Positions 1-64,000 of a stretch of DNA of 64,000 bases are shown one piece after another. Position numbers and translations under genes: made by a program. The notes beneath the pieces are model-generated. The model ran no database searches and was not told the DNA's origin. It saw only the letters and a program-made list of their open reading frames with translations. The stretch lies in the NCBI RefSeq assembly GCF_014203605.1, contig NZ_JACHJJ010000004.1, positions 1 to 64,000 of the forward strand. The letters run 5' to 3'. The stretch's first letter is position 1, and the number at the start of each line of letters is the position of its first letter. This DNA comes from Thiemannella venezuelensis (lineage in GTDB: Bacteria; Actinomycetota; Actinomycetes; Streptosporangiales; Streptosporangiaceae).

Positions 1-65
1 CCGCGGTCGAGCTGGCCGGGATGAGCGGTTCGCTGCGCGAGCTGGTGGGCCGCTTCACCGTCTGA
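1..65 (+). CDS. Methyl-accepting chemotaxis protein, C-terminal end (partial)
   Basis: Only the last 20 codons are inside the window; codons are in phase from base 3 and end in TGA at 63-65. The peptide ends in LRELVGRFTV after an amphipathic stretch containing AVELAGMSGSL. That ending is typical of the cytoplasmic coiled-coil tip of methyl-accepting chemotaxis receptors, which pass ligand signals to CheA/CheW. Assignment rests on this short tail alone, so it is tentative. If right, the host has a chemotaxis system, as motile-spore actinobacteria do. Confidence 0.5.
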   Translation, partial: AVELAGMSGSLRELVGRFTV

Positions 66-69
66 CCCC

Positions 70-97
70 GGGCGCCGCCCCGCGCGGGGCGGCGCCC
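70..97 (+). terminator. Terminator hairpin after the chemoreceptor gene
   Basis: Perfect 12-bp GC stem (70-81 with 86-97) and a 4-base loop, five bases after the stop codon. There is no T tract, which is common for actinobacterial terminators. Confidence 0.6.
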
Positions 98-300
98 GTC
101 GCCCCGGGTCGGAACGTGGACGTCCTGCGCGCTCAGCTCGGTGTGCGCCGTTCTCGACATTTCGGTCACTCCTTGTCGCCGGTTCCGGTCTCGGCCTCCT
201 CGCGTCGACCGGACCCGGGACAGGGGCCTTCGTCACACACCGCGCCGCCGTACGTCCTGCCCGGCCCCGCCGCACATCCCCTGCGGGGCCGGGCGGGGGC

Positions 301-468
301 CTACCTCTCGGCAGGCTCGACGGCGTGGTCGTCGGCCTCGTCGACCGGCGGGGGATTGTCACCGGCCCCGAGATCCCTGCGCAGCCGCTCGAGATCCATG
401 CTGTGGGTGCCGTACTTCAGCTGGCGGGCGACCTTCGTCTGCTTCGCCTTGGCTCGACCCCGTCCCAT
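301..468 (-). CDS. DUF3073 family small basic protein
   Basis: A 55-residue protein beginning MGRGRAKAKQTKVARQLKY, the signature of the actinobacterial DUF3073 family, whose function is unknown. The basic N-terminus is followed by an acidic, proline-rich tail (DLGAGDNPPPVDEADD). I chose the ATG at 468 rather than an in-frame ATG at 510 because family members start MGRGRAKAKQ and a GGGAG Shine-Dalgarno lies eight bases upstream. It is transcribed divergently from the ArsR-type gene. The short highly charged sequence suggests nucleic-acid binding, but that is inference. Confidence 0.85.
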   Translation of the reverse strand: MGRGRAKAKQTKVARQLKYGTHSMDLERLRRDLGAGDNPPPVDEADDHAVEPAER

Positions 469-482
469 TGGCTGCACTCCCT

Positions 483-510
483 TGTATAGGCCTACTAGGC
501 CTCTCGTCAC
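483..510 (-). promoter_or_regulatory. Candidate promoter of the DUF3073 gene
   Basis: On the minus strand a GTGACG -35-like box (505-510) sits 16 bp from a TATACA -10 box (483-488). The same CCTATAC core recurs on the plus strand at 539-545, so the divergent ArsR gene may use a related -10. Confidence 0.4.
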
Positions 511-593
511 TGTCGCATCGCAGGCATCTTACCCAAGACCTATACGAGTTGAAGAATTATGCAATTTGCTATTTTGTAAGTAGCCTGCGTTCC

Positions 594-971
594 ATGCCGG
601 TCCCGCTCTACCAGGCCAAGGCCGAGTTCTTCCGTACGCTCGGGCACCCGGTCCGCATCCGGGTGCTCGAACTGCTGAGAGACGGACCGCTGCCGGTCCG
701 CGACCTGCTGGCCGAGATCGACATCGAGGCGTCCAGCCTCTCCCAGCAACTGGCGGTGCTGCGCCGGGCCGGAATCGTGACAGCCACCCGCGAGGGTGCC
801 ACCGTGGTCTACGCCCTGTCCACTCCGGACATGGCCGGCCTGCTGACGTCGGCGCGCGCCATCCTGACCGAGGTCCTGGCCGACCAGGGCGAACTCCTCG
901 CCGAGCTGCGCGCGGAGACCGACCGCGCGGCCGCGGGCCCGGGGGCGCGGAGGGTGGCCGTCGAGCGGTGA
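594..971 (+). CDS. ArsR/SmtB-fold transcriptional regulator
   Basis: A 125-residue winged-helix regulator. Residues 8-75 carry the ArsR pattern: AEFFRTLGHPVRIRVLELL, then a recognition helix in SSLSQQLAVLRRAGIV and a wing (TREGATVVYAL). The metal-sensing Cys motif ELCVCD of arsenic and cadmium sensors is absent, so it is unlikely to sense those metals. Start chosen at ATG 594 because the open frame upstream is low-complexity and the N-terminus matches family length. Members of this subgroup often sit beside sulfate or SulP-type transporter genes, but none is visible here, so its target is unknown. An unusually AT-rich stretch precedes it (about 535-580). Confidence 0.8.
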   Translation: MPVPLYQAKAEFFRTLGHPVRIRVLELLRDGPLPVRDLLAEIDIEASSLSQQLAVLRRAGIVTATREGATVVYALSTPDMAGLLTSARAILTEVLADQGELLAELRAETDRAAAGPGARRVAVER

Positions 972-1087
972 ACGGCGGAGCCGCGGCCGCCGGCCCCTCC
1001 GGCGGGGAGCCGTGCGGAAGGGGCTCCCGCTCCGGACTGGTACGGCCCGGAGCTTCCTTCTGGCCGCCCGCCGGGCAAAATTAGGGC

Positions 1088-1942
1088 GTGGGCAGGAGGA
1101 TCGGGACGGTAGGGATGGACGATCGCGAGCATGAACGGCTCTCGCCGCTGCTGGGTCAGCTGTTCCCTGACGGCGGTGACGGGCGGGTGCTCGGGATCGA
1201 GCTGCCGCCCGGGGACGTCGTCTGGCCCGACCCCGGCTACGCGCGGCTCCTGACCCACCGGCGGCCGGCGTTCTGGCTCAGCGAGGCGGCGGTCTCCGCC
1301 GAGCTCTGGACCGTGCTGCGGGCCGAGCACCCGCGCTCGGGGCTCTGGCCGGTTCTGCTGGAGGACTCCGTCCAGCCGTGGTCGGCCGGGCAGGTCGCCC
1401 CGGACGCCGCCGCGGAGATCGACAACTACCACGTCTCCGCGTTCATGGCCGAGGTGTGGGCGGACTGGACCGGCAAGGCCCACGCCGACCAGGTGGAGAT
1501 CCTGGCCCCGTTCGGCCCCAGATGCCCGGGGCCCGCCGCGCCGGGGCCGCCGGGTGCCGACCCGGGGGCGGTCGCCGACTGGTACGCCGGGATCGTGGCC
1601 GAGCGCCGGACCCCGCTGGGGCTGGTGGCCGTGGAGCGGGGGGCCGACGCGCTGGCCGTCATGGGCTGGCAGGGCGCGCTGAACCACAACGAGTGGATGG
1701 TCCCGCTGGCGGCCGTGGTGCGCAGCTGGGAGGAGCGGTTCGGCGCGCGGGTGGTCGGCATGGGGTTCAACACCCTGGACCTGAGCGTCGCCGCGCCGCC
1801 GGTGACCGCGGAGCACGCCCTGCACGTGGCGGCCGAGCACTGGACGTTCTGCCCCGACAGCGTCGTCTACGGGGCCGGATCGCTGATCGACTACGCCGAG
1901 CAGATCAGGGGGAGGAACGCCTGGTCGTTCTGGTGGGACTGA
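1088..1942 (+). CDS. DUF4253 domain-containing protein
   Basis: About 284 residues. The C-terminal third matches DUF4253: a MGWQG motif, RSWEERFGARVVGMGF, then AEHWTFCPDSV and the closing WSFWWD. The function of this family is unknown; in other bacteria such genes are often near polymorphic toxin or secretion loci, which are not seen here. The start is uncertain: GTG 1088 gives the longest frame, while ATG 1115 has AGGAGG 15 bases upstream. No signal peptide or membrane segment is visible, so it is probably cytoplasmic. It stands alone between the ArsR gene and the hydrolase. Confidence 0.7.
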   Translation: MGRRIGTVGMDDREHERLSPLLGQLFPDGGDGRVLGIELPPGDVVWPDPGYARLLTHRRPAFWLSEAAVSAELWTVLRAEHPRSGLWPVLLEDSVQPWSAGQVAPDAAAEIDNYHVSAFMAEVWADWTGKAHADQVEILAPFGPRCPGPAAPGPPGADPGAVADWYAGIVAERRTPLGLVAVERGADALAVMGWQGALNHNEWMVPLAAVVRSWEERFGARVVGMGFNTLDLSVAAPPVTAEHALHVAAEHWTFCPDSVVYGAGSLIDYAEQIRGRNAWSFWWD

Positions 1943-1954
1943 CCGCGGCGGCTC

Positions 1955-1984
1955 TTGCGCGCCCTGTCGCCGAATGCGATTCTG
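1955..1984 (+). promoter_or_regulatory. Candidate promoter of the alpha/beta hydrolase gene
   Basis: TTGCGC (1955-1960) lies 18 bp before GATTCT (1979-1984). The -10 box overlaps the first of two operator dyads, so a bound repressor would block it. Confidence 0.4.
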
Positions 1985-2026
1985 GTTCACCGAATCAGAA
2001 GGAGATTCTGTTTCGGCGAACCAGAG
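1980..2026. promoter_or_regulatory. Two tandem operator-like dyads
   Basis: Copy 1 (1980-2000) is TTCTGGTTC, three bases, GAATCAGAA. Copy 2 (2006-2026) is TTCTGTTTC, three bases, GAACCAGAG. Each is an imperfect dyad with nine-base arms; they are spaced 26 bp centre to centre. Copy 2 runs into the Shine-Dalgarno of the hydrolase. The pattern fits a repressor such as a TetR-family protein; its identity is unknown. Confidence 0.65.
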
Positions 2027-2033
2027 GAGTGCC

Positions 2034-2888
2034 ATGGTCCTGCGCGCCCCGGCGAACGGCATCGAGATCGCCTACGACACCTTCGGCTCCCCCGGGGACC
2101 GCCCGCTCCTCCTGGTCATGGGACTCGCGTCCCAGCTGATCCACTGGGACGAGGAGTTCTGCGGGATGCTCGCGGAGCGGGGTCACCACGTGGTGCGGTT
2201 CGACAACCGGGACGTCGGCGAGTCCACCCATCTCCACGAGGCCGGAGCACCGCAGCCGGGCGGGGCGGCGCCGTACCTGATCGGCGACATGGCCGACGAC
2301 GCGGCCGGGCTGCTCGACGCGCTCGGCCTGGACTCGGCCCACGTGGTCGGCGTCTCGATGGGCGGCATGATCGCCCAGTCGATGGCCATCCGCCACCCGG
2401 GCAGGGTCCGCAGCCTGACCTCGATCATGTCCACGCCGAGCCCCCAGGCCGCCCCGCCCACCGAGGCGGCCATGGCGGCGCTCATGTCTCCGCCCTCGCC
2501 CGACCGGGAGGCGGCCGTCCGGCGGGCGCTGGAGACCTGGAAGGTCATCGGCTCGCCCGGCTACCCCTTCGACGCCGAGCGGATCGCCAGGGTCGCCGGG
2601 CTGAGCTACGACCGCGCCTACGATCCGGCCGGGGTGGCCAGGCAGTTCGCCGCGATCGTCGCCTCGGGCGACCGCGCGCCGCAGCTCGGGGAGCTGTCGG
2701 TGCCCGCCCTGGTGCTCCACGGGGAGGAGGACCAGCTCGTGCCGCTGCCGGGCGGGACCGCCACGGCGGACGCCGTCCCGGGGGCCAAGCTGGTGACCTT
2801 CCCCGGCATGGGCCACGACCTGCCGCGCGCGCTCTGGCCCGAGATCGTCGGCGCGATCGCCGACCTCACCGCCGCCGCGGAGCGCTAG
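2034..2888 (+). CDS. Alpha/beta-fold hydrolase
   Basis: A 284-residue alpha/beta hydrolase. The nucleophile elbow is GVSMGGM (Ser near residue 108). An Asp follows in GEEDQLVP and the catalytic His is in GMGHDLP near the C-terminus. The oxyanion region VMGLASQLIHWD fits the family. The start is ATG 2034, preceded by AGAGGAG; an upstream ATG at 1974 would put the operator dyads inside the coding region. Closest family type is non-haem haloperoxidase/esterase-like hydrolases; the substrate cannot be read from sequence. The tandem dyads upstream imply induction by a small molecule. Confidence 0.85.
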   Translation: MVLRAPANGIEIAYDTFGSPGDRPLLLVMGLASQLIHWDEEFCGMLAERGHHVVRFDNRDVGESTHLHEAGAPQPGGAAPYLIGDMADDAAGLLDALGLDSAHVVGVSMGGMIAQSMAIRHPGRVRSLTSIMSTPSPQAAPPTEAAMAALMSPPSPDREAAVRRALETWKVIGSPGYPFDAERIARVAGLSYDRAYDPAGVARQFAAIVASGDRAPQLGELSVPALVLHGEEDQLVPLPGGTATADAVPGAKLVTFPGMGHDLPRALWPEIVGAIADLTAAAER

Positions 2889-2917
2889 GCGGGCCGCGGC
2901 TCCGCCTGCGGCCCGCC
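2888..2917. terminator. Terminator between converging genes
   Basis: A 10-bp GC stem (2888-2897 with 2908-2917) starts in the last base of the hydrolase stop codon and lies before the end of the converging roadblock operon. Confidence 0.55.
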
Positions 2918-2944
2918 TCCCGGGGCGAGGCCGCAGGCGGAGGA

Positions 2945-3316
2945 TCAGACCTCCAGCTTCTCCTCGATGCTCTTGAGATTGTGCCGCGCCAGCGCCAGGT
3001 TGGCCCGGCCGCGGTCGAGCGCGAGGTAGAGGAAGAGTCCCTTGCCGCCCCGGCCGGTGATCGGCCGGATGACGTGGTACTGGCTGGAGAGCGTGATGAG
3101 GATGTCCTCGATGGCCTCCTTGAGGCCGAGGGACTCCATCGTGCGGAGCTTGGCCTTGACGACCTCGGTGTTGCCCGCCGCGGCCACCTGGAGGTCCAGG
3201 TCCTTGGAGCCGCCCAGGGCGCCCAGGGCCATCCCGCTGTTGTAGTCCACGACCACCGCGCCGACGGCGCCGTCGATCGCCATCATCTCCTTGAGGGAGA
3301 CGTCCATGCTGGCCAT
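2945..3316 (-). CDS. Roadblock/LC7 domain protein (last gene of operon)
   Basis: A 123-residue single-domain roadblock/LC7 protein: MMAIDGAVGAVVVDYNSGMALG at the start of the fold, a central helix with NTEVVKAK, and beta strands with IEDILITLSSQYHVIRPI. Roadblock proteins dimerise and act as activators or scaffolds of small Ras-like GTPases (MglB with MglA, for example). It is the fourth gene of a minus-strand operon, 13 bp after the second roadblock gene. No GTPase gene is adjacent. A cytoplasmic location is expected because no signal or membrane segment is seen. Confidence 0.85.
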   Translation of the reverse strand: MASMDVSLKEMMAIDGAVGAVVVDYNSGMALGALGGSKDLDLQVAAAGNTEVVKAKLRTMESLGLKEAIEDILITLSSQYHVIRPITGRGGKGLFLYLALDRGRANLALARHNLKSIEEKLEV

Positions 3317-3329
3317 TGCCTTCTCCGAT

Positions 3330-3710
3330 TCACTTGGTGAGCGACATGCGTCTGGTGATGGCGGCGAGGTTCGCCGCCGTCTTGCGGCCCTCCAGTCGCA
3401 GCAGCCCGAGGTTGGCGCCCGGGCGGGCCAGGACTGTAAGGACGATCTTGGGGCCCGCGGCGTAGAAGGCCGCGTAGCCGTTGGTGCCGGAGATCAGGGT
3501 CTCCTCCAGCGCTCCCTTGTCGACGATGCTCGTCATCCGGCGGCTGAGGGCCAGCAGTGCGGACGAGAGCGCGCCGGCCTGCTCGACCTCTCCGGCCAGG
3601 TCGCTGGCGATCGGCAGCCCGTCCACGCTGCACGCGATGCTCCCGCTCACGTCGGGCATGCGCTGGCGGAGCAGGGCCATCTCCCGGTGCACCTCGTCTC
3701 GCAGTTCCAC
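3330..3710 (-). CDS. Roadblock/LC7 domain protein
   Basis: About 126 residues of roadblock/LC7 fold (GSIACSVDGLPIASDL, then TLISGTNGYAAFYAAGPKIVLTVL written here in two parts of the core strands). The start is open to choice. A strong GGAAGGAGG lies directly before ATG 3716 and six bases before GTG 3710, so I use GTG 3710. A longer form from ATG 3758 is also possible, since a GAGG precedes it just after the upstream gene. It shares the operon with two other roadblock proteins but is clearly diverged from them. Role as a GTPase partner is inferred from the family. Confidence 0.8.
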   Translation of the reverse strand: MELRDEVHREMALLRQRMPDVSGSIACSVDGLPIASDLAGEVEQAGALSSALLALSRRMTSIVDKGALEETLISGTNGYAAFYAAGPKIVLTVLARPGANLGLLRLEGRKTAANLAAITRRMSLTK

Positions 3711-3768
3711 GGGCATCCTCCTTCCGATCCACTTCAAGGTCCGCAACCTCATGAGCATGGAGCCGACC

Positions 3769-4707
3769 TCATGTGAGCGCCTCCAACGCGTTCCTCAGCC
3801 GGATGAGCAGGCTCACGTCGGCGGGGTCGCCCGTCGTCTGGGGGAGCCGGCCCCCGCCGGGGGAGGGGCCGGTCCCCCGTTCCGGGACGTCCCGGACGGT
3901 GTCCGCCCGCCTGGGCAGCGCGCCGGCGGGCGGGCCGGCCGGCGCCGCGGGCGGGAGCTCGGGCGGTCTTCCGGGCGGTGCCGCTCCGGAGGGCGCCGCC
4001 CTGGAGGGCGCCGTTCCGGCCGGGACGCCGTCCGGGGCGCCGGGCGCGGGCTCCGGCACGCGCAGGAGCCCGGCCGCGGCGAGCTGCCGTACGGCGAGCA
4101 GCACCGAGTAGACGGGCCGGCCGAGTTTCCGGGCCAGCTCGGCGGGGGTCGCGGTGGAGTCCGTGCCGACCAGCACCTCCCACTGGAGAGAGGTCAGCAT
4201 GACCCGCTGGGCGGGGATGCGTCCCAGCGGGACGACCGGAAGGGCGTCCAACCCGGTGGACGGCCAGGCCTGGTCCAACTGCGCTCTCCTTCGCCTGCAC
4301 TCCCTGACCAGTCCGGTCACGTCGAAATACCACTGGGGCCCGAGCCAGTGCCGCTCGCCCGGGCGGAACCGGGGCCGGACGCCGGAGGCCTGGAGGAGGA
4401 AGAACACGGCGTCGAGCACCGCTCCCAGCACGCAGAACTCCAGCTCGCCCCGGGTGAGCACGCCCCGCTCGACCAGCCGGTCACCGCCCCACAGTCCCTC
4501 GCCCGCGGCCTGCCTGGCCTGCCGTACGGCGTAGGCGGAGACCCGGCCGCTGGTGGTCAGCAGGTCCTCCACCCGGGGACAGGAGGGGCTCTCGGCGTAG
4601 GTCACGCGACCGTCGGTGAGGTAGAGCGCCCCGGCCTTTCCGAGCCGCAGGGAACCGGTCGCCCGGTCCTCGGCGAGTCCGCTGAGTATGCTCTCGACGG
4701 TCGGCAT
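3769..4707 (-). CDS. DUF4388 (PATAN-type) domain protein with Pro/Ala-rich tail
   Basis: A 312-residue protein. Residues 5-130 match the DUF4388/PATAN region: ESILSGLAEDRATGSLRLG, ALYLTDGRVTYAESP and RVEDLLTTSGRV. Residues 180-210 form a winged-helix-like segment (PAELARKLGRPVYSVLLAVRQLAAAGLL). A Pro/Ala/Gly-rich linker of about 80 residues precedes a short final helix. PATAN proteins are linked to two-component and GTPase-based signalling. It lies 3 bp after the first roadblock gene and before the other two, so the four products probably form one signalling module. DNA binding is possible but not shown. Confidence 0.75.
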   Translation of the reverse strand: MPTVESILSGLAEDRATGSLRLGKAGALYLTDGRVTYAESPSCPRVEDLLTTSGRVSAYAVRQARQAAGEGLWGGDRLVERGVLTRGELEFCVLGAVLDAVFFLLQASGVRPRFRPGERHWLGPQWYFDVTGLVRECRRRRAQLDQAWPSTGLDALPVVPLGRIPAQRVMLTSLQWEVLVGTDSTATPAELARKLGRPVYSVLLAVRQLAAAGLLRVPEPAPGAPDGVPAGTAPSRAAPSGAAPPGRPPELPPAAPAGPPAGALPRRADTVRDVPERGTGPSPGGGRLPQTTGDPADVSLLIRLRNALEALT

Positions 4708-4710
4708 GGC

Positions 4711-5091
4711 TTATGTCGTTATGAGCCGGCCCGAGAGCGACTGGAGCCGGTGGCGGGCAAGGGCCAGATTGGATCTTTCCAGATCGAGGCGGACGTATAT
4801 CACTAAAGGTCCGTCGAATATGGTCTCCAGCGGTCTCAGCAAATGGTGGCCGCTGTCCGTCGTCACGATCATGTCGTTGATCCGGACGGTTCCGGTGGGG
4901 GAGGCCGTGGCGAGTCCGTCCAGCGTCGCCCGGAGTGTCTCGCTGAGTCCCGCGGCGGATTTCTCCACGTCGGTGTGGCGGCTGCCGCCGCCGACCCCCA
5001 CCGCCATCCCGCTGGTCTGGTCGATCATGATCGCGTCCAGCGCACCGGGTATCGCCATCACCTCGGTGAGGCACTCCTCGATTCCGAGCAC
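4711..5091 (-). CDS. Roadblock/LC7 domain protein (first gene of operon)
   Basis: A 126-residue roadblock/LC7 protein: MLGIEECLTEVMAIPGALDA, a GMAVGVGGGS turn, then VRINDMIVTTDSGHHLLRPL and a C-terminal helix NLALARHRLQSLSGRL. It resembles the last gene of the operon in the closing helix (both have NLALARH), which suggests duplication. It heads the operon and the next gene starts 3 bp after its stop. Upstream sequence (5092-5200) is less GC-rich than its surroundings and probably holds the operon promoter. Confidence 0.85.
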   Translation of the reverse strand: MLGIEECLTEVMAIPGALDAIMIDQTSGMAVGVGGGSRHTDVEKSAAGLSETLRATLDGLATASPTGTVRINDMIVTTDSGHHLLRPLETIFDGPLVIYVRLDLERSNLALARHRLQSLSGRLITT

Positions 5092-5219
5092 TAGATCTCC
5101 CTCGCCGACGGCTGTGGAAAAACGTCGTCCGGCCAGAGTAGAGATATGCAGAAGGGTGCTAAGTGCCCTGATTAGAAATGAGTTGTCGTGAGATAGAGGA
5201 TTTAACTACCGGGTAGAAA

Positions 5220-5243
5220 GATGTGCACCCCGGGTGGGACATC
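5220..5243 (-). terminator. Possible terminator of the DUF4032 gene
   Basis: An imperfect hairpin (GATGT with ACATC as the outer stem, CAC with GTG inside) lies two bases after the stop codon on the minus strand. Weak evidence. Confidence 0.35.
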
Positions 5244-5245
5244 CC

Positions 5246-6460
5246 CTACAGGACTTCGGAGATAAGTGCCTTCTCGTCCGGCTTGAAAACAAGAACATTC
5301 TTCACGTAGGACTGCACGGCGGTCGGCAGCCCGACGTCGTTGCCCGCCTCCTGGGACATGAACCAGCGGTGGTCGAGCACCTCGTGGAAGAGCTGGGCCG
5401 GCTCCAGCTTGCGCCGCATCTCCTGCGGGACGGCCTCGATCGTCGGCTGGAACACCTCGGCCAGCCAGCGGTGGGCCACGATCGCCTCGTCCTCGTGGCG
5501 CAGGCCGTACGAGACCCGGAAGGAGTCGAGGTCGTTGAGGAGCCGCCGGGCCTGGTTCTCCTCCACGTCCAGGCCGGTGAGGCGGAGCAGCCTGCGCTGG
5601 TGGTGGCCGGCGTCGACGACCTTGGGGCGGACGATCAGGCGGCCGGTGCCGGCCTTGCGGCGGACCATCATCTCGGCGACGTCGAATCCGAGCCGGTTGA
5701 GCCGCCGGATGCGCTTGTCGATCATGTGCCAGTCGACCTCGTCGATGATCTCCTCGGAGGTGAGCTCGCCCCAGAGCCGGTGGTAGCGCCCGCAGATGGA
5801 GTCGGCGACCTCCTCGGGGTCGAGGGAGGGGTGCAGCAGGCCGCCGGCCTCCAGGTCGAGCATCTCGCCGTAGATGTTGGTGTGCGCGACGTCGATGTCG
5901 TGCAGCCGCTGGCCCTCGCTGATCATCGGGTGGAGCTCGCCGGTCTCGGCGTCGACCAGGTAGGCGGCGAAGGAGCCCGCGTCCCTGCGGAACAGGATGT
6001 TCGACAGCGAGCAGTCGCCCCAGTAGAAGCCGGTCAGGTGGAGCCGGACGAGCAGGACGGCCAGCGCGTCGAGGAAGCGGTTGAGCGTGTCGGGCCGGAT
6101 CGTCCCCGACATCACCGCCCGGTAGGGAAGGGAGAACTGCAGGTGCTGAGTGATCAGCGCCGAGTCCAGCGGCTCGCCGTCGGCGCCGGTGCGCCCGGTC
6201 ACCACCGCCACCGGCTCCACCGCGGGCGTGTCCAGCCGGTGCAGGTCCCAGAGCAGGCGGTACTCCCGCTTGGCGAAGTGCTCGCTGATCTCCTTGACCG
6301 CGTACACCCTGCCGGAGAGCCGGACGAAGCGGACCACGTGCCGGGAGATGCCGCGGGGGAGCGAGACCAGGTGGTGCTCCGGCCACCGCTCCAGCGGGAG
6401 GTCCCAGGGCAGGCGGAGCAGGTCCGGGTCGCTGGGGGCGCCGGTGAGCTGCAGGGGCAT
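5246..6460 (-). CDS. DUF4032 protein with kinase-like fold
   Basis: A 404-residue protein of the DUF4032 family, found widely in actinobacteria. The N-terminal 190 residues look like a lipopolysaccharide-kinase/protein-kinase fold: YAVKEI as the ATP-anchoring Lys, YWGDCSLSNILF as the catalytic loop (GD in place of HRD) and LVDAETGE as the metal-binding Asp region. The C-terminal half, from about residue 220, is the DUF4032 part (HMIDKRIRRLNRLGFDVAEM). It starts 4 bp after the aldolase stop, so both are probably one transcript. Substrate unknown; a small-molecule kinase is more likely than a protein kinase, by inference. Confidence 0.75.
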   Translation of the reverse strand: MPLQLTGAPSDPDLLRLPWDLPLERWPEHHLVSLPRGISRHVVRFVRLSGRVYAVKEISEHFAKREYRLLWDLHRLDTPAVEPVAVVTGRTGADGEPLDSALITQHLQFSLPYRAVMSGTIRPDTLNRFLDALAVLLVRLHLTGFYWGDCSLSNILFRRDAGSFAAYLVDAETGELHPMISEGQRLHDIDVAHTNIYGEMLDLEAGGLLHPSLDPEEVADSICGRYHRLWGELTSEEIIDEVDWHMIDKRIRRLNRLGFDVAEMMVRRKAGTGRLIVRPKVVDAGHHQRRLLRLTGLDVEENQARRLLNDLDSFRVSYGLRHEDEAIVAHRWLAEVFQPTIEAVPQEMRRKLEPAQLFHEVLDHRWFMSQEAGNDVGLPTAVQSYVKNVLVFKPDEKALISEVL

Positions 6461-6464
6461 GGAG

Positions 6465-7112
6465 TCAGTCCTCGCGGGTCGGGTAGACGGGGGGATCGAA
6501 GGCGCGCCGGACCACCGCGGCGAGCTGCTCCTCGGTGAGCACGCGGGGCTCCCCGACGGACCTGGCCCGCACGTAGACCTCGCAGAGCCACTCCAGCAGC
6601 CGGGTGGCCTCGAAGGCCTTGTCCAGGTCGTCGCCTATCGTGACCCCGCCGTGGTTGGCCAGCAGCGCGGCCTGGCGGCCGGCGAGCGCGTCCCGTACGG
6701 CGGCGGCGAGCTCGGGAGTGCCGTAGGTGGCGTACTCGGCGACCCTGACGGTCCCGCCGAGCAGCAGCGCGTTGTAGTGGACCGGCGGCAGCTCGGTCAT
6801 GGTGGTGGCGACCACGGTGCCGAAGACGGAGTGGGTGTGCACGACCGCCTGCGCCCCGGTGCTCGCGTAGACCGCCAGGTGCATCGGGGTCTCGGAGGAC
6901 GGCTGCAGCCCGCCCTCGACCAGGTGGCCCTCGACGTCGAGCACCGGGCAGGCCTCCGGCTCCAGCCGGTCGAGGGGCACTCCGCCGGGCGTCACCGCGA
7001 CCAGGTCGCCGACCCGGACGCTCAGGTTCCCGGCGGCTCCGACGACGAGGCCGGTTCCGGCGGCCCGGCGGCCGTATTCACAGAGCAGGCGGCGCTGCTC
7101 GGCCAGCAACAT
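6465..7112 (-). CDS. Class II aldolase/adducin family protein (fuculose-phosphate aldolase type)
   Basis: A 215-residue class II aldolase. The zinc site is complete: SSETPMH (Glu), VVHTHS (two His) and LLANHGG (third His), plus the phosphate-binding GAAGNLSVR near residue 28. Enzymes of this family cleave sugar phosphates such as L-fuculose-1-phosphate or act as epimerases. The start at 7112 gives family-typical length. It is the first gene of an operon with DUF4032. Two dyads lie upstream: a 20-bp AT-rich dyad at 7135-7154 and a DasR-type box at 7159-7174. This suggests control by sugar phosphate, possibly within the amino-sugar regulon; that link is inference. Confidence 0.8.
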   Translation of the reverse strand: MLLAEQRRLLCEYGRRAAGTGLVVGAAGNLSVRVGDLVAVTPGGVPLDRLEPEACPVLDVEGHLVEGGLQPSSETPMHLAVYASTGAQAVVHTHSVFGTVVATTMTELPPVHYNALLLGGTVRVAEYATYGTPELAAAVRDALAGRQAALLANHGGVTIGDDLDKAFEATRLLEWLCEVYVRARSVGEPRVLTEEQLAAVVRRAFDPPVYPTRED

Positions 7113-7134
7113 GGGGCTAAAAGTAGGGGATTGC

Positions 7135-7154
7135 GATATTTATGAGCAAATATC
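7135..7154. promoter_or_regulatory. Operator-like dyad upstream of the aldolase operon
   Basis: GATATTT (7135-7141), six bases, AAATATC (7148-7154): a perfect dyad in an otherwise GC-rich region, 22 bases upstream of the aldolase ATG. It may overlap the -10 region on the minus strand. Confidence 0.5.
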
Positions 7155-7158
7155 CTCT

Positions 7159-7174
7159 ACTGGTCTAGACCGGC
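7159..7174. promoter_or_regulatory. DasR-type box (dre) 1
   Basis: ACTGGTCTAGACCGGC matches the DasR responsive element consensus (ACTGGTCTAGACCAGT-like) around a perfect GGTCTAGACC core. DasR is the GntR/HutC-family repressor of GlcNAc and chitin genes, released by glucosamine-6-phosphate. This copy is nearer to the aldolase gene than to ngcE. Confidence 0.75.
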
Positions 7175-7333
7175 GGTGGCCTCGCTGGATCCGAGGGCGC
7201 CGGGCCCGCGCCGGGGCGGGGGATATCGCCTTGCTGATCAGGTGCGAAGTATGAGGTACGGTATGCCGATCTGCCAGGAGACATCCCTTGTGTTTGGCGG
7301 CTTTCTACCGGAAGTGTCGCGAGGACATCACGG

Positions 7334-7349
7334 CTCGGTCTAGACCGGA
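7334..7349. promoter_or_regulatory. DasR-type box (dre) 2
   Basis: CTCGGTCTAGACCGGA has the same perfect ten-base core as the first box. It lies 9 bp upstream of the predicted -35 box of ngcE. Confidence 0.75.
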
Positions 7350-7358
7350 TGCGGACTC

Positions 7359-7388
7359 TTGACGCTGAGCTGCCGAGGTCCGTACGTT
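7359..7388 (+). promoter_or_regulatory. Predicted ngcE promoter
   Basis: TTGACG (7359-7364), 18 bp, TACGTT (7383-7388). The predicted start falls near 7395, just before the 17-bp dyad. Together with the two DasR boxes this accounts for the 328-base stretch 7113-7440, which has no gene. Confidence 0.55.
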
Positions 7389-7399
7389 CAACCAAACGT

Positions 7400-7416
7400 T
7401 TAGGAAACTTTCCTAA
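7400..7416. promoter_or_regulatory. Perfect 17-bp dyad, ROK-like operator
   Basis: TTAGGAAACTTTCCTAA has eight-base perfect arms around one central base. It sits just downstream of the predicted start point. Its A/T-tract form resembles operators of ROK-family sugar repressors; the protein that binds it is not in the window. Confidence 0.6.
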
Positions 7417-7440
7417 TTGTCCCCCGCCCTGGAGGGTTGC

Positions 7441-8892
7441 ATGTCCAACTCGGCCGGTACGCCCGGAGAGATCACCCGGCGGCAGATGCTTCGCCGGATC
7501 GGCCTGACCGCTCTCGTCGCCGGTCCCGGTGCCGGGCTGCTCAGCGCCTGCGCCACCGGTGGCTCCCCCGCCGCCACGAGCTCCGCCGCGCCCTCGGCGG
7601 CCGCGGCCACCTCGGCCGCCAACCCCTTCGGCGTCGCGGCCAACGCGCCCCTCGAGGTCGTCATCTTCAAGGGCGGCCTGGGCGACAGCTACGCCACCGA
7701 GGTGCACGAGCCGCTCTACAAGAAGGCCTTCCCGCAGGCCGAGATCAAGCACGTCGCCACCCAGCAGATCGCGCAGACCCTGCAGCCGCGGTTCGCCGGC
7801 GGCGACGTCCCGGACATGATCGCCAACTCCGGCACCGACCTGATGGACAACGCCGCCCTGCAGCAGGAGGGCCAGCTCCTGGAGCTCGCCGAGCTGTGGG
7901 ACGCCCCCTCGATCGACGACCCGAGCAAGAAGGTGCGCGACATGGTCGCGCCGGGCACCGTCGAGTCGGGCCTCATCACCGGCAAGCCGTACGTGATGAA
8001 CTACGTCTTCTCCGCCTACGGCCTCTGGTACGACTCGGCGCTCTTCGAGAAGGAGGGCTGGACCCCGCCGAAGACCATGGAGGAGTTCAAGACCCTCTGC
8101 GAGACCATCAAGGCCAAGGGCATCACCCCGTTCGCGTACGCCGGCAGCAACGCCTCCTACTACGCCTACTGGATGATCCTCATCTCCGCCGCGAAGATCG
8201 AGGGCAACCAGCTCCTCCTCGACATCGACAACCTCGTCGACGGCGCGTGGCAGCGCGACTCGGTCAAGCAGTCCGCCGCCGCCTGGGCCGAGATCGGCAA
8301 GTACATGGACAAGTCCTTCGAGGGCCTGATCCACACCGAGGTGCAGACCCGGCAGAACCAGGGCAAGATCGCCCTCTACCCGTCGGGCTCCTGGCTGGAG
8401 AACGAGCAGAAGAGCCAGACCCCCGAGGGCTTCAAGTACGCCCTGACGCCCACCCCCAGCGTCACCGCCGCCGACAAGCTGCCCTTCGAGGCCATCCGCG
8501 CCGCCGCCGGCGAGGGCTACATCGTGCCGTCCAAGGCCAAGAACCCCAAGGGCGGCCTGGAGTACCTGCGCATCATGCTCTCCAAGGAGGGCGCGCGCGG
8601 CTTCACCGAGAAGTCCGGCAACATCACCGTCGTGACCGGCGCCGCCGACGGCCTGGAGCTCTCGCCCGGCAACGCCAGCCTCAGCGCCGCGCAGACCGCC
8701 GCGGGCCAGAACATCGTCACCTACAACAGCTTCGAGGGCTGGTACAAGGAGCTGGAGACCGAGCTGCGCAAGCAGACCAACGCGCTGATGTTCGGCCGCA
8801 TCTCCGCCGAGGAGTTCTGCGAGAAGATGCAGAAGGCCGCCGACAAGACCAAGGCCGACTCGTCCATCACCAAGCAGAACCGGACGGTGTAG
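7441..8892 (+). CDS. ngcE: N-acetylglucosamine/diacetylchitobiose ABC transporter, binding lipoprotein
   Basis: A 483-residue solute-binding lipoprotein of the NgcE type. The N-terminus has a twin-arginine motif (TRRQMLRR) and a lipobox LLSAC with Cys near residue 37. The mature part shows family sequences such as LEVVIFKGGLGDSYA, QQIAQTLQPRFAGGD and VMNYVFSAYGLWYD. It captures GlcNAc and chitobiose outside the membrane for the NgcF/NgcG permease. Start is ATG 7441, with GGAGGG five bases upstream. Two DasR boxes and a ROK-like dyad lie in the promoter, so induction by chitin breakdown products is expected. Confidence 0.9.
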   Translation: MSNSAGTPGEITRRQMLRRIGLTALVAGPGAGLLSACATGGSPAATSSAAPSAAAATSAANPFGVAANAPLEVVIFKGGLGDSYATEVHEPLYKKAFPQAEIKHVATQQIAQTLQPRFAGGDVPDMIANSGTDLMDNAALQQEGQLLELAELWDAPSIDDPSKKVRDMVAPGTVESGLITGKPYVMNYVFSAYGLWYDSALFEKEGWTPPKTMEEFKTLCETIKAKGITPFAYAGSNASYYAYWMILISAAKIEGNQLLLDIDNLVDGAWQRDSVKQSAAAWAEIGKYMDKSFEGLIHTEVQTRQNQGKIALYPSGSWLENEQKSQTPEGFKYALTPTPSVTAADKLPFEAIRAAAGEGYIVPSKAKNPKGGLEYLRIMLSKEGARGFTEKSGNITVVTGAADGLELSPGNASLSAAQTAAGQNIVTYNSFEGWYKELETELRKQTNALMFGRISAEEFCEKMQKAADKTKADSSITKQNRTV

Positions 8893-8898
8893 CCCTCC

Positions 8899-9876
8899 AT
8901 GCGGCACGACAAGCATCCAGTCGCGGCCGGGGCGCGGAGCGGCAGGGCCCCGCTCGTGACCCGCGTGCGGAACAGCAGGTACCCGTTCATCGCCGGGTTC
9001 CTCGCCGCTCCCGTGGTCCTCTACGTGGTCTTCGTGATCAGCCCGTACGTCCAGGCTTTCTACATCGCGCTGACCAACTGGAAGGGGATCTCGGCGAATC
9101 CTCAGTACATCGGCCTGGAGAACTTCACCAGGCTCTTCGAGGACGAGGTCTTCTGGGCCGCGGTGCGCCACCACGGTGTCCTGCTGCTTGTCGTGCCGCT
9201 GGTCACCATCGCCATCGCGCTGTTCTTCTCCTTCCTGCTCAACCTGAGCGGAGGGCAGAAGGGCGGCCAGATGACGGGCCTGTGGGGCTCGAAGTTCTAC
9301 CGTGTGGTCTTCTTCCTGCCCCAGGTGCTCGCGGTGGCCATCGTCGGCGTGCTCTTCCGGGCGATCTACCGCCCGGACGAGACCGGCGTGATCAACAGCA
9401 TGCTCGCCAAGGTCGGCCTCGACCCGGTCGGCTGGCTCATCGAGCCGGACCTCGCCCTCTGGGCGATCATGGGCGTGATGGTCTGGCAGGCCGTCGGCTT
9501 CTACGTGGTCCTGTTCTCCGCGGGCATGTCCTCCATCCCCAAGGAGGTGTTCGAGGCCGCCGCGCTGGACGGCGCGGGCCGCTTCACCCTCTTCTTCCGG
9601 ATCACCCTCCCGCTGCTGTGGGACACCATGCAGGTGGCCTGGGTCTACCTCGGCATCGCGGCCTTCGACGCCTTCGCCCTGGTCCAGGTGCTCTCGGTGG
9701 ACCGCGGCGGGCCCGACAACGCCACGACCGTCCTGCCGCTGGAGATCTGGCGCACGGCGTTCAACTTCTCCAAGTTCGGCTACGCGTCCGCGATGGGTGT
9801 GGCGCTGTTCTTCATGACCATCACGTTCGCGGCGCTCACCCTGCGCGTGACCCGGCGCGAGAGGATCGAGTTCTGA
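8899..9876 (+). CDS. ngcF: GlcNAc/diacetylchitobiose ABC transporter, permease 1
   Basis: A 325-residue MalF-type permease with about six membrane segments, the first at residues 32-55 (FIAGFLAAPVVLYVVFVI). The cytoplasmic EAA loop is EAAALDGAGRFTLFFRITLP, which contacts the ATPase. It starts 6 bp after ngcE and its TGA overlaps the ATG of ngcG by one base, so the three genes are translated as a unit. No ATPase gene follows; a shared ATPase of the MsiK type, encoded elsewhere, is expected from what is known of such importers. Confidence 0.9.
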   Translation: MRHDKHPVAAGARSGRAPLVTRVRNSRYPFIAGFLAAPVVLYVVFVISPYVQAFYIALTNWKGISANPQYIGLENFTRLFEDEVFWAAVRHHGVLLLVVPLVTIAIALFFSFLLNLSGGQKGGQMTGLWGSKFYRVVFFLPQVLAVAIVGVLFRAIYRPDETGVINSMLAKVGLDPVGWLIEPDLALWAIMGVMVWQAVGFYVVLFSAGMSSIPKEVFEAAALDGAGRFTLFFRITLPLLWDTMQVAWVYLGIAAFDAFALVQVLSVDRGGPDNATTVLPLEIWRTAFNFSKFGYASAMGVALFFMTITFAALTLRVTRRERIEF

Positions 9877-10781
9877 TGGCTGCGGACACGGCGTACAAGC
9901 CGTCCACCCGGGCGGCGGCCCCGCACGGCCGGCCGAGGCGGCGCAGGAACCCGCTGGGCGTCTTCGGAACGCTGTCCCACGTCGCGCTGGTGATCTGGGC
10001 ACTGCTGATCATCGGCCCGATCCTCTGGACGTTCCTGGCCTCCTTCAAGAGCAACACCGAGATCTTCGGCGACGCGCTCACCCTGCCGACCTCCTTCGGC
10101 TGGGACGCCTGGGGACGGGCCTGGGAGAAGGCCCACATCGGCCAGTACATGCTGAACACCGTCTTCGTGGTGGCGTGCAGCACGGCCGGGACCATGCTGC
10201 TGGGCTCGATGGCCGCCTACGTGCTGGCGCGCTACACCTTCCCCGGGAACCGGGCGATCTACTACCTGTTCGTCTCCGGGATGACCTTCCCGGTCTTCCT
10301 GGCGCTGATCCCGCTGTTCTTCGTGGTGAAGAACCTCGGCCTGCTCGACACCCACCTGGGCGTCATCCTGGTCTACATCGCCTACTCGCTGCCGTTCACG
10401 GTCTTCTTCCTCTCGGCGTTCTTCAAGACGCTGCCCACCTCGGTGGCCGAGGCGGCGATGATGGACGGCTGCTCGCACACCCGGACGTTCTTCCAGATCA
10501 TGGTGCCGATGGCCAAGCCGGGCCTGATCAGCATCACGATCTTCAACATCCTGGGCCAGTGGAACCAGTACCTCCTGCCGATCGTGCTGCTCTCGGGCAA
10601 CGTCGAGGACAAGTGGCTGATCACCCAGGGCGTCGCGAACATCTCCACCAGCGCCGGCTACGAGGCGGACTGGCCGGGAATGTTCGCCGCGCTCAGCCTG
10701 GCCATCATCCCGGTGATGATCATCTACATCATCTTCCAGCGCCAGATCCAGTCAGGCCTCACCTCGGGCGCCGTCAAGTAG
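9876..10781 (+). CDS. ngcG: GlcNAc/diacetylchitobiose ABC transporter, permease 2
   Basis: A 301-residue MalG-type permease. After a basic N-terminus (HGRPRRRRNP) there are about six membrane segments, the first near residues 32-53. The EAA loop is EAAMMDGCSHTRTFFQIMVP. It pairs with NgcF to form the membrane pore for sugar delivered by NgcE. The ATG shares its A with the TGA of ngcF. A strong hairpin 34 bases after the stop ends the operon. Confidence 0.9.
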   Translation: MAADTAYKPSTRAAAPHGRPRRRRNPLGVFGTLSHVALVIWALLIIGPILWTFLASFKSNTEIFGDALTLPTSFGWDAWGRAWEKAHIGQYMLNTVFVVACSTAGTMLLGSMAAYVLARYTFPGNRAIYYLFVSGMTFPVFLALIPLFFVVKNLGLLDTHLGVILVYIAYSLPFTVFFLSAFFKTLPTSVAEAAMMDGCSHTRTFFQIMVPMAKPGLISITIFNILGQWNQYLLPIVLLSGNVEDKWLITQGVANISTSAGYEADWPGMFAALSLAIIPVMIIYIIFQRQIQSGLTSGAVK

Positions 10782-10814
10782 CGCCCGGCCCGGCGTTCCC
10801 CCCCGCAGAGTCCC

Positions 10815-10852
10815 CCGGCGGTGTCTCCCGGCGCGCCGGGGGACACCGCCGG
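10815..10852 (+). terminator. Terminator of ngcEFG
   Basis: A 17-bp stem (10815-10831 with 10836-10852, one G.T pair) and a 4-base loop. Confidence 0.75.
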
Positions 10853-10888
10853 TTGGCTTCCCGGCCGCCGCCGTGCTCTCCTGGTGCG

Positions 10889-11182
10889 ATGAACCTGCTT
10901 GACGACTCCGAGGTGCGGCGGCTGCTGGCCGGTGTGCCCCAGTGGCGGCGCGAGGGCGACGAGATCCGCCGGACCGTCACCGCTCCCGACTTCCCGACCG
11001 CGATCCGCGTCGTCGACGAGATCGCGGTCGAGGCCGAGAAGCTCAACCACCATCCCGACATCGACATCCGCTGGCGCACCCTGCACCTGGCCCTCACCAC
11101 GCACGACGCGGGCGGCCTGACCGGTGCGGACTTCACCCTCGCCGCCCGCATCGACGAGATCGCCGCAGCCCACGGGGGATGA
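10889..11182 (+). CDS. 4a-hydroxytetrahydrobiopterin dehydratase (PCD/DCoH)
   Basis: A 97-residue protein matching pterin-4a-carbinolamine dehydratase. The active-site signature EKLNHHPDIDIRWRTLHL is followed by THDAGGLTGADFTLAARID, as in the family. It dehydrates the 4a-hydroxy form of tetrahydropterin made by aromatic amino-acid hydroxylases. No hydroxylase gene is nearby; the gene stands alone between ngcG and the SOD-like gene, with only a weak ribosome site before ATG 10889. Confidence 0.85.
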   Translation: MNLLDDSEVRRLLAGVPQWRREGDEIRRTVTAPDFPTAIRVVDEIAVEAEKLNHHPDIDIRWRTLHLALTTHDAGGLTGADFTLAARIDEIAAAHGG

Positions 11183-11260
11183 CGCCCGGCGCGTCCCGGC
11201 CGCCGCGCCGCCGGGCGGCCGGGACGGAGCCGGTGCGGCCTCATCGGTGAAACACCCAGC

Positions 11261-11276
11261 GTGACCGTCCGGTCAC
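11261..11276. promoter_or_regulatory. Dyad upstream of the SOD-like gene
   Basis: GTGACCG, two bases, CGGTCAC: perfect seven-base arms. A TAGAGT (11281-11286) directly after it could be a -10 box. A repressor site is plausible. Confidence 0.45.
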
Positions 11277-11324
11277 TGGTTAGAGTGGGGTCTCGTTCCC
11301 GACCTGACCGGTTCAGGAGATGTC

Positions 11325-11894
11325 ATGCGCCTGCCCGTGGTTCTCTCCGTCACCGCCCTGCTCGCGGCCGCCTGCGGCACCCAGCAGGCGGGGCACCCGG
11401 CGGGCCACCCGCCGGCGAAGAGCACACCGGCCGCCGTGGTCAGCCTGACCGGGGAGGGCCGGTTCGGCGCTCCGGCGAAGGGCGGTCCGGCCATCGCCTA
11501 CGACGACAAGCTGGTGCCCCGCGGCGCGTCGGCGCGGGTGACCGCCGAGTCGGGCGCGGTGCTCGCCACCTCCTCGGTCACCGTCGAAGGCTTCCTGCCC
11601 GGCCGGACGTACGGCGTGCACCTGCACGTCAACCCGTGCGGCGCCGACCCGGAGGCCGCCGGGCCGCACTACCGGCACGTCCACACCCACGCCAGTGCCG
11701 ACAACGAGGTCTGGCTCGACTTCACCACCGACGCCGAGGGCGCGGCCACGGCCACGTCCCGGCAGGACTGGGCCTTCCCGCCGGACAAGGCGCCCCGCTC
11801 CCTGGTGATCCACGCCCAGCGGACGAAGGTGACGGGGGCCAAGGCCGGCACGGCCGGGCCCAGGGTCGCCTGCGTCACCCTCGGCGAGGGCTGA
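11325..11894 (+). CDS. Cu/Zn superoxide dismutase-like lipoprotein
   Basis: A 189-residue secreted lipoprotein with lipobox LAAAC (Cys 17). The mature part has the Cu/Zn SOD layout: GVHLHVNPCG for the first metal His pair, PHYRHVHTHAS for bridging and zinc His, and SLVIHAQ for the last copper His. The two Cys in NPCG and RVACVTL match the conserved disulfide. The usual GDLGN-type zinc Asp region reads DNEVWLDF, and the active-site Arg region near the C-terminus differs, so activity is uncertain. AGGAGA precedes ATG 11325. It may protect the cell surface from superoxide or only bind metal. Confidence 0.75.
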   Translation: MRLPVVLSVTALLAAACGTQQAGHPAGHPPAKSTPAAVVSLTGEGRFGAPAKGGPAIAYDDKLVPRGASARVTAESGAVLATSSVTVEGFLPGRTYGVHLHVNPCGADPEAAGPHYRHVHTHASADNEVWLDFTTDAEGAATATSRQDWAFPPDKAPRSLVIHAQRTKVTGAKAGTAGPRVACVTLGEG

Positions 11895-11898
11895 TCCC

Positions 11899-11943
11899 GG
11901 CACCGGCTCGTGCCTTCCTCGGGGGAGGGCATGAGCCGGTGCC
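11899..11943. terminator. Bidirectional terminator
   Basis: A 16-bp stem (11899-11914 with 11928-11943, one G.T pair) between two converging genes. Part of the right arm is repeated again at 11955-11967. Confidence 0.7.
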
Positions 11944-11972
11944 GTTCGCGTGCGTGAGCCGGTGCCGCCCCC

Positions 11973-12611
11973 TCAGGGGAGCTGGGAGATCATCCGCTCC
12001 ATGCCGTTGACCCAGTTGTCCCGCAGGGCCTCGGCCGCGCCCTCCAGATCGCCTGCCATCAGCCGTTCGGCGATCCGGCGGTGCTCCTCGGCGGCGCGCT
12101 CCATGAGGGTCGTCTCGCCGGACAGCAGGTGGGTGTAGCGGCGCATGCCCGCCTTGACGCTGGTGATCAGATCCAGCAGCCGCTCGTTCGTGCAGCCGCC
12201 GAGCAGCAGGTCGTGCCACTCGTCGTCGTGGTGCTCGATGTGCTGCCGCTCGGCGACGTCGGCGGTGAACTCCTCGGCGAGTCTGAGCAGTTGCGGGGCG
12301 GCCCGTTCCAGGTAGGCGGGGTCCGAGCGTCGTAGGGCGAGCGCCTCCAGCGCGGCCACGATGTCGCACAGTTCCCGGAACTCCTGGCGGCTCACGGGCG
12401 CGAACCGGAATCCTCTGCCCTGGTTGCTCTGCAGGACGCCCTCGCCGGCGAGGGTGATCAGGGCCTCGCGCAGCGGGGTCCGGCTGACTCCCAGCTCTCC
12501 GGCGAGGGCGGCCTCGTTGATGTCGGTGTCCGCGGCGAAGTCGCCCCGGCCGAGCCTGAGCATCAGCTCGTCGCGGATCTGCTCGCGCAGCGGGCGCCGC
12601 TCGATCGCCAT
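11973..12611 (-). CDS. GntR-family regulator (FadR/FCD type)
   Basis: A 212-residue regulator. Residues 5-75 are the GntR winged helix (PLREQIRDELMLRLGRGDF, then ELGVSRTPLREALITLAGEGVL). Residues 90-210 are the all-helical FCD domain, with metal/ligand residues in DDEWHDLLLGG and AAEEHRRIAERL. Start ATG 12611 has AAGGAG five bases upstream; a longer frame to 12704 would cover the intergenic operator. It diverges from the galactosidase operon and very likely controls it through the dyad at 12677-12692, releasing on a sugar or organic-acid ligand. Confidence 0.85.
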   Translation of the reverse strand: MAIERRPLREQIRDELMLRLGRGDFAADTDINEAALAGELGVSRTPLREALITLAGEGVLQSNQGRGFRFAPVSRQEFRELCDIVAALEALALRRSDPAYLERAAPQLLRLAEEFTADVAERQHIEHHDDEWHDLLLGGCTNERLLDLITSVKAGMRRYTHLLSGETTLMERAAEEHRRIAERLMAGDLEGAAEALRDNWVNGMERMISQLP

Positions 12612-12647
12612 ATCACTCCTTCGACGGTGGCCTGCAGGGCCGATCTC

Positions 12648-12677
12648 TTGACGGCGTCCAGGATACTGCACTATGAA
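12648..12677 (+). promoter_or_regulatory. Predicted promoter of the galactosidase operon
   Basis: TTGACG (12648-12653), 18 bp, TATGAA (12672-12677). The expected start point, near 12685, lies inside the operator dyad. Confidence 0.6.
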
Positions 12678-12692
12678 TTTTGAATACAAAAT
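12677..12692. promoter_or_regulatory. GntR-type operator dyad
   Basis: ATTTTG, four bases, CAAAAT: a perfect dyad over the predicted transcription start of the operon, between the divergent GntR gene and the galactosidase gene. FCD-type GntR proteins favour such TTG...CAA sites. Confidence 0.65.
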
Positions 12693-12718
12693 ATTACATG
12701 TCACGTGTGGAGGACTAC

Positions 12719-14773
12719 GTGGGACTGACCAAGGTTCCCGGCCTGCTGTTCGGGGGTGACTACAACCCCGAACAGTGGCCGGAGCATGTCTGGGAGGAGG
12801 ACGTGCGGCTGATGGCCGAGGCCGGCGTGAACATGGCGACCGTCGCCGTCTTCTCCTGGTCCCGCCTCGAACCGCGGCCGGAGGTGTACGACTTCGGCTG
12901 GCTCGACCGCGTCCTGGACCTGCTGCACGCTCACGGCGTCGCCGCCGACCTGGCCACGGCCACGGCCACCCCGCCGCCCTGGCTGGTCCGGGAGCACCCC
13001 GAGGTGCTCCCGGTGGACGCGGCCGGGACCCGGCTGGAGTTCGGCTCCCGGCAGGGCTACTGCCCCAGCTCGCCGGTCTTCCGGGCGGCGGCCGTACGGC
13101 TGGCCCGGGCGATGGCCGAGCGCTACGCCGGCCATCCCGCGCTGGCCATGTGGCACATCGGCAACGAGTACGCCGACCACACGGCCGAGTGCTTCTGCGA
13201 GGAGTCCGCCCGGCACTTCCGGCGCTGGCTCCAGGAGCGCCACGGCTCGATCGACGGCCTCAACGCAGCCTGGGGCACCTCCTGCTGGGGTCAGCACTAC
13301 ACCGCGTTCGACCAGGTCAACCCGGTGCGCAAGGCCCCCGGCCCGATCAACCCGGCCCAGCTCCTCGACTGGCGGCGCTTCAGCTCCGATGCCCTGCTGG
13401 AGTGCTTCGAGGGCGAGCGGGAGGTGCTGCGCGAGCTCACTCCGGGCGTCCCGGTGACCACCAATTTCATGGGTCTGCTGCGCGACCTGGACTACTGGAA
13501 GTGGGCGCAGGCCGAGGACGTCGTCAGCGACGACGCCTACCCCGACCCGGCCGACCCCGCCTCGCATGTCGAGATCGCGCTCAGCTACGACCTGATGCGC
13601 TCCCTCAAGCGGCGGCCGTGGATCCTGCTGGAGCAGGCCCCCGGCGCGGTGAGCTGGCGCGGGGTCAACGTGCCCAAGCCGCCGGGCATGATGCGCCTGC
13701 ACAGCATCCAGGCGCTGGCCCACGGCGCCGACGGCGCGATGTTCTTCCAGTGGCGGCAGGCGAAGTACGGGCCGGAGAAGTTCCACTCGGCGCTGCTCCC
13801 GCACGGCGGCACCGCCTCGCGGGGCTGGCGCGAGACCCTGCGGCTCGGCGCGGATCTGCGGGCACTGGCGGAGATCGCCGGTTCGGAGTCCGAGGCGGAG
13901 GTGGCGCTGGTCCTCGGCTGGGAGAGCTGGTGGGGCCTGGAGGCCCCCGAGTCGATGCCGTCCGACCGGCTCGAGCTCAGACGGCTCCTGCTGGACTGGT
14001 ACGCCCCGCTGCACGCCCGCGGTGTCGCCGTGGACCTCGTCCCGCCCGGCCGCGACCTGTCCGGCTACCGGGTGGTGATCGTTCCCAACCTCTACCTGTG
14101 CGACGAGGACCAGGCCGGAGCTCTGGCCGCCTTCGGCGGCCACCTGGTCGTCGGCCCGTTCAGCGGCGTGGTCGGCCCCGACGAGCAGGTGCACGACGGC
14201 GGCCCCCCGGGCCCGCTGCGTGAGCTGCTCGGTCTGGCCGTGGACGAGTTCTGGCCGCTCCCGGACGGCCGCACCCAGGCGGTGCGGCTCGCGCCGGCCG
14301 GACCGGGGACCGGGCGCCCGCTGACCGCGCGGACGTGGGCCGAGTGGCTGCGCGTCGAGGGGGCGGAGGTGCTCGCCCGCTACGAGGGCGGCGACCTGGA
14401 CGGGCAGGCGGCGATCACACGGCGAGGGAACGCCCGCTACCTCGGATGCCTGCTCGACGACGTCAGCCCCGTCCTCGACGGCATCCTCACGGAGGCGGGC
14501 GTGCGGCCGGCGGCCGACGTGCCCGAGGGCGTGGAGGCCACCCGCCGGGGCCCCTACCTCTTCCTGCTCAACCACGCCGCCACCCCGGCGGCGCTCACGC
14601 TCCGCGAGCCGGGGACCGACCTGCTGACCGGCCGGGATCTGAGCGGTCGCATCGGGATCCCGGGCCGTGACGCCGTGGTGCTGCGCACCGGGCCGAACCC
14701 TGCACCGAACCCCGGGCCGGAGACCGAGCCGGTCACCGGGACCCGTACCACGCCGACCGGAGGAGAACGGTGA
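12719..14773 (+). CDS. Beta-galactosidase, glycoside hydrolase family 42
   Basis: A 684-residue GH42 enzyme with no signal peptide, so it acts in the cytoplasm. The N-terminus FGGDYNPEQWPE is the family hallmark. The acid/base Glu is in HIGNEY (about residue 150) and the nucleophile Glu in ILLEQAPG (about 305). Trimerisation and C-terminal domains follow. Start is GTG 12719, with GGAGG five bases upstream. It opens a nine-gene operon; its stop overlaps the GTG of the next gene. It would hydrolyse beta-galactosides brought in by the ABC importer of the same operon. Confidence 0.9.
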   Translation: MGLTKVPGLLFGGDYNPEQWPEHVWEEDVRLMAEAGVNMATVAVFSWSRLEPRPEVYDFGWLDRVLDLLHAHGVAADLATATATPPPWLVREHPEVLPVDAAGTRLEFGSRQGYCPSSPVFRAAAVRLARAMAERYAGHPALAMWHIGNEYADHTAECFCEESARHFRRWLQERHGSIDGLNAAWGTSCWGQHYTAFDQVNPVRKAPGPINPAQLLDWRRFSSDALLECFEGEREVLRELTPGVPVTTNFMGLLRDLDYWKWAQAEDVVSDDAYPDPADPASHVEIALSYDLMRSLKRRPWILLEQAPGAVSWRGVNVPKPPGMMRLHSIQALAHGADGAMFFQWRQAKYGPEKFHSALLPHGGTASRGWRETLRLGADLRALAEIAGSESEAEVALVLGWESWWGLEAPESMPSDRLELRRLLLDWYAPLHARGVAVDLVPPGRDLSGYRVVIVPNLYLCDEDQAGALAAFGGHLVVGPFSGVVGPDEQVHDGGPPGPLRELLGLAVDEFWPLPDGRTQAVRLAPAGPGTGRPLTARTWAEWLRVEGAEVLARYEGGDLDGQAAITRRGNARYLGCLLDDVSPVLDGILTEAGVRPAADVPEGVEATRRGPYLFLLNHAATPAALTLREPGTDLLTGRDLSGRIGIPGRDAVVLRTGPNPAPNPGPETEPVTGTRTTPTGGER

Positions 14774-16101
14774 CCCACCCCTACATCCCGAACGCCGAAC
14801 CGGGGGTGCGGGCCGAGATGCTCGCCGCCGTCGGCGCCGCGAGCGTCGAGGAGCTGTACGCCCCGATCCCCGCGGCCCTGCGCCTGGACCGGCCGCTGGA
14901 CCTGCCGGAGGCGATGGCCTCCGAGCAGGAGCTGGTGGCCCACATGCGCGCGCTGCTGGGCCGCGACACCGACACCGTCGCGGCGCTCAGCTTCCTCGGC
15001 CACGGCTGCTACCCGCACCACGTCCCAGCCGTCTGCGACGAGGTCAACGGCAGGAGCGAGTTCCTCACCGCCTACGCGGGCGAGCCGTACGAGGACCACG
15101 GCCGGTTCCAGGCACTGTTCGAGTACACGAGCATGATGGCGGAGCTGCTGGAGATGGACGTCGTCAACGTCCCCACCTACGACGGCTTCCAGGCGGCGGG
15201 CACGGCCATCCGCATGGCGGCCCGCGCCACCGGCCGGTCGAAGGTGCTGCTCAGCGGAGCCGTGAGCGCGGACAAGCTCAGCAAGCTGCACGACTTCCTC
15301 GATCACGACATCGAGATCCGCACCGCCCCTGTGACCGGCGGAGGAGAGATCGGCGAGGTGGAGATCGACGATTCGTTCGCCGCGATCTACCTGGAGACGC
15401 CGAACGTCTACGGTGTCGTCGAGACCCGGGGGCGCGAGCTGGCCGACCTGGCCCACGCGCACGGCGCGCTGCTGGTCGTGAGCGCCGACCCGATCTCGCT
15501 GGGCGTGCTCGCCCCGCCCGCGGCCTACGGCGCGGACATCGCCTGCGGCGACATCCAGTCGCTGGGCATGCACCAGAGCTACGGCGGCGGCCACGCCGGG
15601 TACATCGCCACCCACGACGAGGAGCGCCTGGTCGCCGAGTACCCCTCGCGCCTGTTCGGCCTCGCCCCGACCGCCGTCCCCGGAGAGTACGGCTTCGGGG
15701 ACGTCTTCTACGACCGGACCTCCTTCGCCCACCGTGAGGAGGGCAAGGAGTGGGTGGGGACCGCCGCCGCCCTGTGGGGCATCACCGCCGGGGTCTACCT
15801 CGCGCTCATGGGCCCGGAGGGAATGCGCGAGCTGGGCGAGACCGTGCTGGCCCGCACCCGCTACGCCATGGACCGCCTCGCCGAGGCGGGCGCGACGGTG
15901 CTGCACTCCGGCGCGGTGCACTTCCGCGAGTTCGCGATCGAGGTGCCCGACGCCGACGCACTCCTCGGCGCGCTGCGCGGGCACGGCATCTTCGGCGGGG
16001 TCCGGCTGGACGGCCGCACGCTGCTGGTCTGCGTGACCGAGCGGCATTCCAGGGACGACATCGACCGGCTGGCGGCGGCCGTACGGAAGGAGCTCTCATG
16101 A
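14770..16101 (+). CDS. GcvPA-like protein (glycine dehydrogenase subunit 1 homologue), divergent
   Basis: A 443-residue PLP-fold-type-I protein related to subunit 1 of two-subunit glycine decarboxylase. Matches include HPYIPNAEPGVRAEML, IPAALRLDRPLDLPE and SFLGHGCYPHHVPAV. The GcvPA segment usually reading AYTPYQPEISQG is AYAGEPYEDHGR here, a change in a core region. It overlaps the galactosidase stop (GTGA) and is followed by the GcvPB-like gene with an ATGA overlap. No gcvT, gcvH or lipoate gene is near. I infer a relative of glycine decarboxylase with a different substrate. Confidence 0.75.
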   Translation: MTHPYIPNAEPGVRAEMLAAVGAASVEELYAPIPAALRLDRPLDLPEAMASEQELVAHMRALLGRDTDTVAALSFLGHGCYPHHVPAVCDEVNGRSEFLTAYAGEPYEDHGRFQALFEYTSMMAELLEMDVVNVPTYDGFQAAGTAIRMAARATGRSKVLLSGAVSADKLSKLHDFLDHDIEIRTAPVTGGGEIGEVEIDDSFAAIYLETPNVYGVVETRGRELADLAHAHGALLVVSADPISLGVLAPPAAYGADIACGDIQSLGMHQSYGGGHAGYIATHDEERLVAEYPSRLFGLAPTAVPGEYGFGDVFYDRTSFAHREEGKEWVGTAAALWGITAGVYLALMGPEGMRELGETVLARTRYAMDRLAEAGATVLHSGAVHFREFAIEVPDADALLGALRGHGIFGGVRLDGRTLLVCVTERHSRDDIDRLAAAVRKELS

Positions 16102-17651
16102 GCGGGCACGCGCAGGAACCGTTCGCGAAGCTGCCGGTGGCGCCGAAGCCGCCGCTGCGCCGCTTCCACCAGGCGCGCTGGGACGAGCCGATCATCTTCG
16201 AGCAGTCGCGGCCCGGCCGCCGGGGCATCGCCGTGCCCGCTGCCGGGGTGCCGGCGGTCGAGCCGCCGGAGACGGTACGGCGGGCGCGGCCCCCGAAGCT
16301 GCCCGAGATGTCGCAGCTGCACGTGCTGCGCCACTACGTACGGCTCTCCCAGGAGAACCTGGGCGTCGACCAGGCCGTCGCGGTCGGCCAGGGCACCTGC
16401 ACCATGAAGTACAGCCCCAAGGTCAACGAGGCGTTCGCCGCCGCGGTCGGCGAGCTCCACCCGCTCCAGCCGGTGGACACCGTCCAGGGTGTGCTGGAGG
16501 TCTACTGGCGGCTGGAGCGCATGCTCGCCGAGATCTCCGGAATGCACCGGGTCTCGCTCCAGCCGGCCTCCGGCTCGGCCGCCATCTACGCCAACGTCGC
16601 GATGATCCGCGCCTACCACGCCTCGCGAGGCGAGGGAGACCGGCGCGACCAGGTTATCACCACGATGTTCTCCCATCCCTCCAACGCGGCCTGCGCCAAG
16701 ACCGCCGGGTACGAGGTCGTCACGCTGATGCCGGGGGCCGACGGCCACCCGGACATCGAGGCGCTGCGCGCGGCCGTCGGCCCCCGCACGGCGGCCCTGA
16801 TGATCACCAATCCCGAGGACACCGGCATCTTCAACCCGCGGATCGCGGACTTCGTCGACCTGGTCCACGAGGCGGGCGGCCTGGCCTGCTACGACCAGGC
16901 CAACGCCAACGGCCTGCTGGGCGTCACCCGCGCGGCCGACGCCGGGTTCGACCTGTGCCACTTCAACCTGCACAAGACCTTCTCCACCCCGCACGCGTGC
17001 GGCGGTCCGGCGGGCGGGGCCTGCGGCGTCGTGGAGCGGCTGGAGCCCTTCCTGCCCGCCCCGACGGTCGAGCGCGGCGGCGACGGGTACCGCCTCGACA
17101 CCGAGCGCCCGCAGTCCGTCGGCAAGACCCGCCCGTTCCTCGGCGTCACCCCGAACGTGGTGCGCGCCTACGCGTGGATCATGGCGCTGGGCGGCCGGGG
17201 CCTGCGCGAGGTGGCCGAGATCGCGACGCTCAACAACAACTACCTGATGGACAAGGTCCTGCGGATCCCCGGCGCCTCGGCGCCCTGGGGCCGCGACCGG
17301 ATCGAGCAGGTCCGCTACTCCTGGCGGGAGCTGTTCGAGGACACGGGCGTGCGCTCGGAGGAGATCGGGGCGCGCGCCGCCGACTTCGGCGTGCACTACT
17401 GGACCAGCCACCACCCCCACCTGGTCCCCGAGCCCTTCACCCTTGAGCCGACGGAGTCCTACTCCAGGGAGGACCTCGACGAGTACGCCGCCATCCTCGC
17501 GCACGTCGCCGACGAGGCCCGGCGCGATCCCGGCCTGGTCCGGGGCGCCCCCTACAACCAGACCATCCACAAGATCGACCCGACCCCCCTCGACGACCCC
17601 GCGCAGTGGGCCCCCACCTGGCGCGCCTACACCCGCAAGCACCTGTCATGA
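16098..17651 (+). CDS. GcvPB-like PLP-dependent protein (glycine dehydrogenase subunit 2 homologue), divergent
   Basis: A 517-residue homologue of the PLP-binding subunit of glycine decarboxylase. The PLP Lys is in HFNLHKTFSTPH (Lys about 293), and the cofactor Asp in CYDQANAN. KYSPKVNE and the LHPLQPVDTVQG region also match. The GcvP signature around AHGTNPAS is changed to SHPSNAACA, and the usual glycine-rich GGGGPGSGP reads ACGGPAGGACG. Start ATG 16098 overlaps the previous stop. With its partner it probably forms an alpha2beta2 decarboxylase-type enzyme; substrate unknown. Confidence 0.75.
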   Translation: MSGHAQEPFAKLPVAPKPPLRRFHQARWDEPIIFEQSRPGRRGIAVPAAGVPAVEPPETVRRARPPKLPEMSQLHVLRHYVRLSQENLGVDQAVAVGQGTCTMKYSPKVNEAFAAAVGELHPLQPVDTVQGVLEVYWRLERMLAEISGMHRVSLQPASGSAAIYANVAMIRAYHASRGEGDRRDQVITTMFSHPSNAACAKTAGYEVVTLMPGADGHPDIEALRAAVGPRTAALMITNPEDTGIFNPRIADFVDLVHEAGGLACYDQANANGLLGVTRAADAGFDLCHFNLHKTFSTPHACGGPAGGACGVVERLEPFLPAPTVERGGDGYRLDTERPQSVGKTRPFLGVTPNVVRAYAWIMALGGRGLREVAEIATLNNNYLMDKVLRIPGASAPWGRDRIEQVRYSWRELFEDTGVRSEEIGARAADFGVHYWTSHHPHLVPEPFTLEPTESYSREDLDEYAAILAHVADEARRDPGLVRGAPYNQTIHKIDPTPLDDPAQWAPTWRAYTRKHLS

Positions 17652-18829
17652 CCCCCACCTTCGGGCTGGTCGTCAACCCGGTGGCCGGGCTGGGCGGCCC
17701 CGCCGGGCTCAGAGGCAGCGACGGCCCCGCCACGCAGCGCGAGGCCCTCGCCCGCGGCTCCTGGCCCCGCGCGGGGGACCTGGCGGAGCGGGCCGTGCGG
17801 GCGCTGCTGGCCCGCCGGCCGGACGCGCGGGTGCTCACCGCCGCGGGTCCGATGGGGGAGGACTGCGTACGGGCCGCCGGAGGCGTCCCGGAGGTGGCAT
17901 GGGCACCGCCCGCCACCCGGTCGGCCGTCCCATGGTCCGGGGCGGACGCGTTCCCATCGTCCGGGGCGGACGCGTTCCCATCGTCCGGGGCGGACACGAC
18001 GGCCGCGGTCAGGGCCATGGGCGGCGTCGACCTGCTGCTGTTCGCCGGAGGCGACGGCACCGCGCGGGATGTGCTCGACGCCTCGCCGGCGTGCCCGGTG
18101 CTGGGGATCCCCGCGGGGGTGAAGGTCTACTCCGGGTGCTTCGCGGTCAGCCCCGCCACGGCGGGAAACCTCGCGGCGGAGTTCCGCGGTGAGACGGCCG
18201 AGGCCGAGGTGGTGGACCTGGACGAGGAAGCCCTCCGGCGGGGACGGGTGGGCCCGCGGCTCTACGGCACCGTCCGGGTCCCGGCCGCGCGCTCCGGGCT
18301 GTGCGGGCGCAAGACCGGCTCGTCCCGGCCGGACCCCGGATCGGCCGACGCCATCGCCGGGGAGGTCGTGGCCCGGATGAGGGCCGGGGCCCGCTACGTC
18401 CTCGGGCCGGGCGCCACCACCATGGCCGTCGGCCGCAGGCTGGGCCTGGACACCACGCTGCTCGGCGTGGACGTGGTCCAGGACGGCGGCCTGGTCGCCG
18501 CGGACGTGACCGAGCGGCGGCTCCTCGCCCTCGTGGACGGGGGCGAGACCCACGCCGTCCTGTCGGTGATCGGGGGGCAGGGATTCGTGCTGGGCCGCGG
18601 CAACCAGCAGATCGGCCCGGCCGTACTCAGAAAGATCATGTCGTCCGGCGGGCTGCTCGTCCTGGCCACCCGCGACAAGCTCGCCGGACTCGGCGGCAGG
18701 CCGCTGCTGGCCGACACCGGAGACCCGGAGGCGGACGCCCTCGCCGCGGGCCACGTCCCCGTCATCACCGGTCGTCGCGAGAGCGTGATGTACCGGATCA
18801 GCCCCGCTGCAGAGGAGTTCTCGCCATGA
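17648..18829 (+). CDS. ATP-NAD kinase-like protein (AcoX family)
   Basis: A 393-residue member of the ATP-NAD/AcoX kinase family. The NAD-kinase motif is present as LLLFAGGDGTARDVLD, followed by LGIPAGVKVYSGCFAVSP. The C-terminal half has GVDVVQDGG and SVIGGQGFVLGRGNQQIGP, typical of AcoX proteins, which occur with dehydrogenase operons and have no firm function. It overlaps the stop of the GcvPB-like gene and the start of the SDR gene by ATGA, so all are translated together. An in-frame 24-bp repeat expands an N-terminal loop. Confidence 0.8.
   Translation: MTPTFGLVVNPVAGLGGPAGLRGSDGPATQREALARGSWPRAGDLAERAVRALLARRPDARVLTAAGPMGEDCVRAAGGVPEVAWAPPATRSAVPWSGADAFPSSGADAFPSSGADTTAAVRAMGGVDLLLFAGGDGTARDVLDASPACPVLGIPAGVKVYSGCFAVSPATAGNLAAEFRGETAEAEVVDLDEEALRRGRVGPRLYGTVRVPAARSGLCGRKTGSSRPDPGSADAIAGEVVARMRAGARYVLGPGATTMAVGRRLGLDTTLLGVDVVQDGGLVAADVTERRLLALVDGGETHAVLSVIGGQGFVLGRGNQQIGPAVLRKIMSSGGLLVLATRDKLAGLGGRPLLADTGDPEADALAAGHVPVITGRRESVMYRISPAAEEFSP
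17936..17995 (+). repeat. In-frame 24-bp tandem repeat in the AcoX-like gene
   Basis: Two exact 24-bp units (17936-17959 and 17960-17983) and half of a third encode GADAFPSS repeats. They lie in a loop before the GGDGT motif, so the insertion may be neutral. Confidence 0.8.
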
Positions 18830-19581
18830 CCGCTCTCCCAGGCAAGGTCGCGATCGTCACCGGAGCGGCCTCCGGCATCGGCCGGGCCACCGCGCTGCTG
18901 TTCGCCCGGGAAGGGGCGGCCGTCGTGGCGGCCGACATCGACGGGCCCGGCGCTTCGGCGGTGGCCGCCGAGATCGAGGCGGCCGGGGGCCGGGCCGCCG
19001 GCGTCCGGGCCGACGTGGCCGCCGAACCCGACTGCGAGCGCGTCGTGCGGACCGCCGTGGAGTCCTTCGGCGGGCTGCACGTGCTGTTCAACAACGCCGG
19101 GATCATCCGCCGCACCACCGTCCTGGACCTGACGGCCGAGGAATGGGACCGGGTCATGGCCGTCAACGTCAGGTCGGTCTTCCTCATGTGCAGGCACGCG
19201 ATCCCCGCGATGACCGGCGGCGGCTCCATCGTGAACACCGGCTCGGGCTGGGGTCTCAAGGGCGGCGGGAGCGCCGTCTCCTACTGCGCCTCCAAGGCCG
19301 CGGTGGTCAACCTGACCCGGGCGCTCGCCATCGACCACGCCCGGGACGGGATCCGCGTCAACTCCGTCAACCCGGGCGACACCGACACCCCCATGCTCCG
19401 GGAGGAGGCCCGGCAGCTCTCCGAGGACTGGGCCGCCTTCGCCGCCGACGCCGCCGACCGCCCTATGGGCCGCGCGGGCACCCCCGACGAGATCGCGCGG
19501 GCCGTGCTGTTCCTGGCGAGCGACGCCGCGAGCTACGTCACCGGCACGGCGCTGGTCGTCGACGGCGGCGGACTCGCCTGA
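18826..19581 (+). CDS. Short-chain dehydrogenase/reductase (SDR)
   Basis: A 251-residue classical SDR. The cofactor motif is TGAASGIG; an acidic residue after strand 2 (AADIDG) suggests NAD preference. NNAG, a catalytic Ser in NTGSGWG, and YCASK follow. AGAGGAG precedes ATG 18826, which overlaps the AcoX stop. It probably oxidises a sugar or sugar-derived alcohol in the pathway of this operon; the substrate is not readable. A 60-base gap then separates it from the transporter genes. Confidence 0.85.
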   Translation: MTALPGKVAIVTGAASGIGRATALLFAREGAAVVAADIDGPGASAVAAEIEAAGGRAAGVRADVAAEPDCERVVRTAVESFGGLHVLFNNAGIIRRTTVLDLTAEEWDRVMAVNVRSVFLMCRHAIPAMTGGGSIVNTGSGWGLKGGGSAVSYCASKAAVVNLTRALAIDHARDGIRVNSVNPGDTDTPMLREEARQLSEDWAAFAADAADRPMGRAGTPDEIARAVLFLASDAASYVTGTALVVDGGGLA

Positions 19582-19641
19582 CCCGCACCACCACGGGCTC
19601 ACCCCGCACCACCCCCAGACACCCCCCACCAGGAGGCACCC

Positions 19642-20943
19642 ATGTCCTTCCCCGTCCGCACGAGCCCCTCCCGCAGGAGGGCGCCGGTCCTGGCGCTCGC
19701 CCTGGCCCTCACCGCGACCGCCGCCTGCAGCGGGGGCGGTGGGTCCGCCCCGGGAGAGAAGGTCGTCGTCCGCTGGTCGACCTGGGGGTCGGCCGAGGAC
19801 GTCGCGCTCTACAAGGGCTTCAGCGACGACTTCATGAAGCGCCACCCGAACATCGTGCTGAAGATGGAGAGCGTCCCCAAATACGAGGACTACCACCCCA
19901 AACTGCTCACCCAGCTCACCTCCAAGACCGCGCCGGACGTCTTCTTCGTCGGCGACGACAACATCGGCAAGTTCGTCTCCGCCGGAGTGCTCGCCCCGCT
20001 GGACGCCCGGCTCTCCGGGCCGGGCAGCGGGAGCAGGCCCGAGGACTTCTTCGAGGGCGTGTACGGCGGCGCCAAGAAGGACGGCACGATCTACGGCCTG
20101 CCCAACGACACCAACCCCGAGGTCCTCTGGTACGGCAAGAAGGCCCTGCGGGAGGCCGGGATCACCGAGGATCCGGCCGCGCTGCACGAGGCGGGCAAGT
20201 GGACCATGGACGCCTATCTCGCCATGAACGCCAAACTCAAGGCCGCGGGCAAGGCCGGCTCGATCTTCTGGAACTGGTACGGCTCCACCTACAGCGTCAT
20301 CGGCGGTTTCGGAGGCAAGGTCTGGGAGGGCGGCAAGTTCGTCGCCACCACAGACCCGGCCTCCCGCAAGGCGCTGAAGACCCTCGCCGAGGGCTACGCC
20401 GACGAGACCTTCCTCCCGGCCGACGTGCTGCCCGAGAGCAACGGCGCCAGCACCCGGTTCCTGCGGGGCACGGCGGGCTTCTACGCCGGCGGCCGGTGGG
20501 TCATCGACGTGGTCAAGAAGGGAGGCGACCTCGCCAACTACGACATCGTGCCCTTCCCTTCCCCGGACGGGCGGCCGATGCCCGGCGCGGTCGCCGCCTC
20601 CTACCTGGCGTTGAACAAGGATTCCGAGCACGCCGGGGAGGCGTTCACCTTCCTGAGCGAGTTCGTCGGCAAGGAAGGCCAGTTGCTGCGGTTGAAGGGC
20701 GGCGGCGCCGTGCCGTCGGTCAAGGGCGCCGAGCAGGTCGTCCTGGAGGGCGGCTATCCCGCGCACGCCCAGACCTTCCTGGACGTGCGCGACACCGGCT
20801 TCGCCAACTACCCCGACGAGGTCGCCGTCCCCGGCCTCACCAAGGAGATCAACGACCACCTCTTGAAGGTCTGGACCGGCAAGGTCCCCTTCGAGCGCGG
20901 CATGACCGAACTCCAGTCCCTCGTCGACGGCAGGATCGGCTGA
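19642..20943 (+). CDS. Sugar ABC transporter, substrate-binding lipoprotein
   Basis: A 433-residue extracellular binding protein of the UgpB/MalE type. The signal peptide (RRRAPVLALALALTATAAC) ends in a lipobox with Cys near residue 29. The mature part has VRWSTWGSAEDV, the central PDVFFVGDDNIGKF and GRWVIDV. AGGAGG lies before ATG 19642. It delivers a sugar to the two permeases that follow. The galactosidase and glucosidase-like genes in the operon suggest a mixed or branched oligosaccharide as ligand, by inference. Confidence 0.88.
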   Translation: MSFPVRTSPSRRRAPVLALALALTATAACSGGGGSAPGEKVVVRWSTWGSAEDVALYKGFSDDFMKRHPNIVLKMESVPKYEDYHPKLLTQLTSKTAPDVFFVGDDNIGKFVSAGVLAPLDARLSGPGSGSRPEDFFEGVYGGAKKDGTIYGLPNDTNPEVLWYGKKALREAGITEDPAALHEAGKWTMDAYLAMNAKLKAAGKAGSIFWNWYGSTYSVIGGFGGKVWEGGKFVATTDPASRKALKTLAEGYADETFLPADVLPESNGASTRFLRGTAGFYAGGRWVIDVVKKGGDLANYDIVPFPSPDGRPMPGAVAASYLALNKDSEHAGEAFTFLSEFVGKEGQLLRLKGGGAVPSVKGAEQVVLEGGYPAHAQTFLDVRDTGFANYPDEVAVPGLTKEINDHLLKVWTGKVPFERGMTELQSLVDGRIG

Positions 20944-20948
20944 CGGCC

Positions 20949-21887
20949 GTGGGCGTCGTCACCCAGGCGCGGCCCACCGTCCGGCGGACCCGGCCCGCAC
21001 GCGCGGCGCGCGTGCGGCATCGGGACGGCTGGTGGGCCGCCCTCTTCCTCGCACCGCAGGTCCTCGGCCTGCTCACGTTCCTGGTCGCCCCGCTCGGATT
21101 CGCGGTCGCACTGGCGTTCATGCGGTGGGACGGGCTCGGGGAGAAGACCTGGGCCGGTTTCGACAACTTCGCCGCCCAGCTCTCCGACTCCGAGTTCGGC
21201 ACGGCCGTCTGGAACACGGTCAAGCTCGCCCTGCTGACCGTCCCGGTGGGCCTGGCGCTCGCGCTGCTCATCGCGCTGGCGCTGAACCAGGTGAGGGGCC
21301 GGACCTTCTACCGGGTCGTCTACTTCCTCCCGGTGGTGACCAGTTCGGTCGCCGTGGCCGTGATGTGGCAGGTCATCCTCGCCGGCGGCGACTACGGCAT
21401 CCTGAACACCACGGCGCGCGACTGGTTCGGGATCACCCTGCCCGACTGGCTGGAGGACCCGGGGTGGGTGATCGTGGCCATCGCGGTCGTCACCGTCTGG
21501 TCCTCGCTCGGCCTCAACGTCGTCATCTTCCTGGCGGGGCTGCAGACCATCCCGCCTTCGCTGACGGAGGCCGCCCGCATCGACGGCGCGGGACCGATCC
21601 GCGTCTTCCGCTCCGTCACGCTGCCGATGATCTCTCCGACGCTCTTCTTCTCCACCGTGGTCGCAGTGATCAGCTCGTTCCAGGCGTTCGACCAGATCTA
21701 CGTCCTGGTCAACCCCGACCACAACGACGGGGCTCGCACGATCGTCTACCAGGTCTACGACCTGGGCTTCCAGAGCTTCGAGTTCGGTATGAGCAGCGCC
21801 GCCGCGCTGATCCTCCTGGTACTGACCCTGCTCGTCACCCTCGCCCAGTTCGGGGTGCAGAAGCGCCTCGTCCACTACGACTCGTAG
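20949..21887 (+). CDS. Sugar ABC transporter permease (MalF/UgpA type)
   Basis: About 312 residues with a basic start (TVRRTRPARAARVRHRDGWW) and six membrane segments. The EAA loop is EAARIDGAGPIRVFRSVTLP. The start is GTG 20949, five bases after the binding-protein stop; the ribosome site is weak, so translational coupling is likely. It forms the membrane channel with the next gene. No ATPase gene is in the operon. Confidence 0.88.
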   Translation: MGVVTQARPTVRRTRPARAARVRHRDGWWAALFLAPQVLGLLTFLVAPLGFAVALAFMRWDGLGEKTWAGFDNFAAQLSDSEFGTAVWNTVKLALLTVPVGLALALLIALALNQVRGRTFYRVVYFLPVVTSSVAVAVMWQVILAGGDYGILNTTARDWFGITLPDWLEDPGWVIVAIAVVTVWSSLGLNVVIFLAGLQTIPPSLTEAARIDGAGPIRVFRSVTLPMISPTLFFSTVVAVISSFQAFDQIYVLVNPDHNDGARTIVYQVYDLGFQSFEFGMSSAAALILLVLTLLVTLAQFGVQKRLVHYDS

Positions 21888-21902
21888 GAAGGGGACCGGT
21901 CG

Positions 21903-22760
21903 ATGGCCGTGATCTCCGGTGCCCCAGGCTCCCGCCGCCTCCGGCCGGGGCGGATCGCCCTGCACGCCGCGCTCGCCGCGGGCGGGCTGGTGATGGTCTT
22001 CCCGTTCGCCTGGATGCTGCTCACCTCCTTCAAGGGCGCGCACCAGATGCTCAACGCCCCGCTGGACTGGCTGCCCAGGCCGTGGCAGGCGGGCAACTAC
22101 CCCGAGGCGTTCGGCAGGCTGCCCTTCGCGCGCGCCTACTGGAACAGCTTCTACATCGCGGTCCTCACCGTGGCCCTCACCCTGACCACCTCGGCGATGG
22201 CCGCCTACGCCTTCGCCCGGATCCGCTTTCGCGGCTCCGGCCTGCTGTTCGGGTTGTTCCTGGCGACCCAGATGGTGCCGCCGCAGGTCACCGTCGTGCC
22301 GCTGTATCTGATGCTCTCCGGGATCGGCTGGATCGACTCCCATCTGGCGCTGATCGTGCCCGGTTTCGTGAACCCCTTCGCGGTCTTCCTGCTCCGCCAG
22401 TTCATCCGGGCCGTCCCGATCGAGCTGGAGGAGGCCGCCCGCCTCGACGGCGCGGGCCGCTGGACCGTCTTCTGGCGGATCGTGCTGCCCAACATCCGTC
22501 CCGGTCTCGGCGCGCTCGGCATCGTCGTCTTCCTGTCGAGCTGGAACGCATTCTTCTTTCCGCTGATCTTCCTCAACTCGCCCGAGCTGGCGACCGTGCC
22601 GCTGCTGGTCAGCCAGTTCGCCGGGCAGCACGGCGCCATCGACTACGGCCTCACCCTCGCCGCCTCGGCCATCTCGATCATCCCGATGATGATCGCCTTC
22701 CTGGTGGGCCAGCGGCGCATCCTCAACAGCATGGCCATGTCCGGTCTGGGGGGACGCTGA
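21903..22760 (+). CDS. Sugar ABC transporter permease (MalG/UgpE type)
   Basis: A 285-residue permease with six membrane segments. The first is near residues 20-40 (AALAAGGLVMVFPFAWML). The EAA loop is EEAARLDGAGRWTVFWRIVLP. It begins 15 bp after the other permease, with AAGGGGA before ATG 21903. Energy must come from a shared ATPase encoded elsewhere, as for ngcEFG in the same window. Confidence 0.88.
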   Translation: MAVISGAPGSRRLRPGRIALHAALAAGGLVMVFPFAWMLLTSFKGAHQMLNAPLDWLPRPWQAGNYPEAFGRLPFARAYWNSFYIAVLTVALTLTTSAMAAYAFARIRFRGSGLLFGLFLATQMVPPQVTVVPLYLMLSGIGWIDSHLALIVPGFVNPFAVFLLRQFIRAVPIELEEAARLDGAGRWTVFWRIVLPNIRPGLGALGIVVFLSSWNAFFFPLIFLNSPELATVPLLVSQFAGQHGAIDYGLTLAASAISIIPMMIAFLVGQRRILNSMAMSGLGGR

Positions 22761-22762
22761 CG

Positions 22763-24415
22763 ATGCCCGATCCCGTGACTCTCTCCGGTCCCGCGGCGTC
22801 CGCCGCATGCACCGGCATCGCGGCCCCCGGCCTCCCGGAGCTGGACCTCCGCGAGCGGCCCTTCACCGACCGGGGCTCCCGGCTGCTGGTGACGGCCGAG
22901 GCCGACGGCTCGCTCAGGATCGCCCGCGCCGAGTACGAGACCCCCCTCGCGGAGACGGCCGTCCGCACCGGTCTGCGGGTCTTCGCCGACGGCGCCGAGC
23001 TCGCCGTACGGCAGGCACGAGCCGATCGGATCTCCTTCGGCTCGGGTGTGGACCTCGTCTTCGCCGACGCGGAGACGCTGGTGCTGACCTCGGCCGCCGC
23101 CGGGGTGCGGGCGGTCTGGGACGGCGGCGCGGTGACGGTCGGGGGAGCCGCCGTCCTCGTGGGGGAGGAGCGGCCGGTCGATCCGGCGGCCGTTCTGGAG
23201 GAGGCCGGGCGCCAGTGGCAGGCGTGGTTCGAAGGCATGCCCGCGGTACCGGACGGCCTGCGGGAACGGGCCCGCCAGGCCTGGTGGACGCTCGCGGTCA
23301 ACCTGCTGCCGATCGCGTCCGCCGGCGGGCGGGAGGGGCTCGTCCCTTCCAAGTACGGCTACGTCGGGGTCTGGAAGTGGGACGCCTACTTCCACGCCGT
23401 CGCCCTGCGTCATGCCGACCCCGGACTGGCCCGCGACCAGATCCGCATCCTCCTCGGCCACCAGCGCCCCGACGGCCTGATCCCCGATGTCGTGCACGAT
23501 CGCGGCGTCCTGGCGGAGACCACCGACCTGCCCCGCTCCGACCTGCTCCGGCTGGCCCAGCACGTCGGCCGGGCCGCGGACGGGGAGGCCGGCGGGCCGA
23601 TCGGCGGGATCGTTCCCGTCACCAAGCCGCCGCTGACCGCCTGGGCGGTGTGGAAGATCCACGAGGTGGCCCCCGACCCGGAGTTCCTGGCCGAGGTCTA
23701 CGAGCCGATCGCCCGGTCGCACGAGTGGTGGCTCACCGTCTCCGACCCCGACGGGGACGGGCTGGCCGAGTATCTGCACCCGTACTCCTCCGGGCTGGAC
23801 GACAGTCCTGTCTGGGATCACGGCCCCCGGGCCGAACCGCCGGACCTCAACACCTACCTGGCCGTGCAGGCCGACCGGCTGGCGGACATCGCCGAGGCGC
23901 TGGGCCGCACGGCGGAGGCCGCCTCATGGCGAGACCGGGCGGCCCGGCACGTCGAACTGATGATCACCCGGCGCTGGAACGGCACCCGCTTCATCACCCT
24001 GGCGAGCGGCAGGCAGGTGGAGACCAGGACCCCTCTTGACCTGATGCCCCTGCTCACCGGGCGGCTGCCGGCGGAGATCGCCCGGCGGCTGGTCGCCGAC
24101 CTGCTCTCGCCCGCCTTCTGGGGTGACCGGCCGGTGCCCACGGTCGCCTTCGACGACCCGCTGTTCGACCAGGACACCATGTGGAGGGGGCCGGTCTGGC
24201 TCAACGTCAACTACCTGCTGGTCGAGGGATTGCGGCGGTCCGGGTTCGCCGAGGAGGCCGGTGAGCTGACCCGGCGGACCCTGGACATGGTGAACGACGG
24301 CGGCGGCCTGTACGAGTACTGGAATCCGCTCACCGGCGCTCGCGCGGCCGGCGCGACCAGCGGCTTCGGCTGGTCGGCCGCGCTCTTCCTGGACCTGGCG
24401 GCCGGCCTGCCGTGA
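22763..24415 (+). CDS. GH63-like glycosidase (MGH1-type six-hairpin fold)
   Basis: A 550-residue cytoplasmic glycosidase. Residues 30-140 form a beta-rich N-terminal part. The (alpha/alpha)6 barrel shows KYGYVGVWKWDAYFHA, SSGLDDSPVWD with the probable catalytic Asp, and DTMWRGPVWLNVNYLL followed by YEYWNPLTG with the probable Glu. These match GH63 and bacterial trehalase/glucosylglycerate-hydrolase relatives. ATG 22763 is two bases after the permease stop. It is the last gene of the operon and would release alpha-linked glucose or mannose from the imported sugar. Exact specificity unknown. Confidence 0.78.
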   Translation: MPDPVTLSGPAASAACTGIAAPGLPELDLRERPFTDRGSRLLVTAEADGSLRIARAEYETPLAETAVRTGLRVFADGAELAVRQARADRISFGSGVDLVFADAETLVLTSAAAGVRAVWDGGAVTVGGAAVLVGEERPVDPAAVLEEAGRQWQAWFEGMPAVPDGLRERARQAWWTLAVNLLPIASAGGREGLVPSKYGYVGVWKWDAYFHAVALRHADPGLARDQIRILLGHQRPDGLIPDVVHDRGVLAETTDLPRSDLLRLAQHVGRAADGEAGGPIGGIVPVTKPPLTAWAVWKIHEVAPDPEFLAEVYEPIARSHEWWLTVSDPDGDGLAEYLHPYSSGLDDSPVWDHGPRAEPPDLNTYLAVQADRLADIAEALGRTAEAASWRDRAARHVELMITRRWNGTRFITLASGRQVETRTPLDLMPLLTGRLPAEIARRLVADLLSPAFWGDRPVPTVAFDDPLFDQDTMWRGPVWLNVNYLLVEGLRRSGFAEEAGELTRRTLDMVNDGGGLYEYWNPLTGARAAGATSGFGWSAALFLDLAAGLP

Positions 24416-24484
24416 CCGGCCCGCCGATCGGGCGGCGTCGGGGGGTTCCGTACGGGCGGCAGGCCGTGCGGAGGAAGGCGCCGG

Positions 24485-25333
24485 TCAGCCGAACACGGCG
24501 GGCGGCGGGACCGGGATGACGACCGGGTCGCCGTCGTTGAGCGGACGCGCCCCGGCGACGAACCTGACCAGATCGTCGCCGTGCACGCAGCGGGCCTGGC
24601 TGAGGCCGCCCGCCGCCCTGCGGACCATGCCGTCGAGGGGCAGGCCGGTGCGGGAGGCGGCGACGATGAGGTTGCCGAACCTGCGCCCGCGCAGGACCCC
24701 GGGGTCGGCCAGCAGCGCCATGCGCGGGAAGGTGCCGCCGATCGTGGCGAGCACCCGGCGGGCGAAGGCCAGCCCCTTGCCGTCGGCGATGTTGACCAGC
24801 AGGGTCCCGTCCGGCCGCAGGACGCGGGCGACGTCGCCCATGTACTCGCGGGTGGCCAGGTCGAGGGGCATCACGGCGCCGCTGAAGGCGTCCAGCACGA
24901 GCAGGTCGGCGGACGAGTCGTGCAGCCCGGCCGTGGCGCTGCGCCCGTCGAGGATCCTGACCTTGAGGCGGGGCACGGACTTGAGCCGGAGCTGGTCCCG
25001 GACGAGCTGGACCAGGCCGCCGTCGGGCTCGGCGACGAGCTGCCGGGAGCCGGGGCGGGTCGCCGCGACGTAGCGGGGCAGGGTGCAGCCGCAGCCGCCG
25101 ACGTGCACCGCGTCCAGCGGGCCCTCGTCCAGCAGGTCGATCACGTCGGCCATCAGCCGGACGTACTCGAAGTCGAGGTAGGTGGGGTCCTCCAGGTCCA
25201 CGTAGGACTGGGGCACGCCGCCGGAGGAGATCACCCAGCCGGAGGGCCGGTCGAGGTCCCGCAGCAGGTCGACCTCGCCGAAGGTCACCGGGTAGCGGCC
25301 CGGCATCGGCTCCCGTGGTTCCCGGCTGACCAT
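24485..25333 (-). CDS. Spermidine synthase-like methyltransferase-fold protein
   Basis: About 282 residues with a Rossmann fold related to polyamine aminopropyltransferases. AVHVGGCGCTLPRYVAATRPG is the cofactor loop (GGCGC replacing GGGDG), and DLLVLDAFSGAVMP holds the acidic site. The usual GGGDGG motif of true spermidine synthases is altered, so the reaction may differ. Start taken at ATG 25333, with AAGAGG upstream; ATG 25306 is also possible. It diverges from the penicillin-binding protein gene 55 bp away and may share regulation. Confidence 0.72.
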   Translation of the reverse strand: MVSREPREPMPGRYPVTFGEVDLLRDLDRPSGWVISSGGVPQSYVDLEDPTYLDFEYVRLMADVIDLLDEGPLDAVHVGGCGCTLPRYVAATRPGSRQLVAEPDGGLVQLVRDQLRLKSVPRLKVRILDGRSATAGLHDSSADLLVLDAFSGAVMPLDLATREYMGDVARVLRPDGTLLVNIADGKGLAFARRVLATIGGTFPRMALLADPGVLRGRRFGNLIVAASRTGLPLDGMVRRAAGGLSQARCVHGDDLVRFVAGARPLNDGDPVVIPVPPPAVFG

Positions 25334-25388
25334 CCCGTTGATCCTCTTTTCCTGGTATATCCGAGTGGACGTCGTTGGGAGAAACCGT

Positions 25389-27005
25389 ATGCGTATCCGG
25401 CCGCTCCTCGCGCTCCTGATCGTGGTTCTCGGCATCGTGGGATGGGCCGTCTACGCGCTGACGCGCCCCGCGGAGTCCAGGAGCGGAAGTCCGGGCACCC
25501 CGGCCGCCACCGCGGGGGCGGGCGCGCCCCCGGTCGCGTCCCCTGAGGGGTCCGGCCCGGCCGCCGGTGCGGAGGAGGTCGCCAAGGCCTACCTGACCGC
25601 CTGGCAGGGCGCCGACCTGGCCACGATGGACCTGCTCGCGGTCGACGCCCCCGACGACTTCATCGAGCGGCACCACGCCTTCAGCCAGGAGCTGGGCATC
25701 GAGTCGCTGACGCTCACCCCCGGGACGGTCACGTTCCAGGGCGGGCAGGCGGCCGAGATGACGTTCCAGGGCGTCCGGCAGGTCGAGGAGCTCGGCGAGT
25801 GGCCGTTCTCCTCGACGCTGAAGCTGGTGGTCAGGGACGGCCGCTGGCGGGTGGCGTGGGCCCCGGAGACGCTCCATCCGGCGCTCAAGGACGGCGGGCG
25901 GCTCCGGATCAGGGACGTCCCCGCGGAACCGGCCGAGCTGGTCACCCGTTCGCAGGAGCGCTTCCCGCACGACAGCGGTGCCGAGAGCTACCTGAAGGCG
26001 CTCGCCGAGAGCGTGCCCGGGGAGGACTCCGAGGGCACCCCCGGGCTCGCCCTGGAGGCCGTCACCCCCGGCGGCGAGGTCCGGCGGCTCCTGGAGGAGC
26101 CGCCGGAGCCCGGGAAGAAGGTTCCCACCACCTTCTCCGGGACGGTCCAGGCCGCGGCGGCCAGGGCGCTGGACGGCGTGGACCACCCGGCCGCGATCGT
26201 CGCGGTCGAGTCCGCGACGGGCGAGATCCTCGCGGTCGCCGACCGGCTGGGCGGGAGGCACGCGTTCCTCGGCCTCTACCCGCCCGGCTCGACGTTCAAG
26301 GCGGTGACCGCCGCGGCTCTGCTCTCGGCGGGGCTCACCCCCGACTCCCCGGTCTCCTGCCCGGCCAGCTACGCGCCTCCGGGCGGGGCGGCGATCCCCA
26401 ACGCCTCGTCCGTCACGGCGCTGGGCGCCACCACCCTGACCCGCGCCTTCGCGGTCTCCTGCAACACCACCTTCGTCGACCAGGCGACCCGAACGCTGCA
26501 GGACGGCGGCCTGGTGCGGGCCGCGGAGCTGTTCGGCTTCAACAAGCGGCTCGCGGTCCCGGCGGCCACCTGTTCGCTCAAGGCCCACCGGAACAACGAC
26601 GAGCTGGCCGCCGACGCCATCGGCCAGAACTCGGTGCTGGCCAGCCCGCTCTGCATGGCCCTGGTCGCCGCGGCCGCGGAGAGCGGGACCTGGCACCAGC
26701 CGAGCATGATGAGACGCCCGGGGCAGGACGGCGACGACGTCCCGCTCCCGCCGGGCGTGGCCGAGGGACTGCGCACGATGATGCGGGCGGTGGTCACCGA
26801 GGGCACGGCCTCAGGGGTGTCCCTCCCGGAGGGTACGGCGGGCAAGACGGGCACGGCCGAGATCGAGACCGGGTCGGGGATCGCGGAGCACGCCTGGTTC
26901 ATCGGGTACCGCGACGGCGTGGCCTTCGCCGTCCTGGTGGAGGAGGGGGGCAGCGGCGCCGGGACCGCCCTGCCCATCGCGGCCCGTTTCCTCCGCGCCC
27001 TGTAG
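25389..27005 (+). CDS. Penicillin-binding protein with NTF2-like domain, shortened
   Basis: A 538-residue membrane-anchored transpeptidase. One membrane segment lies at residues 5-25. An NTF2-like MecA-N domain follows at about 60-170 (AKAYLTAWQGADLATMD). The transpeptidase has GSTFK (active Ser), SCNTTF and GKTGTAE, all intact. The PBP dimerisation domain that normally lies between these parts is cut to about 60 residues. It would cross-link peptidoglycan outside the membrane. GGGAGA lies before ATG 25389; an upstream ATG at 25338 lacks a ribosome site. Confidence 0.85.
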   Translation: MRIRPLLALLIVVLGIVGWAVYALTRPAESRSGSPGTPAATAGAGAPPVASPEGSGPAAGAEEVAKAYLTAWQGADLATMDLLAVDAPDDFIERHHAFSQELGIESLTLTPGTVTFQGGQAAEMTFQGVRQVEELGEWPFSSTLKLVVRDGRWRVAWAPETLHPALKDGGRLRIRDVPAEPAELVTRSQERFPHDSGAESYLKALAESVPGEDSEGTPGLALEAVTPGGEVRRLLEEPPEPGKKVPTTFSGTVQAAAARALDGVDHPAAIVAVESATGEILAVADRLGGRHAFLGLYPPGSTFKAVTAAALLSAGLTPDSPVSCPASYAPPGGAAIPNASSVTALGATTLTRAFAVSCNTTFVDQATRTLQDGGLVRAAELFGFNKRLAVPAATCSLKAHRNNDELAADAIGQNSVLASPLCMALVAAAAESGTWHQPSMMRRPGQDGDDVPLPPGVAEGLRTMMRAVVTEGTASGVSLPEGTAGKTGTAEIETGSGIAEHAWFIGYRDGVAFAVLVEEGGSGAGTALPIAARFLRAL

Positions 27006-27051
27006 GGGAGGGAGACGCCCGGGGAGGCGGCGCTGTAGGGAACATCACAAC

Positions 27052-27083
27052 TTACGGGGGCGTAACCTACGATACCGTAGGTT
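27052..27083. promoter_or_regulatory. Two overlapping dyads abutting the hemolysin III start codon
   Basis: TTACG, four bases, CGTAA (27052-27065) overlaps AACCTACG, four bases, CGTAGGTT (27064-27083). The second ends one base before the ATG. The shared CGTA half-sites suggest one TetR-like repressor bound in two registers. Confidence 0.6.
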
Positions 27084-27084
27084 C

Positions 27085-27759
27085 ATGGCCCCGACCGTTG
27101 CTGAGAAGCTGTCCCTCCCGGACTCGATCAAGCCTCGTCTCCGCGGCTGGCTGCACGCCGGAGCGCTCCCCGTCACGCTCGTCGCCGGGTTCGTCCTCGT
27201 CGCCCTGGGCCCCACCCTGCAGGCGCGGCTCGCCTCGGCGATCTACGCGATCACCTCGGGCCTGCTCTTCGGCGTCTCGGCCACCTACCACCGCGGCACG
27301 CTCTCCCCGCGCCTGGAGGACGTGCTGCGCCGCCTCGACCACGCCAACATCTACCTGATCATCGCGGGCACCTACACACCGTTCGCGCTCCTCGCGCTGG
27401 ACGGTCCGGCCGGCGCGGTGGTCCTCTCCGTGATCTGGACCGGGGCGATCGCCGGGGTGCTGTTCCGGGTGCTGTGGACCGGCGCGCCCCGCTGGCTGTC
27501 CACCGCCCTCTACATCGGGCTCGGCTGGACCGCCGTGTTCGTGCTGCCCCAGCTGATGGAGGGCGCCGGGGTCGCCGCGGTGGTCCTGGTCATCGCCGGC
27601 GGAGTGCTCTACACCGCCGGCGGCGTCGTGTACGGCCTGCGCCGCCCGGACCCGTCCCCCCGCTGGTTCGGCTTCCATGAGGTCTTCCACGCCTTCACCC
27701 TCGCGGCCTACCTGGTGCAGTACGTGGCGGTGTCGCTGGTGGTCTACGGCGCGTCCTGA
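27085..27759 (+). CDS. trhA: Hemolysin III family membrane protein (TrhA/PAQR)
   Basis: A 224-residue protein with seven predicted membrane segments. Conserved polar residues of the family are present: SATYHRG in the second segment, RRLDHANIYLIIAGTYTPF, and FGFHEVFHAFTL near the end, forming the likely zinc site (three His with Asp/Ser). Bacterial members affect membrane homeostasis; the haemolysin name is historical. There is no clear Shine-Dalgarno because the operator dyad reaches the ATG. Confidence 0.88.
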   Translation: MAPTVAEKLSLPDSIKPRLRGWLHAGALPVTLVAGFVLVALGPTLQARLASAIYAITSGLLFGVSATYHRGTLSPRLEDVLRRLDHANIYLIIAGTYTPFALLALDGPAGAVVLSVIWTGAIAGVLFRVLWTGAPRWLSTALYIGLGWTAVFVLPQLMEGAGVAAVVLVIAGGVLYTAGGVVYGLRRPDPSPRWFGFHEVFHAFTLAAYLVQYVAVSLVVYGAS

Positions 27760-27802
27760 CGTGTTGCGCGCCGGAGGGGACGTGGCGCGTCCGGCGGAGC
27801 CT

Positions 27803-27824
27803 CCCGGCGGCCCGCCGCGCCGGG
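27803..27824. terminator. Candidate terminator between converging genes
   Basis: A 7-bp stem (CCCGGCG with CGCCGGG) and 8-base loop between trhA and the converging kinase gene. Confidence 0.4.
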
Positions 27825-27843
27825 CGGGAACCCCGCGGACCCG

Positions 27844-29076
27844 CTAGGACGGCCCGGACCGCTGCGCCGAGGCCGCGCGGGGCAGCGTGAGGACGATGCG
27901 GATGCCGCCGCCGGCCTGGTTCTCCACGGCCACGTCGCCCCCGTGCCATCGGACGATCTTATCGGTGATGGACAGGCCGATGCCCAGGCCGGCGATGGCC
28001 TGCTCCTCGGCGTTCGGAGCGCGGTAGAAGTCCTCGAAGACATGCTTCAGGGCCTCCGCCTCGACCGCGATCCCGGTGTCGCGGATCTCCAGGGTGGGTG
28101 CGGGTTCGGCGGTGACGACGACGTCGATGGTGCCGCCGGGCAGGGTGAACTTGACCGCGTTGTCCAGCAGGTGGCGCAGCGCCTGCCGCAGCCGTCCGGC
28201 GTCGACCCACACCTCCGCCCCGGCGGGGGCGTGCAGGTTCAGGGTGTGGCCCTTGCTCCGCGCGTCGTCGATGACGTCGCCGACCGCCTGGCTTGTGAGA
28301 CCGGCCAGATCCGCGGGGCCCGGGCTGAAACCGAGGCTCCCGGCGTTGAGGCTCGCCAGCAGCAGCAGGTCGTCCAGCAGATCCAGCAGGCGCGCCCTGT
28401 TGCGCTCCACCACCTCCAGGAACCTGTGCTCGGTGGCCTCGTCCAGCCCGCCTTCCTTCAGGAGCCGCAGGTAGCTCCGGATCGAGGTCATGGGGGTGCG
28501 GAGCTCGTGGTTGACCGTGCGCAGGAACTGCTCCTTGAGCTCCTGCAGCTCCCGCAGGCCCTGGGTGAACCGGTCGCGTTCCTCCGCGCGGCCGTGCGCC
28601 TCCAGCAGCATGGTGGCGTTCGCGGCCAGGGAGAGCAGCACCTCCCGCTGCTCGGAGGTCAACCGGCGCGGCCGGTGGTCGAACAGGCACACCGTGCCCA
28701 GGGTGTGGCCCCGGCTGCTGAGCAGCGGCGCGCCGACGTAGTAGCGCACGTGCGGCTCGCCGGTCACCAGCGCGTCCTCCCGGACGCGCGGATCGGCCAG
28801 CGCGTCGTGGATCTCCAGGGGCGCACCGGCGTCGACGACGTACGGGCAGAACCCGCTGTCGCGGTCCACGCCGCTCAGATCCATGCCCACCCGGCCCTGG
28901 AAGTACTGCCGCTCCCCGCCCACCAGGTTGACCAGCGCGACCGGCATCCGGCAGATGCGGGCGGCCAGGACGGCGATGCTGTGGAGCTTGGGCCCCAGGG
29001 CGGGGTCCAGCACTCCCAGCTCCTCCATCTCCCGCAGCCGCTCGGCCTCGTCGGCCGGTATCGGCGTCTTCGGCAT
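27844..29076 (-). CDS. GAF-domain sensor histidine kinase, orphan
   Basis: About 410 residues, soluble. A GAF domain spans residues 25-165 (DSGFCPYVV and YYVGAPLLSSRGHTLGTVC). The dimerisation/phosphoacceptor helix is TVNHELRTPMTSIRSYLRLL. The ATPase part has DNAVKF (N box) and GLGIGLSI (G2 box), but the G1 box reads DTGIAV where DTGIGI is usual. No response regulator is beside it. Start taken at ATG 29076; a longer frame reaches 29145. The GAF domain probably senses a soluble or redox signal, by family. Confidence 0.82.
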   Translation of the reverse strand: MPKTPIPADEAERLREMEELGVLDPALGPKLHSIAVLAARICRMPVALVNLVGGERQYFQGRVGMDLSGVDRDSGFCPYVVDAGAPLEIHDALADPRVREDALVTGEPHVRYYVGAPLLSSRGHTLGTVCLFDHRPRRLTSEQREVLLSLAANATMLLEAHGRAEERDRFTQGLRELQELKEQFLRTVNHELRTPMTSIRSYLRLLKEGGLDEATEHRFLEVVERNRARLLDLLDDLLLLASLNAGSLGFSPGPADLAGLTSQAVGDVIDDARSKGHTLNLHAPAGAEVWVDAGRLRQALRHLLDNAVKFTLPGGTIDVVVTAEPAPTLEIRDTGIAVEAEALKHVFEDFYRAPNAEEQAIAGLGIGLSITDKIVRWHGGDVAVENQAGGGIRIVLTLPRAASAQRSGPS

Positions 29077-29233
29077 TCGCACCCCATCCGAATCCTCGTG
29101 GCGCGTCCCGGGAGCGCCCCGTCTGCCGGGTACCAGTCGGTTCATGCCCAGGTCACCGGCGGCCTACCGCCTTCCGGCCGGTTCATGCCCAGGTGGCCGG
29201 GGTCCACCGGCCGGCGCGACCTAGGATGCCCCC

Positions 29234-29614
29234 ATGACGAGCATCCGCGAGCTGGCCGCCGAGCCGTACGTCTCCGTGACGACCTTCCGCAGGGACGGTA
29301 CGGCGGTCGCCACCCCCGTCTGGGCGGCTCCGGACGGGGAGGCCCTGGTGATCTGGACGCCCGCCGCCGCGGGGAAGGTCAAGCGGATCCGCAACGACCC
29401 CCGGGTCACGCTCAGGGCGTGCGACCTGCGAGGAAACGTCCGGGGCGGGGAGGCCGAGGGCCGTGCGGAGATCCTGTCGGCGGAGGAGACCGAGCGGGTG
29501 CGGGCCCTGCTGAGGAGGAAGTACGGCCTGCAGGGCCGCCTGGTCATCCTCGGCAGCAAGCTCCGGCGGGGCGCCCGGGGGACCGTCGGGATCCGCATCG
29601 CCCCCGCGGGCTGA
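29234..29614 (+). CDS. PPOX-class F420-dependent oxidoreductase
   Basis: A 126-residue split-barrel flavin/deazaflavin-binding protein. YVSVTTFRRDGTAVATPVWAA, the KVKRIRNDPRVTL helix and RKYGLQGRLVI match the mycobacterial Rv2061c-type PPOX subgroup. Such proteins use F420 or FMN; the substrate is unknown. It stands alone. Its stop codon lies in the first, degenerate copy of a tandem repeat that follows. Confidence 0.82.
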   Translation: MTSIRELAAEPYVSVTTFRRDGTAVATPVWAAPDGEALVIWTPAAAGKVKRIRNDPRVTLRACDLRGNVRGGEAEGRAEILSAEETERVRALLRRKYGLQGRLVILGSKLRRGARGTVGIRIAPAG

Positions 29615-29625
29615 GCGGCACCACC

Positions 29626-29700
29626 CCCGTGAGCTGAGCGGCCGCCCGCTCCCGTGAGCTGAGCGGCCGCCCGCTCCCGTGGGCTGAGCGGCCACCCGCT
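29626..29700. repeat. Three tandem 25-bp repeats after the PPOX gene
   Basis: Units at 29626-29650 and 29651-29675 are identical; 29676-29700 differs at two bases. A degenerate copy (GGGCTGAGCGG) covers the PPOX stop codon. The last unit feeds into the terminator stem. Confidence 0.85.
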
Positions 29701-29723
29701 CCCGGCGCGCCGCCGGGAGCGGG
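29695..29723. terminator. Bidirectional terminator
   Basis: A perfect 13-bp stem (29695-29707 with 29711-29723) and 3-base loop between converging genes. It shares its left arm with the third repeat unit. Confidence 0.7.
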
Positions 29724-29744
29724 CTGCTCCAAGGCCGGAACGGG

Positions 29745-30941
29745 CTATCCCGCGGCGGACAGGCGGCGGGCGGCGAGCTCGGCGTAGAGCGCGGCGCCGT
29801 CCGCCAGCACGGCGTCGTCGAAACGCGCCTGCGGGGAGTGGTTGTAGGCCGCCCGGCGCGGGTCGAGCTCCGGCGGGCACGCGCCGAGCGCCACGAACGC
29901 CGACGGGACCCGGTCGCACACGTAGGAGAAGTCCTCCGCGCCGGTGAACGGCTGCGGCGCCTCGGCGAAGCGCTCCTCGCCGTAGACCTCGCGGACGGTC
30001 TCGCCGACGAATCCGGCCTCGGCGCCGTCGTTGACCGTGACCGGGTAGCCCATGTCGAAGACGGCCTCCACGTCGAGGCCGTGCGCCGAGGCCACACCCT
30101 CGACGAGGGCGACCGCCCGCTCCCGGACCCGCTCGTGCGAGGCGGCGGAGAACGACCGGATCGTCGCCTCGAACCGGGCCTCCTCGGGGATGACGTTGTC
30201 GACCGTGCCGGCGTGGAAGGTGCCGACGGTGACCACCACCGGGTCGAACACGTCGAAGCCGCGCGTCACCATCGACTGGAGCGCGAGGACCATCTCGCAC
30301 GCGGCCGGGATGGGATCCTTCGCCAGGTGCGGGGCCGAACCGTGGCCGCCCGCGCCGCGCACGGTCACGACGAGCTTGTCGGCGGCGGCCATGATCGGTC
30401 CCTTCCGGGTGATGAACAGCCCGTTCGGGAGCACCGAGCTGATCACGTGCAGGGCGTAGGCCGCGACCGGCCACTCGCCCGCCGCGTCCAGCACGCCCTC
30501 ATCGATCATGATCTTCGCGCCCCGGTGGCCCTCCTCGCCCGGCTGGAACATGAAGACCACGTTTCCCGCGAGCCGGTCGCGCCGGGCGGAGAGCAGGTGG
30601 GCGGCCCCGGCGAGCATGGAGGTGTGCAGGTCGTGGCCGCAGGCGTGCATCCTGCCGTCCAGCCGGGAGACCGGCGCCGCGTCGCCGCGCTCGGAGACCG
30701 GCAGGGCGTCCATGTCGCCGCGGAGCAGCACGGTCGGGCCCGGCAGGCCGCCCCGGAGCACCGCGGTGACCGAACTCAGTCCCCGGCCGAGCCGTACCTC
30801 CAGGGGGAGGCCGTCCAGCGCGGTCAGCACCTTCTCCTGGGTCCGGGGCAGATCGAGCCCGAGTTCGGGCTCCCGGTGCAGGGCGTGGCGGAGGCGGATC
30901 AGCTCGTCGCGCATGTCGGCGGCGGATTCACGGAGAGACAC
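29745..30941 (-). CDS. M20 family amidohydrolase
   Basis: About 398 residues of the M20D amidohydrolase type (hippurate hydrolase/N-acyl-amino-acid hydrolase). Metal ligands are in LLRGDMDALPV, MHACGHDLHTSML and QPGEEGHRGAK; the dimer-domain His is in GAGGHGSAPH. GTG 30941 is chosen because GGAGG lies eight bases before it; ATG 30977 has no ribosome site. It would remove acyl groups from amino acids in the cytoplasm. It diverges from lat, so a joint role in amino-acid catabolism is possible. Confidence 0.85.
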   Translation of the reverse strand: MSLRESAADMRDELIRLRHALHREPELGLDLPRTQEKVLTALDGLPLEVRLGRGLSSVTAVLRGGLPGPTVLLRGDMDALPVSERGDAAPVSRLDGRMHACGHDLHTSMLAGAAHLLSARRDRLAGNVVFMFQPGEEGHRGAKIMIDEGVLDAAGEWPVAAYALHVISSVLPNGLFITRKGPIMAAADKLVVTVRGAGGHGSAPHLAKDPIPAACEMVLALQSMVTRGFDVFDPVVVTVGTFHAGTVDNVIPEEARFEATIRSFSAASHERVRERAVALVEGVASAHGLDVEAVFDMGYPVTVNDGAEAGFVGETVREVYGEERFAEAPQPFTGAEDFSYVCDRVPSAFVALGACPPELDPRRAAYNHSPQARFDDAVLADGAALYAELAARRLSAAG

Positions 30942-31114
30942 CGGGCGTTCCTCCAGGTTCGTCGTCCTGATGGTCATGGAAGGGCCCCGAGCGGCCCGCG
31001 GTGCCGGAAACCTCGAAGACGCGGCGTTCGCACCGGCTTGCGGACGACCTTCTGGGGCGATCTTCCCCGATCGGGCGGGATGGGAACACGATCGACCCGC
31101 GGTGGCGAAGAATA

Positions 31115-31144
31115 TTCACAAAATAGGCGATCTGAGCGTAATCT
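31115..31144 (+). promoter_or_regulatory. Predicted lat promoter
   Basis: TTCACA (31115-31120), 18 bp, TAATCT (31139-31144), in a locally AT-richer stretch upstream of lat. Confidence 0.45.
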
Positions 31145-31202
31145 CTTCGGGTAGATGCGCTATCGACGGGGAATAGTCTGTCCGACTCACCGTGGAGGGG
31201 AC

Positions 31203-32504
31203 ATGGACGTGCACGGCCGCCTCGCTCGCCACCTGCTCGTCGACGGCTACCGGCTGGTTCTGGACCTCGAACGCAGCCGGGGCTCCCGGCTCGTCGACGC
31301 CCGGACCGGCCGGAGCTACCTGGACTTCTACACCTGCTTCGCCTCGGCGCCGCTCGGTATGAACCCCTTCGGCGACGATCCCGGCTTCCTGGCCCTGCTC
31401 GGTGCGGTCGCCGCGAACAAACCCGCCAACTCCGACCTCTACACCGAGCACTTCGCCGACTTCGTCGAGACCTTCACCCGGGTGCTCGGCGACCCCGAAC
31501 TGCCCCATCTGTTCTTCGTGGAGGGCGGCGCGCTCGCCGTGGAGAACGCGCTCAAGTGCGCCTTCGACTGGAAGAGCCGCCGCAACGCCGCGGCGGGCCG
31601 CTCCCCGGAGCTCGGCACCCGGGTGCTCCACCTCACCCGCGCCTTCCACGGTCGCAGCGGCTACACCCTCTCGCTGACCAACACCGACCCGGTCAAGACC
31701 GACCGGTTCCCGAAATTCGACTGGCCGCGCATCGAGGTGCCCGCCATCCACCTCGGGGACGTCGAGGCCGCCGAGGAGCGGGCCCTGGCGCAGGCGCGGG
31801 CGGCCTTCGAGCGGCACCCGCACGACATCGCCTGCTTCATCGCCGAGCCCATCCAGGGCGAGGGCGGCGACAACCACATGCGCGCCGAGTTCCTCCAGGC
31901 GATGGAGCGGCTCTGCCACGAGCACGACGCGCTGTTCATCATGGACGAGGTGCAGACCGGTGCCGGCACCACCGGCACCCCCTGGGCCTGCCAGCAGCTC
32001 GGCCTGCGTCCCGACGTGATCGCCTTCGCGAAGAAGGTCCAGGTCGGCGGGGTGATGGCGGGCCGCAGGGTGGACCTGGTGCCGGAGAACGTGTTCCAGG
32101 TGAGCGGCAGGATCAACTCCACGTGGGGCGGCGGGCTGGTGGACATGGTCCGCTCCCGCCGGATGCTGGAGATCATCGAGCGCGACGGTCTGATCCCGCG
32201 CGCCGCCGAACTGGGCGGGGAGCTCCTCGCCGCGCTGACGGAGCTCCAGGAGGCCTTCCCCGGTCTGGTGGAGAACGCGCGGGGGCGTGGCCTGATGTGC
32301 GCCTTCGACCTCCCGGATCCGGCGGGACGCGACCGCCTGGTGACCGCGCTCAGAGAGGACGAGGGCGTGCTGGTCCTCGCCTGCGGGGAACGGTCGGTAC
32401 GGCTCCGCCCGGCGCTCTCGGTCACCTCGGCGGAGCTCCGGGAGGGTGCCTCCGCCATCACCCGCGCCCTGACGGCCTCCCGGGCGCTCAGCCTGTCGGT
32501 TTAG
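31203..32504 (+). CDS. lat: L-lysine 6-transaminase
   Basis: A 433-residue class III PLP aminotransferase matching lysine epsilon-aminotransferase. [32 protein letters not shown] and [16 protein letters not shown] are LAT-specific; the PLP Lys lies in [10 protein letters not shown]. It converts lysine to 2-aminoadipate 6-semialdehyde. In beta-lactam producers it starts cephamycin synthesis, but other actinobacteria use it in lysine catabolism or persistence; no beta-lactam genes are here. GGAGGGG precedes ATG 31203. Its 3' end overlaps the converging HTH gene by 17 bp. Confidence 0.92.
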
Positions 32505-32760
32505 GCGTGTCCCGCGGTGGGGCGCCCCGGGCGGCCTGCTCCAGCCAGAGGCCGATGGCGGTCACCCGGGAGTCCACACCGAGCTTGGCGTAGATCCGGT
32601 TCACGTGGTTCTTGACGGTCTTCTCACTGAGGAACAGGTGCCGGGCTATCTGCCCGTTGGAGTGGCCGTCCGCGATCAGCTCCATGACCTCGGTCTCACG
32701 CCTGCTCAAGCCCGTCACGACTCTGGGCTCGGCGTTGAACCCGGCATCGTCGACTCTCAT
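32488..32760 (-). CDS. Stand-alone LuxR-type HTH protein
   Basis: A 90-residue protein that is almost only a LuxR/GerE DNA-binding domain: [19 protein letters not shown], then [21 protein letters not shown]. It has no receiver domain, so it resembles small GerE-like regulators that are controlled by their amount. Its 3' end overlaps lat on the other strand. It is encoded upstream of no operon, so it probably acts elsewhere. Confidence 0.82.
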
Positions 32761-32868
32761 CCGCCCTCCGTGGCAGCAACACGGTCAGGTCGCCGAGGCC
32801 CCCGGTCTTACGGCGTAGCGATAGCAGCGAGCATAACCCGTAATATCCCTCTTTGGTGGGTAAAGCAG

Positions 32869-32896
32869 AACGGCCGGTCCCGAAGGACCGGCCGTT
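32869..32896 (-). terminator. Terminator of tRNA-His
   Basis: A perfect 12-bp stem (32869-32880 with 32885-32896) with a tetraloop, four bases beyond the tRNA on the minus strand, followed by a short T-rich run. Confidence 0.8.
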
Positions 32897-32900
32897 CGCA

Positions 32901-32977
32901 TGGGGTGAGCGAGGGGACTTGAACCCCCGGCATCCAGGACCACAACCTGGCGCTCTGCCAACTGAGCTACGCCCACC
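32901..32977 (-). tRNA. tRNA-His (anticodon GTG)
   Basis: The minus strand folds into a cloverleaf. The acceptor stem is GTGGGCG with CGCTCAC, the D loop is in TAGCTCAGTTGGCAGAGC, the anticodon loop is TTGTGGT and the T loop GTTCAAG. The G at position -1 that marks histidine tRNAs is encoded opposite a C discriminator, and CCA is encoded. No integrase or att repeat is beside it. Confidence 0.95.
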
Positions 32978-33052
32978 ATGCCCGCCGCGGCTTGCACGTC
33001 GCAGCAGCACATGAAAAGTGTAGCGGTGTTTGGGAGTCCTCACGTACCCGAT

Positions 33053-33685
33053 TTATCGCGGCGCCGTGTCCCCGCCCTGGCCCGGGGACTTCGTGGTGGA
33101 GACCCCCTCGGCGAGCTCGCGTGCGGTGGCGGAGTCGGGACCGGGCTGGGCCACGAAGACCGCCGCCCGGTAGTACCGCAGCTCGCGGATGCTCTCGACG
33201 ATGTCGGCCAGCGCGCGGTGGCCGCCCTGCTTCTCCGGGGAGGCGAAGTAGACCCGGGGGTACCAGCGCCGGGCCAGCTCCTTCACCGAGGAGACGTCGA
33301 TCATCCGGTAGTGCAGGAAGGCGTCCACGGCGGGCATGTCGCGCGCGATGAACGACCGGTCCGTGGCGATGGAGTTGCCGCACAGCGGCGCCTTCTTCGG
33401 CTCCGGCACGTGGCTCTTGATGTACTCCAGCACGAGGGACTCGGCCTCGGCCAGCGTGACGCCGCCGCCCAGCGCGGTCAGCAGGCCGGAGGCGGTGTGC
33501 ATCTCCCGCACCACCTCCGACATCTGCTCCAGCGCCTCGGGCGGGGGCTTGATGACCACGTCCACCCCCTCGTCCAGCTGGTTGAGCTCGCCGTCGGTGA
33601 CCACGCAGGCCACCTCGACGAGGGCGTCACGGCCGAGGTCGAGCCCGGTCATCTCACAGTCGATCCAGACCAGCAGGTCGCTCAT
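33053..33685 (-). CDS. orn: Oligoribonuclease
   Basis: A 210-residue DEDDh 3'-to-5' exonuclease. Motif I is [10 protein letters not shown], motif II is in [11 protein letters not shown], and motif III HRALADI carries the catalytic His and Asp. It degrades two- to five-base RNAs, including pGpG from c-di-GMP breakdown. Start ATG 33685 has GAAGG before it. The C-terminal 20 residues are a disordered tail. It lies between tRNA-His and the DUF2510 gene, a common actinobacterial place for orn. Confidence 0.93.
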
Positions 33686-33708
33686 AGCCTTCAGGGTAGT
33701 GCCCCCGC

Positions 33709-34911
33709 TCACTTGATCTTGAGGGACTTCAGCACGCGTTCGGTCACCGAGAAGTCGAGATTGTCCGGGACGGACATGTACAGCAGCGCCGGGCGCTTGC
33801 CCGCTCCCCGGTCCACGAGGACGAAGGTGACCCGCTCCTTCTTCCACTTCCAGCCGTAGAGCTCCGACGACCGGGAGAAGTCCAGTTCGAGCGTGAGCTG
33901 CCGGGCGGGCCTGCCGCCGATCGTGAGGGCCTTGTCCTCGACGACGTCCCGCGCGTGCTGCGGCTCGTAGTAGACCGGCTCGATCGCGTGGAGCAGGGTC
34001 GCGAGGGTGCCCTTCATGCTCTCGGCGCCGCTGTAGTCGAACCCGTCCGGCAGTTCCGCGGTGTAGATGTTGCCGAGCCAGTCGCTGCCCTTGTCGTCGT
34101 AGTCCTCGTGGGACATCGTCACGACGCCGCTGGTCCAGGTGAGTCCGAGCGGGCCGGGCGCGTTGACCTGGGGAACCTGCCACCTGTCGTCGGGGGAGTC
34201 GTAGGACAGGCCGGTGACCGGGTCGGTGATGCGCCCGCCGTCCGGCTGGGGGAGCTGGGCGGGAGGCGGAACCGGGGACGTCGTGAGGTCGGGCGTCGGT
34301 GTCGGCGTCGGTGTCGGCGTGGGCTGCTGCGTCGTCGCGGATGCCGAGGGCCGGGTGGTGGGGCTGCTCGCGGTCGACGTGCGGTCCGCGCCGACCAGGA
34401 AGACGGCCGCGACCACGATGACGGCGACCAGCACGACCGCCCCGGCGCCGCCCAGGATCCACGGCAGACGGCTCTTGCCGCTCCCCGCCGGGGCGGGGTG
34501 TCCGGCGGGCGCGCCGTACCCCTGGACCGGCGGCTGCGAGGCGCCGCCGGCACCGCCCGGGCCGACCGGACCGGCGGGCATGCCACCGGGCGCGCCACCC
34601 CACTGGGGTTGCTGGAACTGGGCCGTCGTGCCGCCCTGGGGCGGCACGGAAACGGCCTGCGGGACCGCGCTCTGGGGTGCCGTGCCGGGTGCCGCCATGC
34701 CCTGGGGTGCGGTGCCGGGTGCCGCCATGCCCTGGGGCGCCGTGCCCGCCGGAGGGGAGGACGGGCCGGTCTGCGGCGCCGGTGCCGCGTCCTGTCCGGC
34801 CGGCGCGTCCGTCGGGTGGGTGGCGTCGGTCCACTGGTTGCCGTCCCACCACCGCAACTGCGGAGAGCCGTAGGGATCGGGATACCAACCTGCGGGGGTT
34901 TGCGTGGTCAT
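33709..34911 (-). CDS. DUF2510 membrane protein with Pro/Gln-rich region
   Basis: A 400-residue protein. The N-terminal DUF2510 motif is [19 protein letters not shown] Pro/Gln/Ala-rich cytoplasmic region with [10 protein letters not shown] repeats follows, then one membrane segment ([20 protein letters not shown]) and an extracellular Thr/Pro stalk. The last 200 residues form a folded, unnamed domain. Start ATG 34911 is set by the DUF2510 motif. It neighbours the kinase group and could be a substrate or sensor partner; that is inference. Confidence 0.72.
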
Positions 34912-34966
34912 GGCCGCCAGAGTAGTAAGAACCGGAATGTGCTGCATTCCGGACTTGCTGTGACAT

Positions 34967-36421
34967 TCATGAACATCTGTAGGTGAAGCTCGCCCGATCC
35001 TCGAGCTTCGCGCCCTCGGGCACCGGCGAGAGCAGCCGCAGGGTGGCCGTTCCCTTGAAGCTCCCCTCACCCTTGACGGTCCACTCGAGGCTCACCTCGT
35101 GCGAGGTCCTCCCCGCCTCCACCGTGTCGCTCTGCTCGATCGGCGCCTTGCGGTCGCTCCGTTTCCACTGGTAGCGGATCTCGCCCGCCTCCCCGTTGGT
35201 GGTGAGCACCCCCCGGATCCGGACGGTCGTGTCGCAGCCCTGCGCCTTCTTCGGCGCGACCACGTCGACCTCCTCCACCGCCAGCGGCTGAGCGGCCCCC
35301 CGCAGCAGCCAGACGACCAGGGCCACCACGACCATCAGGGCCAGGGTCGCGGTGGACACCACGGTACGGCGCCGCCCGGCCCGCGCCCGGGACGCCCGCA
35401 GGCCCCCCGGCCGGTCCGGCCGCCCGGCGGGGAGCACCGTCTCCTGCTGATCCCGGCCCGCGCGCCAGATCTGCTCCGCGGTCGTCTCCACCGGCACCCC
35501 CGGGCCGAACCGCATGACGACATCGTCGGTCCGGCCCCGGCCGGAGGCGTCATCGGTCCGGCCCCGGCCGGAGGTCGGGACGTGCAGCAGGGTGACGATG
35601 TCCCCCTCGTCGGCCCCCTCGGCCCCCCTCCCGTGCGGAGCGGCCGGCGCGGGAGCCGGTGGCGCGACCGGGGAGGCCGCGTCGCGGGCGGCCCACCGGT
35701 GCAGCGTCTCCACCAGCCTGTCGCGGGTGGGGAATCCCCGCGGCAGCAGGTCGCGCCCGGCGAGCAGGGCGTCCCGGGCCGCGGCGAGGCCGTGGGTGGA
35801 GGCCGCCGTCGCGGCCCGTTCGAACAGCTCGGCGGAGCGGAGGTCACCCGCCGCCCAGGTCGCGGCCAGCCCGCGGGCGAGCGCCGCCCAGGCCGCCACG
35901 TCCCGCTCCGGCGCCGCGGGCCGCCCGTGCAGGGCGTCGGCCAGGCCGCGCTCGGCGAGCAGCGCCGTACCGTCGGCGGCGATCACCACGGTGCCGGGAT
36001 GCAGGGACCCGTGGGCGAGCCCCGCGGCGTGCACGGCCAGCAGGGTCTGCGCGGTCTCCACCAGGACGACGGCCGCGCTGCCCGCGTCGGGCCGCGGCGC
36101 GCCGGGCGCCCCGGCCAGCAGGTCGGTCACGGTCGGGTCGGCCGGATCCGAGGTGATCAGCCAGATCTCGTCGTGCGCCGCGACCAGGTCGGCGACCGGA
36201 AGCAGCCCGGCCGGTCCGCCCTGGGCGAGCTTGCGGTCGGCGACCACGGCCGCGACCAGCCGGTCGCGCGCCGCCGGATCTGCGACCAGCCGCGGGTCGA
36301 ACCTGAGCGCGCCGCCGGGCCTGCCGTCGGCGGAGAGCGCCGAGGACCACGTGCCGAGCTCGCCGATCCGGGTCCGCCCGGTCAGCCGGACCCCGCCGAG
36401 CTCCCCCCGATGAGCGTTCAC
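34967..36421 (-). CDS. Membrane-anchored pseudokinase-like protein
   Basis: A 484-residue protein. Residues 1-240 resemble a protein kinase fold: the catalytic loop reads HGSLHPGT where HRDLKPEN is expected, and the metal motif reads AERG for DFG. So catalysis is unlikely. A tandem SGRGRTDD repeat lies in the juxtamembrane part. One membrane segment (VVSTATLALMVVVALVVWLL) leads to an extracellular beta-rich domain with two Cys (GCDTTV and TYRCS). It lies 20 bp after a Ser/Thr kinase gene, suggesting a regulatory pairing. Confidence 0.7.
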   Translation of the reverse strand: MNAHRGELGGVRLTGRTRIGELGTWSSALSADGRPGGALRFDPRLVADPAARDRLVAAVVADRKLAQGGPAGLLPVADLVAAHDEIWLITSDPADPTVTDLLAGAPGAPRPDAGSAAVVLVETAQTLLAVHAAGLAHGSLHPGTVVIAADGTALLAERGLADALHGRPAAPERDVAAWAALARGLAATWAAGDLRSAELFERAATAASTHGLAAARDALLAGRDLLPRGFPTRDRLVETLHRWAARDAASPVAPPAPAPAAPHGRGAEGADEGDIVTLLHVPTSGRGRTDDASGRGRTDDVVMRFGPGVPVETTAEQIWRAGRDQQETVLPAGRPDRPGGLRASRARAGRRRTVVSTATLALMVVVALVVWLLRGAAQPLAVEEVDVVAPKKAQGCDTTVRIRGVLTTNGEAGEIRYQWKRSDRKAPIEQSDTVEAGRTSHEVSLEWTVKGEGSFKGTATLRLLSPVPEGAKLEDRASFTYRCS

Positions 36422-36441
36422 GATCGTGTTCGTCCCGCCAT

Positions 36442-38091
36442 CTACCGCCGCCTCCGATGCCGCCCCGCCGTGCCGCGCCTCACCGTCAGTGTGAACGGAA
36501 CCGCGCCGCTCGTCACCAGTCCCAGGGCCAGGAGCGCGGAGGGAGCGGCCGCGGGGCCGGGCGACGGGGTCTCCCGCCGCGGCACCTCGGGCTCGTTCGT
36601 CCCGTCGTTGGTCGGCGTCGAGGTCGGGGTGTCGCTGGGCGTGGGGGTGTCACTGGGCCTGGGCCTGGGAGAGGACGTGGTCGGGTCCGGAGTGGGCGTC
36701 CGGGTCGGCGTCGGCGTCGGGGTGGCGCTCCTCGTCGGAGGCTTGTCCGGGATACCGATGCCGGAGCCCTCCTCGTCCTCGGTCGGGGTGGGCGTCGGCG
36801 TCCTGCCCGGCGTCGTGCCGGGCGTTCTCGTCGGCTTCCTGGTGGGTCTCGCGGACGGGGTCGACGACGGGGCCGCCGTGGCGGTGGGCGCCACCGGCGG
36901 AGGGCTGGCGGCCTGGGTCGGGGTCGTGGCCGGCGTCGGCTCGGTGGTCTCCTCCACCGGATCCTCGGTCTCCTCGGCCGGAGTGACCGTCTCCACCGGC
37001 TCGGAGGGCGCCGCGGTCGGGGTGGTGGCCGCGCTCTGCGTCCGGATCACGGTCTCGCCGCCGGAGGTGAGCAGGACGGCGACCACGCCGCCGATCACCG
37101 CGACGGAGCCGGCCCCGACCAGGATCTTCGTGCTCAGCCTGCCGAGCAGCGACGCGCCGTCGCCGCCGAGGTCGGTCTCCGCGACGGAGGTGTCGGCCTC
37201 CGGCGACTTCTCCTCCAGCGGGAACAGCGCCGCGAGCAGCCCGGCGAGCCCGGCGAGCCTGCGGCGGCCGCGCTCCTGCCAGTCCGGTCCGTAGGCGTCG
37301 GCGGCCACCGCCTCCAGTTCGGAGAGGAAGGCGGCGGCGGTCGGCGGGCGGTCGGCCGGGTTCTTGGCCAGTCCCCGCTCCACCAGCCCCTGCAGCGGGG
37401 GCGGGACCTCCTCGACGGGCGGGGGCATGGTCTGGTGCTGCCGGGCCAGCGCGGGGACGCTCTGCGCGCGGAAGGGCCGGGCGCCCGTGAGGCACTCGAA
37501 GAACACGACGGTGGCGGCGTAGACGTCGGTGGCCGGACCCGCGGGAGCGCCCGTCCACTGCTCGGGCGCCATGTACGGCGGCGTGCCCGCGGGGGCGTCA
37601 CCGTCGCCGGCGCGGACCGCGATGCCGAAGTCGACGAGCCGGCTCGTCCCGTCGGCCTCCACCATCACGTTCTCCGGCTTGAAGTCGCGGTGCACGACCC
37701 TCGCCTTGTGCGCGGCGGCCAGACCCATGAGCGAGCCCTTGAGCACCAGGAGCGCGGCCTCGGGGCCGGTGGGGCCCTCGGAGCGGAGGATCGCGCGCAG
37801 GGCGACGCCGTCGATCAGCTCCATGACGATGGCCGCGCCCTCGCCGGTCTCGACGTAGTCGTACAGCCGTACCGTGTTCCGGTCGTTCAGCCGGTGCAGC
37901 AGCCGGGCCTCGTGCCGGAAGCGGGCCACGAAGCCGACGTCCCGGCGGAGCTCCTCGGACAGATACTTGATCGCTACCAGGACGCCCTCGGCGTCGTGCC
38001 GTGCCATGACCACGCGCCCGGCGGCACCGGCGCCCAGTTCGCGGATCTCCGTGTAGCCGGGGACCCGCCAGGCCGATGGCGTGCCGTACAT
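36442..38091 (-). CDS. Transmembrane serine/threonine protein kinase
   Basis: A 549-residue Pkn-type kinase. The kinase domain (residues 8-270) has GAGAAGRVV, VAIKYL, HRDFKPENV, DFGIAV and GTPPYMAPEQW, all intact. A membrane segment near residues 320-340 (ILVGAGSVAVIGGVVAVLL) leads to a long Thr/Pro/Glu-rich outer stalk, and the C-terminus has a second hydrophobic stretch then RRGTAGRHRRRR, like a cell-wall sorting tail. Start ATG 38091 has GGAGG eight bases before it. It is a paralogue of the next kinase upstream. Confidence 0.87.
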   Translation of the reverse strand: MYGTPSAWRVPGYTEIRELGAGAAGRVVMARHDAEGVLVAIKYLSEELRRDVGFVARFRHEARLLHRLNDRNTVRLYDYVETGEGAAIVMELIDGVALRAILRSEGPTGPEAALLVLKGSLMGLAAAHKARVVHRDFKPENVMVEADGTSRLVDFGIAVRAGDGDAPAGTPPYMAPEQWTGAPAGPATDVYAATVVFFECLTGARPFRAQSVPALARQHQTMPPPVEEVPPPLQGLVERGLAKNPADRPPTAAAFLSELEAVAADAYGPDWQERGRRRLAGLAGLLAALFPLEEKSPEADTSVAETDLGGDGASLLGRLSTKILVGAGSVAVIGGVVAVLLTSGGETVIRTQSAATTPTAAPSEPVETVTPAEETEDPVEETTEPTPATTPTQAASPPPVAPTATAAPSSTPSARPTRKPTRTPGTTPGRTPTPTPTEDEEGSGIGIPDKPPTRSATPTPTPTRTPTPDPTTSSPRPRPSDTPTPSDTPTSTPTNDGTNEPEVPRRETPSPGPAAAPSALLALGLVTSGAVPFTLTVRRGTAGRHRRRR

Positions 38092-38209
38092 AACGGTTTC
38101 CTCCGTTGCCTGGGCCCCCACCCGTAACAGACGGACCGTAGTTTAGCCATAAGATCACGGACTCTGCTGATAAATACCGAATCCGCACGAAAAGGGCGAT
38201 GCCTGAAAA

Positions 38210-40090
38210 TTATCCGATCTTGCCAGGTTTGCGGATCTTCCCGGGCCGCTTGGTGATCTTCGGGGTGGGTTCGGGGGTGGCCTTCGGGCTCGGCGCGGAA
38301 GTGGATCCGCCGGCCGGCGGAGGCGTGGGGGTGGCAGTGGGCCGGGGGTCGGGCGTCCGGGTGGGCTTCGGGCACGCGGCGGTCCGGCCCGCCGCCCGGT
38401 CGGTGCGGCCCGAGGGCAGCCCGGTCGCCACCACGCTCCAGCCGGAACCGCACGGCACCTTCGGGAACGTGAACCTGACCGTCTCGGTGTAGCTCGTCGT
38501 CCCGGACATCGGCACGACCGCCTGCCGGCTCGCCCGCCCCACCCGGAAGACGACCCGCAGGCGCACCGGCCGGGTGTTCGCCGCCTTCACGGTGACCGTC
38601 GCGACGGCCAGGCCCCGGGCGTTGAGACCGGCCCGCAGCACGTCCACCCCGCGCACCCGCGGCTTCGGAACCGGGGTGGGAGTCGGCGTGCGGACGGAGG
38701 TGGGCGTGGCGGACGGTCGCGGGGACGCCGGGGGAGACGTCGACGGGGAGCGGGAGGGAGCCGGGCTCTCCGCGGGGGTGGCCGTGGCGGCGGGCGTGCC
38801 CGGCGAGGGGTCCGGTGTCCCGGTCGCGGGGGACCCCGGATTCCCGGAGGACCCTGGATTCCCGGAGGACCCTGCGTTCCCGGAAGGCCCGGTGCTCCCG
38901 GAGGGCCCGGTGCCGGACGGGTCCGTGGCCGTCCCCGACGGCCCCGCCGGGAGCGGGGAGGCGACCGGCGGGCTGGGGAAGGCGGGGACCGGGGAGGAGG
39001 CCGGCGGCGCGGCGGCGGCGACGTCGATCCGCTGCGGGGGCGGAGTCCGGTCCGCGGCCAGCACGTAGACGCTGACGCCGCCGGCGGCGAGCGCCAGCCC
39101 GGCTCCGGCCGCGACCCCCGCCGACCTCCTGCGCAGCCCGCCCAGGACGGTGCGGAACAGGGTGGTCCCGGCCAGCGTGGTCCCGGCCAGCGCGGTCCGG
39201 GCTCCGGCGCGCGGCGGTCCGAGCCGGAACAGCAGGGGGAGCAGCAGCGCCAGCGCGGCCAGCCGGCGCCGTCCGCGCTCCTCCCAGTCCTCGCCGTACC
39301 CGGCCGCGGCCGCGGCCTCCAGCTCGGCCACGAACAGGGCGGCGGTGGCCGGCCGGTCCGCCGGCTCCTTCGCCAGCCCCCGGGTGACCAGGTCCCGGAC
39401 GGGCTCGGGCACGTCCTCCACCGGGACCGGGGCGTTGCGGTGCTGGTGCATCAGCACGGCCCGCTCGGTCGCCTGGTACGGCCGGTGCCCGGTCAGGCAC
39501 TCGAAGAAGACGGCGGTGGCGGCGTACACGTCCGCGGAGGGGGAGGCCGGAGCGCCCGTCCACTGCTCGGGGGCCATGTAGGGAGGCGTGCCCGCGGGCC
39601 GGTCCGCCCGGCCGGCCCGCACGGCGATGCCGAAGTCCACCAGCTTGCTGGCGCCGTCCGCCTGGACGAGCACGTTCTCCGGCTTGTAGTCGCGGTGCAC
39701 CAGCCCGATCCCGTGCGCGGCGGCCAGGCCGGTGAGCGAGCCCTTGAGCACGACGAGGGCGGCCTCCGGCCCGGTCGCGCCGTGCTCGCGGAGCAGCTCG
39801 CGCAGGGAGACGGCGTCGACGGCCTCCATCACGATCGCGGCGTTCCCGGCGTGCTCGACGTACTCGTAGAGCCGGGCCACGTTCGGGTCGGCGAGCTCCA
39901 CCAGGAGCCTGGCCTCCTCGCGGAAGCGCAGCAGGAAGCCCGGGGAGTCCAGGAGGTCGTCCGCCAGGTACTTGATCGCGACCTGGACGCCCGACTCGTC
40001 GTGCCGGGCGAGCACCACCCGGCCGCCTCCGCCCGCGCCGAGCTCGCGCAGCTCGGTGTATCCGGGCGGGCTCCATCCGCTGGCCGTCAT
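38210..40090 (-). CDS. Transmembrane serine/threonine protein kinase with collagen-like stretch
   Basis: A 626-residue kinase paralogous to its neighbour. The kinase domain (1-270) has GAGGGGRVV, VAIKYL, HRDYKPENV, DFGIAV and GTPPYMAPEQW. A membrane segment lies near residue 330-350 (AGVAAGAGLALAAGGVSVYVL). The outer part has Gly-Ser-Pro repeats of the form GPSGSTGPSGNAGSSGNPG, then a beta-rich domain with an XCGSGW Cys, and a Thr/Pro/Lys-rich tail. GGAGGG precedes ATG 40090. The 118-base gap to the next kinase may hold its own promoter. Confidence 0.87.
   Translation of the reverse strand: MTASGWSPPGYTELRELGAGGGGRVVLARHDESGVQVAIKYLADDLLDSPGFLLRFREEARLLVELADPNVARLYEYVEHAGNAAIVMEAVDAVSLRELLREHGATGPEAALVVLKGSLTGLAAAHGIGLVHRDYKPENVLVQADGASKLVDFGIAVRAGRADRPAGTPPYMAPEQWTGAPASPSADVYAATAVFFECLTGHRPYQATERAVLMHQHRNAPVPVEDVPEPVRDLVTRGLAKEPADRPATAALFVAELEAAAAAGYGEDWEERGRRRLAALALLLPLLFRLGPPRAGARTALAGTTLAGTTLFRTVLGGLRRRSAGVAAGAGLALAAGGVSVYVLAADRTPPPQRIDVAAAAPPASSPVPAFPSPPVASPLPAGPSGTATDPSGTGPSGSTGPSGNAGSSGNPGSSGNPGSPATGTPDPSPGTPAATATPAESPAPSRSPSTSPPASPRPSATPTSVRTPTPTPVPKPRVRGVDVLRAGLNARGLAVATVTVKAANTRPVRLRVVFRVGRASRQAVVPMSGTTSYTETVRFTFPKVPCGSGWSVVATGLPSGRTDRAAGRTAACPKPTRTPDPRPTATPTPPPAGGSTSAPSPKATPEPTPKITKRPGKIRKPGKIG
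38829..38864. repeat. 18-bp tandem repeat in the kinase gene
   Basis: Two near-exact 18-bp units encode SSGNPG on the minus strand, with further diverged copies alongside (to about 38915). They make the collagen-like outer stretch. Confidence 0.65.
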
Positions 40091-40165
40091 CGCGTCCCTC
40101 CACCGGGTCGGGGTGCGGTCCCCCTGTGAGACGCGCGGCCGGGCCGTCCGGTTCGCCGGAGAGGC

Positions 40166-40822
40166 CTATCCGGTGGTCGCGGTCCGGGAGGCGATGTGCC
40201 CGGGGACCTCCAGGCCGCCGGGCATCGCCGGGTCCGGCTCGGGGGCGCCCCAGGTCGTGCGGAGCGGCAGGACGCCGGCCCAGACCGGCAGCGCGTAGTC
40301 CTCCTCCTCGTCGACCGGCGGGCCCTGCCGTACCTTCACCGAGGCCTCCTCCAGGGAGAGGGCGAGCACGGCCGTGGCGGCGAGCTCCTTGCGGGTCGGC
40401 GGGCGGGCGGCGTCCCACTGGCCGGGGGCGAGCTGCTCGGTTATCGCGCGCAGCCCGGCCAGGTGCTCCTCGGGGTCGTCCACCCACCGGGGGCGGCCGT
40501 AGATCATGGCGGAGCGGTAGTTGACCGAGTGGTTGAAGACCGAGCGCGCCAGGACGATGCCGTCCAGGTGGGTGACGGTGACGCAGACCTCGCCGCCGGA
40601 GCCGCCCGCGCGCAGGGAGGTGGCGCCGGTGGAGCCGTGCAGGTAGAGGGTGTCGCCGATGCGGCCGTAGCCGGTGGGGACGACCATCGGGACGCCGTCG
40701 CCGGTCACGACGCCCAGATGGCAGATCAGGCCGGCGTCCAGCACCGCGTAGAGGTCGTCGCGGTCGGTTCGGGCGCGCTTCTTGCCGCGCCCGAGGGCGG
40801 TGCGGGGAGTCGTCGAGAGCAT
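40166..40822 (-). CDS. Pyridoxamine 5'-phosphate oxidase-family flavoprotein
   Basis: A 218-residue split-barrel protein of the NimA/flavin-nucleotide-binding subgroup: AGLICHLGVVTGDGVPMVVPT, LYLHGSTGATSLRA, and NYRSAMIYGRP. It binds FMN or a related cofactor; a PNP-oxidase role is not proven. It diverges from a MocR/PdxR-type regulator across a 67-bp gap with a PdxR-like dyad. The context supports a link to vitamin B6 metabolism. Confidence 0.82.
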   Translation of the reverse strand: MLSTTPRTALGRGKKRARTDRDDLYAVLDAGLICHLGVVTGDGVPMVVPTGYGRIGDTLYLHGSTGATSLRAGGSGGEVCVTVTHLDGIVLARSVFNHSVNYRSAMIYGRPRWVDDPEEHLAGLRAITEQLAPGQWDAARPPTRKELAATAVLALSLEEASVKVRQGPPVDEEEDYALPVWAGVLPLRTTWGAPEPDPAMPGGLEVPGHIASRTATTG

Positions 40823-40839
40823 GCCCCTAACCTAGGGAG

Positions 40840-40866
40840 AAGTGGACATATAGAACATATCCACTT
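40840..40866. promoter_or_regulatory. PdxR-like operator
   Basis: AAGTGGA (40840-40846) and its inverted copy TCCACTT (40860-40866) flank an AT-rich centre. AAGTGG half-sites are known for actinobacterial PdxR. The site lies between the divergent flavoprotein and MocR genes. Confidence 0.65.
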
Positions 40867-40889
40867 CATGTCGCTTCCAGGAGACCACT

Positions 40890-42482
40890 TTGCCGCGTCT
40901 GCTCGCCGATCCGCCCGTCTCCCCGGCGCGCTCCGGGGCCCGCGGCGTACCCCGCTCCGCCCGGCTCGTCGACCTGCCCGTCTCCGTGGACCGCGGCCTC
41001 CGGGTCCCGCTCTCCGCCCAGCTCGCCGGCCGCCTCCGCCTCGCCATGCGGGACGGCACGCTCAAGCCCGGCGAGCGCCTCCCCTCCACCCGGGCCCTCT
41101 CCGTCCAGCTCGGCGTCAGCCGTACCGTCGTCACCGAGGCGTACCAGCAGCTCTACGCCGAGGGCTGGCTCGAAGGCCGCCATGGCTCCGGCACCTACGT
41201 GGCCGACCTGGCGCTCCCCGCGCCTCCCGCCTCCTGCGGCGGAACGGGGTACGGCACCGCGGCGCCGGGCGGTGCCGAGCCCCCGCGGCCGGGGGACGCC
41301 GGTGCGGGCGTCCCCGCCACCTCCCGCGGCCGGATCCGGTCCGGCGGGGAGACGGTCGACCTGCGGCCGGGGCAGCCGTGGGTGAGGGACTACGACGAGG
41401 CCGCCTGGCGCCGGGCGTGGCGGCGGGCGGCCGAGCTGCCGCCGGGCGACGACCCGGACCCGTACGGGCTGCCCCGGCTCCGCCAGGCGCTGGCCGGGCA
41501 TCTGCGCCGGGTCAGGGGGATCGCCGTCGGCCCGGAGAACATCATGGTCACGCGGGGCACCGGGAACGGGCTCGACCTGGTCGCGGCCGCCTTCCTGCGC
41601 CCCGGCGGCCGGGCGGGCGTCGAGGACCCCGGCTACGACAAGGCAGGCAACATCTTCGCGGCCCGGGGCGCCGGGATCGTCCCCTGCCCGGTGGACGACG
41701 ACGGCGTCCTCGTGGACGGCCTCCCCGAGGATCTCGGCGTCCTCTACACCACCCCCGCCCACCAGTACCCCCTCGGCGGGCGCCTGCCCGTCCCGCGCCG
41801 CGAGCGCCTGCTGGCCTGGGCCCGCCGGAGCGGCGCGCTCGTCGTGGAGGACGACTACGACGCGGAGTTCCGCTACGACGTCGCCCCGCTGCCCGCCCTG
41901 TACGGCCTGGACCCGGCCCGGGTGATCCTGCTGGGCACGATGTCCAAGAGCCTCTCCCCGGACGTCGGCGTCGGCTGGCTGGTCGCGGTCCCCGAGCTGC
42001 TCGACACCGTCGCCCGGACCCGCAGGGCCCTGTCGGACCGGACCGGGGGCCCGGCCCAGCAGGCGGTGGCCGTACTCCTCGAACGGGGCGACCTGGACCG
42101 GCACCTGCGCCGCATGCGGCTGGAGTACGCCCGGCGGCGGGCCGCGATCGTGGCGGCCCTGGGCCCGCGGGTGACGGGCGGCACCGCGGGGCTGCACGTC
42201 ATGGTCGGGCTCCCGGAGCACGAGGTCGGGCCGCTGGTGGAGGCCGCCCGCGCGCGGGGGGTACTCCTCGAGACCACGGCCCGGTACCACCGCGGCCCGG
42301 TCCGCAGGCCCGGCATCGTGCTCGGGTACGGCTCCGCCTCGCTCTCCCAGGTCCGGCGGGCGGTGGCGGTGCTCGCGGAGCTGCTGGAGCCGGTGCGGCC
42401 GTCCGCCCGGCCGGGTGACGGACCCGGCCGGGTGCGGGCCTGCGGGGTGACGGGCCTACGGGGTGACGGGCCTACGGGGTGA
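40890..42482 (+). CDS. MocR/PdxR-type regulator (GntR HTH fused to aminotransferase domain)
   Basis: About 530 residues. A GntR winged helix lies at about residues 35-105 (VPLSAQLAGRLRLAMRDG, then LGVSRTVVTEAYQQL). A fold-type-I aminotransferase domain follows from about 160, with TTPAHQYPLGG and the PLP Lys in GTMSKSLSPDVG. Such proteins sense PLP and control vitamin B6 genes. The start is TTG 40890, with AGGAG six bases upstream. Its tail overlaps the converging DegT gene by 11 bp. Confidence 0.87.
   Translation: MPRLLADPPVSPARSGARGVPRSARLVDLPVSVDRGLRVPLSAQLAGRLRLAMRDGTLKPGERLPSTRALSVQLGVSRTVVTEAYQQLYAEGWLEGRHGSGTYVADLALPAPPASCGGTGYGTAAPGGAEPPRPGDAGAGVPATSRGRIRSGGETVDLRPGQPWVRDYDEAAWRRAWRRAAELPPGDDPDPYGLPRLRQALAGHLRRVRGIAVGPENIMVTRGTGNGLDLVAAAFLRPGGRAGVEDPGYDKAGNIFAARGAGIVPCPVDDDGVLVDGLPEDLGVLYTTPAHQYPLGGRLPVPRRERLLAWARRSGALVVEDDYDAEFRYDVAPLPALYGLDPARVILLGTMSKSLSPDVGVGWLVAVPELLDTVARTRRALSDRTGGPAQQAVAVLLERGDLDRHLRRMRLEYARRRAAIVAALGPRVTGGTAGLHVMVGLPEHEVGPLVEAARARGVLLETTARYHRGPVRRPGIVLGYGSASLSQVRRAVAVLAELLEPVRPSARPGDGPGRVRACGVTGLRGDGPTG
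42446..42482. repeat. Short 16-bp direct repeats over two converging stop codons
   Basis: The unit GGGTGACGGGCCTACG occurs twice and a third copy begins, placing the stop codons of both converging genes inside the repeat. Confidence 0.6.
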
Positions 42483-43602
42483 CGGACGGGGCCGGGGCGA
42501 AGGCGCGGGCGACCGGCAGCGCGCGACCGGCGTACAGCGGATCGACCGGGAGCACGTGCCGCCCCCACCAGCGCGCGACCCGGGGAGCGGGCGAGGCCTC
42601 GGTGAACTCCGGCAGGTAGTCGTCGTAGGGCGGGTCGTAGAGGTAGCCGGTCGCGACGCCGTGCCGCTCCAGCTCGGCGATGGCCGCGTCCCGGTCGGCG
42701 ACCAGCAGCGGCACCCGGAAGAGCGGCTGGTCCAGGTGGTCGCGCACGGCCGCGGCCGCGGTCGGCAGCCTGGCCAGCAGCCGGACCCCGGCGAGCCGCC
42801 GGTCGCGCTCACCGGGCAGGGCGCGCAGCCGCCGCGACTGGTACCACCGGGCGAGCGGTCCCCGCCGGGTGCGGTAGTCGTGCAGGTCGGCCCGGACCCA
42901 GGAGTCGAACGCGGCGAGGTCGGGCGCGTGCTTCACCGCCAGCCGCACGTCGTCGGGGCGCGGGTCGATGCGGTAGCCGTCCCGGGGCTCCTCCATCCCC
43001 AGGACCCTGGAGAGCTTCAGCGCGGGCCTGACCAGGCCGAGGCGGAGGGCGGCCCGCCTGGCCGCGGAGGTCAGCACGGAGTGGAGTTCGTTCGCGAACA
43101 CCCCGGGCAGCAGCAGCCGGTCCCGCTCGCGCTCCAGGGCGCGCAGGTCGGCCCGGTGCTCGACCGCGATCACCCCGCCGGACCCGGCCCCCGGATGCTT
43201 GGAGAAGCTGTAGACCCCGGCGACCCCGAACGTGCCGAGCGGCCGGCCGCCGACGGTGGTCTCGATGCCGTGCGCGACGTCCTCGATCAGGGGCTTGCCC
43301 GCGAACGCCGACACCCGGTCGGGCAGGCCGTACAGGTTGGTGGTCAGGACCGCGTCCACCGAGGTGAGGTCGGCCGCGGCGGGGTCGATGTTGCCGTCGG
43401 CCGGTGAGAGCGGCGCGATCACCGGGCGCAGCCCGGCGGCCAGCACCAGGAAGAGGATCTCGTCGGCGGAGATCGGCGACATCAGCAGCCGCTGGCCCGG
43501 CGTGCACCAGTGCCGCAGCGCGAGGTAGAGGCCGAGCCGGTTGGAGGGCACGGCGAGGCAGTGGCGGCCGGTCCTGCCGGCCACCAGGGCTTCGGGGCTC
43601 AT
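42472..43602 (-). CDS. DegT/DnrJ/EryC1/StrS-type aminotransferase
   Basis: A 376-residue PLP enzyme of the sugar-aminotransferase superfamily. PLP Lys is in VYSFSKHPGAGSGG; GKPLIEDVAHGIE gives the cofactor Asp and His. Sequence is more divergent than that of typical nucleotide-sugar aminotransferases, so the amino acceptor is uncertain. It lies beside a CelD-like acyltransferase gene and at the edge of the polysaccharide region, so it may make an amino sugar for the polymer. Confidence 0.78.
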   Translation of the reverse strand: MSPEALVAGRTGRHCLAVPSNRLGLYLALRHWCTPGQRLLMSPISADEILFLVLAAGLRPVIAPLSPADGNIDPAAADLTSVDAVLTTNLYGLPDRVSAFAGKPLIEDVAHGIETTVGGRPLGTFGVAGVYSFSKHPGAGSGGVIAVEHRADLRALERERDRLLLPGVFANELHSVLTSAARRAALRLGLVRPALKLSRVLGMEEPRDGYRIDPRPDDVRLAVKHAPDLAAFDSWVRADLHDYRTRRGPLARWYQSRRLRALPGERDRRLAGVRLLARLPTAAAAVRDHLDQPLFRVPLLVADRDAAIAELERHGVATGYLYDPPYDDYLPEFTEASPAPRVARWWGRHVLPVDPLYAGRALPVARAFAPAPSVTP

Positions 43603-43633
43603 ACGATCGGACCGTTGGTGTTCACGGGGCCGC

Positions 43634-44716
43634 CTATGACTGCACGGAGGTGCGGATGCGGCCGAAGGCCTTCAGCGCCCGGTCGGCGGTGGTCCGCAGC
43701 GCCGGGTTGGCCAGGACCGTGCCGCGCGCCTTGCGGACCGGGACCCGGAGCATCCAGTGCACCCCGGCGCCGGCGGACGGCCGGGCGATCCGGCCCTCGG
43801 CCACCTCGTACTCGCCGTTCTTGAGCTTCTCCTTGTACTCCTTCTCGCCGCGGCCCATGTCGATCACCTGGATCCCGCGCTCGGCGGCCTTCTCGGCCAT
43901 GGCCAGGTGCTGGATCAGGCCGGGGGAGTACTTGGCGAAGGCGGTGTCGTAGGCGGGGAACCAGCCGGCGAGCGTGGTCGCGGTGCGCAGCCCGAAGTGG
44001 CCGGCGACCGGGCGGCCGTCGACGTAGAACATGTCCAGCACCCCGGCGAAGTGCACGGTGTCCACGGCGAGCAGGCGTTCGACCAGTTCCACGATCCACG
44101 GCCGGGAGAACCGGTCGGTGCGTCCGGTCCGCCGGTACTGCTCGGTCTTCCAGCCGAGCAGCGTGCGCAGCGCGGCGGGGTCGGTGGTGGCGTGGTCGTA
44201 GCGGGTCTCGCCGACGTCCCGCTGCAGCTTGCGGTGCTTGTAGGCCGTCGTGCGGTAGGTCTTCCCGGAGGTCTGCTTGATCGTCTCGACGTAGGCCGCG
44301 TGGCCGTCCCGCATGTCGATGATCGGCGACGGGTGGCGGGTGTGCCGGCCGGGGAGCAGCGGCTGCGCCGCGACCAGGTGGTCGAACTCGAACACGGCCA
44401 GGCCGCAGTCCTTGATCAGGCGCTGCGGGTCGAGGTCGATGTCCTTGGCGTGGACCATCCCCTGGGCGTCGGTCAGCCCGGCGGCCACCGGCTTGCCGAT
44501 GCCCAGCGGGTGCCGTTCGAAGGGGAGGAACCCCACGGTGTCGGGCCCGTCGTGCATGATGGCGACCCGGACGTCGTTGCGGAGGGCGCCGACGGTGGTG
44601 GTGAACTCCGGGGACAGGAACGGGTTGTCGAAGGCCGGGGAGGCGGTCTGGAGTTCCCTCCAGAGATCGATGTCTTCGGGGCCGAGATCGCGAGGGTGAA
44701 CGATAGAGACGCGCAT
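43634..44716 (-). CDS. GNAT-fold acyltransferase, CelD/FemAB-like (copy 1)
   Basis: A 360-residue protein with the Acetyltransf_6/BioF2-like double GNAT fold. WRELQTASPAFDNPFLSPEF opens the family; VAGHFGLRTATTLAGWFPAYD and YSPGLIQHLAMAEKAAERGI are the acyl-CoA-binding part. Such proteins modify exopolysaccharides or cell-wall parts. It is a clear paralogue of the gene at 55296-56420 (same motifs throughout), though the two are 11 kb apart in the same region. It ends 31 bp before the DegT gene. Confidence 0.82.
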   Translation of the reverse strand: MRVSIVHPRDLGPEDIDLWRELQTASPAFDNPFLSPEFTTTVGALRNDVRVAIMHDGPDTVGFLPFERHPLGIGKPVAAGLTDAQGMVHAKDIDLDPQRLIKDCGLAVFEFDHLVAAQPLLPGRHTRHPSPIIDMRDGHAAYVETIKQTSGKTYRTTAYKHRKLQRDVGETRYDHATTDPAALRTLLGWKTEQYRRTGRTDRFSRPWIVELVERLLAVDTVHFAGVLDMFYVDGRPVAGHFGLRTATTLAGWFPAYDTAFAKYSPGLIQHLAMAEKAAERGIQVIDMGRGEKEYKEKLKNGEYEVAEGRIARPSAGAGVHWMLRVPVRKARGTVLANPALRTTADRALKAFGRIRTSVQS

Positions 44717-44930
44717 GAGCTCCTACTGGGACTGGGGTGTGCGGTTTCCCCTACGCCCTCCAGCATGGACTTCCGGACGAACGTTTGCAGTTGAAGCGTG
44801 TCATGTCGGGCGTAATGTAACGGTAAAAGATCGCAGTGCCCAGCGGTTCGCCGGATATGCATCATTTTGAGATCGTCATCGAGCCGCCGGGCTGGCGCAG
44901 CCCACCAGAATAGGGTTCTAATTGGGGGCT

Positions 44931-45956
44931 ATGAACGTCCCTGGCATCGACTGGCCCCGGCTGACCGGATGGATGTCCGCCAACGTCCCCGAGGCGGGGG
45001 AGCCCGTCGGAGCCTCCCTGATCTCCGGCGGCCGGTCCAACCTGACCTACGTCGTCGAGACCGCCGGGCGCCGCCTGGTGCTGCGCCGCCCCCCGCTCGG
45101 CCACGTCCTGCCCACCGCCCACGACATGCGGCGCGAGTGGCGGGTGATCTCGGCCCTCGCGCCGACCCCGGTCCCCGTCCCCGAACCGGTCGCCTTCTGC
45201 GCCGACGAGGACGTCATCGGGGCGCCGTTCTACCTCATGGCCCACGTGGACGGCGCGGCCGTGCGGAGCCGGGAGGACGCGGGGGAGCTGTCGCCCGGGC
45301 AGACCCGCCGGCTCTCCGAGCGGCTGGCCGAGGTGCTCGCGGCGATCCACGCGGTCGACTACCGGCAGGTGGGGCTGGGCGACTTCGGCCGTCCCGAGGG
45401 GTACATGGCGCGCCAGCTGGAGCGCTGGGGCCAGCAGTGGGAGCGGTCGAAGACCGCCGACCTGCCCGGGCACGACCGGCTGGCGGCCCGGCTGCGCGAG
45501 AGACTGCCCGCCCGCTCGGCCTCGGCCCTGGTCCACGGCGACTACCGGCTCGACAACACGCTCGTACGGCTCTCGCCGGAGCCCGGCATCCTCGCCGTCG
45601 TCGACTGGGAGATGTCCACCCTCGGCGACCCGCTCGCCGACCTCGGCCTCACCCTGACCTACTGGCAGGACCCCGGCGACGACGAACGCGACTCCATCCC
45701 GGTGGCGGCCGGCGTGACCGTCGCCCCCGGGTTCCTCACCGCCCGAGAGTTCGCCGCGCACTACGCCAAGGTGTCCGGCGCCGACCTGTCCGACCTCGAT
45801 TTCTACGTCGCCTTCGGCAACTACAAGCTCGCCGTCATCGTGGAGGGCATCCACGCCCGCTTCACGCAGGGAAAGACGGTGGGCGAGGGCTTCGAGCACA
45901 TCGGCGCGGCGGTTCCCACCCTCATCGAGCGCGCCCACCGGGTCCTGGACGGCTGA
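44931..45956 (+). CDS. Phosphotransferase-family protein (APH/ACAD11-like)
   Basis: A 341-residue APH-fold kinase. ISGGRSNLTYVV is the ATP loop, RLVLRRPP the Lys region, LVHGDYRLDNTLV the catalytic loop and VVDWEMSTLGDPLADLGL the metal Asp. The last matches the kinase-like part of ACAD10/11, which phosphorylates hydroxyacyl-CoAs; an antibiotic kinase is less likely. ATG 44931 has GGGGG upstream. TTGAAG and TAATGT boxes 16 bp apart (44791-44818) could be its promoter. Confidence 0.82.
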   Translation: MNVPGIDWPRLTGWMSANVPEAGEPVGASLISGGRSNLTYVVETAGRRLVLRRPPLGHVLPTAHDMRREWRVISALAPTPVPVPEPVAFCADEDVIGAPFYLMAHVDGAAVRSREDAGELSPGQTRRLSERLAEVLAAIHAVDYRQVGLGDFGRPEGYMARQLERWGQQWERSKTADLPGHDRLAARLRERLPARSASALVHGDYRLDNTLVRLSPEPGILAVVDWEMSTLGDPLADLGLTLTYWQDPGDDERDSIPVAAGVTVAPGFLTAREFAAHYAKVSGADLSDLDFYVAFGNYKLAVIVEGIHARFTQGKTVGEGFEHIGAAVPTLIERAHRVLDG

Positions 45957-46055
45957 TCCAGGGGGGGCCGGAACGGGTTTCAAGTGCCCTGCAAGGGTGC
46001 TGGATACGGTAGTAATGCAGCTATAACGCTTCTCTGTGAAGCATGCTTACGTACG

Positions 46056-46069
46056 GTCACCACGGTGAC
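46056..46069. promoter_or_regulatory. Short dyad before the glycosidase gene
   Basis: GTCACC, two bases, GGTGAC, 48 bases upstream of the start. Another hairpin (GCTTC/GAAGC) lies at 46028-46042. A regulatory role is only possible. Confidence 0.3.
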
Positions 46070-46117
46070 GGCTGTGGAACGCTGTAATCCGGCAGACGAG
46101 GATCGAGGACGAAACCC

Positions 46118-47494
46118 GTGATACCGACTAAGGGAAGGCACCAGAGGAGGCGCCCGAGCTGGCCGGTCGCGCTGGGAGCGGGGGTCGTCACCCTGGTGCT
46201 CATCGCCGTGATCGTCGTTTTCTCCTCACGCGAGGAGGTGCCGCGAGGGCAGCCCATGACCCTCCCCCCGACGCAGCCGGCGCCGACGCTGGCCGCGCCT
46301 CCCGCGACCGAGGACTGGCCGCGCTGGGGCGTGACCCACACCGAGTACAGCGCCGACAACGACGGGTCGCGGGACACCGCGGCCGCCGCGCACCTGCTCG
46401 GCCGGGTTCCGATGGTCCAGAACCAGCACATCATGGGCTGGGGCGCGGGCAACCCCGAGCCCGCCCCGGGCAAGTACGACTTCCGCGACCTCGACCGCCG
46501 CGTCAAGCTCATGTCGGACTCCCAGGCCGTTCCGGTGATCACGCTCTGCTGCGCGCCCGACTGGATGAAGGGCGGCAGCGAGGGCCGGACCGACTGGAGC
46601 CGCTCCTCGCTGGAGACCGCGCCCCAGCGCAAGCACTTCGACGACTTCGCGAAGCTGGTCACGACGGTGGCCAAGCGCTACCCCACGGTCAAGCACTACA
46701 TGGTCTGGAACGAGTTCAAGGGCTTCTGGAACAACGCCCAGAACCGCTGGGATGCCGAGGCCTACACCGAGATGTACAACAAGGTCTACGACGCGCTGAA
46801 GGCCGTGGACGAGGACATCAAGGTCGGCGGGCCGTACGTGCCGATCCTGAGCAACAAGAACGGCGGCGGCTCGGAGCTGCGGGGGGCGTGGGGCACCGCC
46901 GACCAGCGCGACCTGGACGCCGTCGAGTACTGGATCAAGAACAAGAAGGGCGCCGACTTCATCGTGATCGACGCCGCCTCGATGACCAAGGACGCCGGCA
47001 TCCACCCCGACGAGTTCACCGCGCTCGGCAAGTTCAGCGCCCTCACCTCCTGGCTCAGGGAGAAGGGCGGCGACCTGCCCGTCTGGTGGGCGGAGTGGTA
47101 CGTCGCCCCCGACGACGTCGACTGGACCGAGGCGCGCCGCACCGCCGTGCAGACGGCGGCCATGATGGAGTTCGCCACCAGCGGCGCCACCACCGCGCTC
47201 TACTGGAACCCCCAGCGCAAGGCCGGCGAGGAGTGCCCCGCCTGCCTGTGGAGCCCCGGCAAGGGCGACGAGCTGCCGATGGCGGGCGTCCTGAGCGGCT
47301 TCACCAGGTGGTTCCCGGCCGGAGTGACGCTGGAGACGGTCACCTCCTCCGATCCCAAGGTGCGGGTCCTCGCCCAGCAGCGCATGCTGGTGATGGTCAA
47401 CACCACGAACGAGGACGTCACCGTCACCGTGGACGGCAAGCAGGTCGAGCTGGGGCCGTACGAGGTCAGGTGGAGCGAGCGCCGCGGCGCGTAG
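46118..47494 (+). CDS. Membrane-anchored glycoside hydrolase-like protein (GH39-like)
   Basis: A 458-residue protein with a basic N-terminus (RHQRRR) and one membrane segment at residues 17-35, then an extracellular TIM-barrel. The probable acid/base Glu is in YMVWNEFKGFW and the nucleophile Glu in VWWAEWY, the GH-A clan arrangement as in GH39 xylosidases. A short beta-sandwich ends the protein. It starts at GTG 46118. Its place beside glycosyltransferases suggests trimming or release of the surface polysaccharide. Confidence 0.75.
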   Translation: MIPTKGRHQRRRPSWPVALGAGVVTLVLIAVIVVFSSREEVPRGQPMTLPPTQPAPTLAAPPATEDWPRWGVTHTEYSADNDGSRDTAAAAHLLGRVPMVQNQHIMGWGAGNPEPAPGKYDFRDLDRRVKLMSDSQAVPVITLCCAPDWMKGGSEGRTDWSRSSLETAPQRKHFDDFAKLVTTVAKRYPTVKHYMVWNEFKGFWNNAQNRWDAEAYTEMYNKVYDALKAVDEDIKVGGPYVPILSNKNGGGSELRGAWGTADQRDLDAVEYWIKNKKGADFIVIDAASMTKDAGIHPDEFTALGKFSALTSWLREKGGDLPVWWAEWYVAPDDVDWTEARRTAVQTAAMMEFATSGATTALYWNPQRKAGEECPACLWSPGKGDELPMAGVLSGFTRWFPAGVTLETVTSSDPKVRVLAQQRMLVMVNTTNEDVTVTVDGKQVELGPYEVRWSERRGA

Positions 47495-47501
47495 CCGCCG
47501 C

Positions 47502-48698
47502 TCAGGGCCTGCGCAGGTTGGTGAGCCAGCGCAGCAGCCACTCCGCCGGCCCGTACCGGTGGCGGCCGAGCCACACGCGGCTGTAGCAGGCCTGGACCAT
47601 GAAGATCGTGACGGCGATCGACACGACGGTGAGCGGGCTGAGCCGGTCCACGAGGCCCAGCCCGTACCCGGTGAACAGCAGTGAGCAGATCAGGGACTGG
47701 CCCAGGTAGTTCGTCAGCGCCATCTGCCCCGGCGGCACCAGCATGCCGGTCAGCCGCGGGGCCCGGGGCAGCAGGCGCAGCAGCGTCGCCGCGTAGGCTG
47801 CGGCCAGCAGCGGCGCGGTGAGCAGGTCCACCGCCTGACCGATCATGTGGTAGGCGCTGCCGCCGTCCGACCACGTCGAGTGCGTGGCGACGGCCGCGCC
47901 GGCGAGCCCGACGGGGAAGCCCGTCCACTGCAGTCTCCGCAGCACGGCGTCGTGCCCGGAGGCGGTGGCGAGCGCCCGCATCTTGCCGGCGGCCAGCCCG
48001 GCCAGGCAGGCGGCCAGGACCGCGGGCCCCTGGAAGAGCACCCGGAACACAAGGATCTTGCCCAGCTCGCGCAGGTGCTCATTGATGATCATCGCTGCCG
48101 ATCCGTGCAGGGCGCGGTCGGTCCGCGCCGCCTCGGCCGCGCCACCCGAGATCGTCCCCGAGGCGTCGGCGCCGAGCAGGGCGAGGACGGCCAGCAGGAT
48201 GAAGCCCACTGCCAGCAGCACGGTCAGCGCGATGGCGGCGGTCATCGCGGCACGCGGGGTGATCCGCCGGGCCGCCAGCAGGACCAGTCCGACCACGGCG
48301 TAGGTGATCAGGATGTCGCCGGGGAACAGCAGCACCGCGTGGGCGGCGCCGAGGAGGAGCAGCCCGGCCAGCCGTCGCAGGAACCGGGGGACGAACGCCG
48401 CTCCCGAACCCGCGGCCGAGTCGAGCTGGAGGATGAAGCTGTAGCCGAACAGGAACGAGAAGAGCAGATAGAACTTGTTCTCGAAGAGCATCGTGACGGC
48501 CCGGCGCACCCCCCAGTCCAGCGGTGCGGAGAACCCGGGCTCGGCCAGCCCGGCCATCCGGTATCCCGAGGCCAGATAGGCGATGTTGACGACCACGATG
48601 CCCAGGAGCGCGAACCCCCGCAGGGCGTCGACGGCGGCGATCCGGTCTCCGGGAAGCCCGGTGGTCGTGGCCGGCCCTCCATGTTCCCCTGCACGCAC
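47502..48698 (-). CDS. DUF418 (YeiB-like) membrane protein
   Basis: A 398-residue polytopic protein with about ten membrane segments. RIAAVDALRGFALLGIVVVNI is the N-terminal family signature and the DUF418 part is at the end (RLTGMLVPPGQMALTNYLGQS, then YGPAEWLLRWLT). YeiB-like proteins are related to acyltransferase-3 membrane enzymes. Start is GTG 48698. It lies 7 bp from the converging glycosidase and after the large membrane protein, so it may acylate the polymer; function unproven. Confidence 0.82.
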   Translation of the reverse strand: MRAGEHGGPATTTGLPGDRIAAVDALRGFALLGIVVVNIAYLASGYRMAGLAEPGFSAPLDWGVRRAVTMLFENKFYLLFSFLFGYSFILQLDSAAGSGAAFVPRFLRRLAGLLLLGAAHAVLLFPGDILITYAVVGLVLLAARRITPRAAMTAAIALTVLLAVGFILLAVLALLGADASGTISGGAAEAARTDRALHGSAAMIINEHLRELGKILVFRVLFQGPAVLAACLAGLAAGKMRALATASGHDAVLRRLQWTGFPVGLAGAAVATHSTWSDGGSAYHMIGQAVDLLTAPLLAAAYAATLLRLLPRAPRLTGMLVPPGQMALTNYLGQSLICSLLFTGYGLGLVDRLSPLTVVSIAVTIFMVQACYSRVWLGRHRYGPAEWLLRWLTNLRRP

Positions 48699-48772
48699 AG
48701 TAACCCCTTCCTCACGCTACGGGAGGATGGCGGTCATCATTCCACAGGGGTCGGGACCGGCCGGGGATTTCG

Positions 48773-51037
48773 TCAGGGAGTCGCGCTGAGGCCGATCACG
48801 ATGAAGCGCTCGGCGACCACGGCGACCGAGAGCAGGAACGCCGGAATGGCGGTCCACAGCAGCAGGCGCCTGGTCCTCGGGGCGCGGCCCGGCTCGCGCA
48901 GCCGGACGAGCTGGTAGCCGAAGAGCGCCGACCAGGCGACCACCAGGGCGCCCAGGCCCACCGGAGTCCACGGCGAGCTGCGGTCGCCGGGGCCGCGCAG
49001 GCTCACCGGCTCGGGGATCTCGGCGCCCTTGGGGTAGGACCGCAGCGTGTAGACCGCGGCGTCCTCGTTGCCGTAGACCTGCTTGAGCAGCGGCGCGGCG
49101 TCCAGGGCGGCCCGCAGGCGCCTGTCCCAGGCGTCCGGGTAGCCGTGGTTGAGCTGCAGGTAGGCGGCCTGCCCCCGGCTGACCACGAGGTAGGTGTTGG
49201 GCGGGGAGAGCTTGAGCTTGTCGATCACCGAGGAGATCACGGCGGGGTTCTTGTCCACGAGCACCTGCTCGTAGCGGATCTTGTCGAAGTCCTCCTCGCC
49301 CCAGGGGATGCTCGGCGTGACCTCCTCGCCGATCTGCGGGACCAGGTACAGCACGCGGGCGCTGGGCTCGTCGTGCTGGTAGACGTAGTGCATCGCCGCG
49401 ACCTCGCCGGTGGAGACGCGCTCGAACTGCTCGTTGCCGTAGCGGGCGACGAGGAAGGCCATGGAGAGCGCCAGCGCGCACGCGGCGGCCAGCAGCAGGG
49501 AGATCCGGCGGGTGAGATGCGGATCGAAGCGGATGTTCCGCCTGCGGATCGGCACCGTCTCGTCGGGGTTGTCGGCCGTGCCCGCGGGGAGGTTCGGGAA
49601 GAACGCGTAGGCGGCCAGGATGCAGGCGCCCGGCAGCGCGAACATGTAGATCCGCAGACCGATCTCGCCGCCGTAGCTCTGCAGGCCCAGGGCGAGCACC
49701 GGAACGCACAGCAGCAGCAGCGCGGCCCGGTCGCCGACGCCCCGGCGCACCCGGCGCAGCAGGCCGACGGCGGCCAGCAGCAGGATGACGGCGCAGATTC
49801 CGAGCCGGGCCATCAGCACGAGCGCGTGCTTGGCGTCGCTGCCCTCGATCCGGTCGCCGGTGTTGCTCTGCAGGTTCTGCAGGATCCTGCCCAGCCCGCC
49901 GAAGAGCTGGTCGAGGTGACCGCTCCAGAAGGTGGTCGTCTGGTAGCTGATCCAGGCGAGCACGATCAGGCCGAAGAAGAACGGCGCGGCCCAGGTGAGC
50001 GACGAACGCCGGAGCAGGATCAGGCCGGTCAGCGCGCCGAGCATCATGAAGGGGGTGATCTGGTGCGCGGTCGTGGCGGCCACGAACAGGCCGATCAGCA
50101 TGATCAGCATGATCGACCGGTCGTAGACGCCGGTGGTGTGGCCCAGCTCGCCCGGGGTCAGCCTGCCCAGCCGGATCAGCAGCCGCCGCAGCCGGCCGCC
50201 GGTCTTCGGGGGCGTCTCGCGCGGTTCGACCCTGCCGAACCAGCGCAGCAGGATCGCCACGAAGGCCAGGTAGATCGCGTAGGTGAAGCCCTGGGCGGAG
50301 AAGTAGTCCTGGCCGATCCACTGCACGACGACGAAGAGCAGGGCGGCGAACCAGCGCGCCCGCGTGGTGGCGACCACCTGGCGCAGGATCAGCACGAACG
50401 GCAGCAGGTAGAGCAGGTTGGACAGCAGCGGGGTCCACTGCATGAGCGTCGTGAGGTCGGTGATCCCCGCGGCCCTGGTGACGAACGCGACCAGCGCGAA
50501 GAACCCGGGCCAGGCGAAGCGGGCGTCCAGGATCGGGGAGGACTCGCCGGTGCGGGCGATGAACTCCACGAAGCCCGCGTGGACGTAGGCGGTGTGGAAG
50601 CGCGGCTCGTCGTGGATCAGGGCGGAGGCGCCGTGCAGGGCGAAGGTGATCGCCGAGATCTGGAAGAGCAGCAGGAACTTGCGGTCGGTGTTCTGCGCGA
50701 TGGTGACGAAGAACGCCGTGATCATCAGCAGGATGGCGGCGAACGCGGCGCCGGGCAGGGCCGAGATCAGCCCGAGCCCGTCGATGTCCGCCACCTCGAC
50801 GCCGCGCAGCGGCCCCGGCGAGACGCGCAGGGCCAGCACGTACATGACCAGGCCCTCGACCGTGAGCAGCGGCGGCAGCCACCTGGCGGCCGTCCGGACC
50901 AGCGCGGCCGCCCGCGCGGACCCGGCCGCGGGCACCGGCGGCCCGGTGGTGGAGTCGGCCTTTCCCTCGACCTCGGCAGTTCCCGCCGCCCCCGTTGTCA
51001 CGTCATTACCCGCCGATTGACTCACGTCTAACATCAT
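48773..51037 (-). CDS. Large polytopic membrane protein, probable GT-C-type glycosyltransferase
   Basis: A 754-residue protein with about 12 membrane segments spread over residues 55-530 and near the C-terminus, and a soluble outer part at about 545-680. The layout resembles GT-C-fold glycosyltransferases that use lipid-linked sugars, with an acidic first loop (VEVADIDGLG). No clear family name is visible. Its ATG overlaps the stop of the flippase gene by ATGA, so it is made together with it. A polymerase role is another option. Confidence 0.7.
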   Translation of the reverse strand: MMLDVSQSAGNDVTTGAAGTAEVEGKADSTTGPPVPAAGSARAAALVRTAARWLPPLLTVEGLVMYVLALRVSPGPLRGVEVADIDGLGLISALPGAAFAAILLMITAFFVTIAQNTDRKFLLLFQISAITFALHGASALIHDEPRFHTAYVHAGFVEFIARTGESSPILDARFAWPGFFALVAFVTRAAGITDLTTLMQWTPLLSNLLYLLPFVLILRQVVATTRARWFAALLFVVVQWIGQDYFSAQGFTYAIYLAFVAILLRWFGRVEPRETPPKTGGRLRRLLIRLGRLTPGELGHTTGVYDRSIMLIMLIGLFVAATTAHQITPFMMLGALTGLILLRRSSLTWAAPFFFGLIVLAWISYQTTTFWSGHLDQLFGGLGRILQNLQSNTGDRIEGSDAKHALVLMARLGICAVILLLAAVGLLRRVRRGVGDRAALLLLCVPVLALGLQSYGGEIGLRIYMFALPGACILAAYAFFPNLPAGTADNPDETVPIRRRNIRFDPHLTRRISLLLAAACALALSMAFLVARYGNEQFERVSTGEVAAMHYVYQHDEPSARVLYLVPQIGEEVTPSIPWGEEDFDKIRYEQVLVDKNPAVISSVIDKLKLSPPNTYLVVSRGQAAYLQLNHGYPDAWDRRLRAALDAAPLLKQVYGNEDAAVYTLRSYPKGAEIPEPVSLRGPGDRSSPWTPVGLGALVVAWSALFGYQLVRLREPGRAPRTRRLLLWTAIPAFLLSVAVVAERFIVIGLSATP

Positions 51038-52491
51038 GAGGGCTGCGTGGACCCTGATGCGACGACCGATTGCGAAGTTTTGCCATAGTTGAGCATTTTG
51101 CGAAGGCCGCCGAATATCATTCCGGCGACCGCGAGCTCGCTCAGCAGCAGGGCGTAGCCCACCGCGTTCACGCCCAGGTGGGGGAAGAGCAGCAACGTGC
51201 TGACCAGCACGAGAACCGCCAGCCCCATCTGGACGAGCGCCAGCTTACGTGCCTGCCCGCGCGCCCGGAGACCGCTGAGATAGATCTCGATGAGGACCCG
51301 GGGCAGCACTGCGAGCGCCATCAGCTGCAGCAGCAAGGTACCCCGATCGGCGAATTCGGAACCGAAGACACGCAGGATGAACGGGCCGGTGAGGATCGTC
51401 GCGATCACGATCGGAACGATGATCATGAACGCCCGGCGGAGGGCCCGGCGGGCGTTGGCGGCCAGCGCGTCCCGGTCGAAGGAGCCCTCGACGGTGAGGG
51501 AGGTCGCCATGTTCATCGCCAGCAGCTCGATCAGGCAGCCCAGCGTGTGAGCCATCGAGAAGTAGCCGAACGTCACCTCGTCCACCTGCGCGGCGATCAG
51601 CACCGGGATCAGGTAGACGATCGCCAGGATCGAGAACGTGCCCGGATAGTCGCCGGCCAGGAAGCGGCCGATCTCCGGGAGCCGGGGCGGCGGGACGGTG
51701 GAAGCGGTCTTCCTGACGTGCCGGGGGACGACCTTCCCGAAGATGAAGATGTTGATCGGGATCAGCGCCATCGCGGCGGGGATGATCCAGGAGACGAAGA
51801 TGCCGCCGTCGGGCAGGGCGTACGCCAGCCCGACCAGCATGGCCATCTTGACCAGGCCGTAGCCGAGGCTGTTCACCGGCACCCAGGTGGCCTTGCGCAG
51901 GCCGGCCAGGGTCACGTCCTGGAGGGTGAACACCGACCAGACCAGCACCGAGGCCAGGAAGAACAGGCCCGGCCCGAAACCGTCCAGGGAGGCGTAGGTC
52001 GGCCCCCACCACGGCAGCGTGAGCAGGAACCCGACCGCCGCCGTCACGCCGGTCGCCCCGGCTATCACGTAGGCCCGGATGATGAGCTCCGGGGTACGGC
52101 GCCCGGCCAGCGGGATGAACCTGGCCAGCGCCCCGACGAAGCCGAGCGCGGTCAGCGAGGCGAACAGCCGCATCGCGGTGATCACGGCCTGGCCCCGCCC
52201 GAAGTCCGCCGCGTCGTACAGCTGCGCGGCGAGCCACCAGTAGCCCATGCCGAGCACGGCCGTGATGGCGGTGTTGGCCATGAGCGCGTAGCCGTTGCGG
52301 AACAGCGGGTTGCGCAGGTCATGCCGGAGCCTGCCCCACAGCCCCGTCGGCCCGGCCTCCTCGGCCGGCCCGGGAGGGGAGGCCTCGCCCGGGGCCGGGG
52401 ACCCGGCGCCCGCAGGACTCTCGCCGAGGAGCCCGAGGCCGGCGTCCGTGAACGCATCGGCCCGGATCGTCCGTTCGTCGAGTTCGCTCAT
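51034..52491 (-). CDS. Polysaccharide flippase (MATE/Wzx-like)
   Basis: A 485-residue protein with 12-14 membrane segments. An N-terminal cytoplasmic tail (residues 1-60) precedes RNGYALMANTAITAVLGMGYWWLAA split over the first segments. The fold fits the oligosaccharide flippase superfamily that moves lipid-linked units across the membrane. ATG 52491 follows a purine-rich GGGGGGAGA. It starts 35 bp after the deacetylase gene and overlaps the next gene, so it is in the same operon. Confidence 0.85.
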   Translation of the reverse strand: MSELDERTIRADAFTDAGLGLLGESPAGAGSPAPGEASPPGPAEEAGPTGLWGRLRHDLRNPLFRNGYALMANTAITAVLGMGYWWLAAQLYDAADFGRGQAVITAMRLFASLTALGFVGALARFIPLAGRRTPELIIRAYVIAGATGVTAAVGFLLTLPWWGPTYASLDGFGPGLFFLASVLVWSVFTLQDVTLAGLRKATWVPVNSLGYGLVKMAMLVGLAYALPDGGIFVSWIIPAAMALIPINIFIFGKVVPRHVRKTASTVPPPRLPEIGRFLAGDYPGTFSILAIVYLIPVLIAAQVDEVTFGYFSMAHTLGCLIELLAMNMATSLTVEGSFDRDALAANARRALRRAFMIIVPIVIATILTGPFILRVFGSEFADRGTLLLQLMALAVLPRVLIEIYLSGLRARGQARKLALVQMGLAVLVLVSTLLLFPHLGVNAVGYALLLSELAVAGMIFGGLRKMLNYGKTSQSVVASGSTQPS

Positions 52492-52526
52492 GTCCCTGTC
52501 TCCCCCCACGCCCGCGGACGTGTCAC

Positions 52527-53330
52527 TCACGCGAGCCCACGGACCCTGCGCAAGCCGTACTTCGTGCGCCTGACGACGGCGTAGCCCTTCGTCAGCACGC
52601 GCTCCTTCATGTAGATCAGCGGGATCCGGCTGCCCTCGACCGCCCGGCGGAACATCGGCATCGTCGTGCCGTCGGTGACGGTCAGCCGCGGCATCGCGAG
52701 CACGTCGTGCCGGTCGGCGGCGATGGCGTTGTTCACCGCGCAGGCGGCCCAGTAGCCGGCCCGCCGCACCTCGCGCCGGACGCGCGCGCTGGAGTAGCCG
52801 TACGGATAGGCCATCGTGGTGACCGGAGCTCCGATCTTGTCCTCCACCAGCGCCTTGTTGCGGCGCAGCTCCTGGCGGAGCCGGTCCTCGGGGAGCTGGT
52901 CGAGCTGCGGATGGCTGTGGCTGTGCCCGGCGATCTCGATGCCGCAGGAGGCGGCCTCGCGGGCCTGGGTCCAGGACACCGTCTTGTCGAGCGGCCGGCC
53001 CGCCGCGTCCTTGCCCGCGTCGCTCACCCATCCGCTGGTCAGGAAGAGCGTGGCGGGGAAGGAATGCCGGTCGAGCACGGGCAGGGCTTCGGAGTGGAAG
53101 TCCTCGTAGCCGTCGTCGAAGGTCACCACGATCGGGCGCTCCGGGATGGAGCGCCCGTTGTTGCGGTGCAGCGAGGCGACGAGGTCGGCCACGGTCAGCG
53201 GCGTGAAGCCGCTCTCCTTGAGATAGGAGAGCTGCTCGGCGAAGGCCGAGGGCCGTACGGCCAGCGGTTTCGTCTCGGCCGTGGGCCGGTCGGAGACCGA
53301 GTGGTACATCAGGATGGGCACGCGGATCAT
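52527..53330 (-). CDS. Polysaccharide deacetylase (CE4/NodB)
   Basis: A 267-residue NodB-type deacetylase. Motifs are VTFDDGYEDF (catalytic base and metal Asp), EIAGHSHSHPQL (metal His) and MAYPYGYSS. It would remove acetyl groups from N-acetylated sugars of the polymer. No signal peptide is seen, so either it acts on intracellular lipid-linked units or export is by another route. Its ATG overlaps the GT2 stop by 4 bases. Confidence 0.87.
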   Translation of the reverse strand: MIRVPILMYHSVSDRPTAETKPLAVRPSAFAEQLSYLKESGFTPLTVADLVASLHRNNGRSIPERPIVVTFDDGYEDFHSEALPVLDRHSFPATLFLTSGWVSDAGKDAAGRPLDKTVSWTQAREAASCGIEIAGHSHSHPQLDQLPEDRLRQELRRNKALVEDKIGAPVTTMAYPYGYSSARVRREVRRAGYWAACAVNNAIAADRHDVLAMPRLTVTDGTTMPMFRRAVEGSRIPLIYMKERVLTKGYAVVRRTKYGLRRVRGLA

Positions 53331-54268
53331 GACTGCCCCAGTTTCAGGCGGAGAGAGCCGACAACATAACCCCAGGTCGTCCAGGCGAGGCCGACCACGA
53401 TCGCGGCGGCCCGGCCGAGGCCGGACACGTCGCCGCGGAGAGCCTCCCCGACCCCCCGCAGCGCGCCGAGCGGCAGCGCCTTCAGCGCGTGCGCCCGCTC
53501 GCTCGCCAGCCCGTCGCCGGCGCCGACGCTCTGGGCGACCAGCGCCTTGGACAGGCCCTCGGCGTAGCACCGGGACCGGAAGTAGGAGAACCGGGAGCGC
53601 GCGGCCGAGACCTTGTGGCCGATCACCGCCTCCGGTTCGAACATCATCACCGAACCCGGCATGCGCTGCGAGATCCGGATGCAGAACTCGGTCTCCTCGC
53701 AGCCCAGCGGGCGCGGCTTGCGGCCCTGGACGCTCCGGCCGATGCCGGTGTGGAAACCGCCGCTCTCCGTCACGACCTCCTTGCGGAAGGCCGCGTTGCC
53801 GCCCATGACGTTGCGGATCGGCGCCCGGGCCGTGGGCATGCCCTGGTAGGTGCAGCCCACGGTCCAGTCGAACTCCTGCGGGAACCAGCGCGGGCGACGG
53901 CCCGTCGCCCACAGCGGCCTGGTCAGGCCGCCCACCCCCACCACGGCCGGGTCCTGGAAGCCCTCCTCCAAAGCTTCCAGCCAGCCGGGCTCCGCCACCG
54001 CGTCGTCGTCGAGGTACGCCACGATGTCGCCCGAGGCGGTCGCCGCACCGGTGTTCTTGCCGCCGGACAGCCCCTTCTCGTGCGTGTTCTCCACCACGAT
54101 CGCGTCGGGGTACTCCCGCTTCAGCATCAGGTGCAGGTCGGGGTTGTAGTCGACGACCAGGATGAGCTCGTGCGGCCGGCGGCTCTGCCTCCGGACCGAG
54201 TCCACGGCCTCCCGGATGTCCTCCCAACGCTCCTCGGTGTAGACGCAGATGACGACGCTGGTCTTCAT
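53327..54268 (-). CDS. Family 2 glycosyltransferase
   Basis: A 313-residue GT2 enzyme. TSVVICVYTEERWEDI is the nucleotide-binding strand; YLDDDAVAEP carries the DxD metal motif; ETEFCIRISQRMPG holds the catalytic acid. The C-terminal third is rather hydrophobic (AAAIVVGLAWTTWGYVVGSL), so it is membrane attached. It lies 2 bp after the other GT2 gene and overlaps the deacetylase gene. Confidence 0.87.
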   Translation of the reverse strand: MKTSVVICVYTEERWEDIREAVDSVRRQSRRPHELILVVDYNPDLHLMLKREYPDAIVVENTHEKGLSGGKNTGAATASGDIVAYLDDDAVAEPGWLEALEEGFQDPAVVGVGGLTRPLWATGRRPRWFPQEFDWTVGCTYQGMPTARAPIRNVMGGNAAFRKEVVTESGGFHTGIGRSVQGRKPRPLGCEETEFCIRISQRMPGSVMMFEPEAVIGHKVSAARSRFSYFRSRCYAEGLSKALVAQSVGAGDGLASERAHALKALPLGALRGVGEALRGDVSGLGRAAAIVVGLAWTTWGYVVGSLRLKLGQS

Positions 54269-54270
54269 GG

Positions 54271-55098
54271 CTAGGCGGCGCCCTGGTCGGCGGCGGGCGT
54301 GGCGGTCTGCGGCTCCGGCAGCAGGGCGGCGGGCTTGACGCGCCACTCCCGGATGATGGTCTTCAGCACGCGGATGCCGTCGCGGACCGCGTGGAGGTTG
54401 CTCTCCCCGTGGATCCGGCAGCGTTCGTGGCTGGGCACCTCGTAGACCTTCAGACCGGCCTTGGCGGCCCTGATGTTCATCAGGGTCTCGACCTCGAAGC
54501 CGGCGCAGTCGATGTTCAGCACATCGAGGTGGCGGGCCCAGAAGGCGTTGTAGCCGTAGCAGAGGTCGCTGTACTGGGTGCCGTAGATCTTGTTCACCAG
54601 ACCGGTCAGCACCTTGTTGCCGAACGTGCGGGTGAAGGTGAGGTCGTCGCTTCCGCCGCCGGACGCGTAGCGCGAGCCCTTGACGAAGTCGGCGCCGGTG
54701 ACCAGCGCGCCCACGAACTGGATGATCTCCCGGCCGTCGGTGGACCCGTCGGCGTCGATCATCACGATGATGTCGCTGGTGCAGGCGGCGAAGCCGGCGG
54801 CCAGCGCGTCGCCCTTGCCCTTGCCGGTCTGGGTGACGACGCGGACGTTGGGCCGGAGCCGCTTGGCGACGGCGACGGTGTCGTCCACCGAGTTGCCGTC
54901 CACCAGGACGATCTCGTCGATCCACTGCGGCAGGGTGGCGAACACGTGCGGCAGGTTCTCCGCCTCGTTCATCGCCGGGACCACGACGCTGACCGTGGGC
55001 GAGATGGCCACGTGCGGCGTGAGCGGCGTGAAGCGCTCGATGGGGGGCATCGACCTGAGCGGAGGGTTGGCAGGGTGCTTGGTGATGTCGGGACTCAT
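54271..55098 (-). CDS. Family 2 glycosyltransferase (polyprenyl-phosphate type)
   Basis: A 275-residue GT2 enzyme close to dolichol-phosphate mannosyltransferases: VSVVVPAMNEAENLPHV, EIVLVDGNSVDD, and the metal motif VMIDADGS. It lacks C-terminal membrane segments. It probably makes a lipid-linked sugar for the polymer. It heads the run of tightly linked genes; a 197-base gap upstream (55099-55295) may hold a promoter, but I could not fix one. Confidence 0.87.
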   Translation of the reverse strand: MSPDITKHPANPPLRSMPPIERFTPLTPHVAISPTVSVVVPAMNEAENLPHVFATLPQWIDEIVLVDGNSVDDTVAVAKRLRPNVRVVTQTGKGKGDALAAGFAACTSDIIVMIDADGSTDGREIIQFVGALVTGADFVKGSRYASGGGSDDLTFTRTFGNKVLTGLVNKIYGTQYSDLCYGYNAFWARHLDVLNIDCAGFEVETLMNIRAAKAGLKVYEVPSHERCRIHGESNLHAVRDGIRVLKTIIREWRVKPAALLPEPQTATPAADQGAA

Positions 55099-55295
55099 GG
55101 TGACGGATGTCCTTCCGTTCGGTCGGTCGTCGGAGACGACTGCCAGACGGACCCGGAGCCAGACGCGATCGGGACGATCGAGGGAAATGGCAGATGCGGT
55201 GAGGGATGCATGGAAGGGTCCTGGCGGCGGCTGAGGTGCTGGGTTGTGCGATACGGGACTTGCGTTGTGCGATATAGCGGGACGTGCGGAGGGGC

Positions 55296-56420
55296 CTAGA
55301 CCCCTCCTGTTTCCTTGACGGCGGTGCTGGGTGATTGGTTCTGGACGGAGGTACGCATCCGGCCGAAACCTTTCAGCACACGATCGGCCAGTCGATACAG
55401 CTCAGGACGGTCGGTGACGATCGTGCGTGCTTTGTTGACGGGTGTCCGACCCATCCAGTGAACGGCGGCCGTCGGCGACGGGCGAGAGACGCGCCCTTCG
55501 GCGACGAAAAGATCGCCGCTCTTTAGCCAGCCCTTGTATTCGCGTCCGCCCTTGCCCATGTCGACCTGGCGCAGGCCGGCGCCGGCCGCGTGCTCCGCCA
55601 TGAGTAGATGGTGCACGATCCCGGGCGAGTAGCGGGCGAATTCGGTGTCGTACGCGGGGAACCAGCCGACCAGGGTGTCGGCCGTGCGCAGGCCGAAGTG
55701 CCCCGCGACGGGCGTGTCGCCGGCGTAGACCATGGTCAGCACGCCCGCGAAGTGCGGCGACCGCTCGGCGTGCATCTCGTCGAGCAGCCGGACGATCCAG
55801 GGCTGGGCGAAGCGGTCCACCCGGCCGGTGCGGCGGTACTGGTCGGACTTCCACTGCATGAGCTGCCGCAGGGCCCCCGTGTCGGCGGAGTCCCACTCGA
55901 AGCGGAGCCCGCCCTGCTCGCGGCCGAACTTGCGCTCCTTGTAGCGGACGGTCTTGTAGTTCTTGGGGGAGTTGGCGCGGACCTGCTCGACGTAGGCGTC
56001 GAACCCGGCGCTGAGGTCCATGACGGGCGCGGGCCGTACGTCGGTCTGGTAGGGCGCGAAGGTCGGCTGGCCGGCGACCATGTGGTCGAAGTCGAAGACC
56101 GAGAGCCTGCACGTGCGGAGCAGGGCGCGGACGTCCACCTTCAGGTCGGAAACGGAGATCAGCCCGTGGCAGGTGGTGAGGAACCCGCCCAGCGGTTTGC
56201 CGATCCCGAAGCTGTGCCGTTCGTAGGGGAAGAAGGCCACGATCTTGTCGCCGTCCTCGATGACGGCCACCCGGACGTAGTCCCGCAACCGCCCCATGGC
56301 CAGTGCGAACTCCACGGAAAGAAAGGGATTGTCGAGGGCGGGATCCGCCCCCTGCAACTCCCGCCAACGGGAGATCTCGGACTCCCCGAGTTCTCCTGGG
56401 CGAACGACGCTGATGTTCAC
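55296..56420 (-). CDS. GNAT-fold acyltransferase, CelD/FemAB-like (copy 2)
   Basis: A 374-residue paralogue of the protein at 43634-44716, sharing WRELQGADPALDNPFLS, VAGHFGLRTADTLVGWFPAYD and YSPGIVHHLLMAEHAAGAG. GTG 56420 is chosen because it overlaps the stop of the preceding small membrane gene (GTGA). It likely transfers an acyl or aminoacyl group onto the surface polymer or its lipid-linked precursor. Both copies end in GFGRMRTSVQ/AFGRIRTSVQ, an unusual shared tail. Confidence 0.83.
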   Translation of the reverse strand: MNISVVRPGELGESEISRWRELQGADPALDNPFLSVEFALAMGRLRDYVRVAVIEDGDKIVAFFPYERHSFGIGKPLGGFLTTCHGLISVSDLKVDVRALLRTCRLSVFDFDHMVAGQPTFAPYQTDVRPAPVMDLSAGFDAYVEQVRANSPKNYKTVRYKERKFGREQGGLRFEWDSADTGALRQLMQWKSDQYRRTGRVDRFAQPWIVRLLDEMHAERSPHFAGVLTMVYAGDTPVAGHFGLRTADTLVGWFPAYDTEFARYSPGIVHHLLMAEHAAGAGLRQVDMGKGGREYKGWLKSGDLFVAEGRVSRPSPTAAVHWMGRTPVNKARTIVTDRPELYRLADRVLKGFGRMRTSVQNQSPSTAVKETGGV

Positions 56421-56788
56421 CGTGACCTGGCCCCCTGTTCGGTCTGCAAGCTTCCGCCCCCCCGGTACAAAACACGCAGCACGTATATGAAGCCGCCCAG
56501 CACCGCGATCGTCGCCACCCCGGCCCGGGGCGACCATGCGTCAAAGGAGAGCATGGCGGTGGCAAGGAGAACGTTTATGACGAGACTTGCCGCCGCACCG
56601 ACTGATAGTGCCGCAAGAGGGTCACGATCACGCAACAGTCCCATGACTGCGGCCCCAGGAACGATCAGAAGGAACATAGGAGTCAAAATCAGGCGGAGTG
56701 GTGTCTCGATCTCTGCAAGTGCCAACACAGCCCCGGAGAGGCATGTCAGAGCGAGTATCCACCTGAACACTCTTCGGTTGGTCGACAT
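56417..56788 (-). CDS. Small four-segment membrane protein
   Basis: A 123-residue protein with about four membrane segments (WILALTCLSGAVLALAEI is the first). I do not recognise a family. It is translationally coupled to the acyltransferase (GTGA overlap), which suggests the two work together, perhaps with the membrane protein holding the enzyme or substrate at the membrane. ATG 56788 is preceded by a GGGAG-like site. Confidence 0.7.
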   Translation of the reverse strand: MSTNRRVFRWILALTCLSGAVLALAEIETPLRLILTPMFLLIVPGAAVMGLLRDRDPLAALSVGAAASLVINVLLATAMLSFDAWSPRAGVATIAVLGGFIYVLRVLYRGGGSLQTEQGARSR

Positions 56789-56941
56789 CTCTGGCTCCCG
56801 GGATGGACAAAGGGACGGCTGATCGCCACCTCATGTGACCAACCGCCCCGTGCGGACGTCAATGCCGACGTCTGGCATCTGTCCATGGTTTACCCGATGG
56901 CAAAGAGTTGTGCGTCCACCTTCCAAGCTGTGGTCAAAAGG

Positions 56942-58558
56942 TCAAGACATCTCCGGAGCCGGACTGGAGGTCGCCGAGGGGGGCTCCGAGGGCGGCTCAG
57001 ACGGGTCCGGCGGGGGCTCGGAAGCCGCTGGTTCAGGGGCTTCCCACGAGATCGCGCAGCTGACGCCCCCTCCGTCGGACCGGAACACCACCTGGCCGGA
57101 TCCACTTTCGGCGAGTCCGGTAGAAGTGACCCAAATCACTCCATTGGCCCCTGACCTGAGCCGACCTCGGGCGGGCTGGATGACCAGCCCGCCCGAAGCG
57201 GTGGCCGACCACTCGATGACGGCGTTGTGCGCGGTGAGTCTGATCTGCCCGGAACCCTGGCCGATGTCGGAGGGGCAGGAGACGGCCAGCCGCGCGGGGG
57301 CGGGCCGGGGGGTGGGCGGGCGCGTGGCCCTGGGCCGCCGCGACGAGGGGCGCCGGTCCGTGCCGGGCGCGGGCACCGGCACCGTCGCCGCCGGGCGTGT
57401 CCCCTCCGCGATGGGCTCCGGCGGCGGGCTCTCCTCCGCCGAGGGGGTCTCCGTCGGTGCGGTGTCCGAGGGCGCCGGTTCGGCGGGCGGCGCAAAGGTG
57501 ATCATCGCGGGCTCCGTGCCGGGAGCGGCTTCGGCCGTCCCCGTGCGGCCTCCGCTGAGGTCCAGCCCGGTGAGCGTGATCATGCCTGCCGTGGCGGCCA
57601 GCACGCACACGGCCGCCACGATCACCGGAACGCTCCGCCTCGGCTTCCGCCGCCGCACCGCGCGCCGCGATCCGGAGGCTCCCGCCGCCCCGGAGGGCCG
57701 CGATCCGCCCGCGACGGGGAAGCCCGTCCGGTCGAAGGGGCCGCCCGCCTCGACGATCGCGGCGCGGACCTCGTCCAGCTCGGGATTGACGCAGGTCTCG
57801 ACGACCCGCCGGCGCAGGGAGAGCGGCGGGAAGACCACCGGAACCATGTCGAGCAGCCGTCCGGCCGAGACGTGCCGGCCCCGGCGCTCGGTGCAGACCT
57901 CGCACCGGGCGATGTGGCCGGAGAGCCGTCTGCGCAGCATCGGGGTGAGCGGCCCCTCCCACGAGTCGACCATCGCCGACAGGTCGGGGCAGTGCGCCCG
58001 GCCCACCTTGGCGAGAACGACCGCGGCGGCGGCGTTCTCCAGATGGTCGCGGGCCCGGCCGAGCCGGGCGGCGGCCTGCCGGGAGCTGAGCCCGACCACC
58101 GCCCCGACCTCGCCGGTGCCCAGGTCGTGCCGGAGCGACAGCTCCAGGACCTCCCGCTCCTGTCCGCCCAGCTCGCCCAGGACCTCGTGGACCAGCGCGG
58201 CGAGTTCGCGCTCGCGGGGGTCGTCGTGGCCGTCCACGGCGGGCAGGGGCAGCGAGGGCGGCGCCGCGCCGTGCCCGCCCCGGGGCCGGGCCGCGCACCG
58301 GGAGCGGACCAGCGCGTACAGCCAGGAGCGCAGCCGCCCGGCGTCCTGGAGCAGGTCGGCGCGCCCCTGGGCGGTGACCAGGGCGTCGTGCACGGCCTCC
58401 GCCGCGCCGTCCCGGTCGGCGAGCAGGGAGCACGCGTAGTCGTTGAGGCGTTCGGCGTAGGCGTCGAAGAGGCTTGCGGGCGCCTGGGTGTCGGCGCGCC
58501 GGAGCGCCTCCACGAGTCGTTGGTCGTCGGCTCGGCCGACGGTCGGCCATCCGGGCAC
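56942..58558 (-). CDS. ECF-type sigma factor fused to zinc-finger anti-sigma-like and membrane-anchored outer domain
   Basis: A 538-residue fusion. Residues 12-95 are sigma region 2 (AYAERLNDYACSLLADRDGA), 120-185 region 4 (REVLELSLRHDLGTGEVGAV). An HIARCEVC motif (His215, Cys219, Cys222) matches zinc anti-sigma domains. One membrane segment lies at 310-332 (VIVAAVCVLAATAGM). A Pro/Thr-rich stalk and a BACON-like beta domain with two Cys follow. GTG 58558 has GGGAGG eight bases upstream. Having activator, inhibitor and sensor in one chain implies release by proteolysis or local action at the membrane. Confidence 0.78.
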   Translation of the reverse strand: MPGWPTVGRADDQRLVEALRRADTQAPASLFDAYAERLNDYACSLLADRDGAAEAVHDALVTAQGRADLLQDAGRLRSWLYALVRSRCAARPRGGHGAAPPSLPLPAVDGHDDPRERELAALVHEVLGELGGQEREVLELSLRHDLGTGEVGAVVGLSSRQAAARLGRARDHLENAAAAVVLAKVGRAHCPDLSAMVDSWEGPLTPMLRRRLSGHIARCEVCTERRGRHVSAGRLLDMVPVVFPPLSLRRRVVETCVNPELDEVRAAIVEAGGPFDRTGFPVAGGSRPSGAAGASGSRRAVRRRKPRRSVPVIVAAVCVLAATAGMITLTGLDLSGGRTGTAEAAPGTEPAMITFAPPAEPAPSDTAPTETPSAEESPPPEPIAEGTRPAATVPVPAPGTDRRPSSRRPRATRPPTPRPAPARLAVSCPSDIGQGSGQIRLTAHNAVIEWSATASGGLVIQPARGRLRSGANGVIWVTSTGLAESGSGQVVFRSDGGGVSCAISWEAPEPAASEPPPDPSEPPSEPPSATSSPAPEMS

Positions 58559-58620
58559 GGACTTTTCCTCCCGCGGTACGGGTTCGTTCACGGGCCATGC
58601 CCGAGACCCCACACGCGTAG

Positions 58621-58648
58621 GACGTCACCTGTTCATGGTGGGTTGTCC
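58621..58648 (-). promoter_or_regulatory. ECF-type promoter of the sigma-fusion gene
   Basis: On the minus strand GGACAACC (58641-58648) is followed after 16 bp by CGTC (58621-58624). This fits the AAC/CGTC pattern of ECF sigma promoters, so autoregulation is likely. Confidence 0.55.
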
Positions 58649-58652
58649 TGGT

Positions 58653-58667
58653 ATGCCAACCTGGCAT
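58653..58667. promoter_or_regulatory. Perfect 15-bp dyad upstream of the sigma-fusion gene
   Basis: ATGCCA, three bases, TGGCAT, just upstream of the predicted ECF -35 box. Confidence 0.45.
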
Positions 58668-58684
58668 GACCTGGGGAAACTGAG

Positions 58685-58713
58685 ACGGCCGGTACCCGTG
58701 GGGCACCGGCCGT
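58685..58713 (-). terminator. Terminator of the VWA gene
   Basis: A 9-bp stem (ACGGCCGGT with ACCGGCCGT) with an 11-base loop, 17 bases beyond the stop. Confidence 0.6.
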
Positions 58714-58729
58714 ACAGCGGGGAGGAAGT

Positions 58730-60520
58730 TCAGCAGTTGGGCGAGCAGAGGCGGCGGGCCATGCCGTCCAGGAAGAACTTGCGGATCTCCAGGACGTTCT
58801 TGGCGATGTAGGCGTCGCCGTTGGTCGCCTTGGCCAGGGCGTCCATCTGGCGCTTGCCCGCGGAGGCGTCGGGGCCGAAGGCGATCAGGATGATGCTGAC
58901 CGGCTTCTCCGGGTCGAACTCCTTCTTGAGGAACCGCACGATCTCCTGGTTGCTCATCCCGCCGTCGGGGTCGTCGTTGCCGGCCCCGTCCGTCATGATG
59001 AGGATCGTGTTGATCTTGTCGCTCTTGTAGCCGTCCTTCATCATCTTGTAGGCGGCCGCGAGGCTGTCGTTGAGTCCGGTGTCACCGGTCGCCTTGGCCT
59101 GGGTGGTCGAGAGCTTCTGCTTGATCAGGTCCGTGCGGAGCACGCCGTCCACGGTCTCGGTCAGCGGGCCGACCGAGACCGTCTCCCGGTAGTCCACCCC
59201 CTGGCCGTCGAGGTGGGTGGAGAACTCCCACAGCCCCATCTCGCTGTTGGCGGGGAAGAGCTTCATGCCCTCGACGGCGATCCTGGCGATCATCTGCATC
59301 CGGGTCGCGCCGGTACCCTCCACCGGGAGCGCCATGGTGCCGGAGACGTCCAGCAGGGTGACCAGGCGGGTGCCCAGGTTCATCCGCGACCACGACTGCG
59401 ACATGCGCGCGACGGTCTTGGCGTCGGGCATCTCCAGCGCCTGCGGGGCCTTGGCCTGGAAGCCGCCCTTCTCGGAGATGGCCGCGCCGCCCTTGCCGTC
59501 CGGGGTGCGGAAGCCGTGCTCCTGGAGGGTCTTCCTGGCGGCGTCGGTGCCGAGCTCCTTGGCGAACTCCGCGGCCACCTCGCGCATCTCGTCGTCGGTG
59601 GTGGTGACCACGATCGGGTAGTCCAGGTTGAAGGTGCCCTCGGCCGGGTAGAGCGGCACCGCCGGGACCTCGGGCTTCTTGGTGCTGTTGAAGGCCCAGA
59701 CGCCCTGCTCCGAGGAGATGCCCAGCGGGACGCGGCGGCCCTTCACGCCCAGGCTGGCCAGGAGGGCCTCCTGGTCCTTGACGGTCGAGCCGGAGAGCGT
59801 CTTCATCGCGCCGACCAGCTGCTCCTGGCCGACGCCCGCCGCGGTGGCCACCCCGGAGGCGGCCAGCAGCGCGCCGAGCCCGGCGGCGTTGAGCGAGGGG
59901 TCCAGCGCGAGCACGCGCACCTTGCGGCCGGGACCGTCCACGTTGGCCGCGTTCGTGGCGTTGATCATGCCGCTCCAGCTCGCCTCGCCGAAGCTCTTCT
60001 TCAGATTGGGGACCATCGAGCCGGAGGCCGCCATGACGACGGGCGACTGGGCGGCCGAACCGGTCGGCTCGGGCACGGCCGGGTTCTTGGCGCGGACGCC
60101 GCTCACCCACAGGGAGGAGTCCGGGATCCACAGGTCCATCGCGCCGACCTTGCCGCCGCTCCCGCCCAGCCCCGCGGCCACCGTCGCCGAGGCGGTCTTG
60201 GTCACCTTGACGCTCGCGCACCCGCCGCCGACCTCGTGGCCGGCCTTGGTGAAGCGGCCCGCGATCTCGGCCACGGCGGGCTGGATGTCGGGTGAGGCGG
60301 TGACGCGGAGCGTGACCTCGTCCCCGGAGCACCCGCCCCGGTCCCGGTTGATGATCACGAACGCGGCCACACCGAGCAGCACGGCGAGGGCGACCGATCC
60401 CGCCAGCGGGACCAGCACCTTGCCCCGGCTGCTCCGCCGGCGGCGGGCCGGTTCGCGGGCCGACTCACGGTACGAGGTGTAGCCGTCGTCGAGTTCATCC
60501 GTCCGGTGCCGTCCGCCCAC
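58730..60520 (-). CDS. Membrane-anchored solute-binding/VWA fusion protein
   Basis: A 596-residue protein. One membrane segment at residues 34-58 (VLVPLAGSVALAVLLGVAAFVII), then an outer part. Residues 65-360 have the type-2 periplasmic-binding fold (VTLRVTASPDIQPAVAEIAG, LWIPDSSLWV). Residues 385-580 are a VWA domain with a MIDAS motif LLDVSGTM and ILIMTDGAGNDD. Cys residues at both ends (RDRGGCSG and RRLCSPNC) may pair. The family is known in actinobacteria without a defined role. It precedes the sigma-fusion gene in the same direction. Confidence 0.78.
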   Translation of the reverse strand: MGGRHRTDELDDGYTSYRESAREPARRRRSSRGKVLVPLAGSVALAVLLGVAAFVIINRDRGGCSGDEVTLRVTASPDIQPAVAEIAGRFTKAGHEVGGGCASVKVTKTASATVAAGLGGSGGKVGAMDLWIPDSSLWVSGVRAKNPAVPEPTGSAAQSPVVMAASGSMVPNLKKSFGEASWSGMINATNAANVDGPGRKVRVLALDPSLNAAGLGALLAASGVATAAGVGQEQLVGAMKTLSGSTVKDQEALLASLGVKGRRVPLGISSEQGVWAFNSTKKPEVPAVPLYPAEGTFNLDYPIVVTTTDDEMREVAAEFAKELGTDAARKTLQEHGFRTPDGKGGAAISEKGGFQAKAPQALEMPDAKTVARMSQSWSRMNLGTRLVTLLDVSGTMALPVEGTGATRMQMIARIAVEGMKLFPANSEMGLWEFSTHLDGQGVDYRETVSVGPLTETVDGVLRTDLIKQKLSTTQAKATGDTGLNDSLAAAYKMMKDGYKSDKINTILIMTDGAGNDDPDGGMSNQEIVRFLKKEFDPEKPVSIILIAFGPDASAGKRQMDALAKATNGDAYIAKNVLEIRKFFLDGMARRLCSPNC

Positions 60521-60622
60521 GATGCCCTCTTCGGTGTCGATGTCTGCAGCTAGCGGGCCACCCTATCGGGAGGTAAACCGCAATATTCACGGAACTGTAC
60601 TGGGAACACTTACCGTGGCAAA

Positions 60623-60657
60623 ACACCCCTTTTGGTGTAGATATCACGCTACGTGAC
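60623..60657. promoter_or_regulatory. Hairpin dyad and shared 15-bp element upstream of the VWA gene
   Basis: ACACC/GGTGT dyad at 60623-60638, then ATCACGCTACGTGAC (60643-60657). The latter recurs with one mismatch at 61341-61355, over the start of the cation-transporter gene. Confidence 0.5.
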
Positions 60658-60694
60658 GGTAATGAATGCCTGCGTCCTCCGCGAGCGGATGCGG

Positions 60695-61345
60695 TCAGTG
60701 GCAGCAGGTGTGCCCGTGCCAGGCTTTCCGGCCCTCCCAAACGGCCGTTGCGGCCAGACACACCGCCATCGCCGGATCGGCCCACCACCAGCCGGCGTCG
60801 TTCAGCACGAGCCCGGCCAGCACCCCCGCGGCGAGCGCCGCGCACATCAGGTTCTGGGTGCCCTCGCCCGCGGTGGCCGCCGAGTGCAGCCGTGCGCCGA
60901 GCCGCCGCTTCGCCACCCCGAGGAGCGGCATGCTCACCAGGCTGACCGCCGTCACCACCGCCCCGAGCGCGCTGGGCGCGGCCCGGTGCCCGGCGTCCAG
61001 GTCGTGCACCACGTGGACCAGCAGGTAGGGGGCGAGCAGCCAGAAGCTCACCGCCACCGCCTTGCGCGCCCTCTCCTCGGCCTCCGCCGAGCGGGTCCGC
61101 GACCCGGTGAACCGCCAGACCACGATGAGGCTGGCCAGTGCCTCCACCAGCGACCACACCCCCCAGCCGATCAGGGCGACCGAGTGCGCCCACAGTCCTG
61201 CGGCGATGCCGAGCGCGCTCTCCGCGCCCAACCAGCCCAGGGTGACCAGCGACAGGGTGCGTGCCCTGCGCGCGTCGCGCAGCCATGCCTCCGCCGGCAC
61301 CACCCCGGTTCCGTGCACGGCGACGTCGGGTAGTTTGCTCATCAC
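60695..61345 (-). CDS. Cation diffusion facilitator-like protein with altered metal site
   Basis: A 216-residue protein with about six membrane segments, related to small CDF-type cation transporters. The family segment usually reading GFGLDSVIE is GWGVWSLVE here, so the metal Asp is Trp. The matching segment of the fifth membrane helix, usually ADAAQTLLC, reads GEGTQNLMC. Thus both Asp ligands are missing. The C-terminus ends HGHTCCH, a possible metal-binding tail. Start GTG 61345 or ATG 61342. It may no longer transport metal. Confidence 0.75.
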   Translation of the reverse strand: MMSKLPDVAVHGTGVVPAEAWLRDARRARTLSLVTLGWLGAESALGIAAGLWAHSVALIGWGVWSLVEALASLIVVWRFTGSRTRSAEAEERARKAVAVSFWLLAPYLLVHVVHDLDAGHRAAPSALGAVVTAVSLVSMPLLGVAKRRLGARLHSAATAGEGTQNLMCAALAAGVLAGLVLNDAGWWWADPAMAVCLAATAVWEGRKAWHGHTCCH

Positions 61346-61355
61346 GCTACGTTAC
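61341..61355. promoter_or_regulatory. Shared 15-bp element over the transporter start codon
   Basis: ATCACGCTACGTTAC matches the element at 60643-60657 at 14 of 15 bases. On the minus strand it includes TAGCGT, a possible -10, right before the ATG. Confidence 0.45.
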
Positions 61356-61442
61356 TGCGCTGCGGCGGCCGCAGGCGCTCGGCGATGATCCCGGCCGCGT
61401 AAGCTCCGTCGGGGACATGCCAGCCGATCACCGAGGAGAGCC

Positions 61443-62216
61443 GTGCCGTTCACACCCAGCCACATCGCGGCGGTGCTTCCGCTCGTCTCCTCGGAGCGGG
61501 TCCGCCGGGTGCTCGATCCCTGGGCGCTGGCACTGGGCACGATGGTCCCCGATCTGCCGATCTTCCTGCCCTTCCTGCCCGACTACTCGATCTGGCACTC
61601 CGCCAAGGGCGTCCTCGTGCTGGCGCCGCCCGCGGTCGTGCTGCTCATGGTGCTCTTCCACGGGTTCCTCCGCGACCCCCTGACCACGCTCCTGCCCCCC
61701 TCGCTGGTCGGTCGCGCCGCCGCCCTGGCCCCCCGCCGGTACGGCCTGCGCCACCTGCCCGGCGTGCTCGCCGGAGGGGTGCTGGGCGCGTTCACCCACA
61801 TGGCGTGGGACTCCTTCACCCACTCCTACAGCTCGGCCATCTGGGGCTGGGCCTGGCTGGACGCGCGGCTGGCCGGGACGATCCAGGTGTTCCGCGTCTT
61901 CCAGTACGTCTCGACGGTCGTCGGCCTGGCCGCGGTGCTCTGGTGGGCCTGGCGCGGGCTGACCCGGATGGAGCCCCGGCCCGTGCCCGGCCGCCTGGCC
62001 GTCTCCGGCAGGGCCAGGTTCGGCGCCCTGTCGGCGACCGCCGTCTCGACCCTGCTGGGAGCGGCGACCTGGCCGCTGGTCTTCCCTCCGGACAGCCGGG
62101 CCGCGATGGCGACCAGACTGGGCGCCGGGGTGGTGGTCGGCTGCTTCCTGGGGCTGTTCGCCTACGCGCTGGTCTGGCGGCTCCGGCAGGTCATGGCAGT
62201 ATTCGAACGTGCCTGA
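61443..62216 (+). CDS. DUF4184 family membrane protein
   Basis: A 257-residue protein with about six membrane segments. The MPFTPSHIAAVLPL start and THMAWDSFTHSY are DUF4184 hallmarks, resembling metal-dependent membrane hydrolase relatives. The His and Asp residues in the two motifs may bind metal. Function unknown. GTG 61443 follows GAGGAGAG. It overlaps the RNA methyltransferase gene by 8 bp. Confidence 0.82.
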   Translation: MPFTPSHIAAVLPLVSSERVRRVLDPWALALGTMVPDLPIFLPFLPDYSIWHSAKGVLVLAPPAVVLLMVLFHGFLRDPLTTLLPPSLVGRAAALAPRRYGLRHLPGVLAGGVLGAFTHMAWDSFTHSYSSAIWGWAWLDARLAGTIQVFRVFQYVSTVVGLAAVLWWAWRGLTRMEPRPVPGRLAVSGRARFGALSATAVSTLLGAATWPLVFPPDSRAAMATRLGAGVVVGCFLGLFAYALVWRLRQVMAVFERA

Positions 62217-63051
62217 CGCCTCAGATCCCCGCCTGGCCGACTACACGGGCCTGCGCGACGTGGAGCTCCGCAAGAGCCTGGAGGCCGAGCACGGCCTCTT
62301 CATCGCCGAAGGCGAGAAGGTGATCCGCCGGGCCGTCGCCGCCGGCTACCCGGTCCGCTCGGTGCTGCTGACCCGCCGCTGGCTCGGCTCCCTCGCCGAC
62401 GTCCTCGACGGCCTCGGTGACCGGGTCCACGTGGTGGACGACGACGTGATGGAGGAGATCGCCGGGTTCCCGGTGCACCGGGGCGCGCTCGCCTCGATGG
62501 AGCGGCGGGAGCTGCCCTCGGTGGGGGACCTCCTGCACGGCGCCCTGCGCGGAGAGCGCACCGCCGGGACGCCCGCCGATCCCGGGCGGATCCTCATCCT
62601 GGAGGACCTCGTCGACCACGGCAACGTCGGGGCGATCTTCAGATGCGCCGCGGCGCTCGGGATCGACGCGGTGGTCCTCTCGCCGCGCTGCGCCGATCCC
62701 CTGTACAGGCGATCGGTCAAGGTCTCCATGGGGGCGGTGTTCAGCGTGCCGTACGCCCGGATGGCCGACTGGTACGGCGGCCTCGCCGAGATCAGGGCGG
62801 CCGGTTACCGCCTCCTCGCACTCACCCCGGCGAGCCACGCCACGCCGCTCAACCGTCTCGACCTCCGCTCGGCCTGCGCCCTCATGCTCGGCACGGAGGG
62901 GGACGGGCTGTCGTCGCGGTGGCTCCACGAGGCCGACGAGGCCGTGCGGATCGGCATGGACCCGCGCGCGACCGCCCGGGGCGTCGACTCGCTCAACGTG
63001 GTGGCCGCCGCCTCCATCGCCTGCTACGAGCTGGCCGCCCGCGACTGGTGA
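62209..63051 (+). CDS. SpoU/TrmH-family RNA 2'-O-methyltransferase
   Basis: A 280-residue SPOUT methyltransferase. The N-terminal substrate-binding domain (residues 1-100) has EHGLFIAEGEKVIRRA. The knotted catalytic domain has motif 1 NVGAIFRCAAALG, motif 2 LMLGTEGDGLS and motif 3 VDSLNVVAAASI. It methylates a ribose in rRNA or tRNA; the exact site is unknown. GTG 62209 lies inside the end of the DUF4184 gene. Confidence 0.9.
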   Translation: MPDASDPRLADYTGLRDVELRKSLEAEHGLFIAEGEKVIRRAVAAGYPVRSVLLTRRWLGSLADVLDGLGDRVHVVDDDVMEEIAGFPVHRGALASMERRELPSVGDLLHGALRGERTAGTPADPGRILILEDLVDHGNVGAIFRCAAALGIDAVVLSPRCADPLYRRSVKVSMGAVFSVPYARMADWYGGLAEIRAAGYRLLALTPASHATPLNRLDLRSACALMLGTEGDGLSSRWLHEADEAVRIGMDPRATARGVDSLNVVAAASIACYELAARDW

Positions 63052-63071
63052 CCGGAGGCCGGGGCGGCTCT

Positions 63072-63093
63072 CCGCCCGGGACTCCCCGGGCGG
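63072..63093. terminator. Terminator between converging genes
   Basis: A 9-bp GC stem (CCGCCCGGG with CCCGGGCGG) and 4-base loop. Confidence 0.5.
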
Positions 63094-63105
63094 GCGGGCC
63101 CGGGA

Positions 63106-63681
63106 TCAGTCGCGCATGCCGGCGCTGAGCGCGCGCAGCCCTTCGACGACATCGGCGCCCGACGGCGCGTTCTCCGGGTCGGTCAGCCACTGCACGATGA
63201 GCCCGGTGATCAGGGCGAGCTGCACCGACCCCAGCGTGCGTGCGGTGTCGTCGGCGACGGCCTGCTCAGGCGTGCCGCTCAGCATCGCGGCCAGGCCCCG
63301 GCGGCCCTCCCGCTGGCCCGCGGCGATCTGCTCCCGCATCTCGGACGTGCGCTGCGCCTGAACGAACGCCTCGAAGCTGGCCAGCGCCATCGGCGCGTGG
63401 GCGGAGACCGAGTCGATGATCCGGTCGTACATGGCTTCGTGCCGCCGGACGCCGGAGTCCTGCCCGCCGGGAGCCAGGGCGCGGCCGAACTCCGCTCCCC
63501 ATTCTTCGATGGCCCGGATGAGCGCGGCGTTGAGAAGCGCTTCGGTGGACCCGTAGTGGTAGCCGACGGCCGCCATGCTGACGCCCGCCGCCCCGGCGAT
63601 GTCGCGGAGCGTCGTGCGGGCGTAGCCCTTGTCGTACAGGCAGCGCGTCGCTCCGTCGAGGAGGTCTTCACGGTTTCCCAT
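63106..63681 (-). CDS. TetR-family regulator
   Basis: A 191-residue TetR-fold protein. The HTH is TTLRDIAGAAGVSMAAVGYHYGS (recognition helix near residue 35-45). The C-terminal ligand domain is typical in length. ATG 63681 has GGAG upstream; the in-frame ATG at 63699 is less likely. It diverges from an ABC ATPase gene and probably represses that transporter through the dyad at 63733-63744. Confidence 0.87.
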   Translation of the reverse strand: MGNREDLLDGATRCLYDKGYARTTLRDIAGAAGVSMAAVGYHYGSTEALLNAALIRAIEEWGAEFGRALAPGGQDSGVRRHEAMYDRIIDSVSAHAPMALASFEAFVQAQRTSEMREQIAAGQREGRRGLAAMLSGTPEQAVADDTARTLGSVQLALITGLIVQWLTDPENAPSGADVVEGLRALSAGMRD

Positions 63682-63732
63682 GACTCCACCATAGCGCAAA
63701 CGCCTTAATCATTCGCCTCAGTCAAACGATTT

Positions 63733-63744
63733 AGGCAACTGCCT
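63733..63744. promoter_or_regulatory. TetR-type operator between regulator and ABC gene
   Basis: AGGCA, two bases, TGCCT. Related GCCT/AGGC half-sites lie close by (63708-63736). Confidence 0.5.
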
Positions 63745-63809
63745 TGCGCAAATGAACAAGAGCCTCGTACCGTCGTACACGACAGCCCCCCGACGGAGCG
63801 GAGCCGGAA

Positions 63810-64000
63810 ATGACAAGGCAGACCAAGGCGCTACGCCTGGACGACGTCCGAAAGGTCCACGGCGCCGGACCCACCGCCGTGACCGCGCTCGACGGCATCA
63901 CGCTCGCCCTGCCGCCGGGGACCTTCACCGCGGTGATGGGGCCCTCCGGCTCGGGCAAGAGCACCCTGCTGCAGTGCGCGGCCGGGCTCGACCGGCCCAC
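63810..64000 (+). CDS. ABC transporter ATP-binding protein (partial, cut by window end)
   Basis: The first 63 codons of an ATPase of the MacB/LolD type. LRLDDVRKVHGAG and the Walker A motif GPSGSGKSTLL are seen, then QCAAGLDRPT as in that subgroup. It lies next to a TetR gene, a common arrangement for drug or lipid exporters with an FtsX-like permease. The permease would be beyond the window. Confidence 0.85.
   Translation, partial: MTRQTKALRLDDVRKVHGAGPTAVTALDGITLALPPGTFTAVMGPSGSGKSTLLQCAAGLDRP

Follow-up and report, generated by a model that had tools for sequence, protein, structure and literature searches.

How does a sigma factor that is built into a membrane-anchored chain, together with a domain resembling an inhibitor of sigma factors, reach a promoter, and which promoters would it serve? 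The question is raised by a gene in a 64,000-nt stretch of Thiemannella venezuelensis DNA (the window, meaning the whole stretch analyzed), which an initial annotation had read as a single chain of sigma factor, anti-sigma-like domain, membrane segment and outer domain, a reading that conservation, motif and structure prediction now back. That annotation rightly described sigma and anti-sigma as normally separate proteins, but it overstated the abnormality of their fusion, which ECF48, ECF52, ECF53 and IutY all have (PMC8999054; PMC5826349); its view of the route to the promoter as an open question holds only in part, because the architecture has been described in those same cases and proteolytic release has already been proposed. 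Tethered sigmas with a fused inhibitor are known mostly from in-silico classification, and the promoters of the one actinobacterial example studied genetically are uncertain. What is new and testable at this locus is the combination of conserved candidate promoters with a named surface-polysaccharide target operon, and the family has many non-pathogenic hosts, so that the freeing of a tethered sigma, and its sensing, become directly testable.

Reading frame and conservation of the chain

The gene is an uninterrupted frame on the minus strand that runs from GTG 58558 to a stop codon at 56942-56944 (Table 1), and the coordinates 56942-58558 given in the initial annotation are exact. We place the start at GTG 58558 because a GGGAGG box lies 8 nt 5' of it and both start and box are kept among relatives. 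The mechanical open reading frame begins farther upstream, at GTG 58612; this longer start was dropped, as the conserved ribosome-binding site belongs to 58558.

When one genome per species was scanned, 36 relatives were recovered, all from Streptosporangiaceae (host genera Planomonospora, Planobispora, Streptosporangium, Nonomuraea, Thermoactinospora and Microtetraspora), most of which align over their full length. All share one domain order: sigma regions 2 and 4 come first, then a zinc-type anti-sigma domain and a single membrane helix, and finally a Pro-rich stalk that carries an outer domain of Ig-like/BACON-like type. Pfam profiles applied to 32 family members detected region 4 in 32, region 2 in 30, zf-HC2 in 25 and BACON_2 in 10 (best E 1e-3). 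Averaged over sequence pairs, the zinc domain is 86% identical, ahead of region 2 (73%) and region 4 (74%); the value drops to 65% for the helices behind the zinc domain, 57% for the membrane helix and 36% for the stalk and rises again to 56% for the outer domain. No part of the chain is better conserved than this anti-sigma core, in which 37 of 64 columns are invariant, and the inhibitor-like part is therefore more constrained than the sigma regions. Even the most distant relatives keep the 33-residue span of the C-x24-H-x3-C-x2-C motif.

The tail is conserved as well, counter to a doubt raised in the initial annotation, as evidenced by the identity in the outer domain and by retention of both its cysteines in 30-31 of 31 sequences. 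The label BACON-like, also from that annotation, is supported by relatives: two distant ones, L055 (47.7 bits) and L056 (32.4 bits), exceed the BACON_2 cut-off of 25, and an Ig-like sandwich is predicted, but the outer domain of the window protein itself gave no Pfam match to BACON reaching E 1. No Pfam match to NPCBM was found in the window protein or its relatives. Two features are restricted to parts of the family. In Planomonospora, Planobispora and some Streptosporangium a signal-peptidase-like site, AEA↓AP (window 57520-57535), directly follows the membrane helix on its outer side, and a Microtetraspora relative (L033) has several hundred added low-complexity residues between the zinc domain and the membrane helix, in a frame of 895 aa.

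Table 1. Features of the sigma gene, its flanking DNA and the putative target operon (window coordinates)
Feature	Coordinates	Strand	Details and basis
Whole gene	56942..58558	minus	538 aa, GTG start; orthologues in 36 loci
Ribosome-binding site GGGAGG	58567..58572	minus	kept before the same start in relatives
Sigma region 2	58289..58531	minus	residues 10-90; profile match and structure
Sigma region 4	58031..58219	minus	residues 114-176; profile match and structure
Zinc-type anti-sigma (ZAS-like) core	57839..58030	minus	residues 177-240; conservation
C190-x24-H215-x3-C219-x2-C222 motif	57893..57991	minus	invariant in 31/31
Two more conserved helices	57704..57838	minus	residues 241-285; position of anti-sigma helix 4
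Arg-rich cytosolic juxtamembrane segment	57626..57703	minus	
Single transmembrane helix	57566..57625	minus	residues about 312-331; hydropathy; A315, L320, A321 conserved, T323 invariant
Pro/Thr-rich extracytoplasmic stalk	57302..57565	minus	unconserved
Outer Ig-like/BACON-like beta-sandwich	57035..57301	minus	residues 420-508; C428, C501 conserved
ECF-type promoter AACC-N16-CGTC, sigma gene's own	58621..58644	minus	alignment of upstream DNA
ECF-type promoter AACC-N16-CGTC, next operon	56867..56890	minus	31/31 relatives
15-bp dyad ATGCC-N5-GGCAT	58653..58667	none	8 bp upstream of -35 box
123-aa membrane protein, first gene of putative target operon	56417..56788	minus	no Pfam family; conserved synteny
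GNAT-fold acyltransferase (Acetyltransf_6)	55296..56537	minus	Pfam; synteny
Family 2 glycosyltransferase	54271..55098	minus	synteny
Family 2 glycosyltransferase, second	53327..54274	minus	
Polysaccharide deacetylase	52527..53366	minus	
Polysaccharide flippase-like membrane protein	51034..53031	minus	weak Pfam match; true start inside the ORF

Predicted structure and known single-chain sigma factors

Structure prediction, which the initial annotation had recommended for each segment, supports its reading of the chain. The full-length model reached a pTM of only 0.55, with a disordered stalk, and sigma regions 2 and 4 were modeled confidently (pLDDT >90 over most of both). The modeled helices of the zinc domain span residues 191-198, 206-218, 220-229 and 247-271, with HxxxCxxC across the second and third. 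Published class I anti-sigma domains have four helices, HxxxCxxC across helices 2-3 and a helix 4 that binds sigma2 (PMC7406223); the predicted layout fits this description, and a later helix of the model sits where helix 4, as defined there, contacts sigma2. The class I zinc anti-sigmas RsiW, ChrR and RsrA share the four-helix layout and the placement of the motif, but they are normally separate proteins, whereas in the window protein the domain is part of the sigma chain itself and follows sigma4. A profile search of the zinc domain against solved anti-sigmas returned chance matches only (E up to 5).

The predicted sigma part superimposes on anti-sigma-bound sigmas with Z of about 12 and an rmsd of 3.0-4.2 Å over 151-157 residues, including CnrH/CnrY (Z 12.2, rmsd 3.0), SigW/RsiW (Z 12.2, rmsd 3.9) and RpoE/NepR (Z 12.6, rmsd 3.3), as against an rmsd of about 21-28 Å to polymerase-bound ECF sigmas. 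The model thus adopts the closed, anti-sigma-bound form, resembling SigW in SigW/RsiW, as would be expected of a self-inhibited chain. Modeled alone, the outer domain forms a beta-sandwich of eight strands (mean pLDDT 88) that Foldseek and VIA-align matched to many Ig-like/PapD/MSP-type sandwiches at Z 7-7.6; matches of a predicted fold at this level are too general to name a function.

Several known proteins share this plan to differing degrees. In ECF48, ECF52 and ECF53, all actinobacterial, the sigma is fused to a zinc finger of the ZAS type and to one or two membrane helices, and release by proteolysis is expected (PMC8999054). Within that set, ECF48 and ECF53, for which PMC8999054 names no experimental member, match the window protein by description in the C-terminal position of this zinc finger and in their one or two transmembrane helices, and the window family, compared through these descriptions alone, possibly belongs to one of the two. 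SCO4117 (ECF52) shares an ECF sigma domain, an HxxxCxxC zinc finger, a transmembrane region, a Pro-rich stalk and an extracytoplasmic domain, and for it positive autoregulation has been suggested (PMC5826349). SCO4117-type proteins of Streptomyces-like genomes (L094-L096) end, however, in an NPCBM carbohydrate module, not matched in the window protein, and the SCO4117 neighborhood differs, with atrA alongside in Streptomyces. When the window protein was compared by BLAST with SCO4117-type proteins, neither the sigma nor the zinc domain was matched (best E 0.85), and profile matches of the window family to the three loci were marginal only. Membership in ECF52 was therefore ruled out on sequence and on the differing outer domain, leaving a parallel architecture. 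IutY of Pseudomonas putida (ECF243) can be likened by description, as its single chain holds both a sigma and a membrane anti-sigma, but it serves Gram-negative iron-siderophore cell-surface signaling through an outer-membrane receptor. The architecture is thus already known in actinobacteria, and the particular family described here looks undescribed.

Candidate promoters, dyads and the adjacent operon

An ECF-type motif, AACC-N16-CGTC, precedes the sigma gene in 32 of 37 loci and recurs between the sigma gene and the next operon in 31 of 31. When the spacing of the two boxes was varied from 10 to 23, spacings other than 16 matched only 2 sequences upstream and 1 downstream, and the same spacing test on the opposite strand gave zero matches. 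Synteny extends to at least the first genes of the downstream operon in nearly every relative with a long enough contig. No separate sigma partner or anti-sigma gene was found next door, the neighbors being polysaccharide genes and a solute-binding/VWA protein. The gene for this last protein, a solute-binding/VWA fusion at window 58730-60520, lies upstream of the sigma gene and remains adjacent to it in almost every relative. A conserved promoter pair that links a gene of this kind to a surface-polysaccharide cluster looks undescribed.

The extended pattern GTAAACC-N16-CGTC was counted against its reversed form across 11 genomes and is enriched, with 44 sites versus 4; the set probably includes genes under the control of other ECF sigmas. 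The pattern precedes an exopolysaccharide polyprenyl glycosylphosphotransferase gene in each of the two genomes from the window's genus (L130, L143). Further sites lie before a plsX-like gene (L134) and a ShbA-like sigma gene (L135), and within the window AACC-N16-CGTC occurs at 40130-40153 (minus strand), about 60 nt before a Ser/Thr kinase gene at 38210-40090.

A second conserved element accompanies the sigma gene's own promoter. The dyad ATRCC-N5-GGYAT, counted in a loose form, precedes this promoter in 37 of 37 loci, at just three distances from the -35 box, 8 bp in 27 loci, 19 bp in eight and 29 bp in two, so that successive distances differ by one helical turn. This register is not absolute, because six more distant orthologues have a gap of 16 or 28 bp. 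The combination of dyad and promoter occurs essentially once per genome, and the dyad suggests a probable site for an additional DNA-binding regulator. Another dyad, ATGCC-N7-GGCAT (window 56862-56878), overlaps the -10 box of the downstream operon; these two are the only such dyads in the window, where 0.31 would be expected.

Proposed mechanism, alternatives and the wider family

We favor, with somewhat better than even confidence, an autoinhibited, membrane-tethered ECF sigma that is released by proteolysis and activates both its own gene and the surface-polysaccharide operon beside it. In the scheme that we infer for how the sigma is inhibited and cut free, what it senses and which promoters it uses, the class I zinc-type anti-sigma domain would pack on sigma regions 2 and 4 and hold the closed form, while one helix anchors the chain and the stalk bears the Ig-like outer domain, the probable sensor of a signal that comes from the cell envelope or is a carbohydrate. 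On receipt of this signal the outer part would be clipped, followed by a site-2 protease cut within the membrane; M50 protease genes are present in the genome. The freed cytosolic piece would then shed its inhibitor part and bind RNA polymerase, and the released sigma would transcribe its own gene and the neighboring operon from the two AACC-N16-CGTC promoters.

The assignment of these promoters to the tethered sigma is the step most exposed to a competing explanation. The chain could be tethered and self-inhibited as proposed, with its own targets elsewhere, and the AACC-N16-CGTC promoters could be read by another ECF sigma, for example one of the SigE family, an alternative that we regard as a real but distinctly less probable one. 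S. coelicolor SigE itself is a separate, short sigma with neither a fused inhibitor nor a membrane part. ECF consensus sequences overlap widely, a SigE-family sigma gene is preceded by the same conserved GTAAACC-N16-CGTC box in several genomes (L132, L136, L141), and S. coelicolor sigmaE promoters resemble the core, sharing AAC(C)...CGTC, with targets that include cell-wall glycan genes (PMC6767563). The AACC-N16-CGTC core is thus generic, and the box alone is not proof of its reader, since the SigE-family gene and the S. coelicolor promoters share it. Against another reader stands the fact that the promoter accompanies the sigma gene even where the neighboring operon does not: in distant orthologues with a different gene downstream (L048-L052) the sigma gene's own promoter persists as AACG-N16-CGTC. 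ECF sigmas, moreover, usually autoregulate and control adjacent genes, which is the pattern that the two promoters of the favored mechanism would form.

Release itself can be questioned, in that the sigma might act while still tethered, opened by a conformational change or by loss of zinc and reading its promoters at the membrane. Zinc-type anti-sigma domains can be redox switches, as in RsrA, and C256 is a further invariant cysteine of the chain. In addition, the protease sites near the membrane segment that the initial annotation had proposed as a search target did not emerge: no site-1 or other extra-membrane protease sequence is conserved family-wide, the stalk being variable, and the only conserved residues at the possible cleavage region are small or Thr residues within the membrane helix. 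We nevertheless consider activity in the tethered state improbable, as outer domain and anchor are present in every complete relative, which suits a signal from outside, and as related designs point to cutting. IutY has been demonstrated by others to be activated through proteolysis by Prc and RseP (PMC8999054), and a truncated SCO4117 sigma domain keeps its activity without the tail, for which proteolytic excision was suggested (PMC5826349).

Less probable still is a degenerate sigma domain that has lost transcription initiation, leaving the chain as a scaffold or sponge. The matches of the window protein to sigma region 4 (E 1e-4) and region 2 (E 3e-3), like that to zf-HC2 (E 0.07), fall under the curated Pfam cut-offs, and its sigma region scores are also under those of NCBIfam; promoter contacts may therefore be altered. 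Set against this, regions 2 and 4 have 40 invariant columns in addition to their high identity and confident models, and the sigma regions of better-scoring members reach E 1e-8 to 1e-9. An artefact in which a frameshift or sequencing error joined two genes, a concern that the initial annotation had also voiced, is negligible, with nothing in its favor, since the fused frame is intact in the window and in over 30 independent assemblies with a single conserved start for the entire chain, and L025 (Nonomuraea dietziae) alone is frameshifted, near the end of its own copy, within the outer domain.

Returning to the tethered, proteolytically released sigma, comparable chains extend well beyond the 36 relatives. 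With a profile of the zinc segment, relatives were found in 40 of the 297 genomes sampled from the class, and nearly all of those examined consist of a sigma, C-x24-H-x3-C-x2-C, one membrane helix and a differing outer part. The outer parts include BACON (L055, L056), the catalytic core of a glycosyl hydrolase (L081, L082), a CAP domain (L039) and Pro-rich sequence only (L061-L067), and the cytosolic part remains related where the outer domains differ (L039, L081, L082, L055, L056). By its sequence, the window protein is one of a broad family of fused sigma factors whose outer domains are interchangeable. A search of a plasmid collection gave three matches only; one, from a Thermomicrobium roseum megaplasmid (L037:3953-5263), has the same sigma-zinc-membrane-outer order outside Actinomycetota. 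Tentatively, and with no great confidence in the whole, we suggest a previously undescribed one-protein signaling family in which a sigma with built-on inhibitor, anchor and Ig-like envelope sensor would feed back on its own gene and on a polysaccharide operon, with an extra dyad-binding protein mostly in helical register and with outer domains swapped among BACON, CAP, glycoside hydrolase and Pro-rich forms.

The window's genome encodes a second single-chain sigma/zinc-domain/membrane protein (L072, G000:C8:224862-225173). Paralogues of this type, with a Pro-rich tail, occur in relatives too (L073, L074, L077, L078), and AACC-N16-CGTC is absent upstream of all five genes. Two tandem fused sigma genes with Pro-rich tails lie at L080:4767-7769, and L061 likewise has a tandem arrangement.
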